A DNA stretch of 49,511 nucleotides from Candidatus Treponema merdequi (lineage in GTDB: Bacteria; Spirochaetota; Spirochaetia; Treponematales; Treponemataceae): assembly GCA_018064525.1 (NCBI GenBank), contig JAGHVB010000046.1, positions 1 to 49,511 on the forward strand, written 5' to 3'. Shown here piece after piece: positions 1-49,511 of this stretch (within the stretch, counting starts at the first letter, position 1; each line of letters begins with the position of its first letter). The notes beneath the pieces are model-generated. The model was not told where the DNA came from, did no database searches, and saw only the letters and a program-made list of their open reading frames with translations. A program made the position numbers and the translations under genes.

Positions 1-22
1 AGATTTTTGATATTCAAAAATT

Positions 23-176
23 CTAATTTTTCTTCAAATTTGAGGAATTCTCAAATAAATAAATATGAGTTACAGACATCGGTGAAGACACAGAATTTGC
101 ATTGTCACAACCAGTAAAAAATGCGCTGCACATTCCAGCCAATATCATCATGAAAGCAAAAAAAAGTTTTTTTCAT
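23..176 (-). pseudogene. Small lipoprotein gene with an apparent +1 frameshift near its start
   Basis: A strong ribosome site (GCAGGAGAT, 182-190) stands 7 nt before an ATG at 176. The codons begin MKKTFF and then meet a run of eight T. In the frame as written the protein stops after 22 residues. With seven T the frame continues into FAFMMILAGMCSAFFTGC, a lipoprotein signal peptide with a TGC lipobox, and then about 28 polar residues to a TAG at 23-25. I infer a roughly 50-residue lipoprotein that is disrupted, switched off by slippage in the T run, or misread by one base. The start lies inside a 17-bp inverted repeat (162-178 and 220-236). No family recognised. Confidence 0.45.
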
Positions 177-236
177 TTTAAATCTCCTGCTTTATCTGTT
201 AGATTTCACAGGCGACTATAAATGAAAAAAACTTTT
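162..236. repeat. 17-bp perfect inverted repeat around the small lipoprotein start
   Basis: AAAAGTTTTTTTCATTT at 162-178 is the exact reverse complement of AAATGAAAAAAACTTTT at 220-236. The left arm contains the start codon and first codons of the frameshifted lipoprotein on the minus strand. The right arm is an inverted copy that would encode MKKTF then a stop on the plus strand. The 41-base loop holds the lipoprotein ribosome site. Confidence 0.6.
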
Positions 237-241
237 CTTAT

Positions 242-279
242 TTGAGAGTTTTATGAGCGTTTTCTAAGAAAATTCTCAA
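242..279 (-). terminator. Weak hairpin downstream of gltX
   Basis: An 11-bp stem with one G-T wobble (242-252 with 269-279) follows the gltX stop on the minus strand. The tract after it is not a clean T run, so termination is only possible. Confidence 0.25.
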
Positions 280-295
280 GATTCGTAATGAAGAA

Positions 296-1873
296 TCAGT
301 TCAATGCGGCAAGTGTTTTTTCTATTCTTGCAATTGACTTTTCTTTTCCAAGAACGAGGATTGATCCGATCAATGGAGGTGAAACGCGGCTTCCTGTTAC
401 TGCCATACGGATAGGCATCATAAAGTCACCGAGTTTGATTCCAAGTGCTTCTGCCTTTTCTTTTGCAAGTGCTTCAGCTGCTTCGTGGTCAAGATCAAAT
501 ACTTTTGCAACGAAATCTTTTGCTGCTTCAAGAACTTCTTTTGTTTTTGCAAGGTCAATCTTTTTAGGAATGATCTGTTCTGCAGGTGGAACAGCAGGTT
601 CTGTGAACATGAAGTGTACCATTTCTGCAGCTTCAGTCAAAAACTTAAGGCGTTCCTGAATAAGCGGCATGAGACCTAAAAGTGTTTTTTCTACATCTTC
701 TGTAGACATATTCATTGACTTATCAACACAGTAAGGTCTTCCGTCTTCTCCAAGTGCAACACCAGAGAATTCTGGTCCTACATTTGGTTTTGGCTGAGGA
801 TTTTCAGGATTGATTTCGAGAGTTGCATCGCCGGTTCCTGTAATGAATGGAAGTGTCCATTTATAAAGTTCTTCGGCACTCATCTGACGGATGTAGTTAC
901 CGTTGTAGTATTCAAGCTTCTTGTAGTCAAATACAGCCGGAGCCTTGTTAAGATGTTCAAGCTTAAAGTTTTTAGCAAGTTCTTCCATTGTGTAGAATTC
1001 CTGGCCTTCAACGTATGAACATCCAAGCATTGCTACATAGTTTACGATTGCTTTTGGTAAGTAGCCTCTGGCACGGAATTCGTTAAGTGATGTTGATCCG
1101 TGGCGTTTAGAAAGTTTCTTTCCGTCTGAACCGTTTACCATTGGAAGATGGCAGAATTCCGGGTGTTCCCATCCGAATGATTTGTACATCTGAACATGCA
1201 AAGGTGTAGAAGGAATCCATTCCTGTGCACGCATTACATGTGAGATTTTCATCATGTGGTCGTCAACGATGTTTGCAAGGTGATATGTAGGAAATCCGTC
1301 TGACTTAAGGAGAACAGGGTCTGGAGAAATATCTTCATTTTTCCATTCGATGTCGCCAAGGATGTGGTCAGAGAATGTTGTTGTTCCTTCCATTGGAACT
1401 TTAAGACGGATTACGTATGGTTTTCCGGCATCAAGATTTGCCTTTACTTCTTCAGGAGTAAGGTGACGGCAGTTTCTGTCATATCCCGGAGCCATTTTGT
1501 TTTCAGTCTGAATTTTTCTGATACGGTCGAGGCGTTCAGCATCACAGAAACAGTAATATGCTTCTCCGTTTTCGATAAGTTTCTGAGCATATTCTTTGTA
1601 AAGTTCAAAACGTTCACTCTGAACATAAGGTCCGTATTCACCACCCTTTGAGCCGCCTTCGTCCCAGTCGATTCCAAGCCATGCCATTGTGTCATAAAGA
1701 TTCTGAACATATTTTTCGTCATAGCGTGTGCGGTCTGTATCTTCAAGACGGAGAATAAATTTTCCACCTTTTGAACGTGCGTAAAGATAATTGAAAAGTG
1801 CTGTGCGGACACCACCGATGTGCTGCATTCCTGTTGGAGATGGTGCGTAACGAACGCGTACTTCTTCTGACAT
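296..1873 (-). CDS. gltX: Glutamyl-tRNA synthetase
   Basis: Class I aminoacyl-tRNA synthetase that charges tRNA-Glu (and, in bacteria lacking GlnRS, tRNA-Gln) in the cytoplasm. It is 525 residues long, near the usual family length. The nucleotide-binding HIGH motif appears as HIGG at residues 18-21 and the KMSKS loop as KLSKR at 253-257. A CxC...CxH zinc-type cluster is visible at C108, C110, C135 and H137. The ATG at 1873 has an AGAGG ribosome site 7 nt upstream. A promoter-like TTGTTA-N17-TATATT at 2064-2092 would place the long hairpin repeat at 1911-2033 inside a roughly 180-nt 5' leader. It is transcribed alone; its neighbours give no functional link. Confidence 0.96.
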   Translation of the reverse strand: MSEEVRVRYAPSPTGMQHIGGVRTALFNYLYARSKGGKFILRLEDTDRTRYDEKYVQNLYDTMAWLGIDWDEGGSKGGEYGPYVQSERFELYKEYAQKLIENGEAYYCFCDAERLDRIRKIQTENKMAPGYDRNCRHLTPEEVKANLDAGKPYVIRLKVPMEGTTTFSDHILGDIEWKNEDISPDPVLLKSDGFPTYHLANIVDDHMMKISHVMRAQEWIPSTPLHVQMYKSFGWEHPEFCHLPMVNGSDGKKLSKRHGSTSLNEFRARGYLPKAIVNYVAMLGCSYVEGQEFYTMEELAKNFKLEHLNKAPAVFDYKKLEYYNGNYIRQMSAEELYKWTLPFITGTGDATLEINPENPQPKPNVGPEFSGVALGEDGRPYCVDKSMNMSTEDVEKTLLGLMPLIQERLKFLTEAAEMVHFMFTEPAVPPAEQIIPKKIDLAKTKEVLEAAKDFVAKVFDLDHEAAEALAKEKAEALGIKLGDFMMPIRMAVTGSRVSPPLIGSILVLGKEKSIARIEKTLAALN

Positions 1874-1910
1874 ATATAACCTCTAAAAAATAATATCAAT
1901 TCCAGAAATT

Positions 1911-2033
1911 CCCTGATATGCCTTTCGTCACGCACGCGTCACAAAAAAAGGCTGTGCTCGTGGGTATAGTATGTGGTAGAACTGCGGCGCAGAATTTTTT
2001 TTGTGGCGCGTGCGTGACTACGGCATATCAGGG
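1911..2033. repeat. Hairpin repeat R1 (GC-rich core in self-complementary arms)
   Basis: CCCTGATATGCC (1911-1922) pairs with 2022-2033. GTCACGCACGCG (1927-1938) pairs with 2007-2018. An A7 run (1943-1949) pairs with a T8 run (1995-2002). The roughly 60-base centre (1943-2002) is shared, in opposite orientation, with R2, while the outer arms are not. It lies between gltX and its probable promoter. Confidence 0.75.
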
Positions 2034-2063
2034 ACATCTGTGTCATTACATTTATTAGATGTT

Positions 2064-2092
2064 AATATATCAGAAAATGGAAAATGTAACAA
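2064..2092 (-). promoter_or_regulatory. Probable gltX promoter
   Basis: TTGTTA (2087-2092), 17-nt spacer, TATATT (2064-2069) on the minus strand. A transcript from here would run through hairpin R1 before gltX. Confidence 0.4.
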
Positions 2093-2121
2093 TAATATAG
2101 GTTTTCAAAAAAGATTAAAAA

Positions 2122-2228
2122 CACCGTAGCCGGGAGCATATTACAAAAAAAATTCTGCGTCGCAGTCATTCCCTATACTGCGCCCGCGAGCACAGCCTTT
2201 TTTTGTAATATGCTCCTGGCGAAAGGTG
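2122..2228. repeat. Hairpin repeat R2, inverted relative of R1
   Basis: The left arm CACC-GTA-GCCGGGAGCATATTAC plus an A run pairs with T7-GTAATATGCTCCTGGC...GGTG on the right. The reverse complement of the core (about 2145-2203) aligns with the R1 core: both begin A7-GGCTGTGCTCG and end CGCAGAA-T8, with a CTGCG just inside. The arms are unrelated in sequence to those of R1 but still pair with each other. Confidence 0.75.
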
Positions 2229-2249
2229 TTTTTGATATTTGTTTTGATG

Positions 2250-2312
2250 GACCGGCTAGCACAGCCTTTTTTTGTCATACGCTCGCGGCTGTATTGTGTT
2301 TTGGGTACTTAT
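2250..2312. repeat. Partial copy of the right half of R2
   Basis: GCACAGCCTTTTTTTGT followed by a diverged arm (CATACGCTCGCGGC...GTGTTTT) repeats the right half of R2, about 70 bases further on. No left arm is visible. It runs to the stop codon of the esterase gene. Confidence 0.5.
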
Positions 2313-3226
2313 TTAATCTGTTCCATTACCCATGGCCAGAGCCATTCTTCATTCCAACGGGTTTCTTTTACAAACTTTCCATTACCCATACCAAAACCGT
2401 GATCGCCTGTTTCGTTGAGAATAAAAATATGAGGAACACTCTGCTTTGTGAGAGCTTCGTCAAGTCTTACTGAATTTTCGTACTTTACTGTGCGGTCGTC
2501 TTTATTTGTCAAAAGAAAAACAGGACACATATCACTTTTAACAGCAAGTTCCATTGAAAATCTATCAAGGAATTTCTGCGACGGATTTGTACCGATCAGA
2601 CTCTTTCTTGACCATTCATGACCGATGTCATACTGCATTGAAACAACCGGATAAATCGGCATTACGAAATTCGGTTTTACGCTTGCACCAGATTGTATTC
2701 CAAGTTTTTTAAGTTCATTTTCTTTATCACCGAAAGCACCTGCCATTACAACAAGATGTCCCCCTGCACTAAATCCGATTGCCCCTACTTTGTTTACGTC
2801 AATCTTCCACTCGCCTGCATTGTCACGAATAAGCTGAATTGAACGCTGAATGTCTTCAAGCATTGCAGGATGATGAAAACCGTCACCAGAAACGCGATAT
2901 CTCAAAACAAAAGCATTTACACCTTTTGACTGAAACCACGCAGCAACTTTGTGACCTTCGTGTCCCATTCCAAGATGATGATAGCTTCCGCCAGGACAAA
3001 CGATTACGGCAGCACCAGTGTTATTTTTTTCATCTGCAAAATATGGCTGAAGCCATGAGATGTTTGATTTTACTGCCGGAACATCTTTCCAGATTCTGAT
3101 TTTTTTAGAAGGATTTCCAACAGCAAAAACTGAGTTCATCAGTAAACAAAAACTAAAAACAGCAATCATGCTTTTTTTTGTGGAATTTGTAAAAACTTTT
3201 TTTTGTAAATTAAAATTTCTTTTCAT
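2309..3226 (-). CDS. Secreted alpha/beta-hydrolase (carbohydrate esterase-like)
   Basis: A serine hydrolase of the alpha/beta fold, probably an exported acyl or acetyl esterase acting on plant or host glycans (inference from the BD-FAE/acetylxylan-esterase-like pattern). From the ATG at 3226 the protein has 305 residues. The first 35 or so form a signal peptide with a long basic region ending near NSVFA. The oxyanion-type CPGGSY lies near residue 78, the nucleophile S153 in GFSAGGH, the acid in KDD near 243-244, and H276 in GDHGFG. The ribosome site GGGAG is 8 nt upstream of this ATG. The start overlaps the HAD stop as TAATG, so the two are translationally coupled. Longer starts upstream lack a ribosome site. 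Confidence 0.8.
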   Translation of the reverse strand: MKRNFNLQKKVFTNSTKKSMIAVFSFCLLMNSVFAVGNPSKKIRIWKDVPAVKSNISWLQPYFADEKNNTGAAVIVCPGGSYHHLGMGHEGHKVAAWFQSKGVNAFVLRYRVSGDGFHHPAMLEDIQRSIQLIRDNAGEWKIDVNKVGAIGFSAGGHLVVMAGAFGDKENELKKLGIQSGASVKPNFVMPIYPVVSMQYDIGHEWSRKSLIGTNPSQKFLDRFSMELAVKSDMCPVFLLTNKDDRTVKYENSVRLDEALTKQSVPHIFILNETGDHGFGMGNGKFVKETRWNEEWLWPWVMEQIK

Positions 3227-3876
3227 TATAAAATCTCCCTTAAAATTGAAATCGGTTTTGCAATTCTGTAACATAATTTTTTAATTTCTTCATCAGGTTC
3301 AATTTTATCCGGAATCATTACAGTAACAAGTCCTGCACCATGAACGCTTTTTACACCGTTCGGGCTGTCTTCTACTCCGACACAGTCACAAGGTTTTACT
3401 CCAAGTTTTTCTGCAGTTTTGAGATATATTTCCGGATCCGGTTTTGAATGAGTTACTTCATCTCCAAAAGTTCCACATTCAAAATAATCAAAAATGCCGC
3501 AGGCAGTAAGCTGCCTTTTTACAGTCGCACTTCTCGTACTCGAAGAAAGACCAAGCCGATACTCCTTGTCACGAAGATAATCAAGAGTCTCTTTTACTTC
3601 CGGCATAAGTGGAATTCCTTCGGAAAATTCCACTTCATGAAAATAATCTGAAAAAGTTTTAAAAAAAGCAGGACAGTCAAAATTTTTTCCATAACGGCGG
3701 GTAAGTTTTTCTGCCATCATCTTTTCATTGCATCCGCGGTTTTCAACTATCGCTTTATCAATATCAGGTAACCCCATTTCGTCCGCAAGACGATACCAGA
3801 TTCTGTCACAGATAGTTTCAGAATCAATGAGAACTCCGTCCATATCAAAAATTACTGCTTTAATATTTTGTAACAT
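3226..3876 (-). CDS. HAD-superfamily phosphatase (beta-phosphoglucomutase-like)
   Basis: A haloacid-dehalogenase phosphohydrolase or sugar-phosphate mutase, cytoplasmic. From the ATG at 3876 it has 216 residues. Motif I is FDMDGVLID with the nucleophile and acid at D11 and D13. Motif II is the SSSTR stretch, motif III the Lys of HSKPDPEIY, and motif IV GVEDSPNG. The cap lies between motifs I and II, as in subfamily IA. The substrate cannot be read from sequence. No ribosome site precedes the ATG; instead TTGATT-N17-TAATAT ends 7 nt before it, so a leaderless mRNA is likely. Its stop overlaps the esterase start, forming a two-gene operon. Confidence 0.85.
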   Translation of the reverse strand: MLQNIKAVIFDMDGVLIDSETICDRIWYRLADEMGLPDIDKAIVENRGCNEKMMAEKLTRRYGKNFDCPAFFKTFSDYFHEVEFSEGIPLMPEVKETLDYLRDKEYRLGLSSSTRSATVKRQLTACGIFDYFECGTFGDEVTHSKPDPEIYLKTAEKLGVKPCDCVGVEDSPNGVKSVHGAGLVTVMIPDKIEPDEEIKKLCYRIAKPISILREIL

Positions 3877-3883
3877 GAAAAAT

Positions 3884-3912
3884 ATATTATAAAAAAATGG
3901 AATTTTAATCAA
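3884..3912 (-). promoter_or_regulatory. Promoter of the HAD-esterase pair, abutting the start codon
   Basis: TTGATT (3907-3912), 17-nt spacer, TAATAT (3884-3889), then 7 nt to the ATG at 3876. Confidence 0.55.
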
Positions 3913-3956
3913 ACGAAAATCTTTATGCAAAAATTTTTAATTTGAAAAATAATAAA

Positions 3957-4024
3957 AAAAAGACTGTCAGAAAACCGGACTGCACTATCAATGCAGCCTT
4001 CGGTTAAATCGGGACAGTCTTTTT
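3957..4024 (-). terminator. Branched terminator after the symporter gene
   Basis: AAAAAGACTGTC (3957-3968) pairs perfectly with GACAGTCTTTTT (4013-4024). Inside, AACCG/CGGTT and CTGCA/TGCAG can form a nested second helix. It works in both directions and closes the symporter transcript on the minus strand. Confidence 0.85.
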
Positions 4025-4049
4025 ATAAGTTCCACTTAAACTGAAAAAA

Positions 4050-5531
4050 TCAGCCTAATTTTGGAAATCTTTCAAAATAAGATTTTGTTTCTTTAGCAAC
4101 AACGCCTGAAAGAACAAGCAGTGAAATACAGTTAGGAATTGCCATAAGTCCGTTTGTAATATCTGCAATTGTAAATACTGCGTTTACAGTAAAATATGGT
4201 CCGATTGCTACAAACAATACATAGAGAACTCGATAAATAAGAACATATTTCATATTGCCTTTTGTCAGATATTCAAGACATTTTTCTGAATAATAATCCC
4301 AGCCGAGAATTGTTGTAAAAGCAAAGAATGCAAGACAAAGCATAAGAAGGAACTGAACAGAATGTCCGTCACCACCAAGAACTTTGTTGAAAGCAAGTGC
4401 TGTCAAAGGAGCACCTTTTACACCCATATTCCAGTTTGAAACAAGCTTGACAGCACCGTCAACCTGTTCAAATACGATTCCGCCCGGTGCAATGATGTCA
4501 CCATAGAAAGCAACTACAATTGCAAGACCAGTCATTGTACAGACGATGAGAGTATCAATTACAGTTCCAGTCATGTTGACCAAAGCCTGTTCTACAGGTT
4601 CATTTGTCTGAACAGGAGCTGCTGCGATAGGAGCAGAACCAAGACCAGCTTCATTAGAGAAGATACCGCGTGCAATACCTTTCTGCATTGATTCTGTAAT
4701 CATCTTGATGATGTAACCTGCGATACCTGCTGTTGCAGCGTGAACACCGAATGCAGATTTGAAAATCAAAACAAATGCTCCAGGAATCTTTGTTGCATTC
4801 ATGATAAGAACAGAAAGTCCGAGGAATACATAAATGATTGCCATTGCAGGAACAACTTTTTCTGCAACTTTTGAAATTCTTTTAAGTCCACCGATTACAA
4901 CAAGAGCAGTACAAAGAGTAACAACGATTCCGGAAATTACTGTTGCCCATGTATAACCTGTTCCGAACAAAGTGAATGCAATGTTCATTCCGTCAGGGTC
5001 AAATGCGTTGTTGACAGCATCTGTAATACCGTTAATCTGTGTCATTGTACCGATTCCAAGAAGTCCTGCAAGAACACCAAAGACAGCAAAAAGAACTGCA
5101 AGCCACTTCCAGCTTTTTCCCATTCCCTTTTCAATAGTATAGAAAGGTCCACCAAGAATGTGACCGTCTTCTTTTACTTCACGATACTTAATTGAAAGCA
5201 TACATTCAGAATATTTTGTTGCAGTTCCGAGAATTGCAGCAAACCACATCCAGAACAAAGCTCCAGGACCACCGCCAACAATAGCTGTTGCTACACCGAC
5301 AATATTACCAGTACCGATTGTAGCAGAAAGAGCTGTACACAAAGCAGAAAAACCAGAAAGTTCTCCTTCTCCGTCATTCTTCTTGAAAATACTCTTAAAA
5401 GCTCTTCCAAGTTTTGTAAACTGAACACCGCGTGCTGAAATTGTCAAAACAAGTCCAGTTACAAGGATAAGTGCGATTGTAGGGATTCCCCATACAACGT
5501 CATCAATTTTTGTAAGGATTTCATCAAACAT
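4050..5531 (-). CDS. Sodium:alanine/glycine symporter (AGCS family)
   Basis: Inner-membrane carrier of the alanine-or-glycine:cation symporter family, importing glycine or alanine with Na+. From the ATG at 5531 it has 493 residues with about ten hydrophobic segments. The family-typical stretches GTGNIVGVATAIVGGGPGALFWMW and IFSNEAGLGSAPIAAA are present. A longer start at 5567 falls inside the terminator hairpin of the upstream riboswitch and has no ribosome site, so I reject it. The glycine riboswitch in the leader supports glycine as a sensed and probably transported substrate. Transcribed alone, with its own terminator. Confidence 0.92.
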   Translation of the reverse strand: MFDEILTKIDDVVWGIPTIALILVTGLVLTISARGVQFTKLGRAFKSIFKKNDGEGELSGFSALCTALSATIGTGNIVGVATAIVGGGPGALFWMWFAAILGTATKYSECMLSIKYREVKEDGHILGGPFYTIEKGMGKSWKWLAVLFAVFGVLAGLLGIGTMTQINGITDAVNNAFDPDGMNIAFTLFGTGYTWATVISGIVVTLCTALVVIGGLKRISKVAEKVVPAMAIIYVFLGLSVLIMNATKIPGAFVLIFKSAFGVHAATAGIAGYIIKMITESMQKGIARGIFSNEAGLGSAPIAAAPVQTNEPVEQALVNMTGTVIDTLIVCTMTGLAIVVAFYGDIIAPGGIVFEQVDGAVKLVSNWNMGVKGAPLTALAFNKVLGGDGHSVQFLLMLCLAFFAFTTILGWDYYSEKCLEYLTKGNMKYVLIYRVLYVLFVAIGPYFTVNAVFTIADITNGLMAIPNCISLLVLSGVVAKETKSYFERFPKLG

Positions 5532-5544
5532 CTTGAACATCCGT

Positions 5545-5594
5545 TTAAAAAGAAAATAGAGCCTCAAAACTGAAGAACTCAGTTTATCAGCTCT
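5545..5594 (-). terminator. Riboswitch expression platform (intrinsic terminator)
   Basis: AGAGC/GCTCT (5558-5562 with 5590-5594) encloses AAACTGA/TCAGTTT (5567-5573 with 5579-5585). On the minus strand this is followed by ATTTTCTTTTT. It lies between the glycine aptamer and the symporter start, as expected for transcriptional control. Confidence 0.65.
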
Positions 5595-5609
5595 CTAAAG
5601 AGTACATGG

Positions 5610-5745
5610 AACGATTCTTTACCCCGTCCTCTTTGCCTGAGATATCAGTTTTCTCTGACCAAAAATGGCCTTAAAAAACCTAACCCTTCGGCGTCCCATT
5701 GGAATATGGGAACTCTCCAGAGAATTGCCCTCTTAATACATAAAA
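5610..5745 (-). promoter_or_regulatory. Glycine riboswitch
   Basis: On the minus strand the leader contains the conserved glycine-aptamer blocks in order: CTCTGGAGAGTTCC (5709-5722), GACGCCGAAGGGTTAGG (about 5679-5695), and ATCTCAGGCAAAGAGGACGGGG (about 5622-5643). I can make out one full aptamer, so it is probably a singlet. It controls a glycine/alanine symporter, a known class of target. Confidence 0.92.
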
Positions 5746-5757
5746 AAGCAATACGAA

Positions 5758-5786
5758 AGTTTAACCCAAGGGATTTATATTGTCAA
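5758..5786 (-). promoter_or_regulatory. Promoter of the riboswitch-symporter transcript
   Basis: TTGACA (5781-5786), 17-nt spacer, TAAACT (5758-5763). Transcription would begin near 5751, just before the glycine aptamer. Confidence 0.7.
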
Positions 5787-5827
5787 GTTTATATCAGGCG
5801 GAAATTGCACGCACGATACATTGACTT

Positions 5828-8263
5828 CTAAAAAACATTCTCAATAACTTCGCGGACATCGCTTACAGGAATAAATTTAATTCCTTTTTTAACGTGTTCA
5901 GGAATCTCATCGAGGTCACGGACATTTGCTTTTGGAATTAAAATTGTTTTTATTCCGTTTCTGCGTGCGGCTACTGTTTTTTCGCGGAGACCACCGATCG
6001 GCAGAACCTGTCCGGTAAGAGAAAGTTCACCAGTCATCGCAAGATTCTTTTTAATCGTCTTGTTTTTCAAAAGCGAGAGGAATGTTGTTGCCATCGTAAT
6101 TCCTGCGCTCGGGCCGTCTTTTGGTGTTGCGCCTTCCGGAATATGAAGATGGATGGAATTTTTTTCAAACCATTCTTCGTTTTTAATTCCGTTTTCTTCA
6201 GCATATTTTTTTACCCAGTTGAACGCAATCTGAGCAGATTCTTTCATTACATCGCCCATCTGACCTGTAAGCTGTAAATCACCTTTTCCAGGAAATGAAA
6301 TCGATTCAAGTAAAAGAGTATCTCCTCCCATGCTTGTCCATGCAAGTCCGATTGCAGTTCCAGGTTTTGAAGCCCGCTTGATTTCTGATTCATCAAAAAC
6401 CGGTTTCCCGAGATATTCTGCAAGGTCTTCCGGTTTTACAATATATTCAAGATCCTGAATGATCTGACCTTCATCAAGTTTTCTCATGATTTTTGTTACA
6501 ATTTTACGGTCAATTTTATCAATACATTTTTCAAAATTTCTGACGCCAGCCTCACGTGCATATTCCTCTGCAATTTTTGAAAGTGCGCTCTGAGTATATT
6601 TAATATTTGATTTTGCAAGTCCGACTTTTTTTAAGTTTTTTGGAACAAGATATTTTTTTGCGATTTCAATTTTTTCAGAATCGATGTAACCGGAAAGCGT
6701 AATCACTTCTGCCCTGTCAAGAAGAGGTCCCGGAATTGAATCTGTCGTATTTGCCGTAAGAATGAAAAGTACATTCGAAACATCAAACGGCAGATCAAGA
6801 TAATTATCACGGAATGTCACATTCTGTTCCGGGTCTAATACTTCAAGCAATGCAGAAGCAGGATCTCCCTGAACTCCAGACCCCATCTTATCAACTTCAT
6901 CAATCATAAATACCGGGGCATTTGATTTTGTAATCTTAAGTCCCTGAATGATTTTTCCTGGCATTGCACCGATGTAAGTTCTTCTATGTCCTTTGATTTC
7001 AGCTTCATCACGCATTCCACCGACAGAAAATCTGTAGAAAGGCTTATTCATCGCATTTGCAATTGATTTTCCGATGCTTGTCTTTCCGACTCCAGGAGGT
7101 CCAACTAAAAGAATGATTGTACCTTTGTTGTCCATTTTATTTTTGCGCACTGCAAGAAATTCCATTATGCGTTTTTTGACATCTTCAAGTCCGTAGTGGT
7201 CATGTTCGAGAGTTTTTTCTGCATCGAGAAGATTATAGTCTTTAAACTCTTCGTTTTTCCATGGAAGATTTGTAACTAGTTCGAGAAAGTTTCTTGTTCC
7301 GATGTATTCAGCAGAGTTTGGATCCATCAGATTGAATTTTGCAAGCTCGTCATCAACGGCTTCTTTAACTTCACCTTCGAAAGCAAGACTTTCAATTTTT
7401 TCTTTGTACTTCTGATAGTCAGTTAAATTACCGTGAGAATCTGTTCCAAGCTCTTCCTGAATTGACTTTAATTCTTCGCGTAAAAAATATTCCCGCTGAT
7501 TTTTTTCAACTCTTTCATTAAGTTCATTCTGAATCTTTTTCTGAATGCGTAAAAGTTCCTGTTCCTTTTTAATAAAAACAAGAACCTGCTCCATCCTCTG
7601 TCTGACATTTATGGTTTCAAGAATACGCTGCTGGTCTTCTTTGTCTACGTTCAGAATTGAAGCAATAAAATCTGCAATTTTTCCAGGCTGGTCAATGTTG
7701 ACCATATTGAGTCTCATTTCTTCTGAGAACATCGGATTGTTGTCAGAAATTTCCTTCATTTCTGAAATGAGTGCACGGGTAAGAGCTTTTACTTCAAAAG
7801 TGGAATCTTCTTCATCATCAAGATATTCTACAGTTGCAAGCATAGGATTGACTTTGCTCAAAACTTTTCTGATTTTGAAACGCTTGATTGTAGAAATAAA
7901 AATATTGATTCCGCCGTCAGGAAGATTTATCTTTTTAATGATTCTTGCAGCCGTACCGATTTCGTGAATATCAGAAATGTTCTGAGCCTCATTTTCGGTA
8001 CGTGTCATGCAAATTCCAAGAAAACCGTCATCTTCAAACGCCTTTTCAACAACCTTGACATCTTCGTTTGAAGAAATCATCAGCGGAGTAAAAACACCCG
8101 GAAAAATCGGGCGTCCCTGAATTGAAATGATATGAAGTTTATTTGGTAAAATATGCTCAACAGGCAGAATTGAATTTGAATCTACCTTTGTCTTTCTTTC
8201 TTTTCCGTCAGAATCAGTAATTACGACTTCAATTTCTGAATTAATGTCTTTTTTATTGCTCAT
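5828..8263 (-). CDS. lon: ATP-dependent protease Lon
   Basis: Cytoplasmic AAA+ serine protease that degrades misfolded and regulatory proteins. It has 811 residues in the usual bacterial order: LON substrate-recognition domain (about 40-240), coiled coil, AAA+ domain with Walker A GPPGVGKT at 388-395 and Walker B VFMIDEVDKMG, then the protease domain. The catalytic dyad is S719 (KDGPSAG) and K762 (GGLREKTVAA), 43 residues apart as in E. coli Lon. The N-terminal 30 residues are a polar extension. No ribosome site precedes the ATG; GTGACT-N17-TATATT ends 6 nt before it. It follows the kinase gene by 54 nt but has its own promoter. Confidence 0.97.
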   Translation of the reverse strand: MSNKKDINSEIEVVITDSDGKERKTKVDSNSILPVEHILPNKLHIISIQGRPIFPGVFTPLMISSNEDVKVVEKAFEDDGFLGICMTRTENEAQNISDIHEIGTAARIIKKINLPDGGINIFISTIKRFKIRKVLSKVNPMLATVEYLDDEEDSTFEVKALTRALISEMKEISDNNPMFSEEMRLNMVNIDQPGKIADFIASILNVDKEDQQRILETINVRQRMEQVLVFIKKEQELLRIQKKIQNELNERVEKNQREYFLREELKSIQEELGTDSHGNLTDYQKYKEKIESLAFEGEVKEAVDDELAKFNLMDPNSAEYIGTRNFLELVTNLPWKNEEFKDYNLLDAEKTLEHDHYGLEDVKKRIMEFLAVRKNKMDNKGTIILLVGPPGVGKTSIGKSIANAMNKPFYRFSVGGMRDEAEIKGHRRTYIGAMPGKIIQGLKITKSNAPVFMIDEVDKMGSGVQGDPASALLEVLDPEQNVTFRDNYLDLPFDVSNVLFILTANTTDSIPGPLLDRAEVITLSGYIDSEKIEIAKKYLVPKNLKKVGLAKSNIKYTQSALSKIAEEYAREAGVRNFEKCIDKIDRKIVTKIMRKLDEGQIIQDLEYIVKPEDLAEYLGKPVFDESEIKRASKPGTAIGLAWTSMGGDTLLLESISFPGKGDLQLTGQMGDVMKESAQIAFNWVKKYAEENGIKNEEWFEKNSIHLHIPEGATPKDGPSAGITMATTFLSLLKNKTIKKNLAMTGELSLTGQVLPIGGLREKTVAARRNGIKTILIPKANVRDLDEIPEHVKKGIKFIPVSDVREVIENVF

Positions 8264-8269
8264 ATCTAT

Positions 8270-8298
8270 AATATACAGATAAAATCCTAAAAAGTCAC
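8270..8298 (-). promoter_or_regulatory. lon promoter abutting the start codon
   Basis: GTGACT (8293-8298), 17-nt spacer, TATATT (8270-8275), then 6 nt to the ATG. No heat-shock-type element is apparent. Confidence 0.5.
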
Positions 8299-8317
8299 TA
8301 ATTTAGAAATTTAGAAT

Positions 8318-9922
8318 TCATTTCCTTTTGAGGTCAAAATTCAAATACATTGAATCCTGATACCAGTCAATCAAAAGAGAATAAATCTGATCATCATACC
8401 CTTCACAGATTGCCTTGAATTTCCAGACATTATTTGAAATGAATTTTTCCTGCGGAACAGACTCAATGCTTACCCATTTGTCTTTGTATAAAACAAGAAA
8501 AACTGTATCTTTTGAAATATCTTCACCTGTTTTAGAATCAAATGCTTTTGTCATTACAGAAATCGGTCTCGAAACTTTTGCAAAACTGTCAATTGAAATT
8601 ACCTTTTCTTCTTTTTCAACATCGAAAACTTTCCACCAGACATTAGAACCAATTACAACCTTAACACGATAGCTTCCAGGTTTTAAGTAAATCGGTTTTG
8701 TGATGTAATTTTTTGAATTTGAAGCAATTCTTGTAGAACTTACACCGTCTTTTGAAATATTTCCTTCAATGAAAATTCTTTTTGAATCCTGAATTTCTGT
8801 TATTTTTACACCGTCTGTAAAAAAGACTGCACGTGCAGAAAGATCACTTGCTGGACTTGTTACATCGGCAATTTTCATCGTAAGTGAAACAGGTGTATAA
8901 ATTTTTCTTAAAATGAATCTGTGTATATACCCGTTGTTCCAGAGATAAAATCCTGCTCCTGCAAGTATTGAACATGACAGAAGACTTATCATGAATATTT
9001 TCCAGAGATTCTTTTTCTTTTCAAAAACTGCAACTTTATGTGGTTTTGGATTGATTACGATTTTTGCAAGTTCAACTCTGATTGCATGTGTATCAAATTT
9101 TTTAAGATATTTTTTTACGATTTTGATAATCGGATTTACGGAAGAAAAACGCTGTCTTGCTTTTGGTTTCATCATTTTTTTGATGAGCTTACATACAACA
9201 GGAGGAATTGATCTGTCTATTTTTCTCGGATTAAGATATCGTCCGCGTTTTATGCGGGCAAGATTTTCTACTGACATTTCAGAAGGATACGGCTTTGTAC
9301 CTGTAACCATTTCGTAAAGCATTACGCCAAGCGCATATATATCAGCCCTGCAGTCAACAGCAGAACTGTTTTCAAACTGTTCAGGAGGCATATACGCAGG
9401 TGTTCCAAGTGTTACGCCTGTCTGTGTTTTATCTCCATCAGTTTCATTTTCATCAGAAGCAATACCAAAATCTGCAAGCTTGACTTCTGCTTTGCGGCTT
9501 ATCAATATATTTCCAGGTTTAATGTCTCTGTGAACAATTCCCTTTGAATGAGCAAATTTCAATGCAAAACATGCATCCTGCAGAATCAAAAGTGCCACAG
9601 TAGGATCTACTATTGACTGTTTTTTTATAAGCGCATCAAGAGCCATACCATCAACAAATTCTTCGACCATATAACGGTAAGGTCCTTCTGTAAAATAATC
9701 AAAAAGGTGAACAATGTAAGGACTCTGCATATCAAGAAGAATCTGGGCTTCTTTTTTAAAACGTTCTTTTGCCATCGGGCTTGAACGCATTGTCATTTTT
9801 TTGATTACAACATCTCTTTTTAATGACGGATGAACGGCTTTATAAACAGCACCCATTCCACCCTGTGCAATTTTTGTTTCAACCTTATATTTTCCAATAA
9901 ATTCACCAGTAATATCAGCCAT
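8318..9922 (-). CDS. Transmembrane serine/threonine protein kinase
   Basis: Hanks-type kinase (PknB-like). Residues 12-270 form the kinase domain: Gly-rich loop AQGGMGAVY at 19-27, VIK Lys at 41, catalytic HRDIKPGN at 132-139 (D134), DFG at 152-154, and an activation segment rich in Thr (TQTGVTLGTPAY). A single membrane span lies at about 309-330, followed by roughly 200 external residues of beta-rich sequence with no PASTA repeats or other sensor I recognise. The ribosome site is AAGAGG, 6 nt before the ATG. It is the last gene of a cluster with a chemoreceptor, an FHA protein and a PPP-type phosphatase, so kinase, phosphatase and phosphothreonine reader are co-encoded. Confidence 0.92.
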   Translation of the reverse strand: MADITGEFIGKYKVETKIAQGGMGAVYKAVHPSLKRDVVIKKMTMRSSPMAKERFKKEAQILLDMQSPYIVHLFDYFTEGPYRYMVEEFVDGMALDALIKKQSIVDPTVALLILQDACFALKFAHSKGIVHRDIKPGNILISRKAEVKLADFGIASDENETDGDKTQTGVTLGTPAYMPPEQFENSSAVDCRADIYALGVMLYEMVTGTKPYPSEMSVENLARIKRGRYLNPRKIDRSIPPVVCKLIKKMMKPKARQRFSSVNPIIKIVKKYLKKFDTHAIRVELAKIVINPKPHKVAVFEKKKNLWKIFMISLLSCSILAGAGFYLWNNGYIHRFILRKIYTPVSLTMKIADVTSPASDLSARAVFFTDGVKITEIQDSKRIFIEGNISKDGVSSTRIASNSKNYITKPIYLKPGSYRVKVVIGSNVWWKVFDVEKEEKVISIDSFAKVSRPISVMTKAFDSKTGEDISKDTVFLVLYKDKWVSIESVPQEKFISNNVWKFKAICEGYDDQIYSLLIDWYQDSMYLNFDLKRK

Positions 9923-9967
9923 TTTTTACCTCTTCAACTGTTACATATAATTTAATCATTTTTTTTA

Positions 9968-11014
9968 CTAAAGTCTAAAAATATCTTCTTCCGGATTAAA
10001 ACCAGTGTCCGCTTTTATATAAGCAGCCTGCATAACAAGCGGATTATGTATCTGAACTACTTTTCCGTCTGCCCTCAGATTATAAAATCCTCTCACAGGT
10101 CTATGTCCGGTAATATATTTCTTTTCAATTTTATTTTTTGTACAGTTCTGTCTTAACATTTTTTCTGCACTTCCAGACTGTGCTTCGTCATTTTTTGTCC
10201 ATGTCAATCCGTATACGATTTCCGGATTTAAAATACTGCTGTTGATTTCTGATTTTGAATATGCTCTTGCCGGTTCTGCATGTGATGTAATTACATTTTC
10301 AAAGAAAGCTGCAAGTGGAAGAAGATTTTCAAACCTTGAAATCATTTCAAGAGTTTTTGCATCATAATATTCCACCATAAAATCAAGAACCATTGCCCCT
10401 TCAGACACAAATTTATGAAAAGCAAAATTCCCGTCTGAACATTCATTTTTTATATTTTCATGATTTCCTTTCAGACAATGAACATTTTCTGAAAAATTTT
10501 TTTTCAAAATCAAAATCTGACATAAAGCAGAAAGTCCGTCTGTCATTTCGTCTTTCATGGCTTGAGAAACCATGTCACCATTTTCATATGCTTCAAACGC
10601 ATCATACCAGCGCTTTTTCTGGCTTGATTCAGAATGAAGAATGTCTCCTAAAAAAATTATTCTTAATTTATTTTCACAGAGAAGTTCAAAAACAGTTTTT
10701 GCGGAATTTTTTAATACGGCTTTCTCTCCGGGAACATAATTCAAAAGCTTAAAAATCAATTCTTTTCTTGCATGAAGATCAGGAACAATAATCAAATCAA
10801 GTTTCTTTGATTTTGTAAAATCAAGAAGCGACCCCGGCATTCCGTCAATTTCTTCGACCGCGTGTCTGTATGAGGTAATTTCATTCTGTAAAATTTCAAC
10901 TGTCTCTTTACACAAAGAAAAAAGCTCTTTCTTTGAAACAATTTTTTTTGCTTTAGAAAGTGCTTTTATCTTTTTGAGAACAGACTGCTTTTCTTCTTCT
11001 GAAACAGTATTCAA
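9968..11014 (-). CDS. Calcineurin-like (PPP-type) metallophosphoesterase
   Basis: A binuclear-metal phosphatase of 348 residues. Motifs in order are PDLHAR (D79, H81), GDILHS (G123, D124), GNHENI (N184, H185, E186), SHAEPA (H245) and GHRPV (H304), the order of PPP-family Ser/Thr phosphatases. An N-terminal 70-residue helical extension precedes the domain. The start is a TTG (11014), 15 nt after the FHA stop, with a weak AAGAGA upstream. Its place between an FHA gene and a Ser/Thr kinase gene suggests it reverses that kinase (inference). A nucleotide phosphatase is the alternative. Confidence 0.82.
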   Translation of the reverse strand: MNTVSEEEKQSVLKKIKALSKAKKIVSKKELFSLCKETVEILQNEITSYRHAVEEIDGMPGSLLDFTKSKKLDLIIVPDLHARKELIFKLLNYVPGEKAVLKNSAKTVFELLCENKLRIIFLGDILHSESSQKKRWYDAFEAYENGDMVSQAMKDEMTDGLSALCQILILKKNFSENVHCLKGNHENIKNECSDGNFAFHKFVSEGAMVLDFMVEYYDAKTLEMISRFENLLPLAAFFENVITSHAEPARAYSKSEINSSILNPEIVYGLTWTKNDEAQSGSAEKMLRQNCTKNKIEKKYITGHRPVRGFYNLRADGKVVQIHNPLVMQAAYIKADTGFNPEEDIFRL

Positions 11015-11029
11015 GTTATTATTCTCTTA

Positions 11030-11374
11030 TCACGAAAATACAAGATTTGAACTTCCGATAGTAATTTTATCACCGCGATTCAGCTTGACATATTTTCCAC
11101 CTGGAATTTTTATTCCATTTAAGAAAGTTCCGTTTGTTGAATCTTCATCTTTTAAAAAATAGTCTTCTTTAATTTTCTGAATTACAGCATGATGACGGCT
11201 TGCAAGTTTATTGTCAATTACAACGTTGTTGTCAGATTCCCGGCCAATTGTAATTTTTGCAACAAGCTTGATCTTTTTTTTATCAAACAAAAGATATGAA
11301 AGTGCAGAAGGATTAGAAATTGCATCAATATGCTTTCCAACCGGACTGTCAGTTAAAATTGTTGTATCACTCAT
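11030..11374 (-). CDS. Small FHA-domain protein
   Basis: A 114-residue phosphothreonine-binding protein consisting almost only of an FHA domain: GRE at 44-46, SRHH at 59-62 and NGTFLNG at 81-87 are the usual binding residues. The N-terminal tail carries a Thr pair (T4, T5) and T8, followed by Pro. In GarA/OdhI-type FHA proteins a phosphorylated N-terminal Thr pair is bound by the protein's own FHA domain; a similar switch here is an inference. Its ATG lies inside the 3' end of the chemoreceptor gene (8-nt overlap), with GGGGGAAG as ribosome site. The kinase two genes downstream is the obvious partner. Confidence 0.9.
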
Positions 11375-13130
11375 TAATTTCTTCCCCCATTGTCTTTAGT
11401 AAATCATCTGTAATTGTAAGCAGTTCAGAACTTGAAGATGCTGCCTGAGAAATCTCTTTAGTTATCTGCTGGTTTGATTCTTTCATTTCATCAAAACTTA
11501 GATTAATTTTCTGACTTGAATTTGTAACATTCTGAAGATTTGCAGAAATTGTCTGAACAAGAGAAGCTTCGCTTTCAAGTTTATTTGACATATTCTGAAA
11601 GTTATTCTGCACACGCTGTGTATTTTCAACGATTTCTTCAAACGACTCTTTTGCAGTCTGCGAAAATTCAACCATATCGGAAACCATTGAATTGATATCG
11701 TCAATTGCATGACTCACATCCTGCTGCTGTGTACGGCTCTTTTCTGCAAGTGCCCTGATTTCTTTTGCAACAACTGCAAATCCTTTTCCGTGTTCACCTG
11801 CATGACTTGCTTCAATTGCTGCATTCATCGCAAGAAGATTTGTTTTTGAAGTAATGGAAGCAATCAGATTATTTGCAGAACTCAAACGCTTTGTACATTC
11901 GCTAAGTTCGTCGATTTTTGAAGTAATATTTGAAATATGACTGTTTCCTTTTCTTGAACTTTCAGAAAGATCATTCGTACTTGCAATTGAATCTTTTCTT
12001 AAAACGTTCATCGCATCAAGGTCACCCATAAGTTCTGAAGTATTGTCTACTGAAGTTTCAATCTGTTTAATCTGATGTTCAATCAGATCTCCAAACTGAC
12101 CTAGATAATCAACATTCTCTTTGATTGTCGAATTTACCTGATCCATAAGTTCAACCTGACTGCCGGCCTTCTCTTTTGTATCAACAAGATGCCCCGTAGT
12201 CGTAACAAGAACTTTATGAAAAATGAATGTATAATAACCGACAATTACAAGCGCAATAAGAATCATTATTGCACCAAGTAAAAGTCCTTCACTTGTAAAA
12301 TAGCTGCTTAAAGTGATCTTTGAAGAAAGAAGAAGATTCCAGCCGATGACTTCTATCGGCGTAAGCACTGTTTCTACTTTTGAACTGCTTAAATGAGTAA
12401 GAGCTTTACAAAGCGCATTTTTTTCAGTCAGATTTGGAAAATATTTTGAAATTAAAATTTTATCCGCAAGAATTGAACTGTCCTTTGCACCTGTAATTTC
12501 GAGTGAATTATTGTAAAGATACATATCAATGTAAGAAGGCATTCCACTGTACATTTCATCTACAAATTCAGTAATAGGAATTCCTGTTCCGCAAAGTCCT
12601 ACACTCTTTCCATTTTTATCTCTTACTACAACATTAAGCCAGAGCATTGTTTTACCAAGTTCTTTGTTATAGTTGATATTAAAATTATAAACAGGAGTAT
12701 CATTTACAGTCATGTTAAACCAGTAATCATCAGGATTTTTCGGATCAACTGTATATGAATATTTCAAATCAGAATAAAATCTAAGGTCTTTTGAATTGCA
12801 CCAGAAAGAAGTTTTTGCAATAAATGAATTCTGGTAAGACGCAAATTCTTTAACTGCAAGTCTTTCAAGTTCTTTATCTTCAGGATCTATAAAATAATCA
12901 ACAATAACAGGAGATTTTGCCATCTGGAGGGCAAGCATTATCTGACTGTTCAAGTTAGCCTGAAATTCAAGATTTTTCTGCCCCGCAAGCTGTTCAAGTT
13001 CTGCCTGAACATTTTTTCTGTTTGATGCCCTGCTGAAAAAAATACATGTACATACAGCAGCTGCAAACACGATTGCAATAAATGCAATCGAATAAACTTT
13101 AATTGTTAATTTTAAGTTTTTCTGATTCAT
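11367..13130 (-). CDS. Methyl-accepting chemotaxis protein
   Basis: Transmembrane chemoreceptor of 587 residues. TM1 spans about 11-32 and TM2 about 283-305, enclosing a roughly 250-residue periplasmic sensor that looks like a double-Cache domain. I see no clear HAMP after TM2. The signalling hairpin tip (about 420-470) carries [36 protein letters not shown]. The ribosome site AAAGGGG is 6 nt before the ATG. It is the first gene of the FHA-phosphatase-kinase cluster and overlaps the FHA gene. The ligand is unknown. The overlap hints that the FHA/kinase pathway and chemotaxis are co-expressed. Confidence 0.93.
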
Positions 13131-13175
13131 AAGACCCCTTTTGTCATATATCGGCAGAAAACTGAATAATCTTTA

Positions 13176-13204
13176 TTGACAGTTACTTTCTATAATTATA
13201 TCAT
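13176..13204 (+). promoter_or_regulatory. Promoter abutting the start of the beta-propeller-like gene
   Basis: TTGACA (13176-13181), 17-nt spacer, TATCAT (13199-13204), then 6 nt to the ATG at 13211. Confidence 0.6.
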
Positions 13205-13210
13205 AAAATT

Positions 13211-14326
13211 ATGAAAAATAAGAAAAATGTATCAATAATCTCGCTTATCATAACATTTGCATTTCTTGCATATATTATTTTCTGTTTTAAACCGTTAAAA
13301 ACAGAGCTTCAATTGACTCCGGAATGGACTGTTGAACTCGAATCCATAGACAAAATCCAGTCAGAAACCAATGAACAGCCGGTTTTGGTTCAGACAGCAG
13401 TTCCAGAACTGAATGTCCTTCCCTTCAAACTTGGACAGAACATCGGATATTTTACGCACGACGGGAAAATTTCACTTTTAAAAAACTTCGATTACAAGGC
13501 AACTATTTCAAAAAAATATTTTTCAACATTTTCTCAGAATTCCTCAGAAATTCAGATTTTTGATACTAACGGACAGCCTGTCGTTAACTTTTCAGAAGGC
13601 GGATTTCCCTATCTTTCTCAGGACAATATCCTTATCCTTCTTCCGGGCGGCTCAGGTTTTGAAGCAAAATCACCGGAAGGCCTTACACTTCTCCGCGAAG
13701 AACATCCTGCTCCTATAACAGCATTAAATTCACACGAATATTTTACTATCGCAGGTTATGCTGATGGAATTCTTACAGTTTTTGATGAAAATTTCAAAGA
13801 ACTTTTTACACTTCAGCCAGGCGGCTCTGATATCGAAGCTGTTCTCGGAGCAAACATCAGTTCAAAGGGAAATTTCATAGCCTCAGTTTCTGGTCAGAAC
13901 AAACAGCGTTTCGTACTTTACAAGACAGAAGACAATCATTCAAAAGTCATTTTTCACAAAACACTTAACAACAGTGTAGTAAATCAGACAATCGTAACAT
14001 TTTCTAAAGACGAATCCACAGTTTTCTATAACGATTCAACCGGACTTGGAATTATTGACTGTAATACCTTTAAAGACAAACACATAAGAATCCGTGGAAA
14101 AGTACTCGACATTCAGGAATCTCCTGTTTCAAACAGCTTTTTTGTTCTGTCAAAAGAACGCCACAACAGGACAAATACTTACACCCTTTCAATCATTGAA
14201 GCAAAATCACATAAAACCGGTGAATTTTCTTTTACCGCAGACTGTGCTTTTATCCTTACCGACGAAAATTCACTTTTTATCGGCAAAGACAACAAAATTT
14301 CAAAAATGACAATCTCAAAAGAATAA
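13211..14326 (+). CDS. Membrane-anchored protein, probable beta-propeller
   Basis: I do not recognise a named family. The 371-residue protein has an N-terminal membrane anchor (about 8-27) without a lipobox. It is followed by a Ser/Asn-rich beta-strand-rich domain with weak repeats of about 40-45 residues (for example YFTIAGYADGILTVFDENFKELFTL and STVFYNDSTGLGIIDCN) that resemble WD40 or PQQ blades. An outward-facing scaffold is the likely role. No ribosome site precedes the ATG and a good promoter ends 6 nt upstream, so the mRNA is probably leaderless. It is 13 nt upstream of the LytM-like gene, so the two are probably co-transcribed. Confidence 0.65.
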   Translation: MKNKKNVSIISLIITFAFLAYIIFCFKPLKTELQLTPEWTVELESIDKIQSETNEQPVLVQTAVPELNVLPFKLGQNIGYFTHDGKISLLKNFDYKATISKKYFSTFSQNSSEIQIFDTNGQPVVNFSEGGFPYLSQDNILILLPGGSGFEAKSPEGLTLLREEHPAPITALNSHEYFTIAGYADGILTVFDENFKELFTLQPGGSDIEAVLGANISSKGNFIASVSGQNKQRFVLYKTEDNHSKVIFHKTLNNSVVNQTIVTFSKDESTVFYNDSTGLGIIDCNTFKDKHIRIRGKVLDIQESPVSNSFFVLSKERHNRTNTYTLSIIEAKSHKTGEFSFTADCAFILTDENSLFIGKDNKISKMTISKE

Positions 14327-14339
14327 TACGGAGCGACTT

Positions 14340-15215
14340 ATGAAAACTATTCAGAAAATTACATCAGCACTTCTCATTCTTTCTGCAGCTGCAATTCCGG
14401 TATTTACTTTTGACTGGCCGCAGGAAAATATCGGATCTGATAAATTCTTTTCTTTTTTTGGCCAGAAACGTGCAGAAACAATTTCCAATTCATTGATTTT
14501 TGCCGAACCTGAAACTGCAAAAGTCTGTGACAAAGGACAGGTTGCCGTAATCATCACAGAACATGAAGACGGTTTTAACTGGTTTGAATCTACACTCGGA
14601 AATGCAGTAATTGTCGCTCACGAAGATTCACTTACAACAGTTTACGCAAATCTTGATCAGGATAACTTTAACAAATCTCTTTTCAATTCAACAGAAGTTA
14701 CAACAGGAACTGTTCTTTCTACAACAGGAAACTCTGCATGGCAGGAACAGGAATCCTTCCTTGAATTTCAGATCATCGATACAAAAAATCATAACTACAT
14801 AAATCCGCTTATTCTTATGCCGCGAATCGGAAAAGAAGAATCATTGACTCTTACAGACATCAAGCTTCAGAATAAATTCGGAAAATTTTACGACCTCGAT
14901 TCTCAGAAAAATATTCCTGCAGGAGTTTATAAAGTTTTCAGAAAAAAACAGAATCTGGCAGTTCCATATAAAACAACACTGTTCGTAAACGGTGCCGAAA
15001 CAGAAAAAATTACTTTTGATACGTTAAAAATGTCAGATAAAAACCTTGCAGTAGAAGGACGAAAATTCTATACAATCAATGAACTCTACATTGAAAATGA
15101 TTTAATGCTCATGGGTGAACTTTATCTGCCGCATGGAAAAGATACCATATCTTTAATCGTTACTGATTTTTCAGGAAACGAAAAATCAAGAATTTATAAT
15201 GTAACAGTTTTCTGA
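14340..15215 (+). CDS. Degenerate LytM/M23-like periplasmic protein
   Basis: A 291-residue exported protein with a signal peptide ending around residue 23 (IPVFTF). Residues 60-160 follow the fold of M23 peptidases: NAVIVAHEDSLTTVYANL matches the usual strand with HGN...YAHL, and FLEFQII...NYINPLILMP matches the HxEI...DPxxYL end. The catalytic His of YAH and HxE is absent, so it is probably a non-catalytic LytM protein, perhaps an amidase activator (inference). The C-terminal 100 residues are beta-rich and unassigned. The ribosome site GGAG is 7 nt before the ATG. Confidence 0.6.
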   Translation: MKTIQKITSALLILSAAAIPVFTFDWPQENIGSDKFFSFFGQKRAETISNSLIFAEPETAKVCDKGQVAVIITEHEDGFNWFESTLGNAVIVAHEDSLTTVYANLDQDNFNKSLFNSTEVTTGTVLSTTGNSAWQEQESFLEFQIIDTKNHNYINPLILMPRIGKEESLTLTDIKLQNKFGKFYDLDSQKNIPAGVYKVFRKKQNLAVPYKTTLFVNGAETEKITFDTLKMSDKNLAVEGRKFYTINELYIENDLMLMGELYLPHGKDTISLIVTDFSGNEKSRIYNVTVF

Positions 15216-15247
15216 TAAAAAAATTACTTACACGGAGTTTTTATAAA

Positions 15248-17056
15248 ATGAAAATTGAAAATCCAAATATGATTCTTTCAGCATCAGGATGGAGAAAAGT
15301 TTTTGCTGTTTCCGGTGATGAAAAAGACACCACTGCAGAAATCGGAACAGAAAATTCTTTTATCAGTTCCCTTTCTGCACTTGTATTCTTAGAATTTCTC
15401 AAAAAGCGAACAAGCAAAAAAACTCCGACAATCGTAATTGCAATTGATACACGCCCGACCGGACCTCAGATTGCGAACGCAATGATCAGAACGCTCCTTA
15501 AAGAAAAAGCAGTCATAAAATACATCGGAGTTTCTGCTGCCCCTGAAATCATGGCCTATGCAAAACTTTTTGACGGTTTTATCTACATTTCTGCAAGCCA
15601 TAATCCTGTCGGTCACAATGGAATTAAATTTGGACTCAACGACGGCGGGGTTTTAAACGGAGAAGAGAATGCACTTCTCGTGACTGATTTTCTTGAAAAA
15701 TGCAGGGACGAAAACCTTCTTTCCAAAATCGAACGTTTCATTTCCAAAACAGACATTACAGACCTCGAATGGGTTTATTCAGAATCAATTTCCACAAAAC
15801 GCGAAGCACTCGATATTTATAAATCGTTCTCAAAAAAAGTTATATCTTCACTTCCAGGCATCGTAGAACAGAATCAGTTTTTTGAAAATCTTAAAAAACT
15901 GATTTCATCATCTTCAATCGGAATTGTCTGCGACTTTAACGGAAGTGCCCGCACTCTTTCAATCGACAGTGCATTTTTCAAAGAAAACAACATCGACTTT
16001 TATCCGTTCAACGATAAACCGGGACAGATTGTTCACGAAATAATTCCAGAACCTGAGAATCTTATTCACTGCGCAAGACGCATGACAGAACTTCAATCAA
16101 ATGGAAAATCTAATGCCGTTCTCGGTTATATGCCTGACTGTGACGGCGACCGCGGAAACATCGTTTACTGGAACGAAAAGACAAAGACTGCCGAAGTTTT
16201 AAAAGCACAGGAAGTTTTCTCACTTTCTGTCCTCGCAGAACTTGCTTACTCACAATGGCTTTCCGGCGACGATCCTTCTTACAAAGGAGCCGTTGCAGTT
16301 AACTGTCCGACCTCAATGCGAATCGATGAAATTGCAGAATGTTTTGGCGCAAAAGTTTTCAGAGGCGAAGTCGGCGAAGCAAATGTCGTTAACACAGCGC
16401 GTCTTGCAAGAAAACAGGGTTATACAGTCCGTATTTTAGGTGAAGGTTCTAACGGTGGAACTATCACATTTCCGGCATCAGTACGCGACCCGATAAACAC
16501 TATTTTTGCTTTCATCAAGCTTCTGACAATCAAAGACAACAAAGACAATGCCGGCAACATAAAAAAAGGACTTTTCCACATCTGGTGCGACCTTTCAAAG
16601 CACGAATATAAAGAAAACTTTACGCTCTCTGATATAATCGACACACTCCCTGTTTACACAACAACAGGCGTTTCAGAACCACGCGCAATCCTCAAAATAA
16701 AAACAACTGACCATTCAATCTTAAAAGGCAATTTTCAGAAAGTTTTTGAAAAATCATTTTCTTCAGATGCCGATGGAATTTTATCAAAATATGGTATAAA
16801 ATCATATAAATGCGTTTTGACAAACGGTACGACAGAACGCATTGATGTAAAAGATTTTTCAGAAAGCGGCAAAGGCGGATTAAAAATTCAGCTTTTTGAA
16901 AATTCTGAAAAACCGTCAGCCTTTATCTGGATGAGAGGTTCCGGAACAGAACCCGTTTTCAGAATCATGTGTGACGTAAAAGGAAACAACGCAGAAAAAG
17001 AAAAAGAACTTTTAGCGTGGGAAACAGAACTTTTACAAAAGGCAGACAGAATGTAA
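15248..17056 (+). CDS. Phosphohexomutase (phosphoglucomutase/phosphomannomutase superfamily), paralogue 1
   Basis: Alpha-D-phosphohexomutase of 602 residues. The phosphoserine loop SASHNP is at 115-120 (S117), the metal loop DCDGDR at 297-302, the sugar loop is GEGSNGGT rather than GEESG, and the phosphate-binding loop RGSGTEP lies near the C-terminus. It probably interconverts hexose 1- and 6-phosphates. The altered sugar-binding loop suggests a substrate different from that of the next gene. The ribosome site CGGAG lies upstream of the ATG. It is followed by a second, clearly different phosphohexomutase 83 nt downstream. Confidence 0.85.
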   Translation: MKIENPNMILSASGWRKVFAVSGDEKDTTAEIGTENSFISSLSALVFLEFLKKRTSKKTPTIVIAIDTRPTGPQIANAMIRTLLKEKAVIKYIGVSAAPEIMAYAKLFDGFIYISASHNPVGHNGIKFGLNDGGVLNGEENALLVTDFLEKCRDENLLSKIERFISKTDITDLEWVYSESISTKREALDIYKSFSKKVISSLPGIVEQNQFFENLKKLISSSSIGIVCDFNGSARTLSIDSAFFKENNIDFYPFNDKPGQIVHEIIPEPENLIHCARRMTELQSNGKSNAVLGYMPDCDGDRGNIVYWNEKTKTAEVLKAQEVFSLSVLAELAYSQWLSGDDPSYKGAVAVNCPTSMRIDEIAECFGAKVFRGEVGEANVVNTARLARKQGYTVRILGEGSNGGTITFPASVRDPINTIFAFIKLLTIKDNKDNAGNIKKGLFHIWCDLSKHEYKENFTLSDIIDTLPVYTTTGVSEPRAILKIKTTDHSILKGNFQKVFEKSFSSDADGILSKYGIKSYKCVLTNGTTERIDVKDFSESGKGGLKIQLFENSEKPSAFIWMRGSGTEPVFRIMCDVKGNNAEKEKELLAWETELLQKADRM

Positions 17057-17139
17057 ACAGAACTGTAAAAAAATTTTCAGTTTACTAAAGTAACAACCGC
17101 GCAAATGCGCCTTACATAAACCATACAGGAGCCATTAAA

Positions 17140-18921
17140 ATGGAAAAAGAAGAAATCTTAAAAAGAGCAAAAGCTTATATCGCTGCTGAAAAAGATGCAC
17201 GCTTCAGCAAAGAAGTAGAAGACCTCATCGCAAAAGAAGACTGGACAGAACTTGAAGACAGATTCTACCAGACACTCGAATTTGGAACAGGCGGACTTCG
17301 TGGAATCATGGGCGGCGGAACAAACCGCATGAACACTCTTGAAATCAACCAGGCAACTCAGGGTCTTGCAAACTATGTAATCAAAGCATTCCCGGAAAAA
17401 GCAAAAGCAGGAACTCTCAGCGCAGTAGTTGCTTACGACAGCCGTAAAAACTCAGATGTATTTGCAGAAGCAACAGCATTGATTTTTGCCGCAAACGGAA
17501 TCAAGGCATATCTTTTCTCAGGCCTCAGACCTACTCCAGAACTTTCATTCGCAATCCGTGAACTCAAAGCAGATACTGGTGTTGTAGTAACAGCTTCTCA
17601 TAACCCGAGAATGTACAACGGCTACAAAGCTTATTGGAACGACGGTGCTCAGGTTATCGAACCACATGATGTCGGAATAATCAAAGAAGTAAACGCTGTA
17701 ACAGAAGTAAAAACAATCTCAAAAGAAGAAGCTCTTAAAAACGGAACACTCAAAATCATCGACAAAGAAATCGATGAAAAATTCTGGGCAATGTGTAAGG
17801 CACAGCTTTTCCGCCCGGACCTTATCAAAGCAAAAGCAGGCGATGTAAAAATCGTTTACACACCGCTCCACGGAACAGGTGCTATGCACGTAGAAAAAGT
17901 TCTCGGTGATCTCGGACTCAAAGTAATCACAGTTCCAGAACAGCGCGAACCAGACGGAAACTTCCCTACTGTAGAAAAACCAAACCCAGAAGAAAAACCA
18001 GCTCTCACTCTCGCAGTAGAACTCGGTAAAAAAGAAAAAGCAGACTGTGTAATGGCAACAGACCCAGACTCAGACCGCTTCGGAACAGCATTCCCTGATG
18101 CAAACGGCGAATGGGTTCTCCTTTCAGGAAACCAGATGGGTGCACTTCTCATGGAATATGTTCTCCTCAGCAGAAAAGAATTCGGTACAATGCCGGCTGA
18201 TCCTGTAGTTGTACGTTCCATCGTAACTTCACCATTCGGAGACGCAATCTGTAAAAAGTTCGGTGTCCGCATGGTTGAATGTCTTACAGGTTTCAAGTGG
18301 ATTGCAAATGTAGAAGCAGTAATGGAAGCAAACCACACTGGTGACTATGTATTCGGACTTGAAGAAAGCTACGGATATAAAATTGAAAAAGAAGTTATGG
18401 ACAAAGACGGTGTAAGTGCCGCTGCAATGTGTGCAGAAATGACACTTTACTGGCGTTCACAGGGCAAGAGCCTTCTTGAACACCTTGACGATATGTACAA
18501 AGAATACGGATATTTTGAAGACCGCGCTATTTCACAGAACTTCCCAGGTGCATCAGGAAAAGAAGTTATGAAAGGAATCATGACAAAACTCCGAACAGAA
18601 GGTCTCAAGACTCTCGGTGAAAAAACAGTTACTTCTATCCGCGACGTTCAGAACTCAATCGTTTTCGATCCTGCAAATCCTGCAGACAAAAAACCGTTTG
18701 ACCTTCCAAAGAGCAACGTACTTCAGTTCTTCCTCGAAGGCGGCACAATCGTAAGCGCACGCCCGTCCGGAACAGAACCAAAGATCAAGTTCTACATCAA
18801 CTCATGCACTCCGCTTGAAGGTAACTGTGACAAATGCCTTGCAAACGCAAAAGCATCAGCTCAAGAACTCTGCGACAAGATTACTTCAGAAATAAAAGCA
18901 ATTCTCGATGCCGCAAAATAA
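17140..18921 (+). CDS. Phosphoglucomutase/phosphomannomutase, paralogue 2
   Basis: Alpha-phosphohexomutase of 593 residues, close to the PgcA-type phosphoglucomutases of Gram-positives and spirochaetes. The phosphoserine is S153 in TASHNP, the metal loop DPDSDR at 308-313, the sugar loop GLEESYGYK and the phosphate loop RPSGTEPKIKF. It should convert glucose 1-phosphate and 6-phosphate. Codon use is more GC-rich than its neighbours (27 of 60 bases are G or C at 17821-17880), as expected for a highly expressed glycolytic gene. The ribosome site is AGGAG. The exonuclease start codon lies inside its last codons. Confidence 0.92.
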   Translation: MEKEEILKRAKAYIAAEKDARFSKEVEDLIAKEDWTELEDRFYQTLEFGTGGLRGIMGGGTNRMNTLEINQATQGLANYVIKAFPEKAKAGTLSAVVAYDSRKNSDVFAEATALIFAANGIKAYLFSGLRPTPELSFAIRELKADTGVVVTASHNPRMYNGYKAYWNDGAQVIEPHDVGIIKEVNAVTEVKTISKEEALKNGTLKIIDKEIDEKFWAMCKAQLFRPDLIKAKAGDVKIVYTPLHGTGAMHVEKVLGDLGLKVITVPEQREPDGNFPTVEKPNPEEKPALTLAVELGKKEKADCVMATDPDSDRFGTAFPDANGEWVLLSGNQMGALLMEYVLLSRKEFGTMPADPVVVRSIVTSPFGDAICKKFGVRMVECLTGFKWIANVEAVMEANHTGDYVFGLEESYGYKIEKEVMDKDGVSAAAMCAEMTLYWRSQGKSLLEHLDDMYKEYGYFEDRAISQNFPGASGKEVMKGIMTKLRTEGLKTLGEKTVTSIRDVQNSIVFDPANPADKKPFDLPKSNVLQFFLEGGTIVSARPSGTEPKIKFYINSCTPLEGNCDKCLANAKASAQELCDKITSEIKAILDAAK

Positions 18922-19486
18922 GTTCTTAGAAGACTTCCGTAAACTCCAGAGCCTTTTAGACTCTGGAACAACCTTTGTCGCATTCGATACAGAGACAACC
19001 GGTTTGAGTTCTTCCTCAGACCGTGTTATCGAAATCGGTGCGGTAAAGTTTGATAAAAATGGAATAATTTCAAAATACGAAACTTTTCTTAATCCTCAGA
19101 AACCAATCAGTGCCGAGTGTACTGCGATCAATCATATTACAGATGAAATGGTTAAAGATGCTCCTGTTGCAAAAGATGAACTACCGTCTTTCGTGGAATT
19201 TTCCAAAGACGCTGTCTTAATTGCACACAACGCAACTTTCGACTTAAACTTCATCAACGCCGAACTCGAACGCGCAAAACTTTCAGAACTTAAAAATAAG
19301 GCAATAGATACTTTAAATCTTATCCGCTGGGCATACCCTCTCCTCGGTAAATACAACCTTCAGCTTATGGCCCGCCTCATGAACATAAAAGTAGAAGACG
19401 CCCACAGAGCATACGACGACGCCCGAGTCTGCATGGAAGTATTTTTAAAGACACTCAAAGATACACATTCGATTCAGAAAAAATAA
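18908..19486 (+). CDS. DnaQ-like 3'-5' exonuclease (DEDDh)
   Basis: A 192-residue RNase T/DnaQ-fold exonuclease. Exo I is FDTETTG (D27, E29), Exo II AHNATFDLNF (D112) and Exo III HRAYDD (H166, D171), all intact. It is free-standing rather than part of PolC, so it may serve as the epsilon proofreading subunit or as a repair exonuclease. The ATG overlaps the preceding mutase gene by 14 nt with no separate strong ribosome site, implying translational coupling to a metabolic gene. A downstream in-frame start would cut into the fold, so I keep this one. Confidence 0.88.
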   Translation: MPQNKFLEDFRKLQSLLDSGTTFVAFDTETTGLSSSSDRVIEIGAVKFDKNGIISKYETFLNPQKPISAECTAINHITDEMVKDAPVAKDELPSFVEFSKDAVLIAHNATFDLNFINAELERAKLSELKNKAIDTLNLIRWAYPLLGKYNLQLMARLMNIKVEDAHRAYDDARVCMEVFLKTLKDTHSIQKK

Positions 19487-19512
19487 AAATAAACCGTTCG
19501 ATGATTTTTTTT

Positions 19513-19557
19513 CCACACGGATAAGTGCGCCACAGCGTAGCGTATTGATCCGTGTGG
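19513..19557. repeat. Hairpin repeat R4
   Basis: CCACACGGAT (19513-19522) pairs with ATCCGTGTGG (19548-19557) around a GC-rich loop containing GCGCCACAGCGTAGCG. The layout is like R1-R3 but shorter, and membership of that family is uncertain. Confidence 0.55.
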
Positions 19558-19565
19558 CAACCCAT

Positions 19566-19600
19566 AAAAAAAGACGGCCCATTCAAGCCGTCCTTTCTTT
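19566..19600 (-). terminator. Bidirectional terminator between the exonuclease and LysM genes
   Basis: GACGGC (19573-19578) pairs with GCCGTC (19587-19592). On the minus strand it is followed by seven T, and on the plus strand by CTTTCTTT. It serves two converging genes. Confidence 0.8.
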
Positions 19601-19655
19601 ATTCACAATCTGTGTTAATCTGTGTTCAATCCGTGCAATCTGTGTCCACCCTTTA
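19600..19655. repeat. ATCTGTGT-type intergenic repeat
   Basis: Contains AATCTGTGTTAATCTGTG and then CCGTGCAATCTGTGTCC. It matches the style of the repeat at 31951-32019. No gene is visible here. Confidence 0.4.
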
Positions 19656-19690
19656 GCCCTTTTTTAATCGAGCCCAATCCATCGAACACA

Positions 19691-20536
19691 TCATCCTCTC
19701 GGAGCTTTTGCTGGATCGATATATTCTCCATTCTGAATTACCATAAACTTAATTCCATCTTTTTTTGACATGGAATCAACACCGGCTTTTCCGAGGATAT
19801 CTCCTGCTGCAACCTGAGCACCTTTCTTGACTTTAATCGAGCTCAAACCGGTATATGCATAAACAAGACCAGTCTTTGACTGAACGAAAACTACTTCACC
19901 AAAACCGCGGTAAGGGCCTGTAAACATTACAGTACCGGCACGGATATTTGTTACGGATTCTTTTGCAGAACTTGAAAGTTCAACACCAGAAATTTTTCCT
20001 TTAACATATGTAACACTAGGATTTTTAACAGGCCACTGCAAAGATGGATCTGTAGTCTTTGTAATATAAGTTCTAGGATCTACACCAGTTAAATCAACAC
20101 TTCCCTCTTTAACAATAACCGGAACTTTAATTTTCTGACCAAATTTCAAAACATCACCAGACTTCATTCCATTCAGTGAATAAAGTTCAGCTACTTTTAT
20201 TTCATATTTTTTAGCAATTCCATAAAGAGTATCACCCTTTTGAACTGTATAAACTTCTGTCTTTTTCTGAGGCTTTACAGAATTCTGTGTTGACATAAGT
20301 GTCGCTGCATTTTCGATATCTGCAGATGGAATTTCAAGATTCTGGCCCACTTTAAGTACATCTTTTTCTGAAAGATTATTTGCCGCCCTCAGTTCAGAAA
20401 CTGTAATCTGATATTTTTTGCCAATGGAGTATAAAGTTTCGCCCTTCTGAACTTTATGTGTACAATCTGCAGATGCAGCAGATAAGGCTGAAATTGAAAA
20501 TGATATTAAAATTATATTTTTAAAAAATCTGTTCAT
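19691..20536 (-). CDS. LysM protein with a degenerate M23-like domain
   Basis: A 281-residue exported protein that binds peptidoglycan. The signal peptide ends near residue 23 (SAASA). LysM 1 spans about 26-70 (HKVQKGETLYSIGKKY) and LysM 2 about 95-140 (YTVQKGDTLYGIAKKY). Residues 190-275 have the shape of an M23 barrel (GTVMFTGPYRGFGEVVFVQSKTGLVYAYTGL, then DGIKFMVIQNGEYIDPAKAP), but the metal-binding His and Asp are missing, as in EnvC/NlpD-type amidase activators. A role in activating a septal amidase is an inference. No clear ribosome site; GATAAT ends 8 nt before the ATG. The terminator lies downstream at 19566-19600. Confidence 0.82.
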   Translation of the reverse strand: MNRFFKNIILISFSISALSAASADCTHKVQKGETLYSIGKKYQITVSELRAANNLSEKDVLKVGQNLEIPSADIENAATLMSTQNSVKPQKKTEVYTVQKGDTLYGIAKKYEIKVAELYSLNGMKSGDVLKFGQKIKVPVIVKEGSVDLTGVDPRTYITKTTDPSLQWPVKNPSVTYVKGKISGVELSSSAKESVTNIRAGTVMFTGPYRGFGEVVFVQSKTGLVYAYTGLSSIKVKKGAQVAAGDILGKAGVDSMSKKDGIKFMVIQNGEYIDPAKAPRG

Positions 20537-20649
20537 ACCGTTGTATTATCGGCAGATTCCGGCCAAAAATTGAATGCAATTTTTAGAAATTCAATATATA
20601 AAAAATCTGAAAAACCCTTATTTTAATTGAAGTTACGCCATTTTTGCTA

Positions 20650-20678
20650 TAGACAAGCATTAACTTTTTCAATATAAT
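20650..20678 (+). promoter_or_regulatory. infC operon promoter
   Basis: TAGACA (20650-20655), 17-nt spacer, TATAAT (20673-20678). Transcription near 20685 leaves a roughly 46-nt leader. Confidence 0.75.
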
Positions 20679-20730
20679 TTCAGAATACGTTAATTTACAT
20701 GTGTGTTTTTTACAGACACTAGGAGGATAG

Positions 20731-21255
20731 TTGGCAGACACAACAAAGGGTACACGAATTAATGAACAGATTCGTGTTAGAGAAGTAAGACTTATAGATA
20801 ACGAGGGTAACCAGAAAGGAATCGTTCCTATTTCGGAAGCACTCAAATTGGCAAAAGAATCAGAGCTCGACCTTGTTGAAGTAGCACCAACAGCGAATCC
20901 GCCTGTTTGTAAAATACTCGATTTCGGAAAATACCGGTTCGAAATGGAAAAGAAACTCCGTGATTCCAAGAAAAACCAGAAGGTATTAAAAATAAAAGAA
21001 ATCAGGATGCAGCCAAAAATCGGAAGTGGCGATCTTGATACGAAAGCTAAGCATGTACAGGAATTCTTAGACGAAGGTGACAAGGTAAAAGTAACTATCC
21101 GTTTCCGCGGTCGTGAACTTGCCCACACAGAACTCGGCTACGATGTCCTGAATGAAGTTACAAAAAGGCTTACTTCAGCGTATGTCATTGAAAAACCTGC
21201 CGCAATGGAAGGTAAGTTCATGTCAATGACACTTTCAGCAAAAGCCAAAAGTTAA
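20731..21255 (+). CDS. infC: Translation initiation factor IF-3
   Basis: IF-3 binds the 30S subunit and checks the initiator tRNA and start codon. The 174 residues comprise the N domain ([15 protein letters not shown]...), the linker helix and the C domain ([27 protein letters not shown]). The start is TTG at 20731 with a perfect AGGAGG at 20721-20726, 4 nt upstream. IF-3 genes in many bacteria use rare starts that IF-3 itself rejects, giving feedback; TTG fits that pattern. It heads infC-rpmI-rplT, the common order, which here continues into cell-division genes. Confidence 0.96.
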
Positions 21256-21267
21256 TGAGGTTTTACA

Positions 21268-21468
21268 ATGGGTAAGATGAAAACAAAGAAAAGCGCATCA
21301 AAACGCCTTTCGCTTACTGGTACTGGAAAAGTAAAGTACAAGAAAATGAACCTTCGTCATATTTTGACAAAGCGTTCTCCAAAAAGAAAAAGACAGCTCC
21401 GTGCAGCTGGAATCCTTGATGAAGCAGATGCAAAAAAAGTAAGAAAGCAGATGCTTCCATACGGTTGA
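21268..21468 (+). CDS. rpmI: Ribosomal protein bL35
   Basis: A 66-residue basic 50S protein with the family pattern KMKTKKSASKRLSLTGTGKVK and RHILTKRSPKRKRQLR. Ribosome site GAGG. It lies 12 nt after infC and 14 nt before rplT, the conserved order. Confidence 0.97.
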   Translation: MGKMKTKKSASKRLSLTGTGKVKYKKMNLRHILTKRSPKRKRQLRAAGILDEADAKKVRKQMLPYG

Positions 21469-21482
21469 TAAGAGGTTAAAAA

Positions 21483-21842
21483 ATGGCTAGAGCAATAGAT
21501 GGAACAAAAAGAAAGAACCGTCGTATTAAGATCCTTAAAATCACAAAAGGTTTCAGAGGACGCCGCGGTACAAACTTTAAGGCAGCAAAAGATGCAATGA
21601 CTAAAGCATTGGATCATGCTTATGTTGACCGCCGTGATAATAAAGGCAACTTCAGAGCATTGTGGATTGCTCGTATCAACGCAGCAGTTCGTGACGAAGG
21701 AATGTCTTATTCACGCTTCATCGACGGATGTAACAAAGCAGGCATCACACTTAACCGCAAAGCTTTGTCTAACATGGCTATCGAAGATAAAGCAGCATTT
21801 AAAGCAGTTGTAGAAGCTGCAAAAGCTGCACTCAAGGCATAA
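21483..21842 (+). CDS. rplT: Ribosomal protein bL20
   Basis: A 119-residue 50S assembly protein that binds 23S rRNA: KRKNRRIKILKITKGFRGRRGTNFKAAKDAMTKAL followed by the globular C domain (LWIARINAAVRDEGMSYSRFIDG). Ribosome site AAGAGG. In other bacteria bL20 represses this operon by binding its mRNA; no such site is clear here. The next gene starts 3 nt after its stop. Confidence 0.97.
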   Translation: MARAIDGTKRKNRRIKILKITKGFRGRRGTNFKAAKDAMTKALDHAYVDRRDNKGNFRALWIARINAAVRDEGMSYSRFIDGCNKAGITLNRKALSNMAIEDKAAFKAVVEAAKAALKA

Positions 21843-21845
21843 CAA

Positions 21846-22346
21846 ATGGCTGTAATCGATCAAGTACTTCTTTTGCAGGAAAAAGTTGAAAGTGCTGTAC
21901 AAAAAATTGTAGAGCTTAAATCAGAAAACGATGCTCTGCGCAGAAAATGTTCAGAGCTCACAAATGCGCTTTCTGAGAAAACGGAGTTACTAAACTCTTT
22001 TACTGCAGATGAGGAAAAGATCGAATTAAGCATTAAAAATGCCATCAGCCGTCTTGATACACTTGAAAACAGTGTTATTTCAGACGGCAAAGCTTCTGCT
22101 GAAAAGGCACCTGCAGCAGAAACACCTGCACCGCAGGCCGCAAAACCAGCAGAAGCTTCAAACCCTACTCCAGCTGCATCTGCAGCAGAAAATCAGACAC
22201 AGACACAGACAACATCAGTTGAAACGCAAGTTTCTCAGAACGAAACTTCTAAAGAAAATGATAGCATTGACTTTTCATTAGACCTTTCAACAGACACACT
22301 GTCTGAAGAAGAAAACCAGCCAGAAGAAAAATTTGATATCTTTTAA
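21846..22346 (+). CDS. Coiled-coil protein with acidic tail, candidate ZapB-like division factor
   Basis: No family recognised with confidence. Residues 1-65 form a heptad-rich coiled coil (QEKVESAVQKIVELKSENDALRRKC...). Residues 75-125 are low complexity (Ala, Pro, Gln, Thr), and 135-166 are acidic, ending in EEKFDIF. This small antiparallel coiled-coil plan, immediately before zapA, suggests a ZapB-like partner of ZapA at the FtsZ ring (inference from context and shape). It starts 3 nt after rplT, using AAGG in the rplT end as ribosome site, and is followed 2 nt later by zapA, so the three are tightly co-translated. Confidence 0.7.
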   Translation: MAVIDQVLLLQEKVESAVQKIVELKSENDALRRKCSELTNALSEKTELLNSFTADEEKIELSIKNAISRLDTLENSVISDGKASAEKAPAAETPAPQAAKPAEASNPTPAASAAENQTQTQTTSVETQVSQNETSKENDSIDFSLDLSTDTLSEEENQPEEKFDIF

Positions 22347-22348
22347 TT

Positions 22349-22663
22349 ATGGCAATTTTACATATTAACGTTTTAGGATCTTCCTTTGCGATTTCTGCAA
22401 AAGAAGACGAACAATACTTAAATAAACTCCTTGCTTATTATAAACAGATCGTAGAACATATTCAGAAATCAGACAATTTAAAAGACCAGAAACAGACAGC
22501 AATTCTTGCAGGCGTTCTGCTCTGCGATGAACTTTATAAAGAAAAAGCAAAAAATTTCAAATTAAAAAAGCAGGGTTCTGCTCAAAATGAATCAAATGAT
22601 GATGAAGATATCAATCAGATTACAAGTGATTTAATTTCTAAAATTGAACAGGTTCTCGAATGA
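22349..22663 (+). CDS. zapA: Cell division protein ZapA
   Basis: ZapA bundles FtsZ filaments at mid-cell. The 104 residues have the ZapA head (ILHINVLGSSFAISAKEDEQYLNKLLAYY) and the C-terminal helix (QTAILAGVLLCDELYKEK). The ATG follows the upstream stop by 2 nt without its own ribosome site, so translation is coupled. Its stop overlaps the YaiI gene start by 4 nt. Linking zapA to the infC operon would tie division-protein supply to ribosome synthesis. Confidence 0.88.
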   Translation: MAILHINVLGSSFAISAKEDEQYLNKLLAYYKQIVEHIQKSDNLKDQKQTAILAGVLLCDELYKEKAKNFKLKKQGSAQNESNDDEDINQITSDLISKIEQVLE

Positions 22664-23118
22664 GCACAACAATCTGGGTAGATGCAGACAGCTGTCCAAA
22701 GCCTGTTAGAAATTACCTTGTAAACTACTCCCAAAAACTGAATCTTAAAATCATTTTCGTTGCTAACAAAAACATTCCCTGTGAAAACAAACATCCGCTG
22801 TTTTCAATGATAATAACTGACAAAGAAAATCAGGCTGCAGACAATTATATAATCGAACATGTTGCTGAAAAAGACATAGTCATAACACGGGACATTCCAC
22901 TCGCCTCCCTTCTTGTTCAGAAAAATATTGCTGTAATAAATGACCGTGGAAAAAGATGGACAAACGAAAATATCAGAGAAAGAAAGTCTGAAAGGGATTT
23001 TGCATTAAATCTTTCTCTTTTAGGCCTTAAAACAGATGGAAAAAATACTTATTCTAAAAAAGAATTTTCAGAATTTGCAAACTGCTTTGACCGTGAAATT
23101 CACAGAATCATAAAATAA
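22660..23118 (+). CDS. YaiI/YqxD family protein (UPF0178)
   Basis: A 152-residue cytoplasmic protein of the DUF188 family, whose fold resembles PIN-like nucleases. It shows the family pattern IWVDADSCPKPVRNYL, then DKENQAADNYI, DIVITRDIPLASLL and INDRGKRWTNENI; the conserved Asp residues could bind metal. No reaction is established for the family. The ATGA overlap with zapA makes it the last gene of the infC-rplT-zapA string. No terminator of its own is clear, but the HD-GYP terminator at 23134-23163 faces it. Confidence 0.85.
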   Translation: MSTTIWVDADSCPKPVRNYLVNYSQKLNLKIIFVANKNIPCENKHPLFSMIITDKENQAADNYIIEHVAEKDIVITRDIPLASLLVQKNIAVINDRGKRWTNENIRERKSERDFALNLSLLGLKTDGKNTYSKKEFSEFANCFDREIHRIIK

Positions 23119-23133
23119 ATTTTAATGCAGATA

Positions 23134-23163
23134 AAAAAAGCGAGCCCGAATTACAGGCCCGCC
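23134..23163 (-). terminator. Terminator of the tat-HD-GYP operon
   Basis: On the minus strand GCGGGCC pairs with GGGCTCGC (one wobble or bulge) and is followed by seven T. It lies 25 nt past the HD-GYP stop. Confidence 0.8.
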
Positions 23164-23187
23164 TTATCAATAATAAATATCTGTACC

Positions 23188-24426
23188 CTATTCTTCATCC
23201 GGGAACGCAAGCTGGATTGCAGAAATACGGTCTCTTACCTGCATAAATGCAAGAACAACTTCCGGATCAAAATGTTTTCCACTGTCAGCCTGAACTTCTG
23301 CAAATGCATCATCAATCTTCCATGCTTCTTTATAACAGCGTTTATGGCTTAATGCATCAAATACATCCGCAACGGCAACAATTCTTGCAGCAAGTGGAAT
23401 TTCTTCGCCAGACAAATGGCGTGCAGGAGAAAGAGGCTCTCCAATGATAAAGTTTTTATAATCCAAAGCTCCAGGATAAGCAGTGTCTCCGCCATCCCAT
23501 CTTTCATGATGAAATAAAGCAATATCACGGCACATTTCATCAAGAAAACTTTCTGGCGGTTCAAAAAGATTTGCACCGATACAAGTATGTCCCTGCATGA
23601 TAGATCTTTCTTCATCAGTAAAACGAGGAAACTTCTTTTTTAAGATTACATCTGATACACCGACTTTTCCAACATCATGAAATTTTGCGGCAATTTTCAA
23701 TGTATCACGGAATTTATGAGATTCAAAAGAAGGAACATTATGATTGTAAGCCCAGCGGTCATAAATTTCAAGCGCAAAACTTGAAACACGTTCAACATGA
23801 GGATAAGTTTCTTTAGGATCTCGGAACTCTGCCATTCTGAGCATACGGCGAACCATATTACTTTTTAAATATGCATTTTCAAGAGCTTTAATAGCACTTT
23901 GAGCAAAATGAGTAATGAAAAGTTCTGCATCATTGTCAAATGAAACAACTTCACCATTATCATTCTGTGCATTAATAATCTGAAGGATTCCAAGAATTTT
24001 TCCACCAGGTGTTTTTAATGGAATTGTATAAATTGATTTTGTTCTGTAATCTGTTGTTCTGTCTGTAGTTTTGTTGAAAGTATAAGGTTTATCAGCAGGA
24101 ATTTCGTATGCGTCTTCAATATTTAAAGGCTCTCCGGAATATGCAACATATCCGGAAATAGAAGTCTCATTTATTGGAAATGAAAAGAATGTATACGGAA
24201 GTTTTTCACCGGCATTCATTGCCTTTAACTGAGTATCATTCTGAGCATACTTGATTTTAAGGTTTGTTCCATCAACAACATAAATTGAACCTGCGTCAGC
24301 ATGTACAATTGAACGCGCTTCTGTCAAAATGCGTTCCAAAAGGACATCGACATCTTGAATTTCGCCAAGTTTTTTTTCAAGTTCTATAATACGCTGTAAT
24401 TTGTCTTCTCTTGATGAATTTGCCAT
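23188..24426 (-). CDS. GAF/HD-GYP protein, putative cyclic-di-GMP phosphodiesterase
   Basis: A 412-residue cytoplasmic protein with a GAF sensor (about 25-185) and an HD-GYP domain (about 195-385). The metal-binding HD is H250-D251 (KFHDVGKVG), followed by HTCIGA and HH at 306-307. The GYP signature is altered to AYP (316-318), and an extra stretch of about 20 residues (about 319-341) separates it from the IPLAARIVAVADVFDAL block. HD-GYP enzymes usually hydrolyse c-di-GMP; the altered signature leaves activity uncertain. Ribosome site AAAGGAT. Last gene of the TRAP/GH3/methyltransferase string, so ligand uptake and second-messenger control may be linked. Confidence 0.85.
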   Translation of the reverse strand: MANSSREDKLQRIIELEKKLGEIQDVDVLLERILTEARSIVHADAGSIYVVDGTNLKIKYAQNDTQLKAMNAGEKLPYTFFSFPINETSISGYVAYSGEPLNIEDAYEIPADKPYTFNKTTDRTTDYRTKSIYTIPLKTPGGKILGILQIINAQNDNGEVVSFDNDAELFITHFAQSAIKALENAYLKSNMVRRMLRMAEFRDPKETYPHVERVSSFALEIYDRWAYNHNVPSFESHKFRDTLKIAAKFHDVGKVGVSDVILKKKFPRFTDEERSIMQGHTCIGANLFEPPESFLDEMCRDIALFHHERWDGGDTAYPGALDYKNFIIGEPLSPARHLSGEEIPLAARIVAVADVFDALSHKRCYKEAWKIDDAFAEVQADSGKHFDPEVVLAFMQVRDRISAIQLAFPDEE

Positions 24427-24476
24427 TTTTATAATCCTTTTGTATATTCTATTCTATACACAAATATCCAATTTGT

Positions 24477-25388
24477 CTAGTTTAATTTTTTAAATATAAT
24501 TGAAAAATAAATCGGGCCTGCACCATCCGAAGAATCTGGAAGTACATGATATCCGAATTCTGTTTTTTCCACTGGAGGAATTTGATAATCTGGAGATATA
24601 GTTGATAAAATAGAGAGATTATTTTTAACTGAAAGATATTCTTCAGATTCAAAAGTGAGTATTTCTGCATCATCAAATTTTTTAAGCAGGCGTTCAATAA
24701 CAGAATCGTTTTCTTTTGGGGCAAGAGCGCATGTCGAATAAACCATATATCCCCCCTTCTGCAAAAGTCTCCAGGCACTCGACAATAATGCCCATTGTTC
24801 CATCGATAAAGTTTTTATTCTTGCAGGAGACCATTCTTTAAGATATTTTTCATCCTGCAAAACATGGCGTTCGGAAGAACATGGCGCATCAAGCAGAATA
24901 CGGTCATAACATTCAGATTTTGTTTTACACCATACAGCTCCGTCGCTGCAGGTAATGGTAACTCTGTTACGGATATTCTGGCTCATATGTTCATCACAGA
25001 CTTTTACAAGACGATGTTTTCTTTCAGCAGAACGTTCATTTGCCGTAAGCTGTGCATCGTCCGGCATTAATGAAGAAAGAACAAGTGTTTTTCCGCCAGG
25101 AGCGGCGCAAAGATCGAGAATATTTTTTGCATTTTTTAATGGAAGTGAACTTGCAGCAAGGATACTTGCAGAATCAAGAAAATATGTACGGAGTTCTTCT
25201 GGATTTTCATTTCCGTCAGATACTTCTGAACTACCCTGAAGCGAAGTCAAATTATATGAAACAGGTTCTGCTTCTTTTAAAAGAGCTTCTTTTAATACAC
25301 TCCATCGATCAGAAAAAATTTCACTGTAATACAAATCAAAGCCCTGAGCTCCACGAAGCGGATCATTAGCTTTTGTTTTCTTTGACAT
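24477..25388 (-). CDS. RsmB/NOL1/NOP2/Sun-family RNA cytosine-C5 methyltransferase
   Basis: SAM-dependent methyltransferase that makes m5C in rRNA or tRNA. From the ATG at 25388 it has 303 residues. The SAM motif is LDLCAAPGGKTLVLSSL, the catalytic loop DAPCSSERH and the second Cys loop STCALAPKENDSV, both cysteines present. No N-terminal NusB-like domain and no PUA domain are visible, so it is a short form. The ATG has GGAG 6 nt upstream; a TTG one codon earlier is less likely. It lies 50 nt before the HD-GYP gene, within the minus-strand series. Confidence 0.88.
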   Translation of the reverse strand: MSKKTKANDPLRGAQGFDLYYSEIFSDRWSVLKEALLKEAEPVSYNLTSLQGSSEVSDGNENPEELRTYFLDSASILAASSLPLKNAKNILDLCAAPGGKTLVLSSLMPDDAQLTANERSAERKHRLVKVCDEHMSQNIRNRVTITCSDGAVWCKTKSECYDRILLDAPCSSERHVLQDEKYLKEWSPARIKTLSMEQWALLSSAWRLLQKGGYMVYSTCALAPKENDSVIERLLKKFDDAEILTFESEEYLSVKNNLSILSTISPDYQIPPVEKTEFGYHVLPDSSDGAGPIYFSIIFKKLN

Positions 25389-25445
25389 CAATATCTCCAG
25401 TTTTATTTATGATATGCAGGTAAAATTATATATAATCATATAATT

Positions 25446-26867
25446 TTATTTTATATTTACACAGCGCTTTTCAAGTTCATCTGCAGTTTCATAAAAATAT
25501 TTTTTATATAAGTCAGTTGCGTAATTTTTATTCTGATTGAATATTTCTGCACGAGATTCAACTGATGCTTTTTCTGTTTCTTTGCTGAAATCAAGACAAT
25601 CAGCATATCTTCGTTCAGGTGAAAAATTTTCTCTGCTAATCAGACCATATTTTAATTTTAATTTTAATACTCTGTAAACTGATTCATCAATTTTTTTTCT
25701 GATGTTTTCATCTTCAAGGTAATTTTTCTTTATGAGTTTCATCCAGTGTCCAAACTTTTTTTCTGATATCATGATGCAGTTTATTCCAGCTTCAATTGCC
25801 ATACGGCTTGCCTTTTCAGGTTTATAGCCATTTTCGATCAACGCAGCCATAAAAATATCATCAGAAAAAATAAGTCCGTCGTATTTCAATTGACCGCGGA
25901 GAACATCATTTATCCAGAATTTTGAAAGACATGCAGGCGTTTTATCTTTTGATTCAACAATTGCGTGACTCATCAGAACGGCATCCGGTTTTGCCTGTAA
26001 AACTTTTGAGAAACATTTAATTGTTGTTTCAAAATCTTCATCTGTCATATCAATTTTCGGAAGTCCAAGATGCGGATCAACATTTGTATTTCCCGGAAAA
26101 TGTTTGACGACAGTCATAACTCCATTGTTCTGATATGCATCGATACAGAAAGTTGAATAATCAACTACCTGATCAAAATTACCAAAACTTCGTCCGTCTA
26201 AAAACTCATGATTATTCTGTGAATCAATTTCTGAAACCGGAGCAAGATTGATATTGAAACCAAGTGACTTAAGCTGTTTTGCAGAAGCTGAATACAGGGC
26301 ATATGACTGAACGGGATTGAGACATTCAGAAACTCTTGCACATTCCGGGAGCGGGCCACCGACTTTTCTTAATCTGTTTACCCAACCGCCTTCTGCATCA
26401 ATCGACATAAACGGCGGAACAAGATAATTTTCTTTCGCTTCTTCTAAAATTGAATCTGTAAATCTTATTATCTGTTCAGGATTATCAGCAATGTTATATC
26501 CGAAAAAGATATAAAATCCAGGGGCAAGAGTTCGTTTTGATTCTGAACTCATGTATTTTTTTTCGCCAGAAGAATCTGTATATTCAGTAATTTTAACAAA
26601 CGGCTTTTCATACCACTCTACAGGCAAAAACTTATCGTCATTTTCAAGATTGATTAAAAAAATCTGAGCAAGCCTTTCTTCAAGTGAAAGTATATCCATA
26701 ATTTCCAGGATATTTTTATCTTCCTGCTCTTTTAATATTTTATAAGTCTGTAAAGCAGCTTCATGAACCTTTAATTCTTTTTCATTCTGCTTTTTACTTT
26801 TTGGGGAACATGAAAAAAAGAAAAAAATGGTTACGGCAAAAGCCGTAACCTTTATAAAAGATTTCAA
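25446..26867 (-). CDS. Lipoprotein glycoside hydrolase family 3 (NagZ-like beta-N-acetylhexosaminidase)
   Basis: A 473-residue GH3 enzyme, lipid-anchored in the periplasm or at the surface (lipobox FFSC near residue 20). Key stretches are FMSIDAEGGWVNRL, the catalytic-lobe KHFPGNTNVDPHLGLP (the DxH loop of NagZ-type enzymes) and the nucleophile region GLIFSDDIFMAAL. NagZ-type enzymes remove N-acetylglucosamine from muropeptides or glycans. The start is TTG with a distant AAAGG, so translation should be weak. A terminator-like hairpin lies within codons 6-12 (26829-26850). The gene follows the TRAP permease by 20 nt, hinting that released sugars or amides are the TRAP ligand (inference). Confidence 0.87.
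   Translation of the reverse strand: MKSFIKVTAFAVTIFFFFSCSPKSKKQNEKELKVHEAALQTYKILKEQEDKNILEIMDILSLEERLAQIFLINLENDDKFLPVEWYEKPFVKITEYTDSSGEKKYMSSESKRTLAPGFYIFFGYNIADNPEQIIRFTDSILEEAKENYLVPPFMSIDAEGGWVNRLRKVGGPLPECARVSECLNPVQSYALYSASAKQLKSLGFNINLAPVSEIDSQNNHEFLDGRSFGNFDQVVDYSTFCIDAYQNNGVMTVVKHFPGNTNVDPHLGLPKIDMTDEDFETTIKCFSKVLQAKPDAVLMSHAIVESKDKTPACLSKFWINDVLRGQLKYDGLIFSDDIFMAALIENGYKPEKASRMAIEAGINCIMISEKKFGHWMKLIKKNYLEDENIRKKIDESVYRVLKLKLKYGLISRENFSPERRYADCLDFSKETEKASVESRAEIFNQNKNYATDLYKKYFYETADELEKRCVNIK
26815..26850 (-). terminator. Terminator-like hairpin inside the GH3 signal-peptide codons
   Basis: On the minus strand GGTTACGGC (26842-26850), loop TTTT, and GCCGTAACC (26829-26837) form a perfect 9-bp stem, followed by ATTTTTTTC and a further T run. 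It sits about 17 nt into the GH3 gene, just after tatQM, and looks like an intrinsic terminator that active GH3 translation could mask. Confidence 0.6.
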
Positions 26868-26887
26868 ATTAATTAAAAACCTTTACA

Positions 26888-28918
26888 TTAATATGGCATG
26901 TCTTCATCATAATTGAATTCAACATCATCTGTGAAATCAGGCATGTCATCAGTAAAATCAGGAATATCATCAAGCAGATCATCCGGGTTAATTGCTTCAA
27001 CTTCTGATTTTGGTACCATGCATGTTGTCAAAGCCGGAACATAAGTTACGAGCATCAATACAACAAGCTGAGTAATTAAGAATGGAGCCACACCCTTGAT
27101 AACTTTTGAAACAGGCTTCTTGAATGTGTAAGAAGAAATGAACAAGTCCATTCCAACTGGAGGAGTCAAAAATCCGATTGAGAGGTTCATCAAAAAGATT
27201 ACACCAGCCTGAACAACTGGAATTCCATATGCATGAGCTGCGTAAAGCAAAAGCGGAGAAATGATAAGGATTGCAGAATACAAATCCATAAGACATCCGA
27301 CAATGAGCAGTACGATGTTCATCAAAATAAGGAATACATATTTATTTGTTACAGTTGTTGTAATAACTTCTGTAACAAGTTCAGGAATATTTTCAAAAGT
27401 CATGAAATATGAAAGACCTGCCGCAGCTGCAATGATGAACAATACACCGCCAGAAACTGGAACAGAGTCTGCAATTACACGACCAGCCTGTCTTACTGTA
27501 AAATCTTTTCTGATAAATGTTGAAAGACAGAAAGTATAAATTACTGCAAATGATGCAACCTGGAAAAGATTGAAGAAGCCTGTAAAATATGTAACACAAA
27601 TCAAAAGTGGCAAAAGCAATTCAAAGATACAGTCTTTCAATGCCTGCCAGATTGCCTTTGCAGAGAACTTTGGTCTGTTTTTTGCTTTATCAAAAATAAT
27701 TCCCATTACAATCATTGCAAGGGCAAGAATTGAACCTGGAATGAGAGCTGCAATAAAAAGATTTGTAACATCAAATCCCGGTTCAAACTGTGTAATTACA
27801 GTGTAGTTTGAAGTTGCATACATAATGATTGCAACGCTTGGCGGGAACAGAAGTCCAAGAGCACCGCTTGAAGTAATCAAACTTTCTGCTCTGTCTTTAT
27901 CATATCCCGAACCAACGAGAATGATAGAAAGAAGTCCGCCCAAAGCAAGAATTGTAACTCCTGAAACACCTGTAAATGTCGAGAAGAATGTCAGAACAAG
28001 AACAGCTGCAACTACAGTACCGCCTCTGAACCATCCGAAAAGTGAGTTGAAAAGATTGACAAATCTCTTTCCTGCACTTCCCTGTGCAAGTACATAACCT
28101 GCAATTGTAAAAAGTGGAATTGCGGTTACGCTCTTGTCTGAAAGTTTTGCCTGAGCTTCAAGAATGATGGAATCAAGTGCAACACCTGACTTTGAAAAAA
28201 GTACATATGTAATTCCACTGATAACAACAAAAAGCGGAACACCGGCAAACGCAAGAATAATCAACAGAATGACAACCGGCCATGAACCTGCGGCACAGAA
28301 CATATTCCAAACATCACAGAACTTAAGTAAAGCCGGATATTCTGTCATTCCGAAAGCATAATATAAAATACCTGTAACAGATCCCATCGAAGAAAGAACA
28401 CCAAATACTGTTCCGGCAATTCCGGCAATACGGTCTTTTTTCTGGCTCAAAACCATGATTATCATTGCAAAATAACACAATGGCATGAAGAAGAAGAAAA
28501 ATCTTTCACCAAGTCCGATAAAAACACTTCCGGTAAACTGATCAGGATTAATAAGCTGACAGAAAGCCGAAAGGAAAAACTGAACGAGAATCATCGGTGT
28601 AATAAAACCGGTGATTGTATCAACAACCTTTTTTACGGCAGGTGGAAGTTTATCAGTAACGGCAGCAAGACTTAAATGCTTGTTTTCACGCCAGGTAATA
28701 ATTCCTGCGATACAGGCAAATACAAAACCAATATTTACAAGTATTGCATCTGCATTCAGAACCTGCATATGAAGCTGGTCCTGCATGATTTTAATTACGA
28801 TTGCTGCAACAGTAAGAACTAAAATCAAACCGAATGCAAAAATATCTTCTACGAAATTTAAAACCTTTTTATCTTCAGGTATTATATGTCCGTTGCTGTT
28901 CTTCAATGGGTTTTTCAA
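26888..28918 (-). CDS. tatQM: TRAP transporter fused small and large permease (TatQM/DctQM)
   Basis: Inner-membrane secondary transporter, 676 residues. Residues 1-190 are the four-helix DctQ part (GLILVLTVAAIVIKIM...), fused to a roughly 430-residue DctM part with about 11 further helices and the family stretch IPLFTIAGYVLAQG. It imports the ligand brought by TatP using a sodium gradient. The start is TTG, directly adjoining the tatP stop (TAA-TTG), with AGAGGTG as ribosome site. The last 35 residues are a repetitive acidic cytoplasmic tail with DDIPDFTDD / DDMPDFTDD units, not typical of the family. Confidence 0.93.
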   Translation of the reverse strand: MKNPLKNSNGHIIPEDKKVLNFVEDIFAFGLILVLTVAAIVIKIMQDQLHMQVLNADAILVNIGFVFACIAGIITWRENKHLSLAAVTDKLPPAVKKVVDTITGFITPMILVQFFLSAFCQLINPDQFTGSVFIGLGERFFFFFMPLCYFAMIIMVLSQKKDRIAGIAGTVFGVLSSMGSVTGILYYAFGMTEYPALLKFCDVWNMFCAAGSWPVVILLIILAFAGVPLFVVISGITYVLFSKSGVALDSIILEAQAKLSDKSVTAIPLFTIAGYVLAQGSAGKRFVNLFNSLFGWFRGGTVVAAVLVLTFFSTFTGVSGVTILALGGLLSIILVGSGYDKDRAESLITSSGALGLLFPPSVAIIMYATSNYTVITQFEPGFDVTNLFIAALIPGSILALAMIVMGIIFDKAKNRPKFSAKAIWQALKDCIFELLLPLLICVTYFTGFFNLFQVASFAVIYTFCLSTFIRKDFTVRQAGRVIADSVPVSGGVLFIIAAAAGLSYFMTFENIPELVTEVITTTVTNKYVFLILMNIVLLIVGCLMDLYSAILIISPLLLYAAHAYGIPVVQAGVIFLMNLSIGFLTPPVGMDLFISSYTFKKPVSKVIKGVAPFLITQLVVLMLVTYVPALTTCMVPKSEVEAINPDDLLDDIPDFTDDMPDFTDDVEFNYDEDMPY

Positions 28919-29944
28919 TTATTCACCTCTTAAATTTTTCAAGAAAGCAGAAATCTTTTCATAGAAAGTTTTATTTACTACAGGATTTGATCCTTCATAC
29001 ATAAAGTGAAGATCTGATTTAAATGAATCTTCCCAGACTGCAAGATCCGGATTTGAAATTGTACAGCCGTTCTGCTCACAGCGTTTAAGATATTCAGCAT
29101 CCATTCTCTTCTGGTCAGCAATGAATTTTGCTTCTGCTTTTTTAATACTCTTAATGAGTTCTGGTTTATATTTTTCTGGAATTGCATTCCAGTCTTCTTT
29201 GTTCATGATAAAACCAACCATAACAGGACACAATGGAAGATTTGTTGCATATACAAGATTTTTGTAATACTGAGCAGCATATGCATACATTGGAATTGTA
29301 AACAAACCTTCTACAGCACCTGTTGAAATGCTCTGCATAAGTTTATCAGCAGGAACATCCTGTGTTAAATATCCGGCAGCTTTAAATGCATTGCTCAATG
29401 CAGGAGATGTAAGACCTCCGACAGCAAGACGGCATTTTTTAAGTTCTGCAGGAGTTGCTACAGGTTTTGAAGTAAAGAAATATGCCCATCCAATGTTGAA
29501 CCATCCGAGTACAACATATCCTTTTTCATCAAGAGCTTTCTGCATTGTCGGTGTAAATTCTTTTAATACTGCATTTACTTCTGCCTGATTGCGGAAAAGG
29601 AATGGAGCACAAAGTGTCATAACATTTGAATCTGGTGCAAAATCTGAAAGTCCCATTGATGTAAAAATTGCACCACCGATAGGAGCTTTCTGTCCCGGGC
29701 GGAGAGCGTTGAGCTTTTTAACAACACCTGATTCACCACCCATAGCATCAGAAGTCATAAACTGAAGTACAACTTCACCATTAGTAATTTCAGCCCATTC
29801 TTTAGCAATCTGACGCTGCTGAACATCCCATGAAGAACGGGATGGAGCAACAGATGCAACTTTAATTGTAATTGGTGCTGCAAAAACACCTGCTGTTAAA
29901 GAAAGACATGCAGCAAATGTAATAATTTTTTTTGCTAATTTCAT
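28919..29944 (-). CDS. tatP: TRAP transporter periplasmic binding protein (TatP/DctP)
   Basis: Solute-binding protein of the DctP family, 341 residues. It has a cleavable signal peptide (AGVFA-AP near 23), the conserved start IKVASVAPSRSSWDVQQ, and the ligand-pocket Arg region KKCRLAVGG. The ligand is unknown; the class also binds non-carboxylate hydrophobic ligands, as proposed for the T. pallidum orthologue. Ribosome site AGGGGA. It lies between tatT (25 nt) and tatQM (directly adjoining). Confidence 0.92.
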   Translation of the reverse strand: MKLAKKIITFAACLSLTAGVFAAPITIKVASVAPSRSSWDVQQRQIAKEWAEITNGEVVLQFMTSDAMGGESGVVKKLNALRPGQKAPIGGAIFTSMGLSDFAPDSNVMTLCAPFLFRNQAEVNAVLKEFTPTMQKALDEKGYVVLGWFNIGWAYFFTSKPVATPAELKKCRLAVGGLTSPALSNAFKAAGYLTQDVPADKLMQSISTGAVEGLFTIPMYAYAAQYYKNLVYATNLPLCPVMVGFIMNKEDWNAIPEKYKPELIKSIKKAEAKFIADQKRMDAEYLKRCEQNGCTISNPDLAVWEDSFKSDLHFMYEGSNPVVNKTFYEKISAFLKNLRGE

Positions 29945-29969
29945 AAAAATATCCCCTGTTAAAAGTTAA

Positions 29970-30950
29970 TTACCATTCAAGAAAATAATCGCCGACACTA
30001 TCAAGCAGTCTCTTTGCTTTATTCTGATTAAGAACATTCATCAAAGCATTGGAAGGATCTGCATCAACATCAATAGCGATTGCTTTATTTAAACATTCAA
30101 CATAACCGTCTCTGTCACCATTCGGAATACAGATTGATTTTGCTTCTGTTACATAAACACCGGCAAGTTTTCCACCGGCACATATCAAAGCCTGTTCATG
30201 ACAGAACAGACCTCTTTCATAATCTCCGCCAAAGTCTGCAGGTGCTGCGATGTAAATCTGTGTAAGAACATCCCAGATTGAACCATTAGAATATGACGGA
30301 TCAAGTTCTGCAGCTTTTTCCAAAACTGCTATATGACCTTTGATGGAACCAATAATATTTGAATCAAGCGGATTGAGAGCAAATGATGCAAAAAATCCTG
30401 CACATGCCCAGTATGCAGCATTAACATCGTTTAATGTCAATCTATCAACATAAGACTTGATTTCGTTTTCGTCATTTCCCATTACAGCCTTATAAAAACC
30501 TGGCCAGCGTGAATCAAACGCACCAAAAATCAAATCATGACCGCGCATATAATGCAATTTTGCTCTTTCAAACTCTGCAGTCTGTTCATCAAGCAGTCTT
30601 GGATCTGTCATAAGTTCTGCTTTACTCTCTACGCAAAGATTTGCATACATAACATTAAGCGAACCGAGCATGATTTTATTGCCCTGATGAGCCGGATTTT
30701 CAATATGCATAATTTCGTAGATTTTAAGAATAGTTGGAAGAACTTCCTGAACGATGACAGGATCTTTTTCACCCATGAAAGCCATCATAGGATTTGGATC
30801 ACCTGCCTTGACCTTTGCCGGAACTCCATTTTTGTCTGAAGAAGACAAACCGTCAGATGCGGCATTTAAAATCATTGTTTTACAGGAAGCTGCACTTACA
30901 ACTAACGCACAACTTACAAATAAAACAAGCAATCTAGTATAAAGTTTCAT
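29970..30950 (-). CDS. tatT: TRAP-associated tetratricopeptide lipoprotein TatT
   Basis: A 326-residue lipoprotein (lipobox SAASC near residue 23) rich in helical hairpins (for example EFERAKLHYMRGHDLIFGAFD and ALICAGGKLAGVYVTEAKS). It matches T. pallidum TatT (TP0956) in size and position; that protein forms a trimer and docks the TatP binding protein. It probably shields or channels a hydrophobic ligand (established for the family only as a proposal). TTGACT-N17-TAGAAT ends 6 nt before the ATG and there is no ribosome site, so the operon message is probably leaderless. First gene of a minus-strand operon reaching the HD-GYP gene. Confidence 0.9.
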   Translation of the reverse strand: MKLYTRLLVLFVSCALVVSAASCKTMILNAASDGLSSSDKNGVPAKVKAGDPNPMMAFMGEKDPVIVQEVLPTILKIYEIMHIENPAHQGNKIMLGSLNVMYANLCVESKAELMTDPRLLDEQTAEFERAKLHYMRGHDLIFGAFDSRWPGFYKAVMGNDENEIKSYVDRLTLNDVNAAYWACAGFFASFALNPLDSNIIGSIKGHIAVLEKAAELDPSYSNGSIWDVLTQIYIAAPADFGGDYERGLFCHEQALICAGGKLAGVYVTEAKSICIPNGDRDGYVECLNKAIAIDVDADPSNALMNVLNQNKAKRLLDSVGDYFLEW

Positions 30951-30956
30951 AAATAC

Positions 30957-30985
30957 ATTCTATAAAAAATAGAGTTTTTAGTCAA
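30957..30985 (-). promoter_or_regulatory. tat operon promoter abutting the start codon
   Basis: TTGACT (30980-30985), 17-nt spacer, TAGAAT (30957-30962), 6 nt to the ATG. Confidence 0.65.
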
Positions 30986-31058
30986 ACAGAGAAAAGTAAT
31001 AATATAGTAGAAATATTCATTTTTAATAAAAAAAGTAAGTTGAATTTTTACGGTTTCG

Positions 31059-31904
31059 TTATTTTTTGTACGGCCGCTTATTGTACAGGAACGTAAATCT
31101 TGCACCGAGGAAACGTCCGATAAAACGGGAAAAAAATGCTGTTATTTTCCACTGAGGATGCCAGAGTGCGATATGTTTTTTCTTTGAAGCTGAACGGAGT
31201 GCGTGTTTTACAGTTTTTACAGCTGACTTTCCGCCTTTTACTTCTTTTCTTGCTCCGTTTGAAGCCACATTTGCAAATTCTGTAGAAACAGAACCCGGGC
31301 ACATTGCTGTTACATGAATGCCTTTATCTTTGAGTTCTGCGGCAAGGGCAACAGAAAATGAAAGAACATAACTTTTTGTAGCTGCATAGACTGCAAAGTT
31401 TCCGAGAGGTAAAAATGCGGCAAGGGAAGCAACATTTAAAATCGTGCATCCTTTATTCATATATGGAATTGCGACGCCCGTAATTCCAGTCAATGAAATA
31501 CAGTTTATATCAATCATATCAAGTTCTTTATCAAGCGGCGTTTCTGAAAATTCACCGTAAGTTCCAAAACCTGCATTATTCATTAAAAGAGCAATTTCAA
31601 ACCCTTCACTTTTTTCATTTGTCATCTGTTCTGCTTTTAATAAAGCTGCAACAGCCGAAACGCCTGCCCTTCCGGAAAGATTTGCTTCAATCGGAACAAG
31701 CCGTGGAAATTCCACATCCTTAAATTTTTCTGCTTCAAGCTCAAGATCAAATTTTAATGAAGAAAGACGGTCTATTCTGCGGGCAATAACCCAAAGTTCA
31801 TCGATTTTTCCAAAATTATACTTCTGAGAGTTCAGAAAGAGTTCTCTGGCAGCTTCGCGTCCCATTCCGGCGCTTGCACCAGTGATGATGGCAATTCGTT
31901 TCAT
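31059..31904 (-). CDS. Short-chain dehydrogenase/reductase
   Basis: NAD(P)-dependent oxidoreductase of 281 residues with a Rossmann fold. The cofactor loop TGASAGMG is at 8-15, NNAGFG in the middle, the catalytic YAATK (Tyr and Lys), and the CPGSVSTEF loop after it. The C-terminal 40 residues are basic and hydrophobic (KITAFFSRFIGRFLGARFTFLYNKR), suggesting membrane association, as in acyl- or keto-lipid reductases. The substrate is unknown. No ribosome site; TATACT ends 8 nt before the ATG, another possibly leaderless gene with a poorer -35. Confidence 0.88.
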   Translation of the reverse strand: MKRIAIITGASAGMGREAARELFLNSQKYNFGKIDELWVIARRIDRLSSLKFDLELEAEKFKDVEFPRLVPIEANLSGRAGVSAVAALLKAEQMTNEKSEGFEIALLMNNAGFGTYGEFSETPLDKELDMIDINCISLTGITGVAIPYMNKGCTILNVASLAAFLPLGNFAVYAATKSYVLSFSVALAAELKDKGIHVTAMCPGSVSTEFANVASNGARKEVKGGKSAVKTVKHALRSASKKKHIALWHPQWKITAFFSRFIGRFLGARFTFLYNKRPYKK

Positions 31905-31950
31905 AATAATTCAGTATAAAACAAAAACATAAAATTGAAAAGAAAAATTT

Positions 31951-32019
31951 AAGCCACTGATTGCACAGATTAACACGGATAAAATTAAAATCTGTGCAAA
32001 TCAGTGTTATCTGTGGCTC
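31951..32019. repeat. ATCTGTG-type palindromic intergenic repeat
   Basis: AGCCAC...GCACAGATT on the left pairs with AATCTGTGC...GTGGCT on the right, with a 9-base insertion in one arm. It resembles the unpaired repeat at 19600-19655 and lies between the ttcA stop and the SDR start. Confidence 0.5.
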
Positions 32020-32030
32020 ATTTTTTTTAT

Positions 32031-32735
32031 TTATAAAAGATATTCTTTCTGGACATTTTTAAGTGAATAGAACATGTGTTCTTTTTTTTCGGGAGTGTCG
32101 CAGAGAGCTTCAAGTTTTGCGCGGATTTGTTTTCTGAGAGAATTGTCCTGATAGTTACATGTGCAGGTGTGGCAGATGTAGCCTGCTTCTTTTGCATGAG
32201 AAATAATTTTTTCTTCGGGAACATACAAAAGAGGCCTGATTATTGAAACAGGATATTTTTCGTATTTGAGAAATGGAGGCATTGTTGAAAGTTCTGATTT
32301 TTCAGTCATGTTCATTAAAAGAGTTTCGAGCGCGTCGTCCATGTGGTGGCCGAGTGCGATTTTGTTGAAGCCGTTTTTGATTGCGTAGTTTAAAAGTTCT
32401 GTACGGCGCTGGGTTGCGCACCAGAAGCAGTTCATTTTTTGATTTGGTTTTACACGCGCGAGAATGTCGACGAAAAGATTTTCAAGCGGAACATTCCACT
32501 CCTCCATCTTTTTTACGAGCTCCGGGTCAATCGGCTTTGTAATTTCTGATTCGATGTGAAGTGCCTTGTATTCGAAATTGCAGTTTTTGCGTCGTGCACG
32601 TTTTGAAAAGTATTCGACAAGAACAGTAGAATCTTTTCCACCCGATGCCGCGATTAAAATTTTGTCGCCGTCTTTGATCATTTCGTAATCAAAAATGATT
32701 TTGTCTATCAAACTGAAAATTTTCGGCTGTGGCAT
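32031..32735 (-). CDS. ttcA: TtcA-like tRNA 2-thiolation enzyme
   Basis: Iron-sulphur PP-loop ATPase of the TtcA/TtuA family that thiolates a tRNA base (s2C32 for TtcA). From the ATG at 32735 it has 234 residues. The PP-loop is SGGKDS near residue 27. Cluster cysteines lie in CFWCATQRR and CHTCTCNYQDN, as in TtcA. ALGHHMDDALETLLMNM follows between them. I prefer the ATG with GGAAGGG just upstream over the TTG four codons earlier, which would overlap that ribosome site. Hairpin repeat R3 lies directly upstream. TtcA versus a relative with a different tRNA target cannot be settled here. Confidence 0.82.
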   Translation of the reverse strand: MPQPKIFSLIDKIIFDYEMIKDGDKILIAASGGKDSTVLVEYFSKRARRKNCNFEYKALHIESEITKPIDPELVKKMEEWNVPLENLFVDILARVKPNQKMNCFWCATQRRTELLNYAIKNGFNKIALGHHMDDALETLLMNMTEKSELSTMPPFLKYEKYPVSIIRPLLYVPEEKIISHAKEAGYICHTCTCNYQDNSLRKQIRAKLEALCDTPEKKEHMFYSLKNVQKEYLL

Positions 32736-32755
32736 TTTCCCTTCCAAATATTAAA

Positions 32756-32914
32756 AAATTGTAGTAATAAAAAATACGGGAAGGAAGGCAAAGGCTTGCA
32801 AAAACACTCGCAGGACGGAACATAGTTTCTTTGCCGGCCTGCGTGTGTAGCGACGCTAGCTAGCGGTTTTGCAAGACTTTGACTAACTGGTAGTATTTTT
32901 TATTACTACAATTT
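32756..32914. repeat. Long hairpin repeat R3 between ttcA and epmA
   Basis: A perfect 22-bp outer stem (32756-32777 with 32893-32914), then a second imperfect stem ending TTGCAAAA/TTTTGCAA, enclose a GC-rich core with CACTCGCAGG...CCTGCGTGTG. The reverse complement of the core carries GCGTCGC...ACTATGTTCCGTCCTGCGAG, similar to R2 (GCGTCGC...CTATACTGCGCCCGCGAG), with mostly C/T and A/G differences. Confidence 0.8.
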
Positions 32915-32941
32915 CTTTATATATTCAAATCTTAAAATAAA

Positions 32942-32969
32942 TTGACACTTAAGGCAAGATTTGTATAAT
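32942..32969 (+). promoter_or_regulatory. epmA promoter abutting the start codon
   Basis: Consensus TTGACA (32942-32947), 16-nt spacer, consensus TATAAT (32964-32969), then 8 nt to the ATG at 32978. Confidence 0.8.
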
Positions 32970-32977
32970 TTTAAAAC

Positions 32978-33970
32978 ATGGACTTAGAGACATTACAATT
33001 CAGAGCACAGATTCTTCAGAAAATACGACAGTTTTTTATTGATAAAAATTTTCTGGAACTTGATACGCCGGCGCTTTCGCGGGATTTGATTCCGGAGACT
33101 TGCCTTGAGGTTTTTGAAACTCAGTATCACAAACCATGGTCGGACGAGAAAATTCCACTTTACCTTGTACCATCTCCAGAAGTTTACATCAAAAAAATAA
33201 TTTCAAAATATAAAGCAGACGTCTTTCAGCTTTCAAAATGCTATCGAAATGTTGAGTCTGTCGGAAACATTCATTCGCCTGAGTTTACGATGCTCGAGTA
33301 CTATAAAATGGACGCGTCTTATCTTGATACGGCAGCGATGACAGAAGAGCTTTTTGAAAAACTTCTTCCGCCAAAACCTGACACGGGGACAGACCCGTTT
33401 TCATATATGAGGCCTCCGTTTTTGCGTCTCAGAATGGACGATGCATTTTTGAAATATGCAGGCTTTAAACTTTCTGACTGCCCTAAACCAGAAGACCTCG
33501 CGCGTCACGCAAAAGAACTCGGACTTGAAGAAAGCCCAGACTCACCTTTTGAAACATGGCCCTGGGATGATCTTTACGAAGCAATTTTAGTTTCTGTAGT
33601 GGAACCTAATTTGCCGCGCGATGTTCCTGTGATGCTGATGGATTACCCTGCTTTAGTTCCGTGTCTGGCTCAGGAATTTGAAAAAGATGGAATGATCTGG
33701 AAAGAACGGTGGGAACTTTACTGCAACGGAATCGAGCTTTCGAACTGCTATTCAGAAGAGACAGACAGTCAGAAAATTAAGGAATACTTTGAAGCAGAGG
33801 GAAAAGCGAAAGCGCAGTTTGCGAAAATTCCACATAAAATCGACGAAAACTATTATAAAAACTTTGAAACATTTCCAAAGTGCTCCGGAAACGCGATGGG
33901 TGTTGACCGCCTTATTGCGCTTTTATCGGGACACAAAACGATTGAAAGTGTCTTGCCATTTTTACTGTAA
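32978..33970 (+). CDS. epmA: EF-P lysine ligase EpmA (GenX/PoxA)
   Basis: Class II lysyl-tRNA-synthetase paralogue that attaches beta-lysine to EF-P. The 330 residues contain the catalytic core only, with no anticodon-binding domain, which separates it from LysS. Class II motifs are visible: motif 2 region FQLSKCYRNVESVGNIHSPEFTMLEYY and motif 3 GNAMGVDRLIALLSG, with ELSNCYSEETD before it. The target gene efp lies 56 nt downstream, which confirms the assignment. EpmB, which makes beta-lysine, is not in this window. No ribosome site; a full-consensus promoter ends 8 nt before the ATG, the clearest leaderless candidate here. Confidence 0.93.
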   Translation: MDLETLQFRAQILQKIRQFFIDKNFLELDTPALSRDLIPETCLEVFETQYHKPWSDEKIPLYLVPSPEVYIKKIISKYKADVFQLSKCYRNVESVGNIHSPEFTMLEYYKMDASYLDTAAMTEELFEKLLPPKPDTGTDPFSYMRPPFLRLRMDDAFLKYAGFKLSDCPKPEDLARHAKELGLEESPDSPFETWPWDDLYEAILVSVVEPNLPRDVPVMLMDYPALVPCLAQEFEKDGMIWKERWELYCNGIELSNCYSEETDSQKIKEYFEAEGKAKAQFAKIPHKIDENYYKNFETFPKCSGNAMGVDRLIALLSGHKTIESVLPFLL

Positions 33971-34026
33971 ATAAATATAATAGAACAAAATACAAAAATT
34001 GCTTTTTAATTTGTGAGGTTTTTTTT

Positions 34027-34593
34027 ATGATTAGAGGCGGCGAAATTAACAAAGGTACAGTTCTTATTATTAAGAACGCTCCATACCTTGTAGTAGAAAG
34101 AGAATTTGTTAACCCTGGTAAGGGAACTGCATTTGCTCGCTGCAAACTTAAGAACTTAAAAGACGGTTCAGTATTGAGCCAGCAGGTTTTCAAAACACCT
34201 GATACTTTCGAAGATGCTACAGTAGATACAATCAACGCACAGTACATCTATTCAGAAGCTGATGCATATATCTTCCAGAACGCAGAAACATTTGACCAGA
34301 TTTCAGTTCCTACAGAATTGAACCCTGACCTCAAATTCTATCTCCGTGACGACATCGACTACCAGATCGTAATCTGGGACGGAAATCCAATCGATGTTAA
34401 AGTTCCACAGAAGATGCAGTTCATCGTACAGGAATCTGAAAACTACATCAAAGGCGATACAGTTTCAGGCGCAACAAAACCTATCACAACAGAAACTGGC
34501 CTTACAGTTCGCGTTCCACTCTTCATCAAACAGGGTGAAAAAATCGTTGTTAACACAGAAACAAACGAATACGTAGAACGTATTAATAAATAG
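34027..34593 (+). CDS. efp: Elongation factor P
   Basis: EF-P rescues ribosomes stalled on proline runs. The 188 residues have the three beta-barrel domains. The modified loop is NPGKGTAF with K32 in the position of E. coli Lys34, the residue EpmA lysylates. The ribosome site is GAGG, about 11 nt before the ATG. It pairs with epmA immediately upstream and ends at a strong terminator (34615-34643), so the two form a complete modification-target operon. Confidence 0.96.
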   Translation: MIRGGEINKGTVLIIKNAPYLVVEREFVNPGKGTAFARCKLKNLKDGSVLSQQVFKTPDTFEDATVDTINAQYIYSEADAYIFQNAETFDQISVPTELNPDLKFYLRDDIDYQIVIWDGNPIDVKVPQKMQFIVQESENYIKGDTVSGATKPITTETGLTVRVPLFIKQGEKIVVNTETNEYVERINK

Positions 34594-34614
34594 TTTTTGT
34601 TTTTGTGGAATGAA

Positions 34615-34643
34615 AGCCGCTCCGGATTGGGGCGGTTTTTTTT
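34615..34643 (+). terminator. efp terminator
   Basis: CCGCTCC (34617-34623) pairs with GGGGCGG (34629-34635), followed by eight T. Confidence 0.88.
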
Positions 34644-34728
34644 ATGGGTGGATGCGTGTGTGGAATTTTTGGGGGAAATTTTTGCCACTTTTCGATTGAA
34701 AATCATTTATATATAAAGCCAATTTTAC

Positions 34729-34744
34729 TATCGACAAAACGATA
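34729..34744. promoter_or_regulatory. Operator 1 of the DUF3990/HTH module
   Basis: TATCGACAAAACGATA: half-sites TATCG and CGATA separated by 6 bases. It overlaps the proposed -35 element. Same outer bases as operator 2. Confidence 0.65.
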
Positions 34745-34759
34745 TTATTCCACTATACT
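34731..34759 (+). promoter_or_regulatory. Promoter of the DUF3990/HTH module
   Basis: TCGACA (34731-34736), 17-nt spacer, TATACT (34754-34759). The start of transcription would fall near 34766, within operator 2, about 8 nt before the ATG. Confidence 0.5.
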
Positions 34760-34774
34760 ATCGTTATAACGATA
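34759..34774. promoter_or_regulatory. Operator 2 of the DUF3990/HTH module
   Basis: TATCGTTATAACGATA, a perfect 16-bp palindrome reaching the first base of the DUF3990 start codon. Its centre is exactly 30 bp (about three helical turns) from that of operator 1. Confidence 0.7.
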
Positions 34775-35463
34775 TGAAGATTTTTCATGGATCACTTGAA
34801 CAGATTACAGAACCTCATTATGGATTCGGAAGTCCAAAAACAGATTATGGATTAGGATTTTACTGTACTGAAAACATAGAATTAGCAAAAGAATGGGGCT
34901 GTTCGGAAGAAAAAAATGGTTTTGCCAACGAATATGAATTTGATACTTCCGGATTAAAAATCTTAAATCTTAATCAGAATTATAATATTTTAAACTGGCT
35001 TGCAATTCTTTTAGAAAACAGAACATTTGAAATAAGACAGGATATTTCGAAAGAAGGAAAAGAATACATTTTAACTAATTTTTTAATCGATTATAAATCC
35101 TATGATGTAATAAAAGGTTATCGTGCTGATGATTCTTATTTTTCTTTTGCAAATGCTTTTTTAGAAAATACAATTTCCTTACAAAAACTAAATGCGGCAA
35201 TGAAACTTGGTCTTTTAGGCGAACAGATTGTATTAAAGTCCGAAAAAAGTTTTAATCAGATTCATTATTTACAAAGTCATATTTCCAATAAAGATATTTA
35301 TTTTCCTCAAAAAATAGAACGAGATTCAAAAGCCCGAAAAGATTTTTTCAACTTAAAAACTAAAAATGATATTAAAGATAAAGAAACAATTTTTTTAATC
35401 GACATAATCCGACAGGAGGTAACGCTGAATGATGCACGCTTACAACGAACTTTATCTATGTGA
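34774..35463 (+). CDS. DUF3990 protein, predicted ADP-ribosyltransferase-fold toxin
   Basis: A 229-residue cytoplasmic protein with the DUF3990 pattern: FHGS at 4-7 (H5), TDYGLGFYCT at 23-32, the GYRADDSYF block at 115-123 and GEQIVLKS at 149-156. These correspond to the His / Tyr / Glu-type core of ADP-ribosyltransferases, a fold prediction for the family; activity on any target is not shown. The gene is very AT-rich (13 of 60 bases are G or C at 35041-35100), unlike nearby metabolic genes, suggesting acquisition. No ribosome site, and two operators cover its promoter. Its 3' end overlaps the HTH gene by 35 nt. A toxin of a toxin-antitoxin pair is my best reading. Confidence 0.72.
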   Translation: MKIFHGSLEQITEPHYGFGSPKTDYGLGFYCTENIELAKEWGCSEEKNGFANEYEFDTSGLKILNLNQNYNILNWLAILLENRTFEIRQDISKEGKEYILTNFLIDYKSYDVIKGYRADDSYFSFANAFLENTISLQKLNAAMKLGLLGEQIVLKSEKSFNQIHYLQSHISNKDIYFPQKIERDSKARKDFFNLKTKNDIKDKETIFLIDIIRQEVTLNDARLQRTLSM

Positions 35464-36085
35464 TTCGCAAAAAAATCTTGCCGGAATGTTTGATTATGCA
35501 ATAAGAGGATTAAATTATTCTGGCGATGAGTTTTTTAATCTTTTTATAACTTCTGGAATTGCTGCAATGTTTGAGCATGGAAACCCAAAATATGTTGCAG
35601 GGCTTTCTGGAATTGAACTTGCACAAAACGTTTTACAAAAATCCGGCATAAAATTGCAAAATACAATTCAACTTGATTATTCGTTCGATGGGCCTGAATA
35701 TTGGCTTGGGTGGGTAATGTCCTATTATCAGTGGTACAGAGCTTTACGTTTTTCTGATTTACAAGTTTATGGATTAATTCCTTCCGAAATATTAAGCAGA
35801 TACATTCTACATGAAGCTGATATTTCAAAATTTGTTCAGACGGCAGATTCTATCATACAAAAAAATATTAAAAACTCACCAACACGGTTAAAACAAATCA
35901 GAACATCACGAAATATGACTCAAAAACAGCTTTCAGAACTTTCAGGCGTAAGTCTTAGAATGATTCAGCTTTACGAACAGCGCCAGAATGATATAAATAA
36001 AGCTTCTGGTTCTGTAATAAACCGTCTTGCATGGGTTTTAAAATGTAATTTTTATGACATCATGGAATTGGAACTGGAAGATTAA
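35429..36085 (+). CDS. HTH (XRE) protein, probable antitoxin and autoregulator
   Basis: A 218-residue two-domain protein. The N-terminal 70 residues (AYNELYLCDSQKNLAGMFDYA..., ASGIAAMFEHGN-like, YVAGLSGIELAQNVL) resemble a domain I associate with genes next to DUF3990 in gut Firmicutes. The C-terminal 65 form an XRE helix-turn-helix (LKQIRTSRNMTQKQLSELSGVSLRMIQLYE). AGGAGG lies 8 nt upstream of the ATG at 35429, inside the DUF3990 gene, so it is strongly translated and the two are coupled by a 35-nt overlap. I infer that it neutralises the DUF3990 protein and binds the two TATCG...CGATA operators. It meets the RluA-type gene tail to tail (4-nt overlap). Confidence 0.75.
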   Translation: MMHAYNELYLCDSQKNLAGMFDYAIRGLNYSGDEFFNLFITSGIAAMFEHGNPKYVAGLSGIELAQNVLQKSGIKLQNTIQLDYSFDGPEYWLGWVMSYYQWYRALRFSDLQVYGLIPSEILSRYILHEADISKFVQTADSIIQKNIKNSPTRLKQIRTSRNMTQKQLSELSGVSLRMIQLYEQRQNDINKASGSVINRLAWVLKCNFYDIMELELED

Positions 36086-37116
36086 ATTCCCCTTTCCGAC
36101 TTAACACACAGTCTTTCCCCGCTCACAGGATGTACAATTTCCAGACTTTCCGCATGAAGCATGAGTCTTTCAGCTCCGTCACGCAAATCGCCGTAAATCT
36201 TATCGCCCAGAATCGGGCAGCCGATTCCCGCAAGATGAACTCTTATCTGATGCGTTCTTCCGGTCACAGGATGGCACTCGATAAAGCACATGCCCTTCTC
36301 GCGCTTTCTTACTTTAAACTCAGTTACAGCAATTACTCCGCCGCGCGACTCGGGAACTTCGCCCCACTTTGCTCCACTGCTTTTTGAAGTGATTCGGCCG
36401 AGAAAGTTTTTTACGACAAAGCTGTCTTTTATTTTTGCACAATCTTTTACGACCGCGATATATGTTTTTGTAATCGGCCTGGTATTATGAGAGATTTCTG
36501 TTTGGGGCGTGGAACTTGTCAAACCGGAATTAATGGCATTACAAATTCCACTTGATGATTTTTTATCACTTGAACAACCGTCAATTTTCAGCTTACCTGA
36601 ATCGAACATATCGAAAACCGCTTTGTTGACTTCGCGCTTTTTTGTAAAGAGAATTACGCCTGAAGTGTCTTTGTCGAGGCGGTGCATGATTCCGACATAA
36701 GGTGGATTTCTGAGCGAGGGATTTTTTGACCAGAGATAACGGACAACGGCGTCGTGAAGATTGTCGCGACTGTCGACGATTGTTTTTTCTGTCGGAAAGC
36801 GTGACGGCTTGTCGATGAAAATTAAGTATGCGTCTTCGTATAATACTGACTCAGGTGTTACATCAAATTTAATGTCGTCAGCTTCTTTTTCGTACAGAAG
36901 TTTTTCTTTATCAACTGACACATCAACACGCGAAGCTTCAAAAACCGTGTACGACGGAACGCGCACTTCTTTTGCATTCACTCTGACACATCCTGCCATG
37001 ATAAGGCGGCGGATCTTGGAATTACTGATTTCGAGATTCAGTTCTTTACCGAGATTTTCGCGTAGAAGAATGTCGAGTCTGATTTTTCTGTCGGGTGTTA
37101 AAGTGATTACTGTCAT
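36082..37116 (-). CDS. RluA-family rRNA/tRNA pseudouridine synthase
   Basis: A 344-residue RNA pseudouridine synthase. An S4 domain (about 10-70) precedes the catalytic domain with HRLDKDTSG (catalytic Asp148), then GRTHQIRVHLAGIGCPILGD. A Ser/Thr-rich stretch of about 34 residues (about 175-208) interrupts the domain before KTYIAVVKD and is not usual. The target uridine (RluC or RluD type) cannot be decided. No ribosome site; TTGAAT-N16-TAGAAT ends 7 nt before the ATG. The 3' end overlaps the HTH gene. Confidence 0.9.
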   Translation of the reverse strand: MTVITLTPDRKIRLDILLRENLGKELNLEISNSKIRRLIMAGCVRVNAKEVRVPSYTVFEASRVDVSVDKEKLLYEKEADDIKFDVTPESVLYEDAYLIFIDKPSRFPTEKTIVDSRDNLHDAVVRYLWSKNPSLRNPPYVGIMHRLDKDTSGVILFTKKREVNKAVFDMFDSGKLKIDGCSSDKKSSSGICNAINSGLTSSTPQTEISHNTRPITKTYIAVVKDCAKIKDSFVVKNFLGRITSKSSGAKWGEVPESRGGVIAVTEFKVRKREKGMCFIECHPVTGRTHQIRVHLAGIGCPILGDKIYGDLRDGAERLMLHAESLEIVHPVSGERLCVKSERGI

Positions 37117-37123
37117 TGATTTA

Positions 37124-37151
37124 ATTCTAACTGAAAATGGAATCCATTCAA
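37124..37151 (-). promoter_or_regulatory. Promoter of the RluA-type gene abutting the start codon
   Basis: TTGAAT (37146-37151), 16-nt spacer, TAGAAT (37124-37129), 7 nt to the ATG. Confidence 0.5.
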
Positions 37152-37160
37152 AGTCCGCGG

Positions 37161-38186
37161 TTACAAAAACTTGTATTCTGGAGCATCTTCGCCGGCGTAA
37201 ACTTTGATTTTACACTCTTCCATGCAGACATTGTCCGAGAAAGAACTCAAATTCAATGACACAGGACTTAAAAGATCATCCGGATTAAATGAAAGATTCA
37301 GAACTGTTTCTTCGTTTTCTAAATCAATGCGGCTCATTGCACCGTAAAGGCTTACTATATCTTTTGCAATTACAAAAAGATGCTCTTTCTGCTTTTCTTC
37401 AAATTTCATTTCGAGAAACAGAAGCTGCATTTTTTCAATTTCTTTATGAGTCAGGTTTTCAATTTTTTCGTAATCTGACAAAACTACATTATTACATGTA
37501 AGCCATTCTGCAAAATCTGAGAAAAATTTTGAAGGTGCAACTTTAAGCGAAGACAAAATTATGTTGAACCATGGAACTGCACGGCCTTTTGTATAAAATA
37601 TTTTTGCTGCAGTTGCAATTTTTTTAGAATAAGAAATATCCTGGCTTGAGTAAGTCCCTGTACATTTTTCAAGAACTGCCTGTTTTGAAGAATCGTTTTT
37701 TTCAAGCTGCGGAAAATCTATGTGGTTTGGATAAAGTGTTACTGCAAAATCGATTCTGTCGCGGAATGCTTTAAATGAGTCTCCGGCATTCAATGCAAAA
37801 TCAAGGTCAAAACCAAAGATCAGTCCTGCGTTGTTTAATAACACTGCTTTTTTTGAATACAGTTTTTTATCAAACAGAAAAACTTTTTTATTTTTTTCAT
37901 CGATTTTATTTTTGCTTTCTGTCATCTGAATTTCAAGGGAACAGAAAAGATGTGACACTAAACTGATTACTTCATTATCAATCAGCTGAGGCTCGATTTT
38001 TAAACTGATATAGCATTCTGGAATTTCTCGTTCACAGGCTTCAAGAAAATGAACTAAAAGTTTTTTATCAGATGCAAGTTTTTCATCATGAACGTAAAGT
38101 TCTGTAATTTTTTTTTCTGAAAAAGATTTAAGAGACGCTTCTAGATTTTCACGGGTAAAGTTGAACTGCGAAATCTGTTTTTCCAT
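37161..38186 (-). CDS. Protein resembling a degenerate radical SAM barrel
   Basis: I do not recognise a named family. The 341 residues include stretches that look like the later strands of a radical SAM TIM barrel: HFLEACEREIPECYISLKIEPQLIDNEVISLVS, SLEIQM, and GFDLDFALNAGDSFKAFRDRIDFAVTLYPNHIDFPQL, similar to the GxPGET...F and P..I.V parts of HemN/Elp3-like enzymes. The CxxxCxxC cluster motif is absent and the N-terminus begins directly at the second or third strand. It is probably a non-catalytic relative, or a fragment stabilised for another role. The ribosome site AAAGGAG precedes the ATG. It lies 51 nt after asnA. Confidence 0.5.
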   Translation of the reverse strand: MEKQISQFNFTRENLEASLKSFSEKKITELYVHDEKLASDKKLLVHFLEACEREIPECYISLKIEPQLIDNEVISLVSHLFCSLEIQMTESKNKIDEKNKKVFLFDKKLYSKKAVLLNNAGLIFGFDLDFALNAGDSFKAFRDRIDFAVTLYPNHIDFPQLEKNDSSKQAVLEKCTGTYSSQDISYSKKIATAAKIFYTKGRAVPWFNIILSSLKVAPSKFFSDFAEWLTCNNVVLSDYEKIENLTHKEIEKMQLLFLEMKFEEKQKEHLFVIAKDIVSLYGAMSRIDLENEETVLNLSFNPDDLLSPVSLNLSSFSDNVCMEECKIKVYAGEDAPEYKFL

Positions 38187-38237
38187 AACTCTCCTTTACC
38201 CCTTTTGAAAATTTTTTTATTAAATTCCACGAGAAAA

Positions 38238-39347
38238 TTATTTCATCTGAAGAAGTTTAATTCCGTGTTTTTTGCATTCCTGATAAATTGCTTCCGGCCA
38301 GATGGAAACCTGTGTTTCACCGATGTGAGCTTTTCTTAAGAGGAACATGCAGAGGCGCGACTGACCGATTCCGCCACCGATTGTCTGAACGAGTTCGCCT
38401 TTCAAAAGTTTTGAATGGAACATAAGTTTTGAGCGTTCTTCCATATCGCGTTCTTTAAGCTGAAGCTTGAGGGAATGTGGATTTACGCGGATTCCCATTG
38501 AAGAAAGTTCAAGCGGAATTCCTAAGATGTCATCCCATACAAGAAGGTCACCGTTTAAACCGCGGTGTCCGTCTCCGCTTTCTGTAATCCAGTCGTCATA
38601 GTCTGGAGCACGTCCGTCATGAATAGAACCGTCAGGAAGTTTTCCGCCGATTCCACAGATAAAAACTGCACCGTATTTTTTTGTAACGATTGCTTCTCTT
38701 TCTTTTGGAGAAAGATCTGGATATTCGCGCTGCAAATCATCTGAATACAAGAAAGTTACTTTTTCAGGGAGAACAGGTTTAATCTGATCATAGCGGTCAT
38801 AAATGTAAAACTCTGTTCTCTTGATGCAGCGGTAAATCTTGTCTACAACTTCATGAAGATAGAAAATAGTTCTGTCTTTTTCATCGATTGCCATTTCCCA
38901 GTCCCACTGGTCAACATAAATCGAATGGATTGCATCGATATCATCATCAGGACGGATGGCATTCATATCTGTATAAATTCCAAATCCCTGAGTCATCTTA
39001 AGGTCTGTAACTTTGAGTCTCTTCCACTTTGCGAGTGACTGAACGATTTCAAGGCGTTCTTCATTTAATCCTTTTACAGGAAATGAAACAGGTCGTTCAA
39101 TTCCATTTAAATCATCATTAACACCAGTTGCCGAACGGACAAAAAGAGGTGCTGTTACGCGGGTCAGATTAAGCTCTGTCGAAAGTGCCATCTGAAAGAA
39201 GTCTTTAATTAAAACGATTGCGTGTTCTGTTTCTTTTTCACCTAAAAGTGACTTATATTTCTTTTTTGGAAGGTATTTTTCTGATTTTACTGCTTTTTTT
39301 GCTGTCTTTTTTACTGTTTTTGTCTGTTTTTCTGATGATTTTTTCAT
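38238..39347 (-). CDS. asnA: Ammonia-dependent asparagine synthetase
   Basis: AsnA makes asparagine from aspartate, ammonia and ATP; it shares the class II aminoacyl-tRNA-synthetase fold. The 369 residues include LTRVTAPLFVRSATGVNDDLNGIERPV, MTQGFGIYTDMNAIR and GGGIGQSRLCMFLLRKAHIGE. The first 28 residues are an extra Lys-rich tail (KKSSEKQTKTVKKTAKKAVKSEK) that the E. coli enzyme lacks. The ribosome site GGGGAAA is about 6 nt before the ATG. A TTGAAA-N17-TAAACT promoter is likely just upstream, within the inverted repeat at 39367-39480. Confidence 0.95.
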   Translation of the reverse strand: MKKSSEKQTKTVKKTAKKAVKSEKYLPKKKYKSLLGEKETEHAIVLIKDFFQMALSTELNLTRVTAPLFVRSATGVNDDLNGIERPVSFPVKGLNEERLEIVQSLAKWKRLKVTDLKMTQGFGIYTDMNAIRPDDDIDAIHSIYVDQWDWEMAIDEKDRTIFYLHEVVDKIYRCIKRTEFYIYDRYDQIKPVLPEKVTFLYSDDLQREYPDLSPKEREAIVTKKYGAVFICGIGGKLPDGSIHDGRAPDYDDWITESGDGHRGLNGDLLVWDDILGIPLELSSMGIRVNPHSLKLQLKERDMEERSKLMFHSKLLKGELVQTIGGGIGQSRLCMFLLRKAHIGETQVSIWPEAIYQECKKHGIKLLQMK

Positions 39348-39366
39348 AAGAATTTCCCCAAATATT

Positions 39367-39480
39367 AAAACAGTTTATCACTATCACATTATTTTTTCAA
39401 TATTTTTCATTGCCGAAAAAAAGCCATATCGAAAATAATGTGATAGCAATAAAATCAGACAGACTGTTTTATTTATTTGA
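39367..39480. repeat. Nested inverted repeat between asnA and the Ntn hydrolase
   Basis: Inner arms TATCACATTATTTT (39382-39395) and AAAATAATGTGATA (39432-39445) are a perfect 14-bp pair. Outer AAAACAGT (39367-39374) pairs with ACTGTTTT (39473-39480). It contains the probable asnA promoter and may also end the upstream message. Confidence 0.6.
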
Positions 39481-40738
39481 AGTTAATTGAAAAATCATTT
39501 TCAATTTCAAAATCTTCTTTTACCCACAGTGATAAAGTTAAATCATCTGTATTTAAAATATCTGTCCAGATTGTTATCCAGTCCCAGTCTTTTACATTTT
39601 CAGGGTCTTTTCCCTGCTGTTTGAGTTCCCAGATGTAATCTTTATCATTCTTCAAGTATTTTACGCTTTTCATCATTTCACGTAATTCATCTTTTGTCGG
39701 AGTGGAATTTGCAGAAGCTTTTTCTTTAAGAGTCTGATATCTCCATCTTCCGCTGTCATGTTTTGTATTTGTAAAACCTTCTGAAACAAAGAAGTTTGTT
39801 GAAAGAAGGAAACCTTTTTCTTCTTTCGGATAATTTAAAATCATTGAATCATCTGTTTCATTATACTGAATATCCAGAGGGAATTTATTTACAACCATTT
39901 CTCCATTAACATATTCAATTACGGCTTTGTTTCCAGTTTTATCTGTTAAAGCCCAGTGAAATGACAATAAAGAAACATCAGGAAGATCAACAAAATAATC
40001 ATTTCTGAAATCTACGTTCTTTAATAATTCAATTGCATTATCTACACTTTCTGCATTATCAAGAAGATATCTTACAACTAATGTTGATGGAAGCCATTTT
40101 TTTCCTGTATCCTGAACGCAGCCACCTTCACTGAGAACCATAATAGAACATGCAAATCCTTTTTCATTTACACCGTCCATCGTATAATATGGTAAATATA
40201 AAGCAAGTTCTTTGTTCATGTTATTCACAATAACATCTTTAAAAGAAAGTCCGCACTGTGCACCATCAGCAACTCCGACAGATTTATACCCGTTTTTTGG
40301 AGCAGTATGAATGACAAATACAGCACCATTGGAATTAATATCAAGATCATAATTTCTTCCAATAACTGGTTTTCCATTATCAAGCTTACAAATTAAAGAA
40401 CTGCAGCCTGGAGTACTGTTAGTCAATCTTTTTAAAGGTACAACAGCAGAACTGTCAGCAATCAGTTTCTTCATAATCATTTTACAATCAGAAGATTTTG
40501 AAATTCTGTTTTTTGTAATCTGCTCAATAAATTCATTAACCTTATAATCAGCTGTATAATTAATTTCGTATGCTTCATTTTTTGTATTCGGAATTGAACG
40601 AATACTGTTAAGTGTAGCAATCTGATTAGTAGTAAGATATGGTTTTGCTTCTGTTGTATTACTGCATGAAATAGCAGTAAATAAACTTAAAGACAAAACA
40701 AAAAATTTAAAAAATTTAAAAGATGAATTTTTTTTCAT
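39473..40738 (-). CDS. Lipoprotein of the linear amide C-N hydrolase family (choloylglycine hydrolase-like)
   Basis: N-terminal nucleophile hydrolase, 421 residues. A lipoprotein signal (lipobox TAISC, C25) is followed by about 85 residues of propeptide-like sequence. The catalytic core starts at GCSSLICKLDNGKPVIGRNYDLD: Cys112 would be the nucleophile exposed by self-cleavage, with R128-N129 and D131 in the usual places. The family cleaves amides such as conjugated bile salts, penicillin V or acyl-homoserine lactones. If Cys112 is freed by cleavage, the enzyme would leave its lipid anchor, which is unusual. Ribosome site AAGGAGA. Confidence 0.82.
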   Translation of the reverse strand: MKKNSSFKFFKFFVLSLSLFTAISCSNTTEAKPYLTTNQIATLNSIRSIPNTKNEAYEINYTADYKVNEFIEQITKNRISKSSDCKMIMKKLIADSSAVVPLKRLTNSTPGCSSLICKLDNGKPVIGRNYDLDINSNGAVFVIHTAPKNGYKSVGVADGAQCGLSFKDVIVNNMNKELALYLPYYTMDGVNEKGFACSIMVLSEGGCVQDTGKKWLPSTLVVRYLLDNAESVDNAIELLKNVDFRNDYFVDLPDVSLLSFHWALTDKTGNKAVIEYVNGEMVVNKFPLDIQYNETDDSMILNYPKEEKGFLLSTNFFVSEGFTNTKHDSGRWRYQTLKEKASANSTPTKDELREMMKSVKYLKNDKDYIWELKQQGKDPENVKDWDWITIWTDILNTDDLTLSLWVKEDFEIENDFSINFK

Positions 40739-40762
40739 ATAGTTCTCTCCTTAATTGAATTA

Positions 40763-40791
40763 TACACATATTTATTCATTTACGCTATAAT
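40763..40791 (+). promoter_or_regulatory. Nuclease promoter abutting the start codon
   Basis: TACACA (40763-40768), 17-nt spacer, consensus TATAAT (40786-40791), 7 nt to the ATG at 40799. Confidence 0.6.
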
Positions 40792-40798
40792 TATTTTT

Positions 40799-41779
40799 AT
40801 GAAACAAAAAAGCAGTCTTTTTCTGATTATTTTTCTTATTGTTCTTTGTATAAGTGGAATTTATATTTACCAGAATTTTTATTCTGAACAGAAAAATACA
40901 GCAGAATCAGTTCAATCGGAAAAAGTACCGGAATCAGTACAACCAGAAAATACATCGGAGTCAATTCAACAGAAAAATACTGCAGAATCAGTTCAATCGG
41001 AAAACGCAGTAGAATCAGTTCAACAGAAAAAAGCTGACGAAATTCCATTTTTAGAAATTCCACTTTGTCCGAACAACTCTCTTTTAATAACACAGGACGA
41101 CACGCACGGCGTCCTCGACACTCCCGAAAAAGAAGACACGCACCAGATTATAGAACATACCGCCTACACTCTCTGTTACCGCGAAAAATACGAACAGCCT
41201 GAATGGGTTGCCTACACTCTTACGCCAAAAAAAACTGTAAAGACTACAGACAGAAAGGATAACTTCAGGCCCGACCCGAAAGTCATTACTGGCTCTGCCA
41301 CACTTTCTGATTACAAAAAATCCGGTTACGACCGCGGACACATGGCGCCAAGTGCAGACATGACTTACAGCGAAATTACGATGGACGAATCTTTTTTCTT
41401 AAGCAACATGAGTCCGCAGACTTCAGATTTAAACCGCGGCCTCTGGAAAGAACTTGAACAGACTATCCGCGATTTTACAGAAGATTTTGAAAAACTCTGG
41501 ATTGTTACGGGACCGGTTTTAGAAAAAAATGATTATGCGACAATCGGAAAGAACGAAGTTTCTGTTCCGGAATATTATTACAAGGCAATTCTCGGAAAAA
41601 AATCTCAAGAACTTTTCATGATTGGATTTATTCTTCCGAATGAAAAATGTGAAGGAACAGTCTGGGACTACGTTGTTTCAATTGACGAAATAGAAGAAAG
41701 AACCGGACTTGATTTTTTTTACAGACTGCAAGATGAAAAACTTGAAAATACGCTTGATGTTTCTGCGTGGAAAAAATAA
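40799..41779 (+). CDS. Secreted or anchored DNA/RNA non-specific endonuclease
   Basis: Beta-beta-alpha metal nuclease of the NucA/EndoG family, 326 residues. An N-terminal signal anchor (6-24) is followed by five 9-residue repeats (34-78), then the nuclease domain with DRGHMAPSADM (H181 general base), SNMSPQ and LNRGLWKELE (metal Asn212 and Glu220). It would cut extracellular DNA and RNA for nutrition or against neutrophil traps (inference). No ribosome site; TATAAT ends 7 nt before the ATG. It is divergent from the Ntn hydrolase, with only 60 nt between them. Confidence 0.9.
   Translation: MKQKSSLFLIIFLIVLCISGIYIYQNFYSEQKNTAESVQSEKVPESVQPENTSESIQQKNTAESVQSENAVESVQQKKADEIPFLEIPLCPNNSLLITQDDTHGVLDTPEKEDTHQIIEHTAYTLCYREKYEQPEWVAYTLTPKKTVKTTDRKDNFRPDPKVITGSATLSDYKKSGYDRGHMAPSADMTYSEITMDESFFLSNMSPQTSDLNRGLWKELEQTIRDFTEDFEKLWIVTGPVLEKNDYATIGKNEVSVPEYYYKAILGKKSQELFMIGFILPNEKCEGTVWDYVVSIDEIEERTGLDFFYRLQDEKLENTLDVSAWKK
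40898..41032 (+). repeat. Five 27-bp in-frame repeats in the nuclease gene
   Basis: Units encode xxESVQxxx: TAESVQSEK, VPESVQPEN, TSESIQQKN, TAESVQSEN and AVESVQQKK. They form a flexible polar stalk between the membrane anchor and the nuclease domain. The DNA units are similar enough for copy number to vary. Confidence 0.85.
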
Positions 41780-41845
41780 TTTTATTTAATTTTCAACTTT
41801 TAAAAAAAACTTGTTTGTATTATAATTGTCTAAAAAGGAAAAAAA

Positions 41846-42493
41846 ATGACTGCAAAAAAAAATGATAAAAACAAAACCGTTTTTTCTGAAATAAAAAAAA
41901 CAAAAATCATTCCTGTTATAAAAATTGAAAAAAAAGATGCAGTCAATGTTGTGCGATCTCTTTCCAAAGGTGGAATAAATATTGCAGAAATTACTTACCG
42001 AACAAAATCCGCAGGCGAATCAATCAAAGAAATCTCGGCAAAATGCCCTGATATTCTTGTAGGCGCTGGAACAATCTGCAATGTAAAACAGGCAAAGGAC
42101 GCTATCGAAAACGGCGCAAAATTCATCGTAATGCCGGGCTTTGACGAAAAGACAGTTGAATACTGCATAGAAAAAAATGTCCCTGTAATTCCAGGAGTTG
42201 CAACACCGACCGAAATCATGAAAGCAATTTCTTTCGGACTTAAAACGCTAAAACTTTTCCCGGCCGAAGTACTCGGAGGCCCTGCACTTTTAGAAAGCCT
42301 TAAAGGTCCTTTCCCGGACATAAACTTTATTCCGACCGGCGGCATCACAACCGAAAACGCTGTCAATTACAGTAAACTCCCGAATGTAATCGCAGTCGGC
42401 GGAACGTGGATTGTAAAACCAGAAATCATACAGCAGAAAAAATGGGACATCATAACAGCCGAAGCACAGAAAGCGATTATGATGTTAAAGTAA
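41846..42493 (+). CDS. eda: KDPG/KHG aldolase
   Basis: Class I aldolase of 215 residues that splits 2-keto-3-deoxy-6-phosphogluconate (or 4-hydroxy-2-oxoglutarate) into pyruvate and an aldehyde. Key parts are EITYRT (E48), VGAGTI, PGVATPTE and the Schiff-base Lys136 in LKLFPAE, then PTGGI for the phosphate. No other Entner-Doudoroff gene is nearby, so it may serve hexuronate breakdown. The ribosome site AAGGA precedes the ATG. It converges with the ankyrin gene, with 2 nt between the stops. Confidence 0.93.
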   Translation: MTAKKNDKNKTVFSEIKKTKIIPVIKIEKKDAVNVVRSLSKGGINIAEITYRTKSAGESIKEISAKCPDILVGAGTICNVKQAKDAIENGAKFIVMPGFDEKTVEYCIEKNVPVIPGVATPTEIMKAISFGLKTLKLFPAEVLGGPALLESLKGPFPDINFIPTGGITTENAVNYSKLPNVIAVGGTWIVKPEIIQQKKWDIITAEAQKAIMMLK

Positions 42494-42495
42494 GT

Positions 42496-43986
42496 TTACT
42501 GTCTTACGATTTTCTTCCAGACAAATGGAGAAACCATAGTGTAAGTCTGTTTATATCTGGTTTCAAATTCATCTTCATCAGGCTGTATTTGTGTTTTTCC
42601 GTAAAAATTTAAATGAAGCCTGTATTGTTCCTTTACAAGTTCATATTCTGTAAACTCATCATAAACAGGAAAGTCTCTTTCTGAATAAATATCTTCTGTA
42701 CAGATCGGAATTAATTCTGTTCCGCACAAGGTATAAAAATGTTTATAATAATCTACTGGAGAAGAAAAAGACGTCCCCTCTATTACAACTGTATTTGGAA
42801 TCTGGTCTCCTTCTGTAAATTTAAAACTGTCTATACCTGTTACAGCCTTTTTATTTTCCAGAGTTATGCGGTACGGACTTCCATTTTTTACAAGAACAAT
42901 TTCAGAAGTAAAATTATCCCAGTCACCATAATCAATAAATGTGTAATCAATATAGTGTTCGTAGTTTCCCTCATTAAAATAAAAATTAGAAAGAAGTTTT
43001 TCATTCTGTCCGTCGCCGTCAACATCCATTTCTGAAGAATACATGCTTATATAACGGCCAGGGAGTGTAAACGAATCTCCAGAAACTGTTACGTTATAAT
43101 TATAGCAGTTTACTCCATCTACATTTACAATTTTTGGATCTGCATATCCGTTTATTTTAACTTCCGTTCCGGCAATAAAACCATCTTTACTTCCTGCACA
43201 TGACGTCATTAAATAATACTTACCGTAATATTCATTTAAGACTCTATTTGTAAATTCATCTTCTGTATATAAAGACGGCATAAAACAGAATGGAGCTTCT
43301 GCAGGTTCTAAAGAAACGACATTTTCCGGCTTAAAAGAATATTCATCAGAAAAAAGTGTTTCATCACTTTTGATCTTATAGTTAAACCCTTTCTGAATTT
43401 CCGGACTATATTTTTTTAATTCATCCTGTGTCAGATTTAATTTAAATTTATCAGACATAATATAGCTGATTAAAAATAAATTTGAAGGATCGTCAGCATA
43501 AATATCAACAAAAGGCTGAACCCCGTCATGACACTCATTAATATCGATATTCCGTTTTAAAAGCCAGTATAAATAATTAAAATCGTGATACGATTTAAAT
43601 TCATAAAGAACATTAAAGCCTTCTGGATTTTTTACATTAATGTCCTTTACATTTTCAATTACTTTTCTTGCAACCGCCGCATCATTTTTTACGGCTTCAA
43701 AAAGCGGATAAACTCCATTTTCATCACAGAGATTTATATCTGCGCCGCTGGCAACGAGAATATCATATTCATATTCTGACATTGTAGATAAAAATGCAGT
43801 CAAAACAGTTTTTCCACTTTCGGAAAAAGCATTTAAATCATATTTTCCTGAACAGATCTTTTTTGCAATTTCAGGATCAGAAATAGAATTTTTTTCGCCG
43901 ATTTCTTTCCAGATACTTTTCTTCTGGCATGAACACAATAAAAAAGCCGCAAAAACAATTGAAGCAAATTTGAAAACTTTATTCAT
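42496..43986 (-). CDS. Ankyrin-repeat lipoprotein
   Basis: A 496-residue lipoprotein (LLCSC lipobox, about residue 20). Residues 50-170 hold three or four ankyrin-like repeats (for example YDILVASGADINLCDENGVYPLFEAV, then VKDINVKNPEGFNVLYEF, and RNIDINECHDG). The C-terminal 300 residues are beta-rich with a DVDGDGQNEKLLSNFYF stretch like a calcium-binding DxDxDG loop, followed by a jelly-roll-like region. No enzyme signature. A surface or periplasmic binding role is likely. Ribosome site weak (AGAGA). It follows the apt terminator, so it is a separate transcript. Confidence 0.75.
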   Translation of the reverse strand: MNKVFKFASIVFAAFLLCSCQKKSIWKEIGEKNSISDPEIAKKICSGKYDLNAFSESGKTVLTAFLSTMSEYEYDILVASGADINLCDENGVYPLFEAVKNDAAVARKVIENVKDINVKNPEGFNVLYEFKSYHDFNYLYWLLKRNIDINECHDGVQPFVDIYADDPSNLFLISYIMSDKFKLNLTQDELKKYSPEIQKGFNYKIKSDETLFSDEYSFKPENVVSLEPAEAPFCFMPSLYTEDEFTNRVLNEYYGKYYLMTSCAGSKDGFIAGTEVKINGYADPKIVNVDGVNCYNYNVTVSGDSFTLPGRYISMYSSEMDVDGDGQNEKLLSNFYFNEGNYEHYIDYTFIDYGDWDNFTSEIVLVKNGSPYRITLENKKAVTGIDSFKFTEGDQIPNTVVIEGTSFSSPVDYYKHFYTLCGTELIPICTEDIYSERDFPVYDEFTEYELVKEQYRLHLNFYGKTQIQPDEDEFETRYKQTYTMVSPFVWKKIVRQ

Positions 43987-44014
43987 TTTTTATTTCTCTA
44001 ACTATATTTTGAAT

Positions 44015-44055
44015 AAAAAACGCGAAAGATTTTCTTTTTTTCAAAACCTTTCGCG
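44015..44055 (-). terminator. apt terminator
   Basis: CGCGAAAG (44021-44028) pairs with CTTTCGCG (44048-44055), followed on the minus strand by six T. Confidence 0.88.
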
Positions 44056-44068
44056 CATAATATAAAAT

Positions 44069-44602
44069 CTATTTTCCGCAGTAATTAATCAAAGTTGTAA
44101 TCTTACTTGGTGCAAGAACTTTTTCGTAGTTAAGTTCTGGAAGTCCGATTACTCCAAAGAAATCAGTAACCTTTGCACCGCCCTGCTCGATCAAATTGCG
44201 GGCAGCTACCAAAGTTCCACCTGTAGCAATCAGATCATCGACAACAAGGTAATTCTTTCCTTTCTGAACATCTGATTTATGAACTTCAACTTCTGCCATT
44301 CCATATTCAAGCGCATATTTGCATGAATAAGTATCGCCCGGAAGTTTTCCTTTTTTGCGGATCAAAACAAGCGGAAGTCCGAGTTTTTCTGCAAGAGGAG
44401 CAGCAAACAGAAATCCGCGTGAATCAACGCCTGCAATCGCGTCAATTCCAGAATCTTTGTAGATTTCTACCATTCTGTCGATTACATATTTAAAAGCCTC
44501 AGGCTTTACAAATAAGCTTGTAATATCATAAAAAAGAATTCCAGGTTTTGGAAAATCGTGAACACGACGGATAGCCCCGTCAAGCATTTCAAAGTCTGTC
44601 AT
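44069..44602 (-). CDS. apt: Adenine phosphoribosyltransferase
   Basis: Purine salvage enzyme (adenine + PRPP to AMP), cytoplasmic, 177 residues. The FPKPGILFYDIT start, GVDSRGFLFAAPLA, the RKKGKLPGDTYSCKY loop and the PRPP motif VVDDLIATGGTL are all present. No ribosome site. TTGACA-N17-TAAAAT ends 8 nt before the ATG, so translation is probably leaderless. A single-gene unit with its own terminator. Confidence 0.96.
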   Translation of the reverse strand: MTDFEMLDGAIRRVHDFPKPGILFYDITSLFVKPEAFKYVIDRMVEIYKDSGIDAIAGVDSRGFLFAAPLAEKLGLPLVLIRKKGKLPGDTYSCKYALEYGMAEVEVHKSDVQKGKNYLVVDDLIATGGTLVAARNLIEQGGAKVTDFFGVIGLPELNYEKVLAPSKITTLINYCGK

Positions 44603-44610
44603 AATTTTTA

Positions 44611-44639
44611 ATTTTATTACTGAGACCTGATGTTGTCAA
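44611..44639 (-). promoter_or_regulatory. apt promoter abutting the start codon
   Basis: TTGACA (44634-44639), 17-nt spacer, TAAAAT (44611-44616), 8 nt to the ATG. Confidence 0.7.
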
Positions 44640-44705
44640 TTATTGAGTTAAGTGGAATTTTTTAATATGCTTAAATGAAATTTATTACTACGAGCAGTTT
44701 TTTTA

Positions 44706-45683
44706 TTAAATCTTTGCCATTTCTGCACGCTTTTCACGTACAGATCTTAAAATGGAATTTAATTCTGCAGAATTGTCATTTTCAATTGCATTTTTAATTT
44801 TTGAAAGCGACTCTTCAAATGAATTGATCATTGAAAGAAGTTCCACTTTATTTGAAAGAAAAAGCTCTGTCCAAAGCGGTGCATTTATCAAAGCAATGCG
44901 GGTCAAGTCTTCGTAACTTCCGCCGCCGAATGCTGTAATTTTATCATCTTCTGCACTGTCAACAAGACTTGATGCAATTACATGGCAGAGCTGGGAAGTA
45001 AATGCGATTTTGTGGTCGTGAGTTTTGTAATCTGTTTCGATGATTCGTTTTATTCCGAGTTTTGTAATAAGTTCGCGCATCAAAGAAAGATTTTCTTTTC
45101 TATTTGATTTCTGAGGCATTAAAATATAATTGCGGCCTTCAAAAACTTTTCCGTCACTGCCAGAGTAACCTTCTTTTTCGTTTCCTGCCATCGGATGACC
45201 GAGAATAAAATCGACATCGTCACGCCACACAGCTGACTGTCCGTTTTGTGATGCTTTTTCTGCAGTTGAATTTTCTTTACCAAAAACTTTTTCTGCAATC
45301 AAAGTTTTTACACCGGAAATATCTGTTACAATGCTTCCTGATTTGAATGAATCTTTATGTTCAAGGAGAAATCTGAGAGTTGCTTTTGGATAAAGACAGA
45401 TAAAAACGAAATCTGAATCTTTCAACATTTCATCTGTCTCAAGCGGAGAGAATCTTTCGTCAATTATTTTATCGTTAAGAGCTTTTGCAAGAGATTCTTC
45501 ATTGACATCCATTGCAAAAATCTTTCCGCACTTTTTTTCTTCAGAAGATTCTGTCTGGCAGGTTCCAATTTTAAAAACTTCTGTTCCATTTTCAAAAACA
45601 TTCTGCTTTATCGCCTTTGCAATCGAACCGCCCATTAGACCAAGTCCGACAAATGCAAAGTTCATTTCACTCAAAGATTTCAT
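44706..45683 (-). CDS. tyrA: Prephenate dehydrogenase
   Basis: Makes 4-hydroxyphenylpyruvate, the tyrosine precursor, from prephenate with NAD. The 325 residues have the Rossmann start FAFVGLGLMGGSIAKAI, then TDISGVKTLIAEKVF and HPMAGNEKEGYSGSDG (catalytic His region). No chorismate mutase or ACT domain is attached. The start at 45683 has GGGGAAAT just upstream; a second Met six codons on lacks a site. It follows aroF by 17 nt, forming an aroF-tyrA tyrosine-branch operon under the attenuator at 46742-46870. Confidence 0.93.
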   Translation of the reverse strand: MKSLSEMNFAFVGLGLMGGSIAKAIKQNVFENGTEVFKIGTCQTESSEEKKCGKIFAMDVNEESLAKALNDKIIDERFSPLETDEMLKDSDFVFICLYPKATLRFLLEHKDSFKSGSIVTDISGVKTLIAEKVFGKENSTAEKASQNGQSAVWRDDVDFILGHPMAGNEKEGYSGSDGKVFEGRNYILMPQKSNRKENLSLMRELITKLGIKRIIETDYKTHDHKIAFTSQLCHVIASSLVDSAEDDKITAFGGGSYEDLTRIALINAPLWTELFLSNKVELLSMINSFEESLSKIKNAIENDNSAELNSILRSVREKRAEMAKI

Positions 45684-45700
45684 ATTTCCCCGTAAACTTA

Positions 45701-46729
45701 CTAACAGCGTTTTCCTTCAAGTTCTGCATATTTTGGAAGGATTTTCATCAGGTCAGAAAACTCTTCAGGGCGAAGGCTCTGTTCACCGTCGCACAAAGCT
45801 TTTTCCGGATTGTTGTGAACTTCGATGATGAGACCGTCAGCACCGGCTGCAACTGCTGCTTTTGCAAGTGTCGGAACCATCCAGCGAAGTCCTGCTGCAT
45901 GGCTCGGGTCAATGATAACCGGAAGATGACTTTCTTTTTTAAGATATGGAATGATTGAAATGTCCATGCAGTTTCTTGTGTAGTTATCAAATGTGCGGAT
46001 TCCGCGTTCACAGAGAATTACATTTTCATTTCCAGATGCCATTATATATTCTGCACTCATAAGAAGTTCTTTTACAGTTGCACTCATTCCGCGTTTTAGA
46101 AGAATCGGTTTTTTAACTTTTCCCATCTCTTTTAAAAGATCAAAGTTCTGCATATTGCGCGCTCCGATCTGAATCAAATCAACGTCATCAAAATATTTGA
46201 GCTGACGGATGTCCATAAGTTCTGTTACGATTGGAAGACCTGTTTCTTTTTTTGCAGTAAGAAGAAATTCAAGTCCTTTTTTACCGAGTCCCTGGAATGC
46301 GTAAGGACTTGTACGAGGTTTAAACGCACCTCCTCTTAAAAATCTTGCTCCGGCCTTTTTAACAGCTTTTGCAATTTCGACAACCTGTTCCTCAGTTTCT
46401 ACAGAACAAGGTCCTGCAATTACACCGATTGTATTTTTTCCGAAAGTGGAACTTTTAACGCCCTCACCGCTTCCGACTGTAACAACAGTATTATCCGGAT
46501 GGAATTTTCTGCTTGCCATTTTATAAGGAGCTGTTACACGCTGAACAACGTCAACAACTTCGTTAGCACAGATTGCATTTGCATCAAGTGCCGAAGTATC
46601 ACCCAAAAGTCCAAGAATTGTTGTATTTTCACCTTTTGAAAGGTGAGTTCCAAAACCGCGAGCCTTCCAGCTTTCAATAAACTCCTGAACCTTTTTTTCT
46701 TCTGCATTTTTCTTAAAAATAATAATCAT
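45701..46729 (-). CDS. aroF: DAHP synthase, type I-beta with N-terminal regulatory domain
   Basis: Joins phosphoenolpyruvate and erythrose 4-phosphate, the first step of aromatic synthesis. The 342 residues have an N-terminal ferredoxin/ACT-like domain (1-66), as in the Thermotoga enzyme where it mediates Tyr/Phe feedback. The barrel follows, with AGPCSVET (C108), GGAFKPRTSPYAFQG (K137), GARNMQNFDLL, LLKRGM and DPSHAAGLR. The ribosome site GGAG is 9 nt before the ATG. First gene of aroF-tyrA, preceded by a tyrosine-rich leader peptide and terminator, so the operon is probably tyrosine-controlled at both RNA and protein level. Confidence 0.94.
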   Translation of the reverse strand: MIIIFKKNAEEKKVQEFIESWKARGFGTHLSKGENTTILGLLGDTSALDANAICANEVVDVVQRVTAPYKMASRKFHPDNTVVTVGSGEGVKSSTFGKNTIGVIAGPCSVETEEQVVEIAKAVKKAGARFLRGGAFKPRTSPYAFQGLGKKGLEFLLTAKKETGLPIVTELMDIRQLKYFDDVDLIQIGARNMQNFDLLKEMGKVKKPILLKRGMSATVKELLMSAEYIMASGNENVILCERGIRTFDNYTRNCMDISIIPYLKKESHLPVIIDPSHAAGLRWMVPTLAKAAVAAGADGLIIEVHNNPEKALCDGEQSLRPEEFSDLMKILPKYAELEGKRC

Positions 46730-46741
46730 AATAACAACTCC

Positions 46742-46772
46742 AAAAAAAAAGGAACTCCTTTCAGAGTTCCTT
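46742..46772 (-). terminator. Attenuator terminator of aroF-tyrA
   Basis: On the minus strand AAGGAACTC (46764-46772), loop TGAAAG, and GAGTTCCTT (46749-46757) are followed by a run of T. It lies between the leader peptide and aroF. Its 5' strand (GGAACTCTG) is also complementary to CAGAGTGCC in the last leader codons. Confidence 0.88.
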
Positions 46773-46801
46773 GTAATTTATAAAATTAAAATCAAAACGA
46801 T

Positions 46802-46870
46802 TTACAGGCACTCTGATTCGCAATTGTGAGAAAAGTAATAATAATAGTATGCCTGATATGTTTTAATCAT
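46802..46870 (-). CDS. Tyrosine-rich leader peptide of the aroF-tyrA attenuator
   Basis: A 22-codon open frame from the ATG at 46870 to the TAA at 46802-46804. Residue 5 is Tyr, residues 8-12 are five Tyr in a row, and residue 13 is Phe. The remainder is a short tail whose codons 19-22 contain CAGAGTGCC. When Tyr-tRNA is short, a ribosome stalled at codons 8-12 leaves CAGAGTGCC free to pair with GGAACTCTG of the terminator, allowing read-through. When Tyr is plentiful the ribosome covers CAGAGTGCC and the terminator forms. The gene has no ribosome site; TTGACA-N17-CATATT ends 6 nt before its ATG, so it is probably translated from a leaderless end. Confidence 0.85.
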   Translation of the reverse strand: MIKTYQAYYYYYFSHNCESECL

Positions 46871-46876
46871 ATATTC

Positions 46877-46905
46877 AATATGTCACTAATAAAAAAGTTT
46901 GTCAA
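46877..46905 (-). promoter_or_regulatory. aroF-tyrA promoter
   Basis: TTGACA (46900-46905), 17-nt spacer, CATATT (46877-46882), 6 nt to the leader-peptide ATG. Confidence 0.6.
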
Positions 46906-46915
46906 GTAACATGAT

Positions 46916-47941
46916 TTACTTTCTGTGAAGTAAAAGACCTTTCTTAAACTGTGGAATGCGTGCGCAGGCGGTTGTATCAATTCCACTTCGGTCGCCGCGG
47001 GCTAAAAAGTGATATGCAACGCCTGCAATCATGGCTCCATTATCACCGCAGAGTTTTAATGGCGGGAATATGCAGTTGATGTCAGTCCTTTCTGCAAGCA
47101 TTTCGCGGAGTCTTGAGTTTGCAGCAACTCCACCGCCTGCAACTACAGTCTTAAGTCCGGTATCGTCAACAGCTCTCAATAATCGTGAGACTATTGTCTT
47201 GCAGGCAGTTTCCTGAAAGGCTGCGCACATGTTTTCATTATTCTTTTCAAATTCATCATTCCAGAACATATCGCGCTGGTGGATTACTGCAGTTTTAAGT
47301 CCGGAAAAAGAAACGTCATAGCGGTGTTCTGCGCTGTCGAGTTTCGGGAGCGGAAAGTTTGCAGCTTTGACATTTCCCTGCTTTGAAAGTTTGTCGATGA
47401 TTACGCCGCCAGGATATCCGAGTCCGTAGAATTTTGCTACTTTATCAAATGCTTCTCCTACACTGTCATCAACTGTTGTTCCCATTACTTCAATATCATC
47501 AAAACCTGAAACTTTACAGATAATCGAGTGACCGCCAGAAACTAAAAGTCCTATGTATGGATACTGAATGTCATTTACAAGATGTGCGGCATACAGATGT
47601 CCGAGCATATGATTTACAGCGATAAAAGGTTTATTCAAACTCCAGGCGAGTGTCTTTCCGAATGTGAGTCCGACTAAAAGTGAACCCATAAGTCCCGGTC
47701 TGTTTGTCGAAGCAATCGCATCGATGTCGTCGAGTGTGAGATCTGCTTCTTTGAGAGCCTGTTTCACAACCGGCAGAATCCATTCAACGTGTTTGCGGCT
47801 TGCAATTTCAGGAACGACGCCTTTGTAAATTCTATGAAATGGAATTTGTGTTGCAACGACATTACTTAAAATTGTTTTTCCGTCTTCTACGATTGCACAT
47901 GCTGTTTCATCACAGCTTGATTCAATTCCTAAAACCTTCAT
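46916..47941 (-). CDS. tsaD: tRNA threonylcarbamoyltransferase TsaD
   Basis: Transfers threonylcarbamoyl to A37 of ANN-reading tRNAs, with TsaB, TsaC and TsaE (not in this window). The 341 residues have LGIESSCDETACAIVEDG at the N-terminus, the metal HMLGH (H111, H115), LVSGGHS, and VVAGGVAANSRLR near 265. Length and order are standard. Ribosome site AGAAGGA, about 10 nt before the ATG. It lies 34 nt downstream of the deacetylase gene and is probably co-transcribed with it. Confidence 0.97.
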   Translation of the reverse strand: MKVLGIESSCDETACAIVEDGKTILSNVVATQIPFHRIYKGVVPEIASRKHVEWILPVVKQALKEADLTLDDIDAIASTNRPGLMGSLLVGLTFGKTLAWSLNKPFIAVNHMLGHLYAAHLVNDIQYPYIGLLVSGGHSIICKVSGFDDIEVMGTTVDDSVGEAFDKVAKFYGLGYPGGVIIDKLSKQGNVKAANFPLPKLDSAEHRYDVSFSGLKTAVIHQRDMFWNDEFEKNNENMCAAFQETACKTIVSRLLRAVDDTGLKTVVAGGGVAANSRLREMLAERTDINCIFPPLKLCGDNGAMIAGVAYHFLARGDRSGIDTTACARIPQFKKGLLLHRK

Positions 47942-47975
47942 TTATTTTATTCCTTCTAAAACAAGTTCATTTAAT

Positions 47976-49235
47976 TTATTTTTTTCCACGACAGTTTGAA
48001 ACTGTTGTAATGATATATCCTTTTTTCTTAAGTTCCGGATAAATGTCGCGCAATAAATCCGGTAAGAAAGATGCTGACCACACATGGCCGATCATGATTA
48101 CATATCCGTCTTTATTTGCTTTTTCAAGATTCTTTTTAATTTCTGCAAGTGCGTTTTCTCTTGTCTTTTCGTTATCTAAAAATAATCCGTTCCTTTCATA
48201 ATAAGAAAGTCCAAGTGCACTGCTCACAAACGGAACCTGAGTATCTTTGTTTGTTCTCGAATCAAGAAAATACATTCCGTTATCAGATACAAATTTTAAA
48301 ATCACTTCCATCTTCTGAGCATCGGCCGTAATCAAAGATCCTTCATGATTATTCATTCCGCTTACAGGTCCGACTTCTGTTATGTTCTGATACAAAACAG
48401 ATTTAATTTCACTTTCTGTCATTTCAGGTTTTATGGCACCCGGTCCCGGATTGACACTTGTATTGATTGCCTGCATCGGCTGATGCAAAATTACTTCTTT
48501 TCCGCTTGCACGGACTTTCTGTCCTGCTTCTCTGGAATGTGCAAGACCCGGCAATACTGCAACTGTAAGCGGCATATCAAGCTTCAGAAATTTATCAAGC
48601 TGCGAAAGATTCTGCCCGCCATCATCAAGCAAAAATACAACCTGCGCTTTATTTACAGCCGGAACAAAATTAAATTCCTTTGTTTTTGCTTCTTCTGCTT
48701 TTTTTTCTTCTTCTTTTTTCAATTCTTCTCTACGCTTTTTTTCTTCACGTGCCTTTGCCTCTTCATCACGCTTTTCTTTTTCACGCTTAAGCTGTTCCTG
48801 CTTTTCCTTTTCTTCTTTGAGACGCTGTTCTTCTTCCTGCTTTTCTTTCTGTTCTTCCTGCTGTCGTTTTTCTTCGTCGCGTTTCTTCTGGCTGTCTGTT
48901 TTTTTATTTTCTTTTCTGGAATTTTCTTTTGCTGAACTTTTTGAAACAGGCTTTTCTTTCTGAATATTATACTGCTGTTCTATATCTGTTTTTCTCTGAA
49001 CATTATCATTATTTAAAGTTCCATCGGGAATTAAAATAGTTGCAAGAAGCAAGAGAATACAAAAAACAATAATTATTATACAAAGCTTTATTACTTTGTC
49101 AGAATCAAGTTTTACTTTTGGTTTGATTGATTTTTTTTTGAAAAGTCCCTGAGATTTTTTTGCCGGCTTTTTTGATGCAGCTTTCGTTGTTCGTCTTGAT
49201 GTTGATTTTTTAGAACTGCCCTTTTTAGATTCCAA
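47976..49235 (-). CDS. Divergent polysaccharide deacetylase (YibQ-like) with a charged helical stalk
   Basis: A 419-residue inner-membrane protein. A Lys/Ser-rich cytoplasmic tail (1-45) precedes one membrane span (about 48-70). A long Glu/Lys/Arg helix (about 105-190) follows, then the DUF610 domain (about 195-415), with VFLLDDGGQNLSQL, VILHQPMQA, NNHEGS and a C-terminal GHVWS. This is the divergent polysaccharide-deacetylase fold, and several metal positions differ from true deacetylases, so activity is uncertain. The start is a TTG with AGG about 9 nt upstream; no Met codon occurs in the N-terminus. The stalk could reach toward the peptidoglycan. The small-RNA terminator lies just upstream. 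Confidence 0.83.
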   Translation of the reverse strand: MESKKGSSKKSTSRRTTKAASKKPAKKSQGLFKKKSIKPKVKLDSDKVIKLCIIIIVFCILLLLATILIPDGTLNNDNVQRKTDIEQQYNIQKEKPVSKSSAKENSRKENKKTDSQKKRDEEKRQQEEQKEKQEEEQRLKEEKEKQEQLKREKEKRDEEAKAREEKKRREELKKEEEKKAEEAKTKEFNFVPAVNKAQVVFLLDDGGQNLSQLDKFLKLDMPLTVAVLPGLAHSREAGQKVRASGKEVILHQPMQAINTSVNPGPGAIKPEMTESEIKSVLYQNITEVGPVSGMNNHEGSLITADAQKMEVILKFVSDNGMYFLDSRTNKDTQVPFVSSALGLSYYERNGLFLDNEKTRENALAEIKKNLEKANKDGYVIMIGHVWSASFLPDLLRDIYPELKKKGYIITTVSNCRGKK

Positions 49236-49252
49236 AATAAATACCTGCGTTT

Positions 49253-49290
49253 AAAAAAATAAGAGATGAAGGAAACCTTCATCTCTTATT
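49253..49290 (-). terminator. Terminator of the candidate small RNA
   Basis: AATAAGAGATGAAGG (49258-49272) pairs perfectly with CCTTCATCTCTTATT (49276-49290), with further A-T pairs outside and a T run on the minus strand. It separates the small RNA from the deacetylase gene. Confidence 0.9.
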
Positions 49291-49424
49291 TTATTATTTT
49301 ACTCTCTTAATGTCCATAATGCCGTATATATAAAATAATCGGTAATATGCAATTAAAGTCGTTTATAAAATAACTCTCTCCGATCAGGCCTCTCTCCTTG
49401 CCGTACTCTCTCTTATAAACGACA
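49253..49424 (-). ncRNA. Candidate sigma-54-dependent small RNA
   Basis: Predicted start near 49424, 12 nt past the GC of the sigma-54 element. The RNA opens with an 11-bp perfect stem (49413-49423 with 49358-49368) whose 44-base loop, read on the minus strand, holds GAGAGAG three times at an exact 16-base period (plus-strand CTCTCTC at 49374, 49390 and 49406). Two of the copies are preceded by G, giving AAGGAGAG and CGGAGAG. After about 65 AU-rich bases it ends in a strong terminator (49253-49290). No open frame longer than 7 codons is seen. The GGA loops could bind CsrA, or the RNA could pair with CU-rich targets (inference). Confidence 0.6.
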
Positions 49425-49434
49425 CATAAATATA

Positions 49435-49450
49435 TGCAAATTCCGTGCCA
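49435..49450 (-). promoter_or_regulatory. Sigma-54 (-24/-12) promoter
   Basis: On the minus strand TGGCACGGAATTTGCA matches the sigma-54 consensus TGGCACG-N4-TTGCW at every fixed base. GG is at 49448-49449 and GC at 49436-49437. The enhancer region would lie beyond the window edge. Confidence 0.85.
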
Positions 49451-49511
49451 AAAATTGCAATATTACAAAAATAATTAAATAAAAATATCTAACTCCTTAT
49501 AATATAAAGAA

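Follow-up and report, generated by a model that had tools for sequence, protein, structure and literature searches.

Several described systems share features with the locus analysed here. Listeria LhrC is a multi-site antisense RNA with several copies of one short seed, CsrB/RsmZ-type RNAs present repeated G-rich motifs in the loops of a noncoding RNA, and CrcZ and CrcY of Pseudomonas are sigma-54-dependent noncoding RNAs in which short purine motifs are repeated. CrcZ, whose motifs are A-rich, titrates Hfq (PMC5501646). In Borrelia burgdorferi, the RpoN-RpoS cascade places a sigma70-family gene with a regulatory untranslated region behind a sigma-54 promoter; BosR acts post-transcriptionally on the rpoS 5'UTR, with GG residues there being critical (PMC11109971), and Hfq is absent from Borrelia (PMC11607428). 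A further class of small RNAs derives from the 3' untranslated regions of mRNAs. The origin of new small RNAs is mostly unknown, and the present locus bears on that question.

We analysed the entire contig C85 (49,511 nt; hereafter, the window) of a 2.7-Mb Treponema genome with a completeness of 99.8%. It contains what is very probably a noncoding sigma-54 RNA that originated from a sigma-factor operon, the origin being read from the sequence and the transcription predicted. Like CrcZ and CrcY, this RNA would depend on sigma-54 and repeats a short purine motif, but the motif is GAGAG rather than A-rich, Hfq was not found and the origin is different. Like LhrC, it carries several copies of one seed, a purine seed (GAGAG) here and a pyrimidine seed there, and its target is a candidate. 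The intact operons of its relatives resemble the Borrelia cascade, whereas at the window locus, as far as its sequence tells, the sigma frame is gone and the RNA alone has been kept. All elements of the RNA locus lie on the minus strand, and the features are as follows.

49493-49511, no strand assigned: palindrome TTCTTTATATTATAAGGAG upstream of the promoter (consensus TTCCTTATAATATAAGGAA), a presumed target of an enhancer-binding protein
49435-49451 (read 49451-49435), minus: sigma-54 -24/-12 promoter TTGGCACGGAATTTGCA, exact consensus, one of three strict YTGGCAYR-N4-TTGCW sites across the 2.7-Mb genome, conserved in T. porcinum and others
49252-49424, minus: predicted noncoding RNA of ~172 nt, start placed by its spacing from the -12 element, fold z = -5.6
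49358-49423, minus: 11-bp stem with a 44-nt loop, the stem identical in Ca. Treponema scatequi
49406-49412, minus: GAGAGAG copy 1, in the 44-nt loop
49390-49396, minus: GAGAGAG copy 2, in the 44-nt loop
49374-49380, minus: GAGAGAG copy 3, in the 44-nt loop, predicted to form an 11-bp duplex with the rpoN start (-15.9 kcal/mol)
49302-49306, minus: fourth GAGAG, within the N17 spacer of the sigma70-type promoter embedded here, also conserved in G007 and G153
49288-49316 (read 49316-49288), minus: sigma70-type promoter TGGACA-N17-TAAAAT, probably that of the deacetylase gene, running into the 5' arm of the terminator
49257-49291, minus: intrinsic terminator, a hairpin with a T run after it, from sequence and fold prediction
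47976-49235, minus: divergent polysaccharide deacetylase gene (PF04748, Pfam E 1e-58), the conserved downstream neighbour

The initial annotation had reported a perfect -24/-12 element, an 11-bp hairpin enclosing a 44-nt loop, three GAGAGAG copies at a 16-nt period and a strong terminator, with no coding frame; we recovered each element exactly and at the same positions, and no ORF inside the RNA reaches 40 aa. The fourth GAGAG, the upstream palindrome and the sigma70-type promoter of the downstream gene had been missed, and the remains of a sigma-factor operon were not visible to that reading. The promoter has the GG and GC at the fixed spacing expected for sigma-54, and the spacing from its -12 element predicts a start near 49424. 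The stem pairs GTCGTTTATAA (49423-49413) with TTATAAACGAC (49368-49358), and none of 200 shuffled sequences folded as stably as the RNA. GAGAGAG occurs three times on the two strands of the window, always inside the RNA locus, and CTCTCTC occurs there solely as the complement of these repeats. In the 1.1 Mb of the genome that was scanned, clusters of three GAGAG or CTCTC in a span of 70 nt were found at just three places, the RNA locus among them. An Rfam search of the RNA gave no family at or above the gathering threshold, and literature searches returned no report of it. A hidden short ORF at the fourth GAGAG, MDIKRV(K), is kept in G007 and G153; it was rejected, as it lacks a ribosome-binding site and nothing corresponds to it elsewhere. 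Elsewhere in the window, a glycine riboswitch aptamer lies at 5614-5730 on the minus strand (Rfam RF00504, 44 bits).

The genome carries rpoN, the sigma-54 gene, along with three genes that clearly encode sigma-54 activators; this, together with conservation in relatives, backs the proposal of the initial annotation that a sigma-54 promoter drives a noncoding RNA. In the closest relative, Ca. Treponema scatequi (L009, the same contig as G007:C79, which stops at the -12 element), hairpin stem and terminator stem as well as the three repeats and the fourth GAGAG are almost letter-identical, while the stretch from hairpin to terminator has diverged. Treponema was searched for the locus with sequence patterns across the genus and, in about 120 genomes, by inspecting the region ahead of the deacetylase gene. 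Beyond the window genome and G007, a sigma-54 promoter followed by an ORF-less GAGAG RNA occupies the same place in 13 further genomes: G153, T. porcinum (G070), G107, G108, G110, G167, G188, G030 and the five members of group B (G206, G083, G106, G134 and G189). The arrangement is conserved in at least 15 species, upstream of the same deacetylase gene, which itself is present in 186 of 200 genomes of the genus. Many other Treponema genomes have neither promoter nor RNA at this place. In the Treponema JC4/C6A8 group (L013, L014 and L015), the sigma-54 promoter at this place drives a gene for Hsp20, with the deacetylase gene next in order, and GAGAG is absent. In G190 (L193), the position immediately before the deacetylase gene, taken in other species by sigA or the RNA, is occupied by a divergent rpoN (41% identical). 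A likeness of GGAGAGUUUAUCC, found in some relatives, to the 5' end of 16S rRNA was set aside, since there is a mismatch at one base and the sequence is absent from the RNA of the window.

Many relatives, as well as Spirochaetales outside the genus, have at this position the same sigma-54 promoter followed by sigA and then the deacetylase gene. sigA encodes a sigma70-family factor of ~277 aa with Pfam regions 1.2, 2, 3 and 4, and its best NCBIfam matches are RpoD/RpoS-type models, with scores below their cut-offs. At L024, the order is promoter, GAGAG-rich leader, intact sigA, GAGAG-containing 3' end, terminator and deacetylase gene. Its near twin L025 (genome G030) has the same ends and, of the sigA frame, just the last bases ACGCTGACAGCAT; it looks like a recent sigA deletion. 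In G164, region 3 has been deleted from sigA, and the 3' element ACAAGCGGCATTTGAGAGAGGCTATCTTGT is the same as in the ORF-less group B. A protein search detected a sigA orthologue (39-100% identity, E 1e-59 or better) in 9 of the 10 genomes chosen as sigA carriers and a truncated one in G164. None was detected in the 15 ORF-less genomes, in which the best matches were RpoD and another (type-B) sigma factor at 33-37%, the others being more distant. No recognisable sigA codons are left in the window RNA.

At least three changes between these states are required by well-supported branches of the deacetylase tree, and we infer that the direction was loss, given that sigA is present in the outgroups. 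Loss of the sigA frame in the window lineage and at least twice more, with the RNA-only state arising at least three times, is well supported by the sequences. The shared position and promoter, the intermediates L025/G030 and G164, the absence of sigA from 15 genomes, the tree and the upstream palindrome all point to the RNA locus as a derivative of the sigA operon; it shares its promoter, enhancer site and neighbour gene, as well as the 3' element, with the intact operons. In the ancestral operon, the same promoter and enhancer site would have transcribed sigA with GAGAG-containing untranslated regions; the frame would then have been lost while the promoter, the GAGAG-bearing RNA and the terminator were retained, leaving a noncoding RNA of ~170 nt driven by sigma-54 and its activator. 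The RNAs of group B and of G030 correspond to the 3' untranslated region of sigA mRNAs, either truncated or intact, and in this resemble 3'UTR-derived small RNAs, but they would be made from the original promoter after loss of the ORF and not by processing of an mRNA. Since intact, truncated, freshly deleted and RNA-only states coexist within one genus, the conversion of an mRNA into a noncoding RNA can be traced stepwise.

The window palindrome is identical at 16 of 19 positions to that of the sigA operons, a match equalled by none of 200 shuffles. The consensus precedes the promoters of many sigA operons, and likewise those of the window, G030 and group B. Its distance to the -24 element is ~50, 61 or 71 bp, with steps that correspond to one helical turn. 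The sigma-54 promoters tested for Hsp20, type-B sigma and ECF-like genes lacked it, and it could not be recognised in T. porcinum, G107, G108, G110, G167, G188 or G153. Given that the site is common to the sigA operons and the window, the RNA most likely answers to the activator that once controlled sigA. In L069, G110 (L166) and G167 (L160), the sigma-54 promoter is preceded by a different palindrome, AACCGCGGTT, perhaps the site of another regulator.

Downstream, the terminator would stop sigma-54 transcripts and separate the RNA from the deacetylase gene. Judging from positions, the gene's own promoter should escape this terminator: transcripts from the sigma70-type promoter would start inside the 5' arm and so lack part of the hairpin. 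The arrangement T(A/G)GACA-N17-TA(A/G)AAT is also found upstream of the gene in G153, G110, G167, G188, G011, G149, T. porcinum and G108.

GAGAG is the one sequence common to all 15 RNAs. It occurs 58 times, against 6.7 in dinucleotide shuffles (sd 2.6), about 20 sd above expectation, and CTCTC does not occur in them; the RNAs are related and their counts are not independent, although divergence is so deep that little else aligns between groups. The bases of GAGRG are predicted to be unpaired more often than other bases (mean 0.61 versus 0.37). This bias to one strand and the placement in loops point to action at the RNA level. Our preferred reading, a tentative one with somewhat less than even confidence, is a sigma-54 RNA, the remnant of a sigma-factor mRNA, that acts by GAGAG pairing and possibly feeds back on rpoN. 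For the pairing itself, with action in trans presumed, we consider the chances evenly balanced.

The initial annotation had offered, as one option, an antisense RNA against CU-rich sequences, for which the rpoN start of the same genome (contig C82; ATGTGCTATAGTATCAATATGGCTCTCTCATTCTCTCAAGTACAGCGTGTATCACAAAAGCAGTCTCTC) is now a specific candidate. We scanned 922 gene starts (-40 to +80) in 1.1 Mb of the 2.7-Mb genome: 873 have no CTCTC, 48 have one and a single start, that of rpoN, has more, with three. Leu and Ser codons are abundant at this start and favour CUCUC; three or more copies appeared in only ~0.4% of synonymous-codon samples drawn from the genome's own codon use (p ~0.004), a lead that arose from viewing a match list and was not a planned test. 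Repeat 3 is predicted to pair over 11 bp with AUGGCUCUCUC at the rpoN start (-15.9 kcal/mol). By duplex energy, rpoN ranked 14th of 651 for the loop, 4th of 922 for summed repeats and 134th for one repeat, so it is distinguished more by its CUCUC count than by energy; ranking on duplex energy alone yielded GC-rich chance matches and was abandoned. The distant rpoN of G190 contains no CUCUC, and G190 is not among the established RNA carriers. A linkage with hprK/ptsH, expected in G077 and G091, yielded no rpoN there. Exposed GAGAG loops would pair in trans with CUCUC-bearing mRNAs, the rpoN translation start being the best candidate, and an RNA made by sigma-54 would thereby damp sigma-54 synthesis. 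We regard rpoN as a possible but rather doubtful target. The full chain, in which a protein-coding operon became a regulatory RNA several times within one genus and this RNA pairs with the rpoN mRNA start to close a feedback loop, is a little less probable again. If the pairing with rpoN is true, it would represent RNA-based feedback on sigma-54 in spirochaetes without detectable Hfq.

The best-surviving alternative is that an RNA-binding protein reads GAGAG in the untranslated regions of sigA, affecting stability or translation as BosR does on Borrelia rpoS (PMC11109971), and is titrated by the RNA in ORF-less species. Intact sigA mRNAs do carry GAGAG as well, in their 5' leaders and at their 3' ends. 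Moreover, part of the main clade carries an extended form, GAGRG-N0-5-UUUAUC, with 10 copies against 0.0 in shuffles, which goes beyond what simple pairing with CUCUC needs and may be the sign of a protein. The extended form is missing from the window RNA, G007, G153 and group B, however, and a candidate protein was not found, so we consider this explanation unlikely, though still the strongest competitor to GAGAG pairing.

The RNA could also be the decaying untranslated region of a lost gene, transcribed and functionless, as the apparently recent deletion in G030 and the fast divergence between hairpin and terminator might suggest. Such decay is improbable, given that the stem and all repeats are identical in the window genome (G000) and G007 although the spacer diverged, that promoter and repeats were retained after at least three separate losses, and that GAGAG is so strongly enriched. 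Scarcely different in probability, and marginally lower, is the titration of CsrA by loop GGA motifs, the other option of the initial annotation. The genome encodes csrA and fliW, two of the three loop copies read AAGGAGAG and UCGGAGAG, and the csrA ribosome-binding site is itself AAGGAGAG. But, unlike in CsrB/RsmZ-type RNAs, ANGGA is neither a conserved core nor enriched (16 copies in the 15 RNAs against 16.6 in dinucleotide shuffles), which rules out the CsrA motif as the conserved core and does not sustain titration as a common property; GGA is absent from the group-B copies, the L024 terminator loop and half of the window copies (the first and fourth). That a transcription regulator binds the GAGAG copies as DNA sites downstream of the promoter is very improbable: the 16-nt spacing is regular in the window but irregular elsewhere, all copies in the 15 loci share one orientation and they lie in predicted loops. 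Titration of Hfq, with the AG repeat on the distal face of an Hfq as with the A-rich motifs of CrcZ (B. subtilis Hfq reportedly binds an AG-repeat aptamer, for which literature searches found no paper), is nearly refuted and Hfq was rejected as the partner, since none of 39 genomes has an Hfq match above the Pfam cut-off, which a very divergent Hfq could escape, and Borrelia lacks Hfq too.

GAGAG and sigma-54-like elements also occur elsewhere in the same genome. A second leader with three GAGAG, in the form GAGAG..UUUAUC, and a terminator precede an ABC transporter gene (C43:146144-146240; L309, ~6144-6240); it may encode a short leader peptide, MWWE, behind a good ribosome-binding site. On the minus strand of C43 at ~59508 (L304), GGACATCGGAGAGAGTTTATC matches the extended motif of the RNAs of relatives and lies after a 7-bp hairpin and before the gene of a NusG-like small protein. 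At C51:23463 (L095), a sigma-54-like promoter stands directly before a short double-glycine-leader peptide (MEKELNTKELNNVVGGNE...) that resembles a bacteriocin or RiPP precursor.
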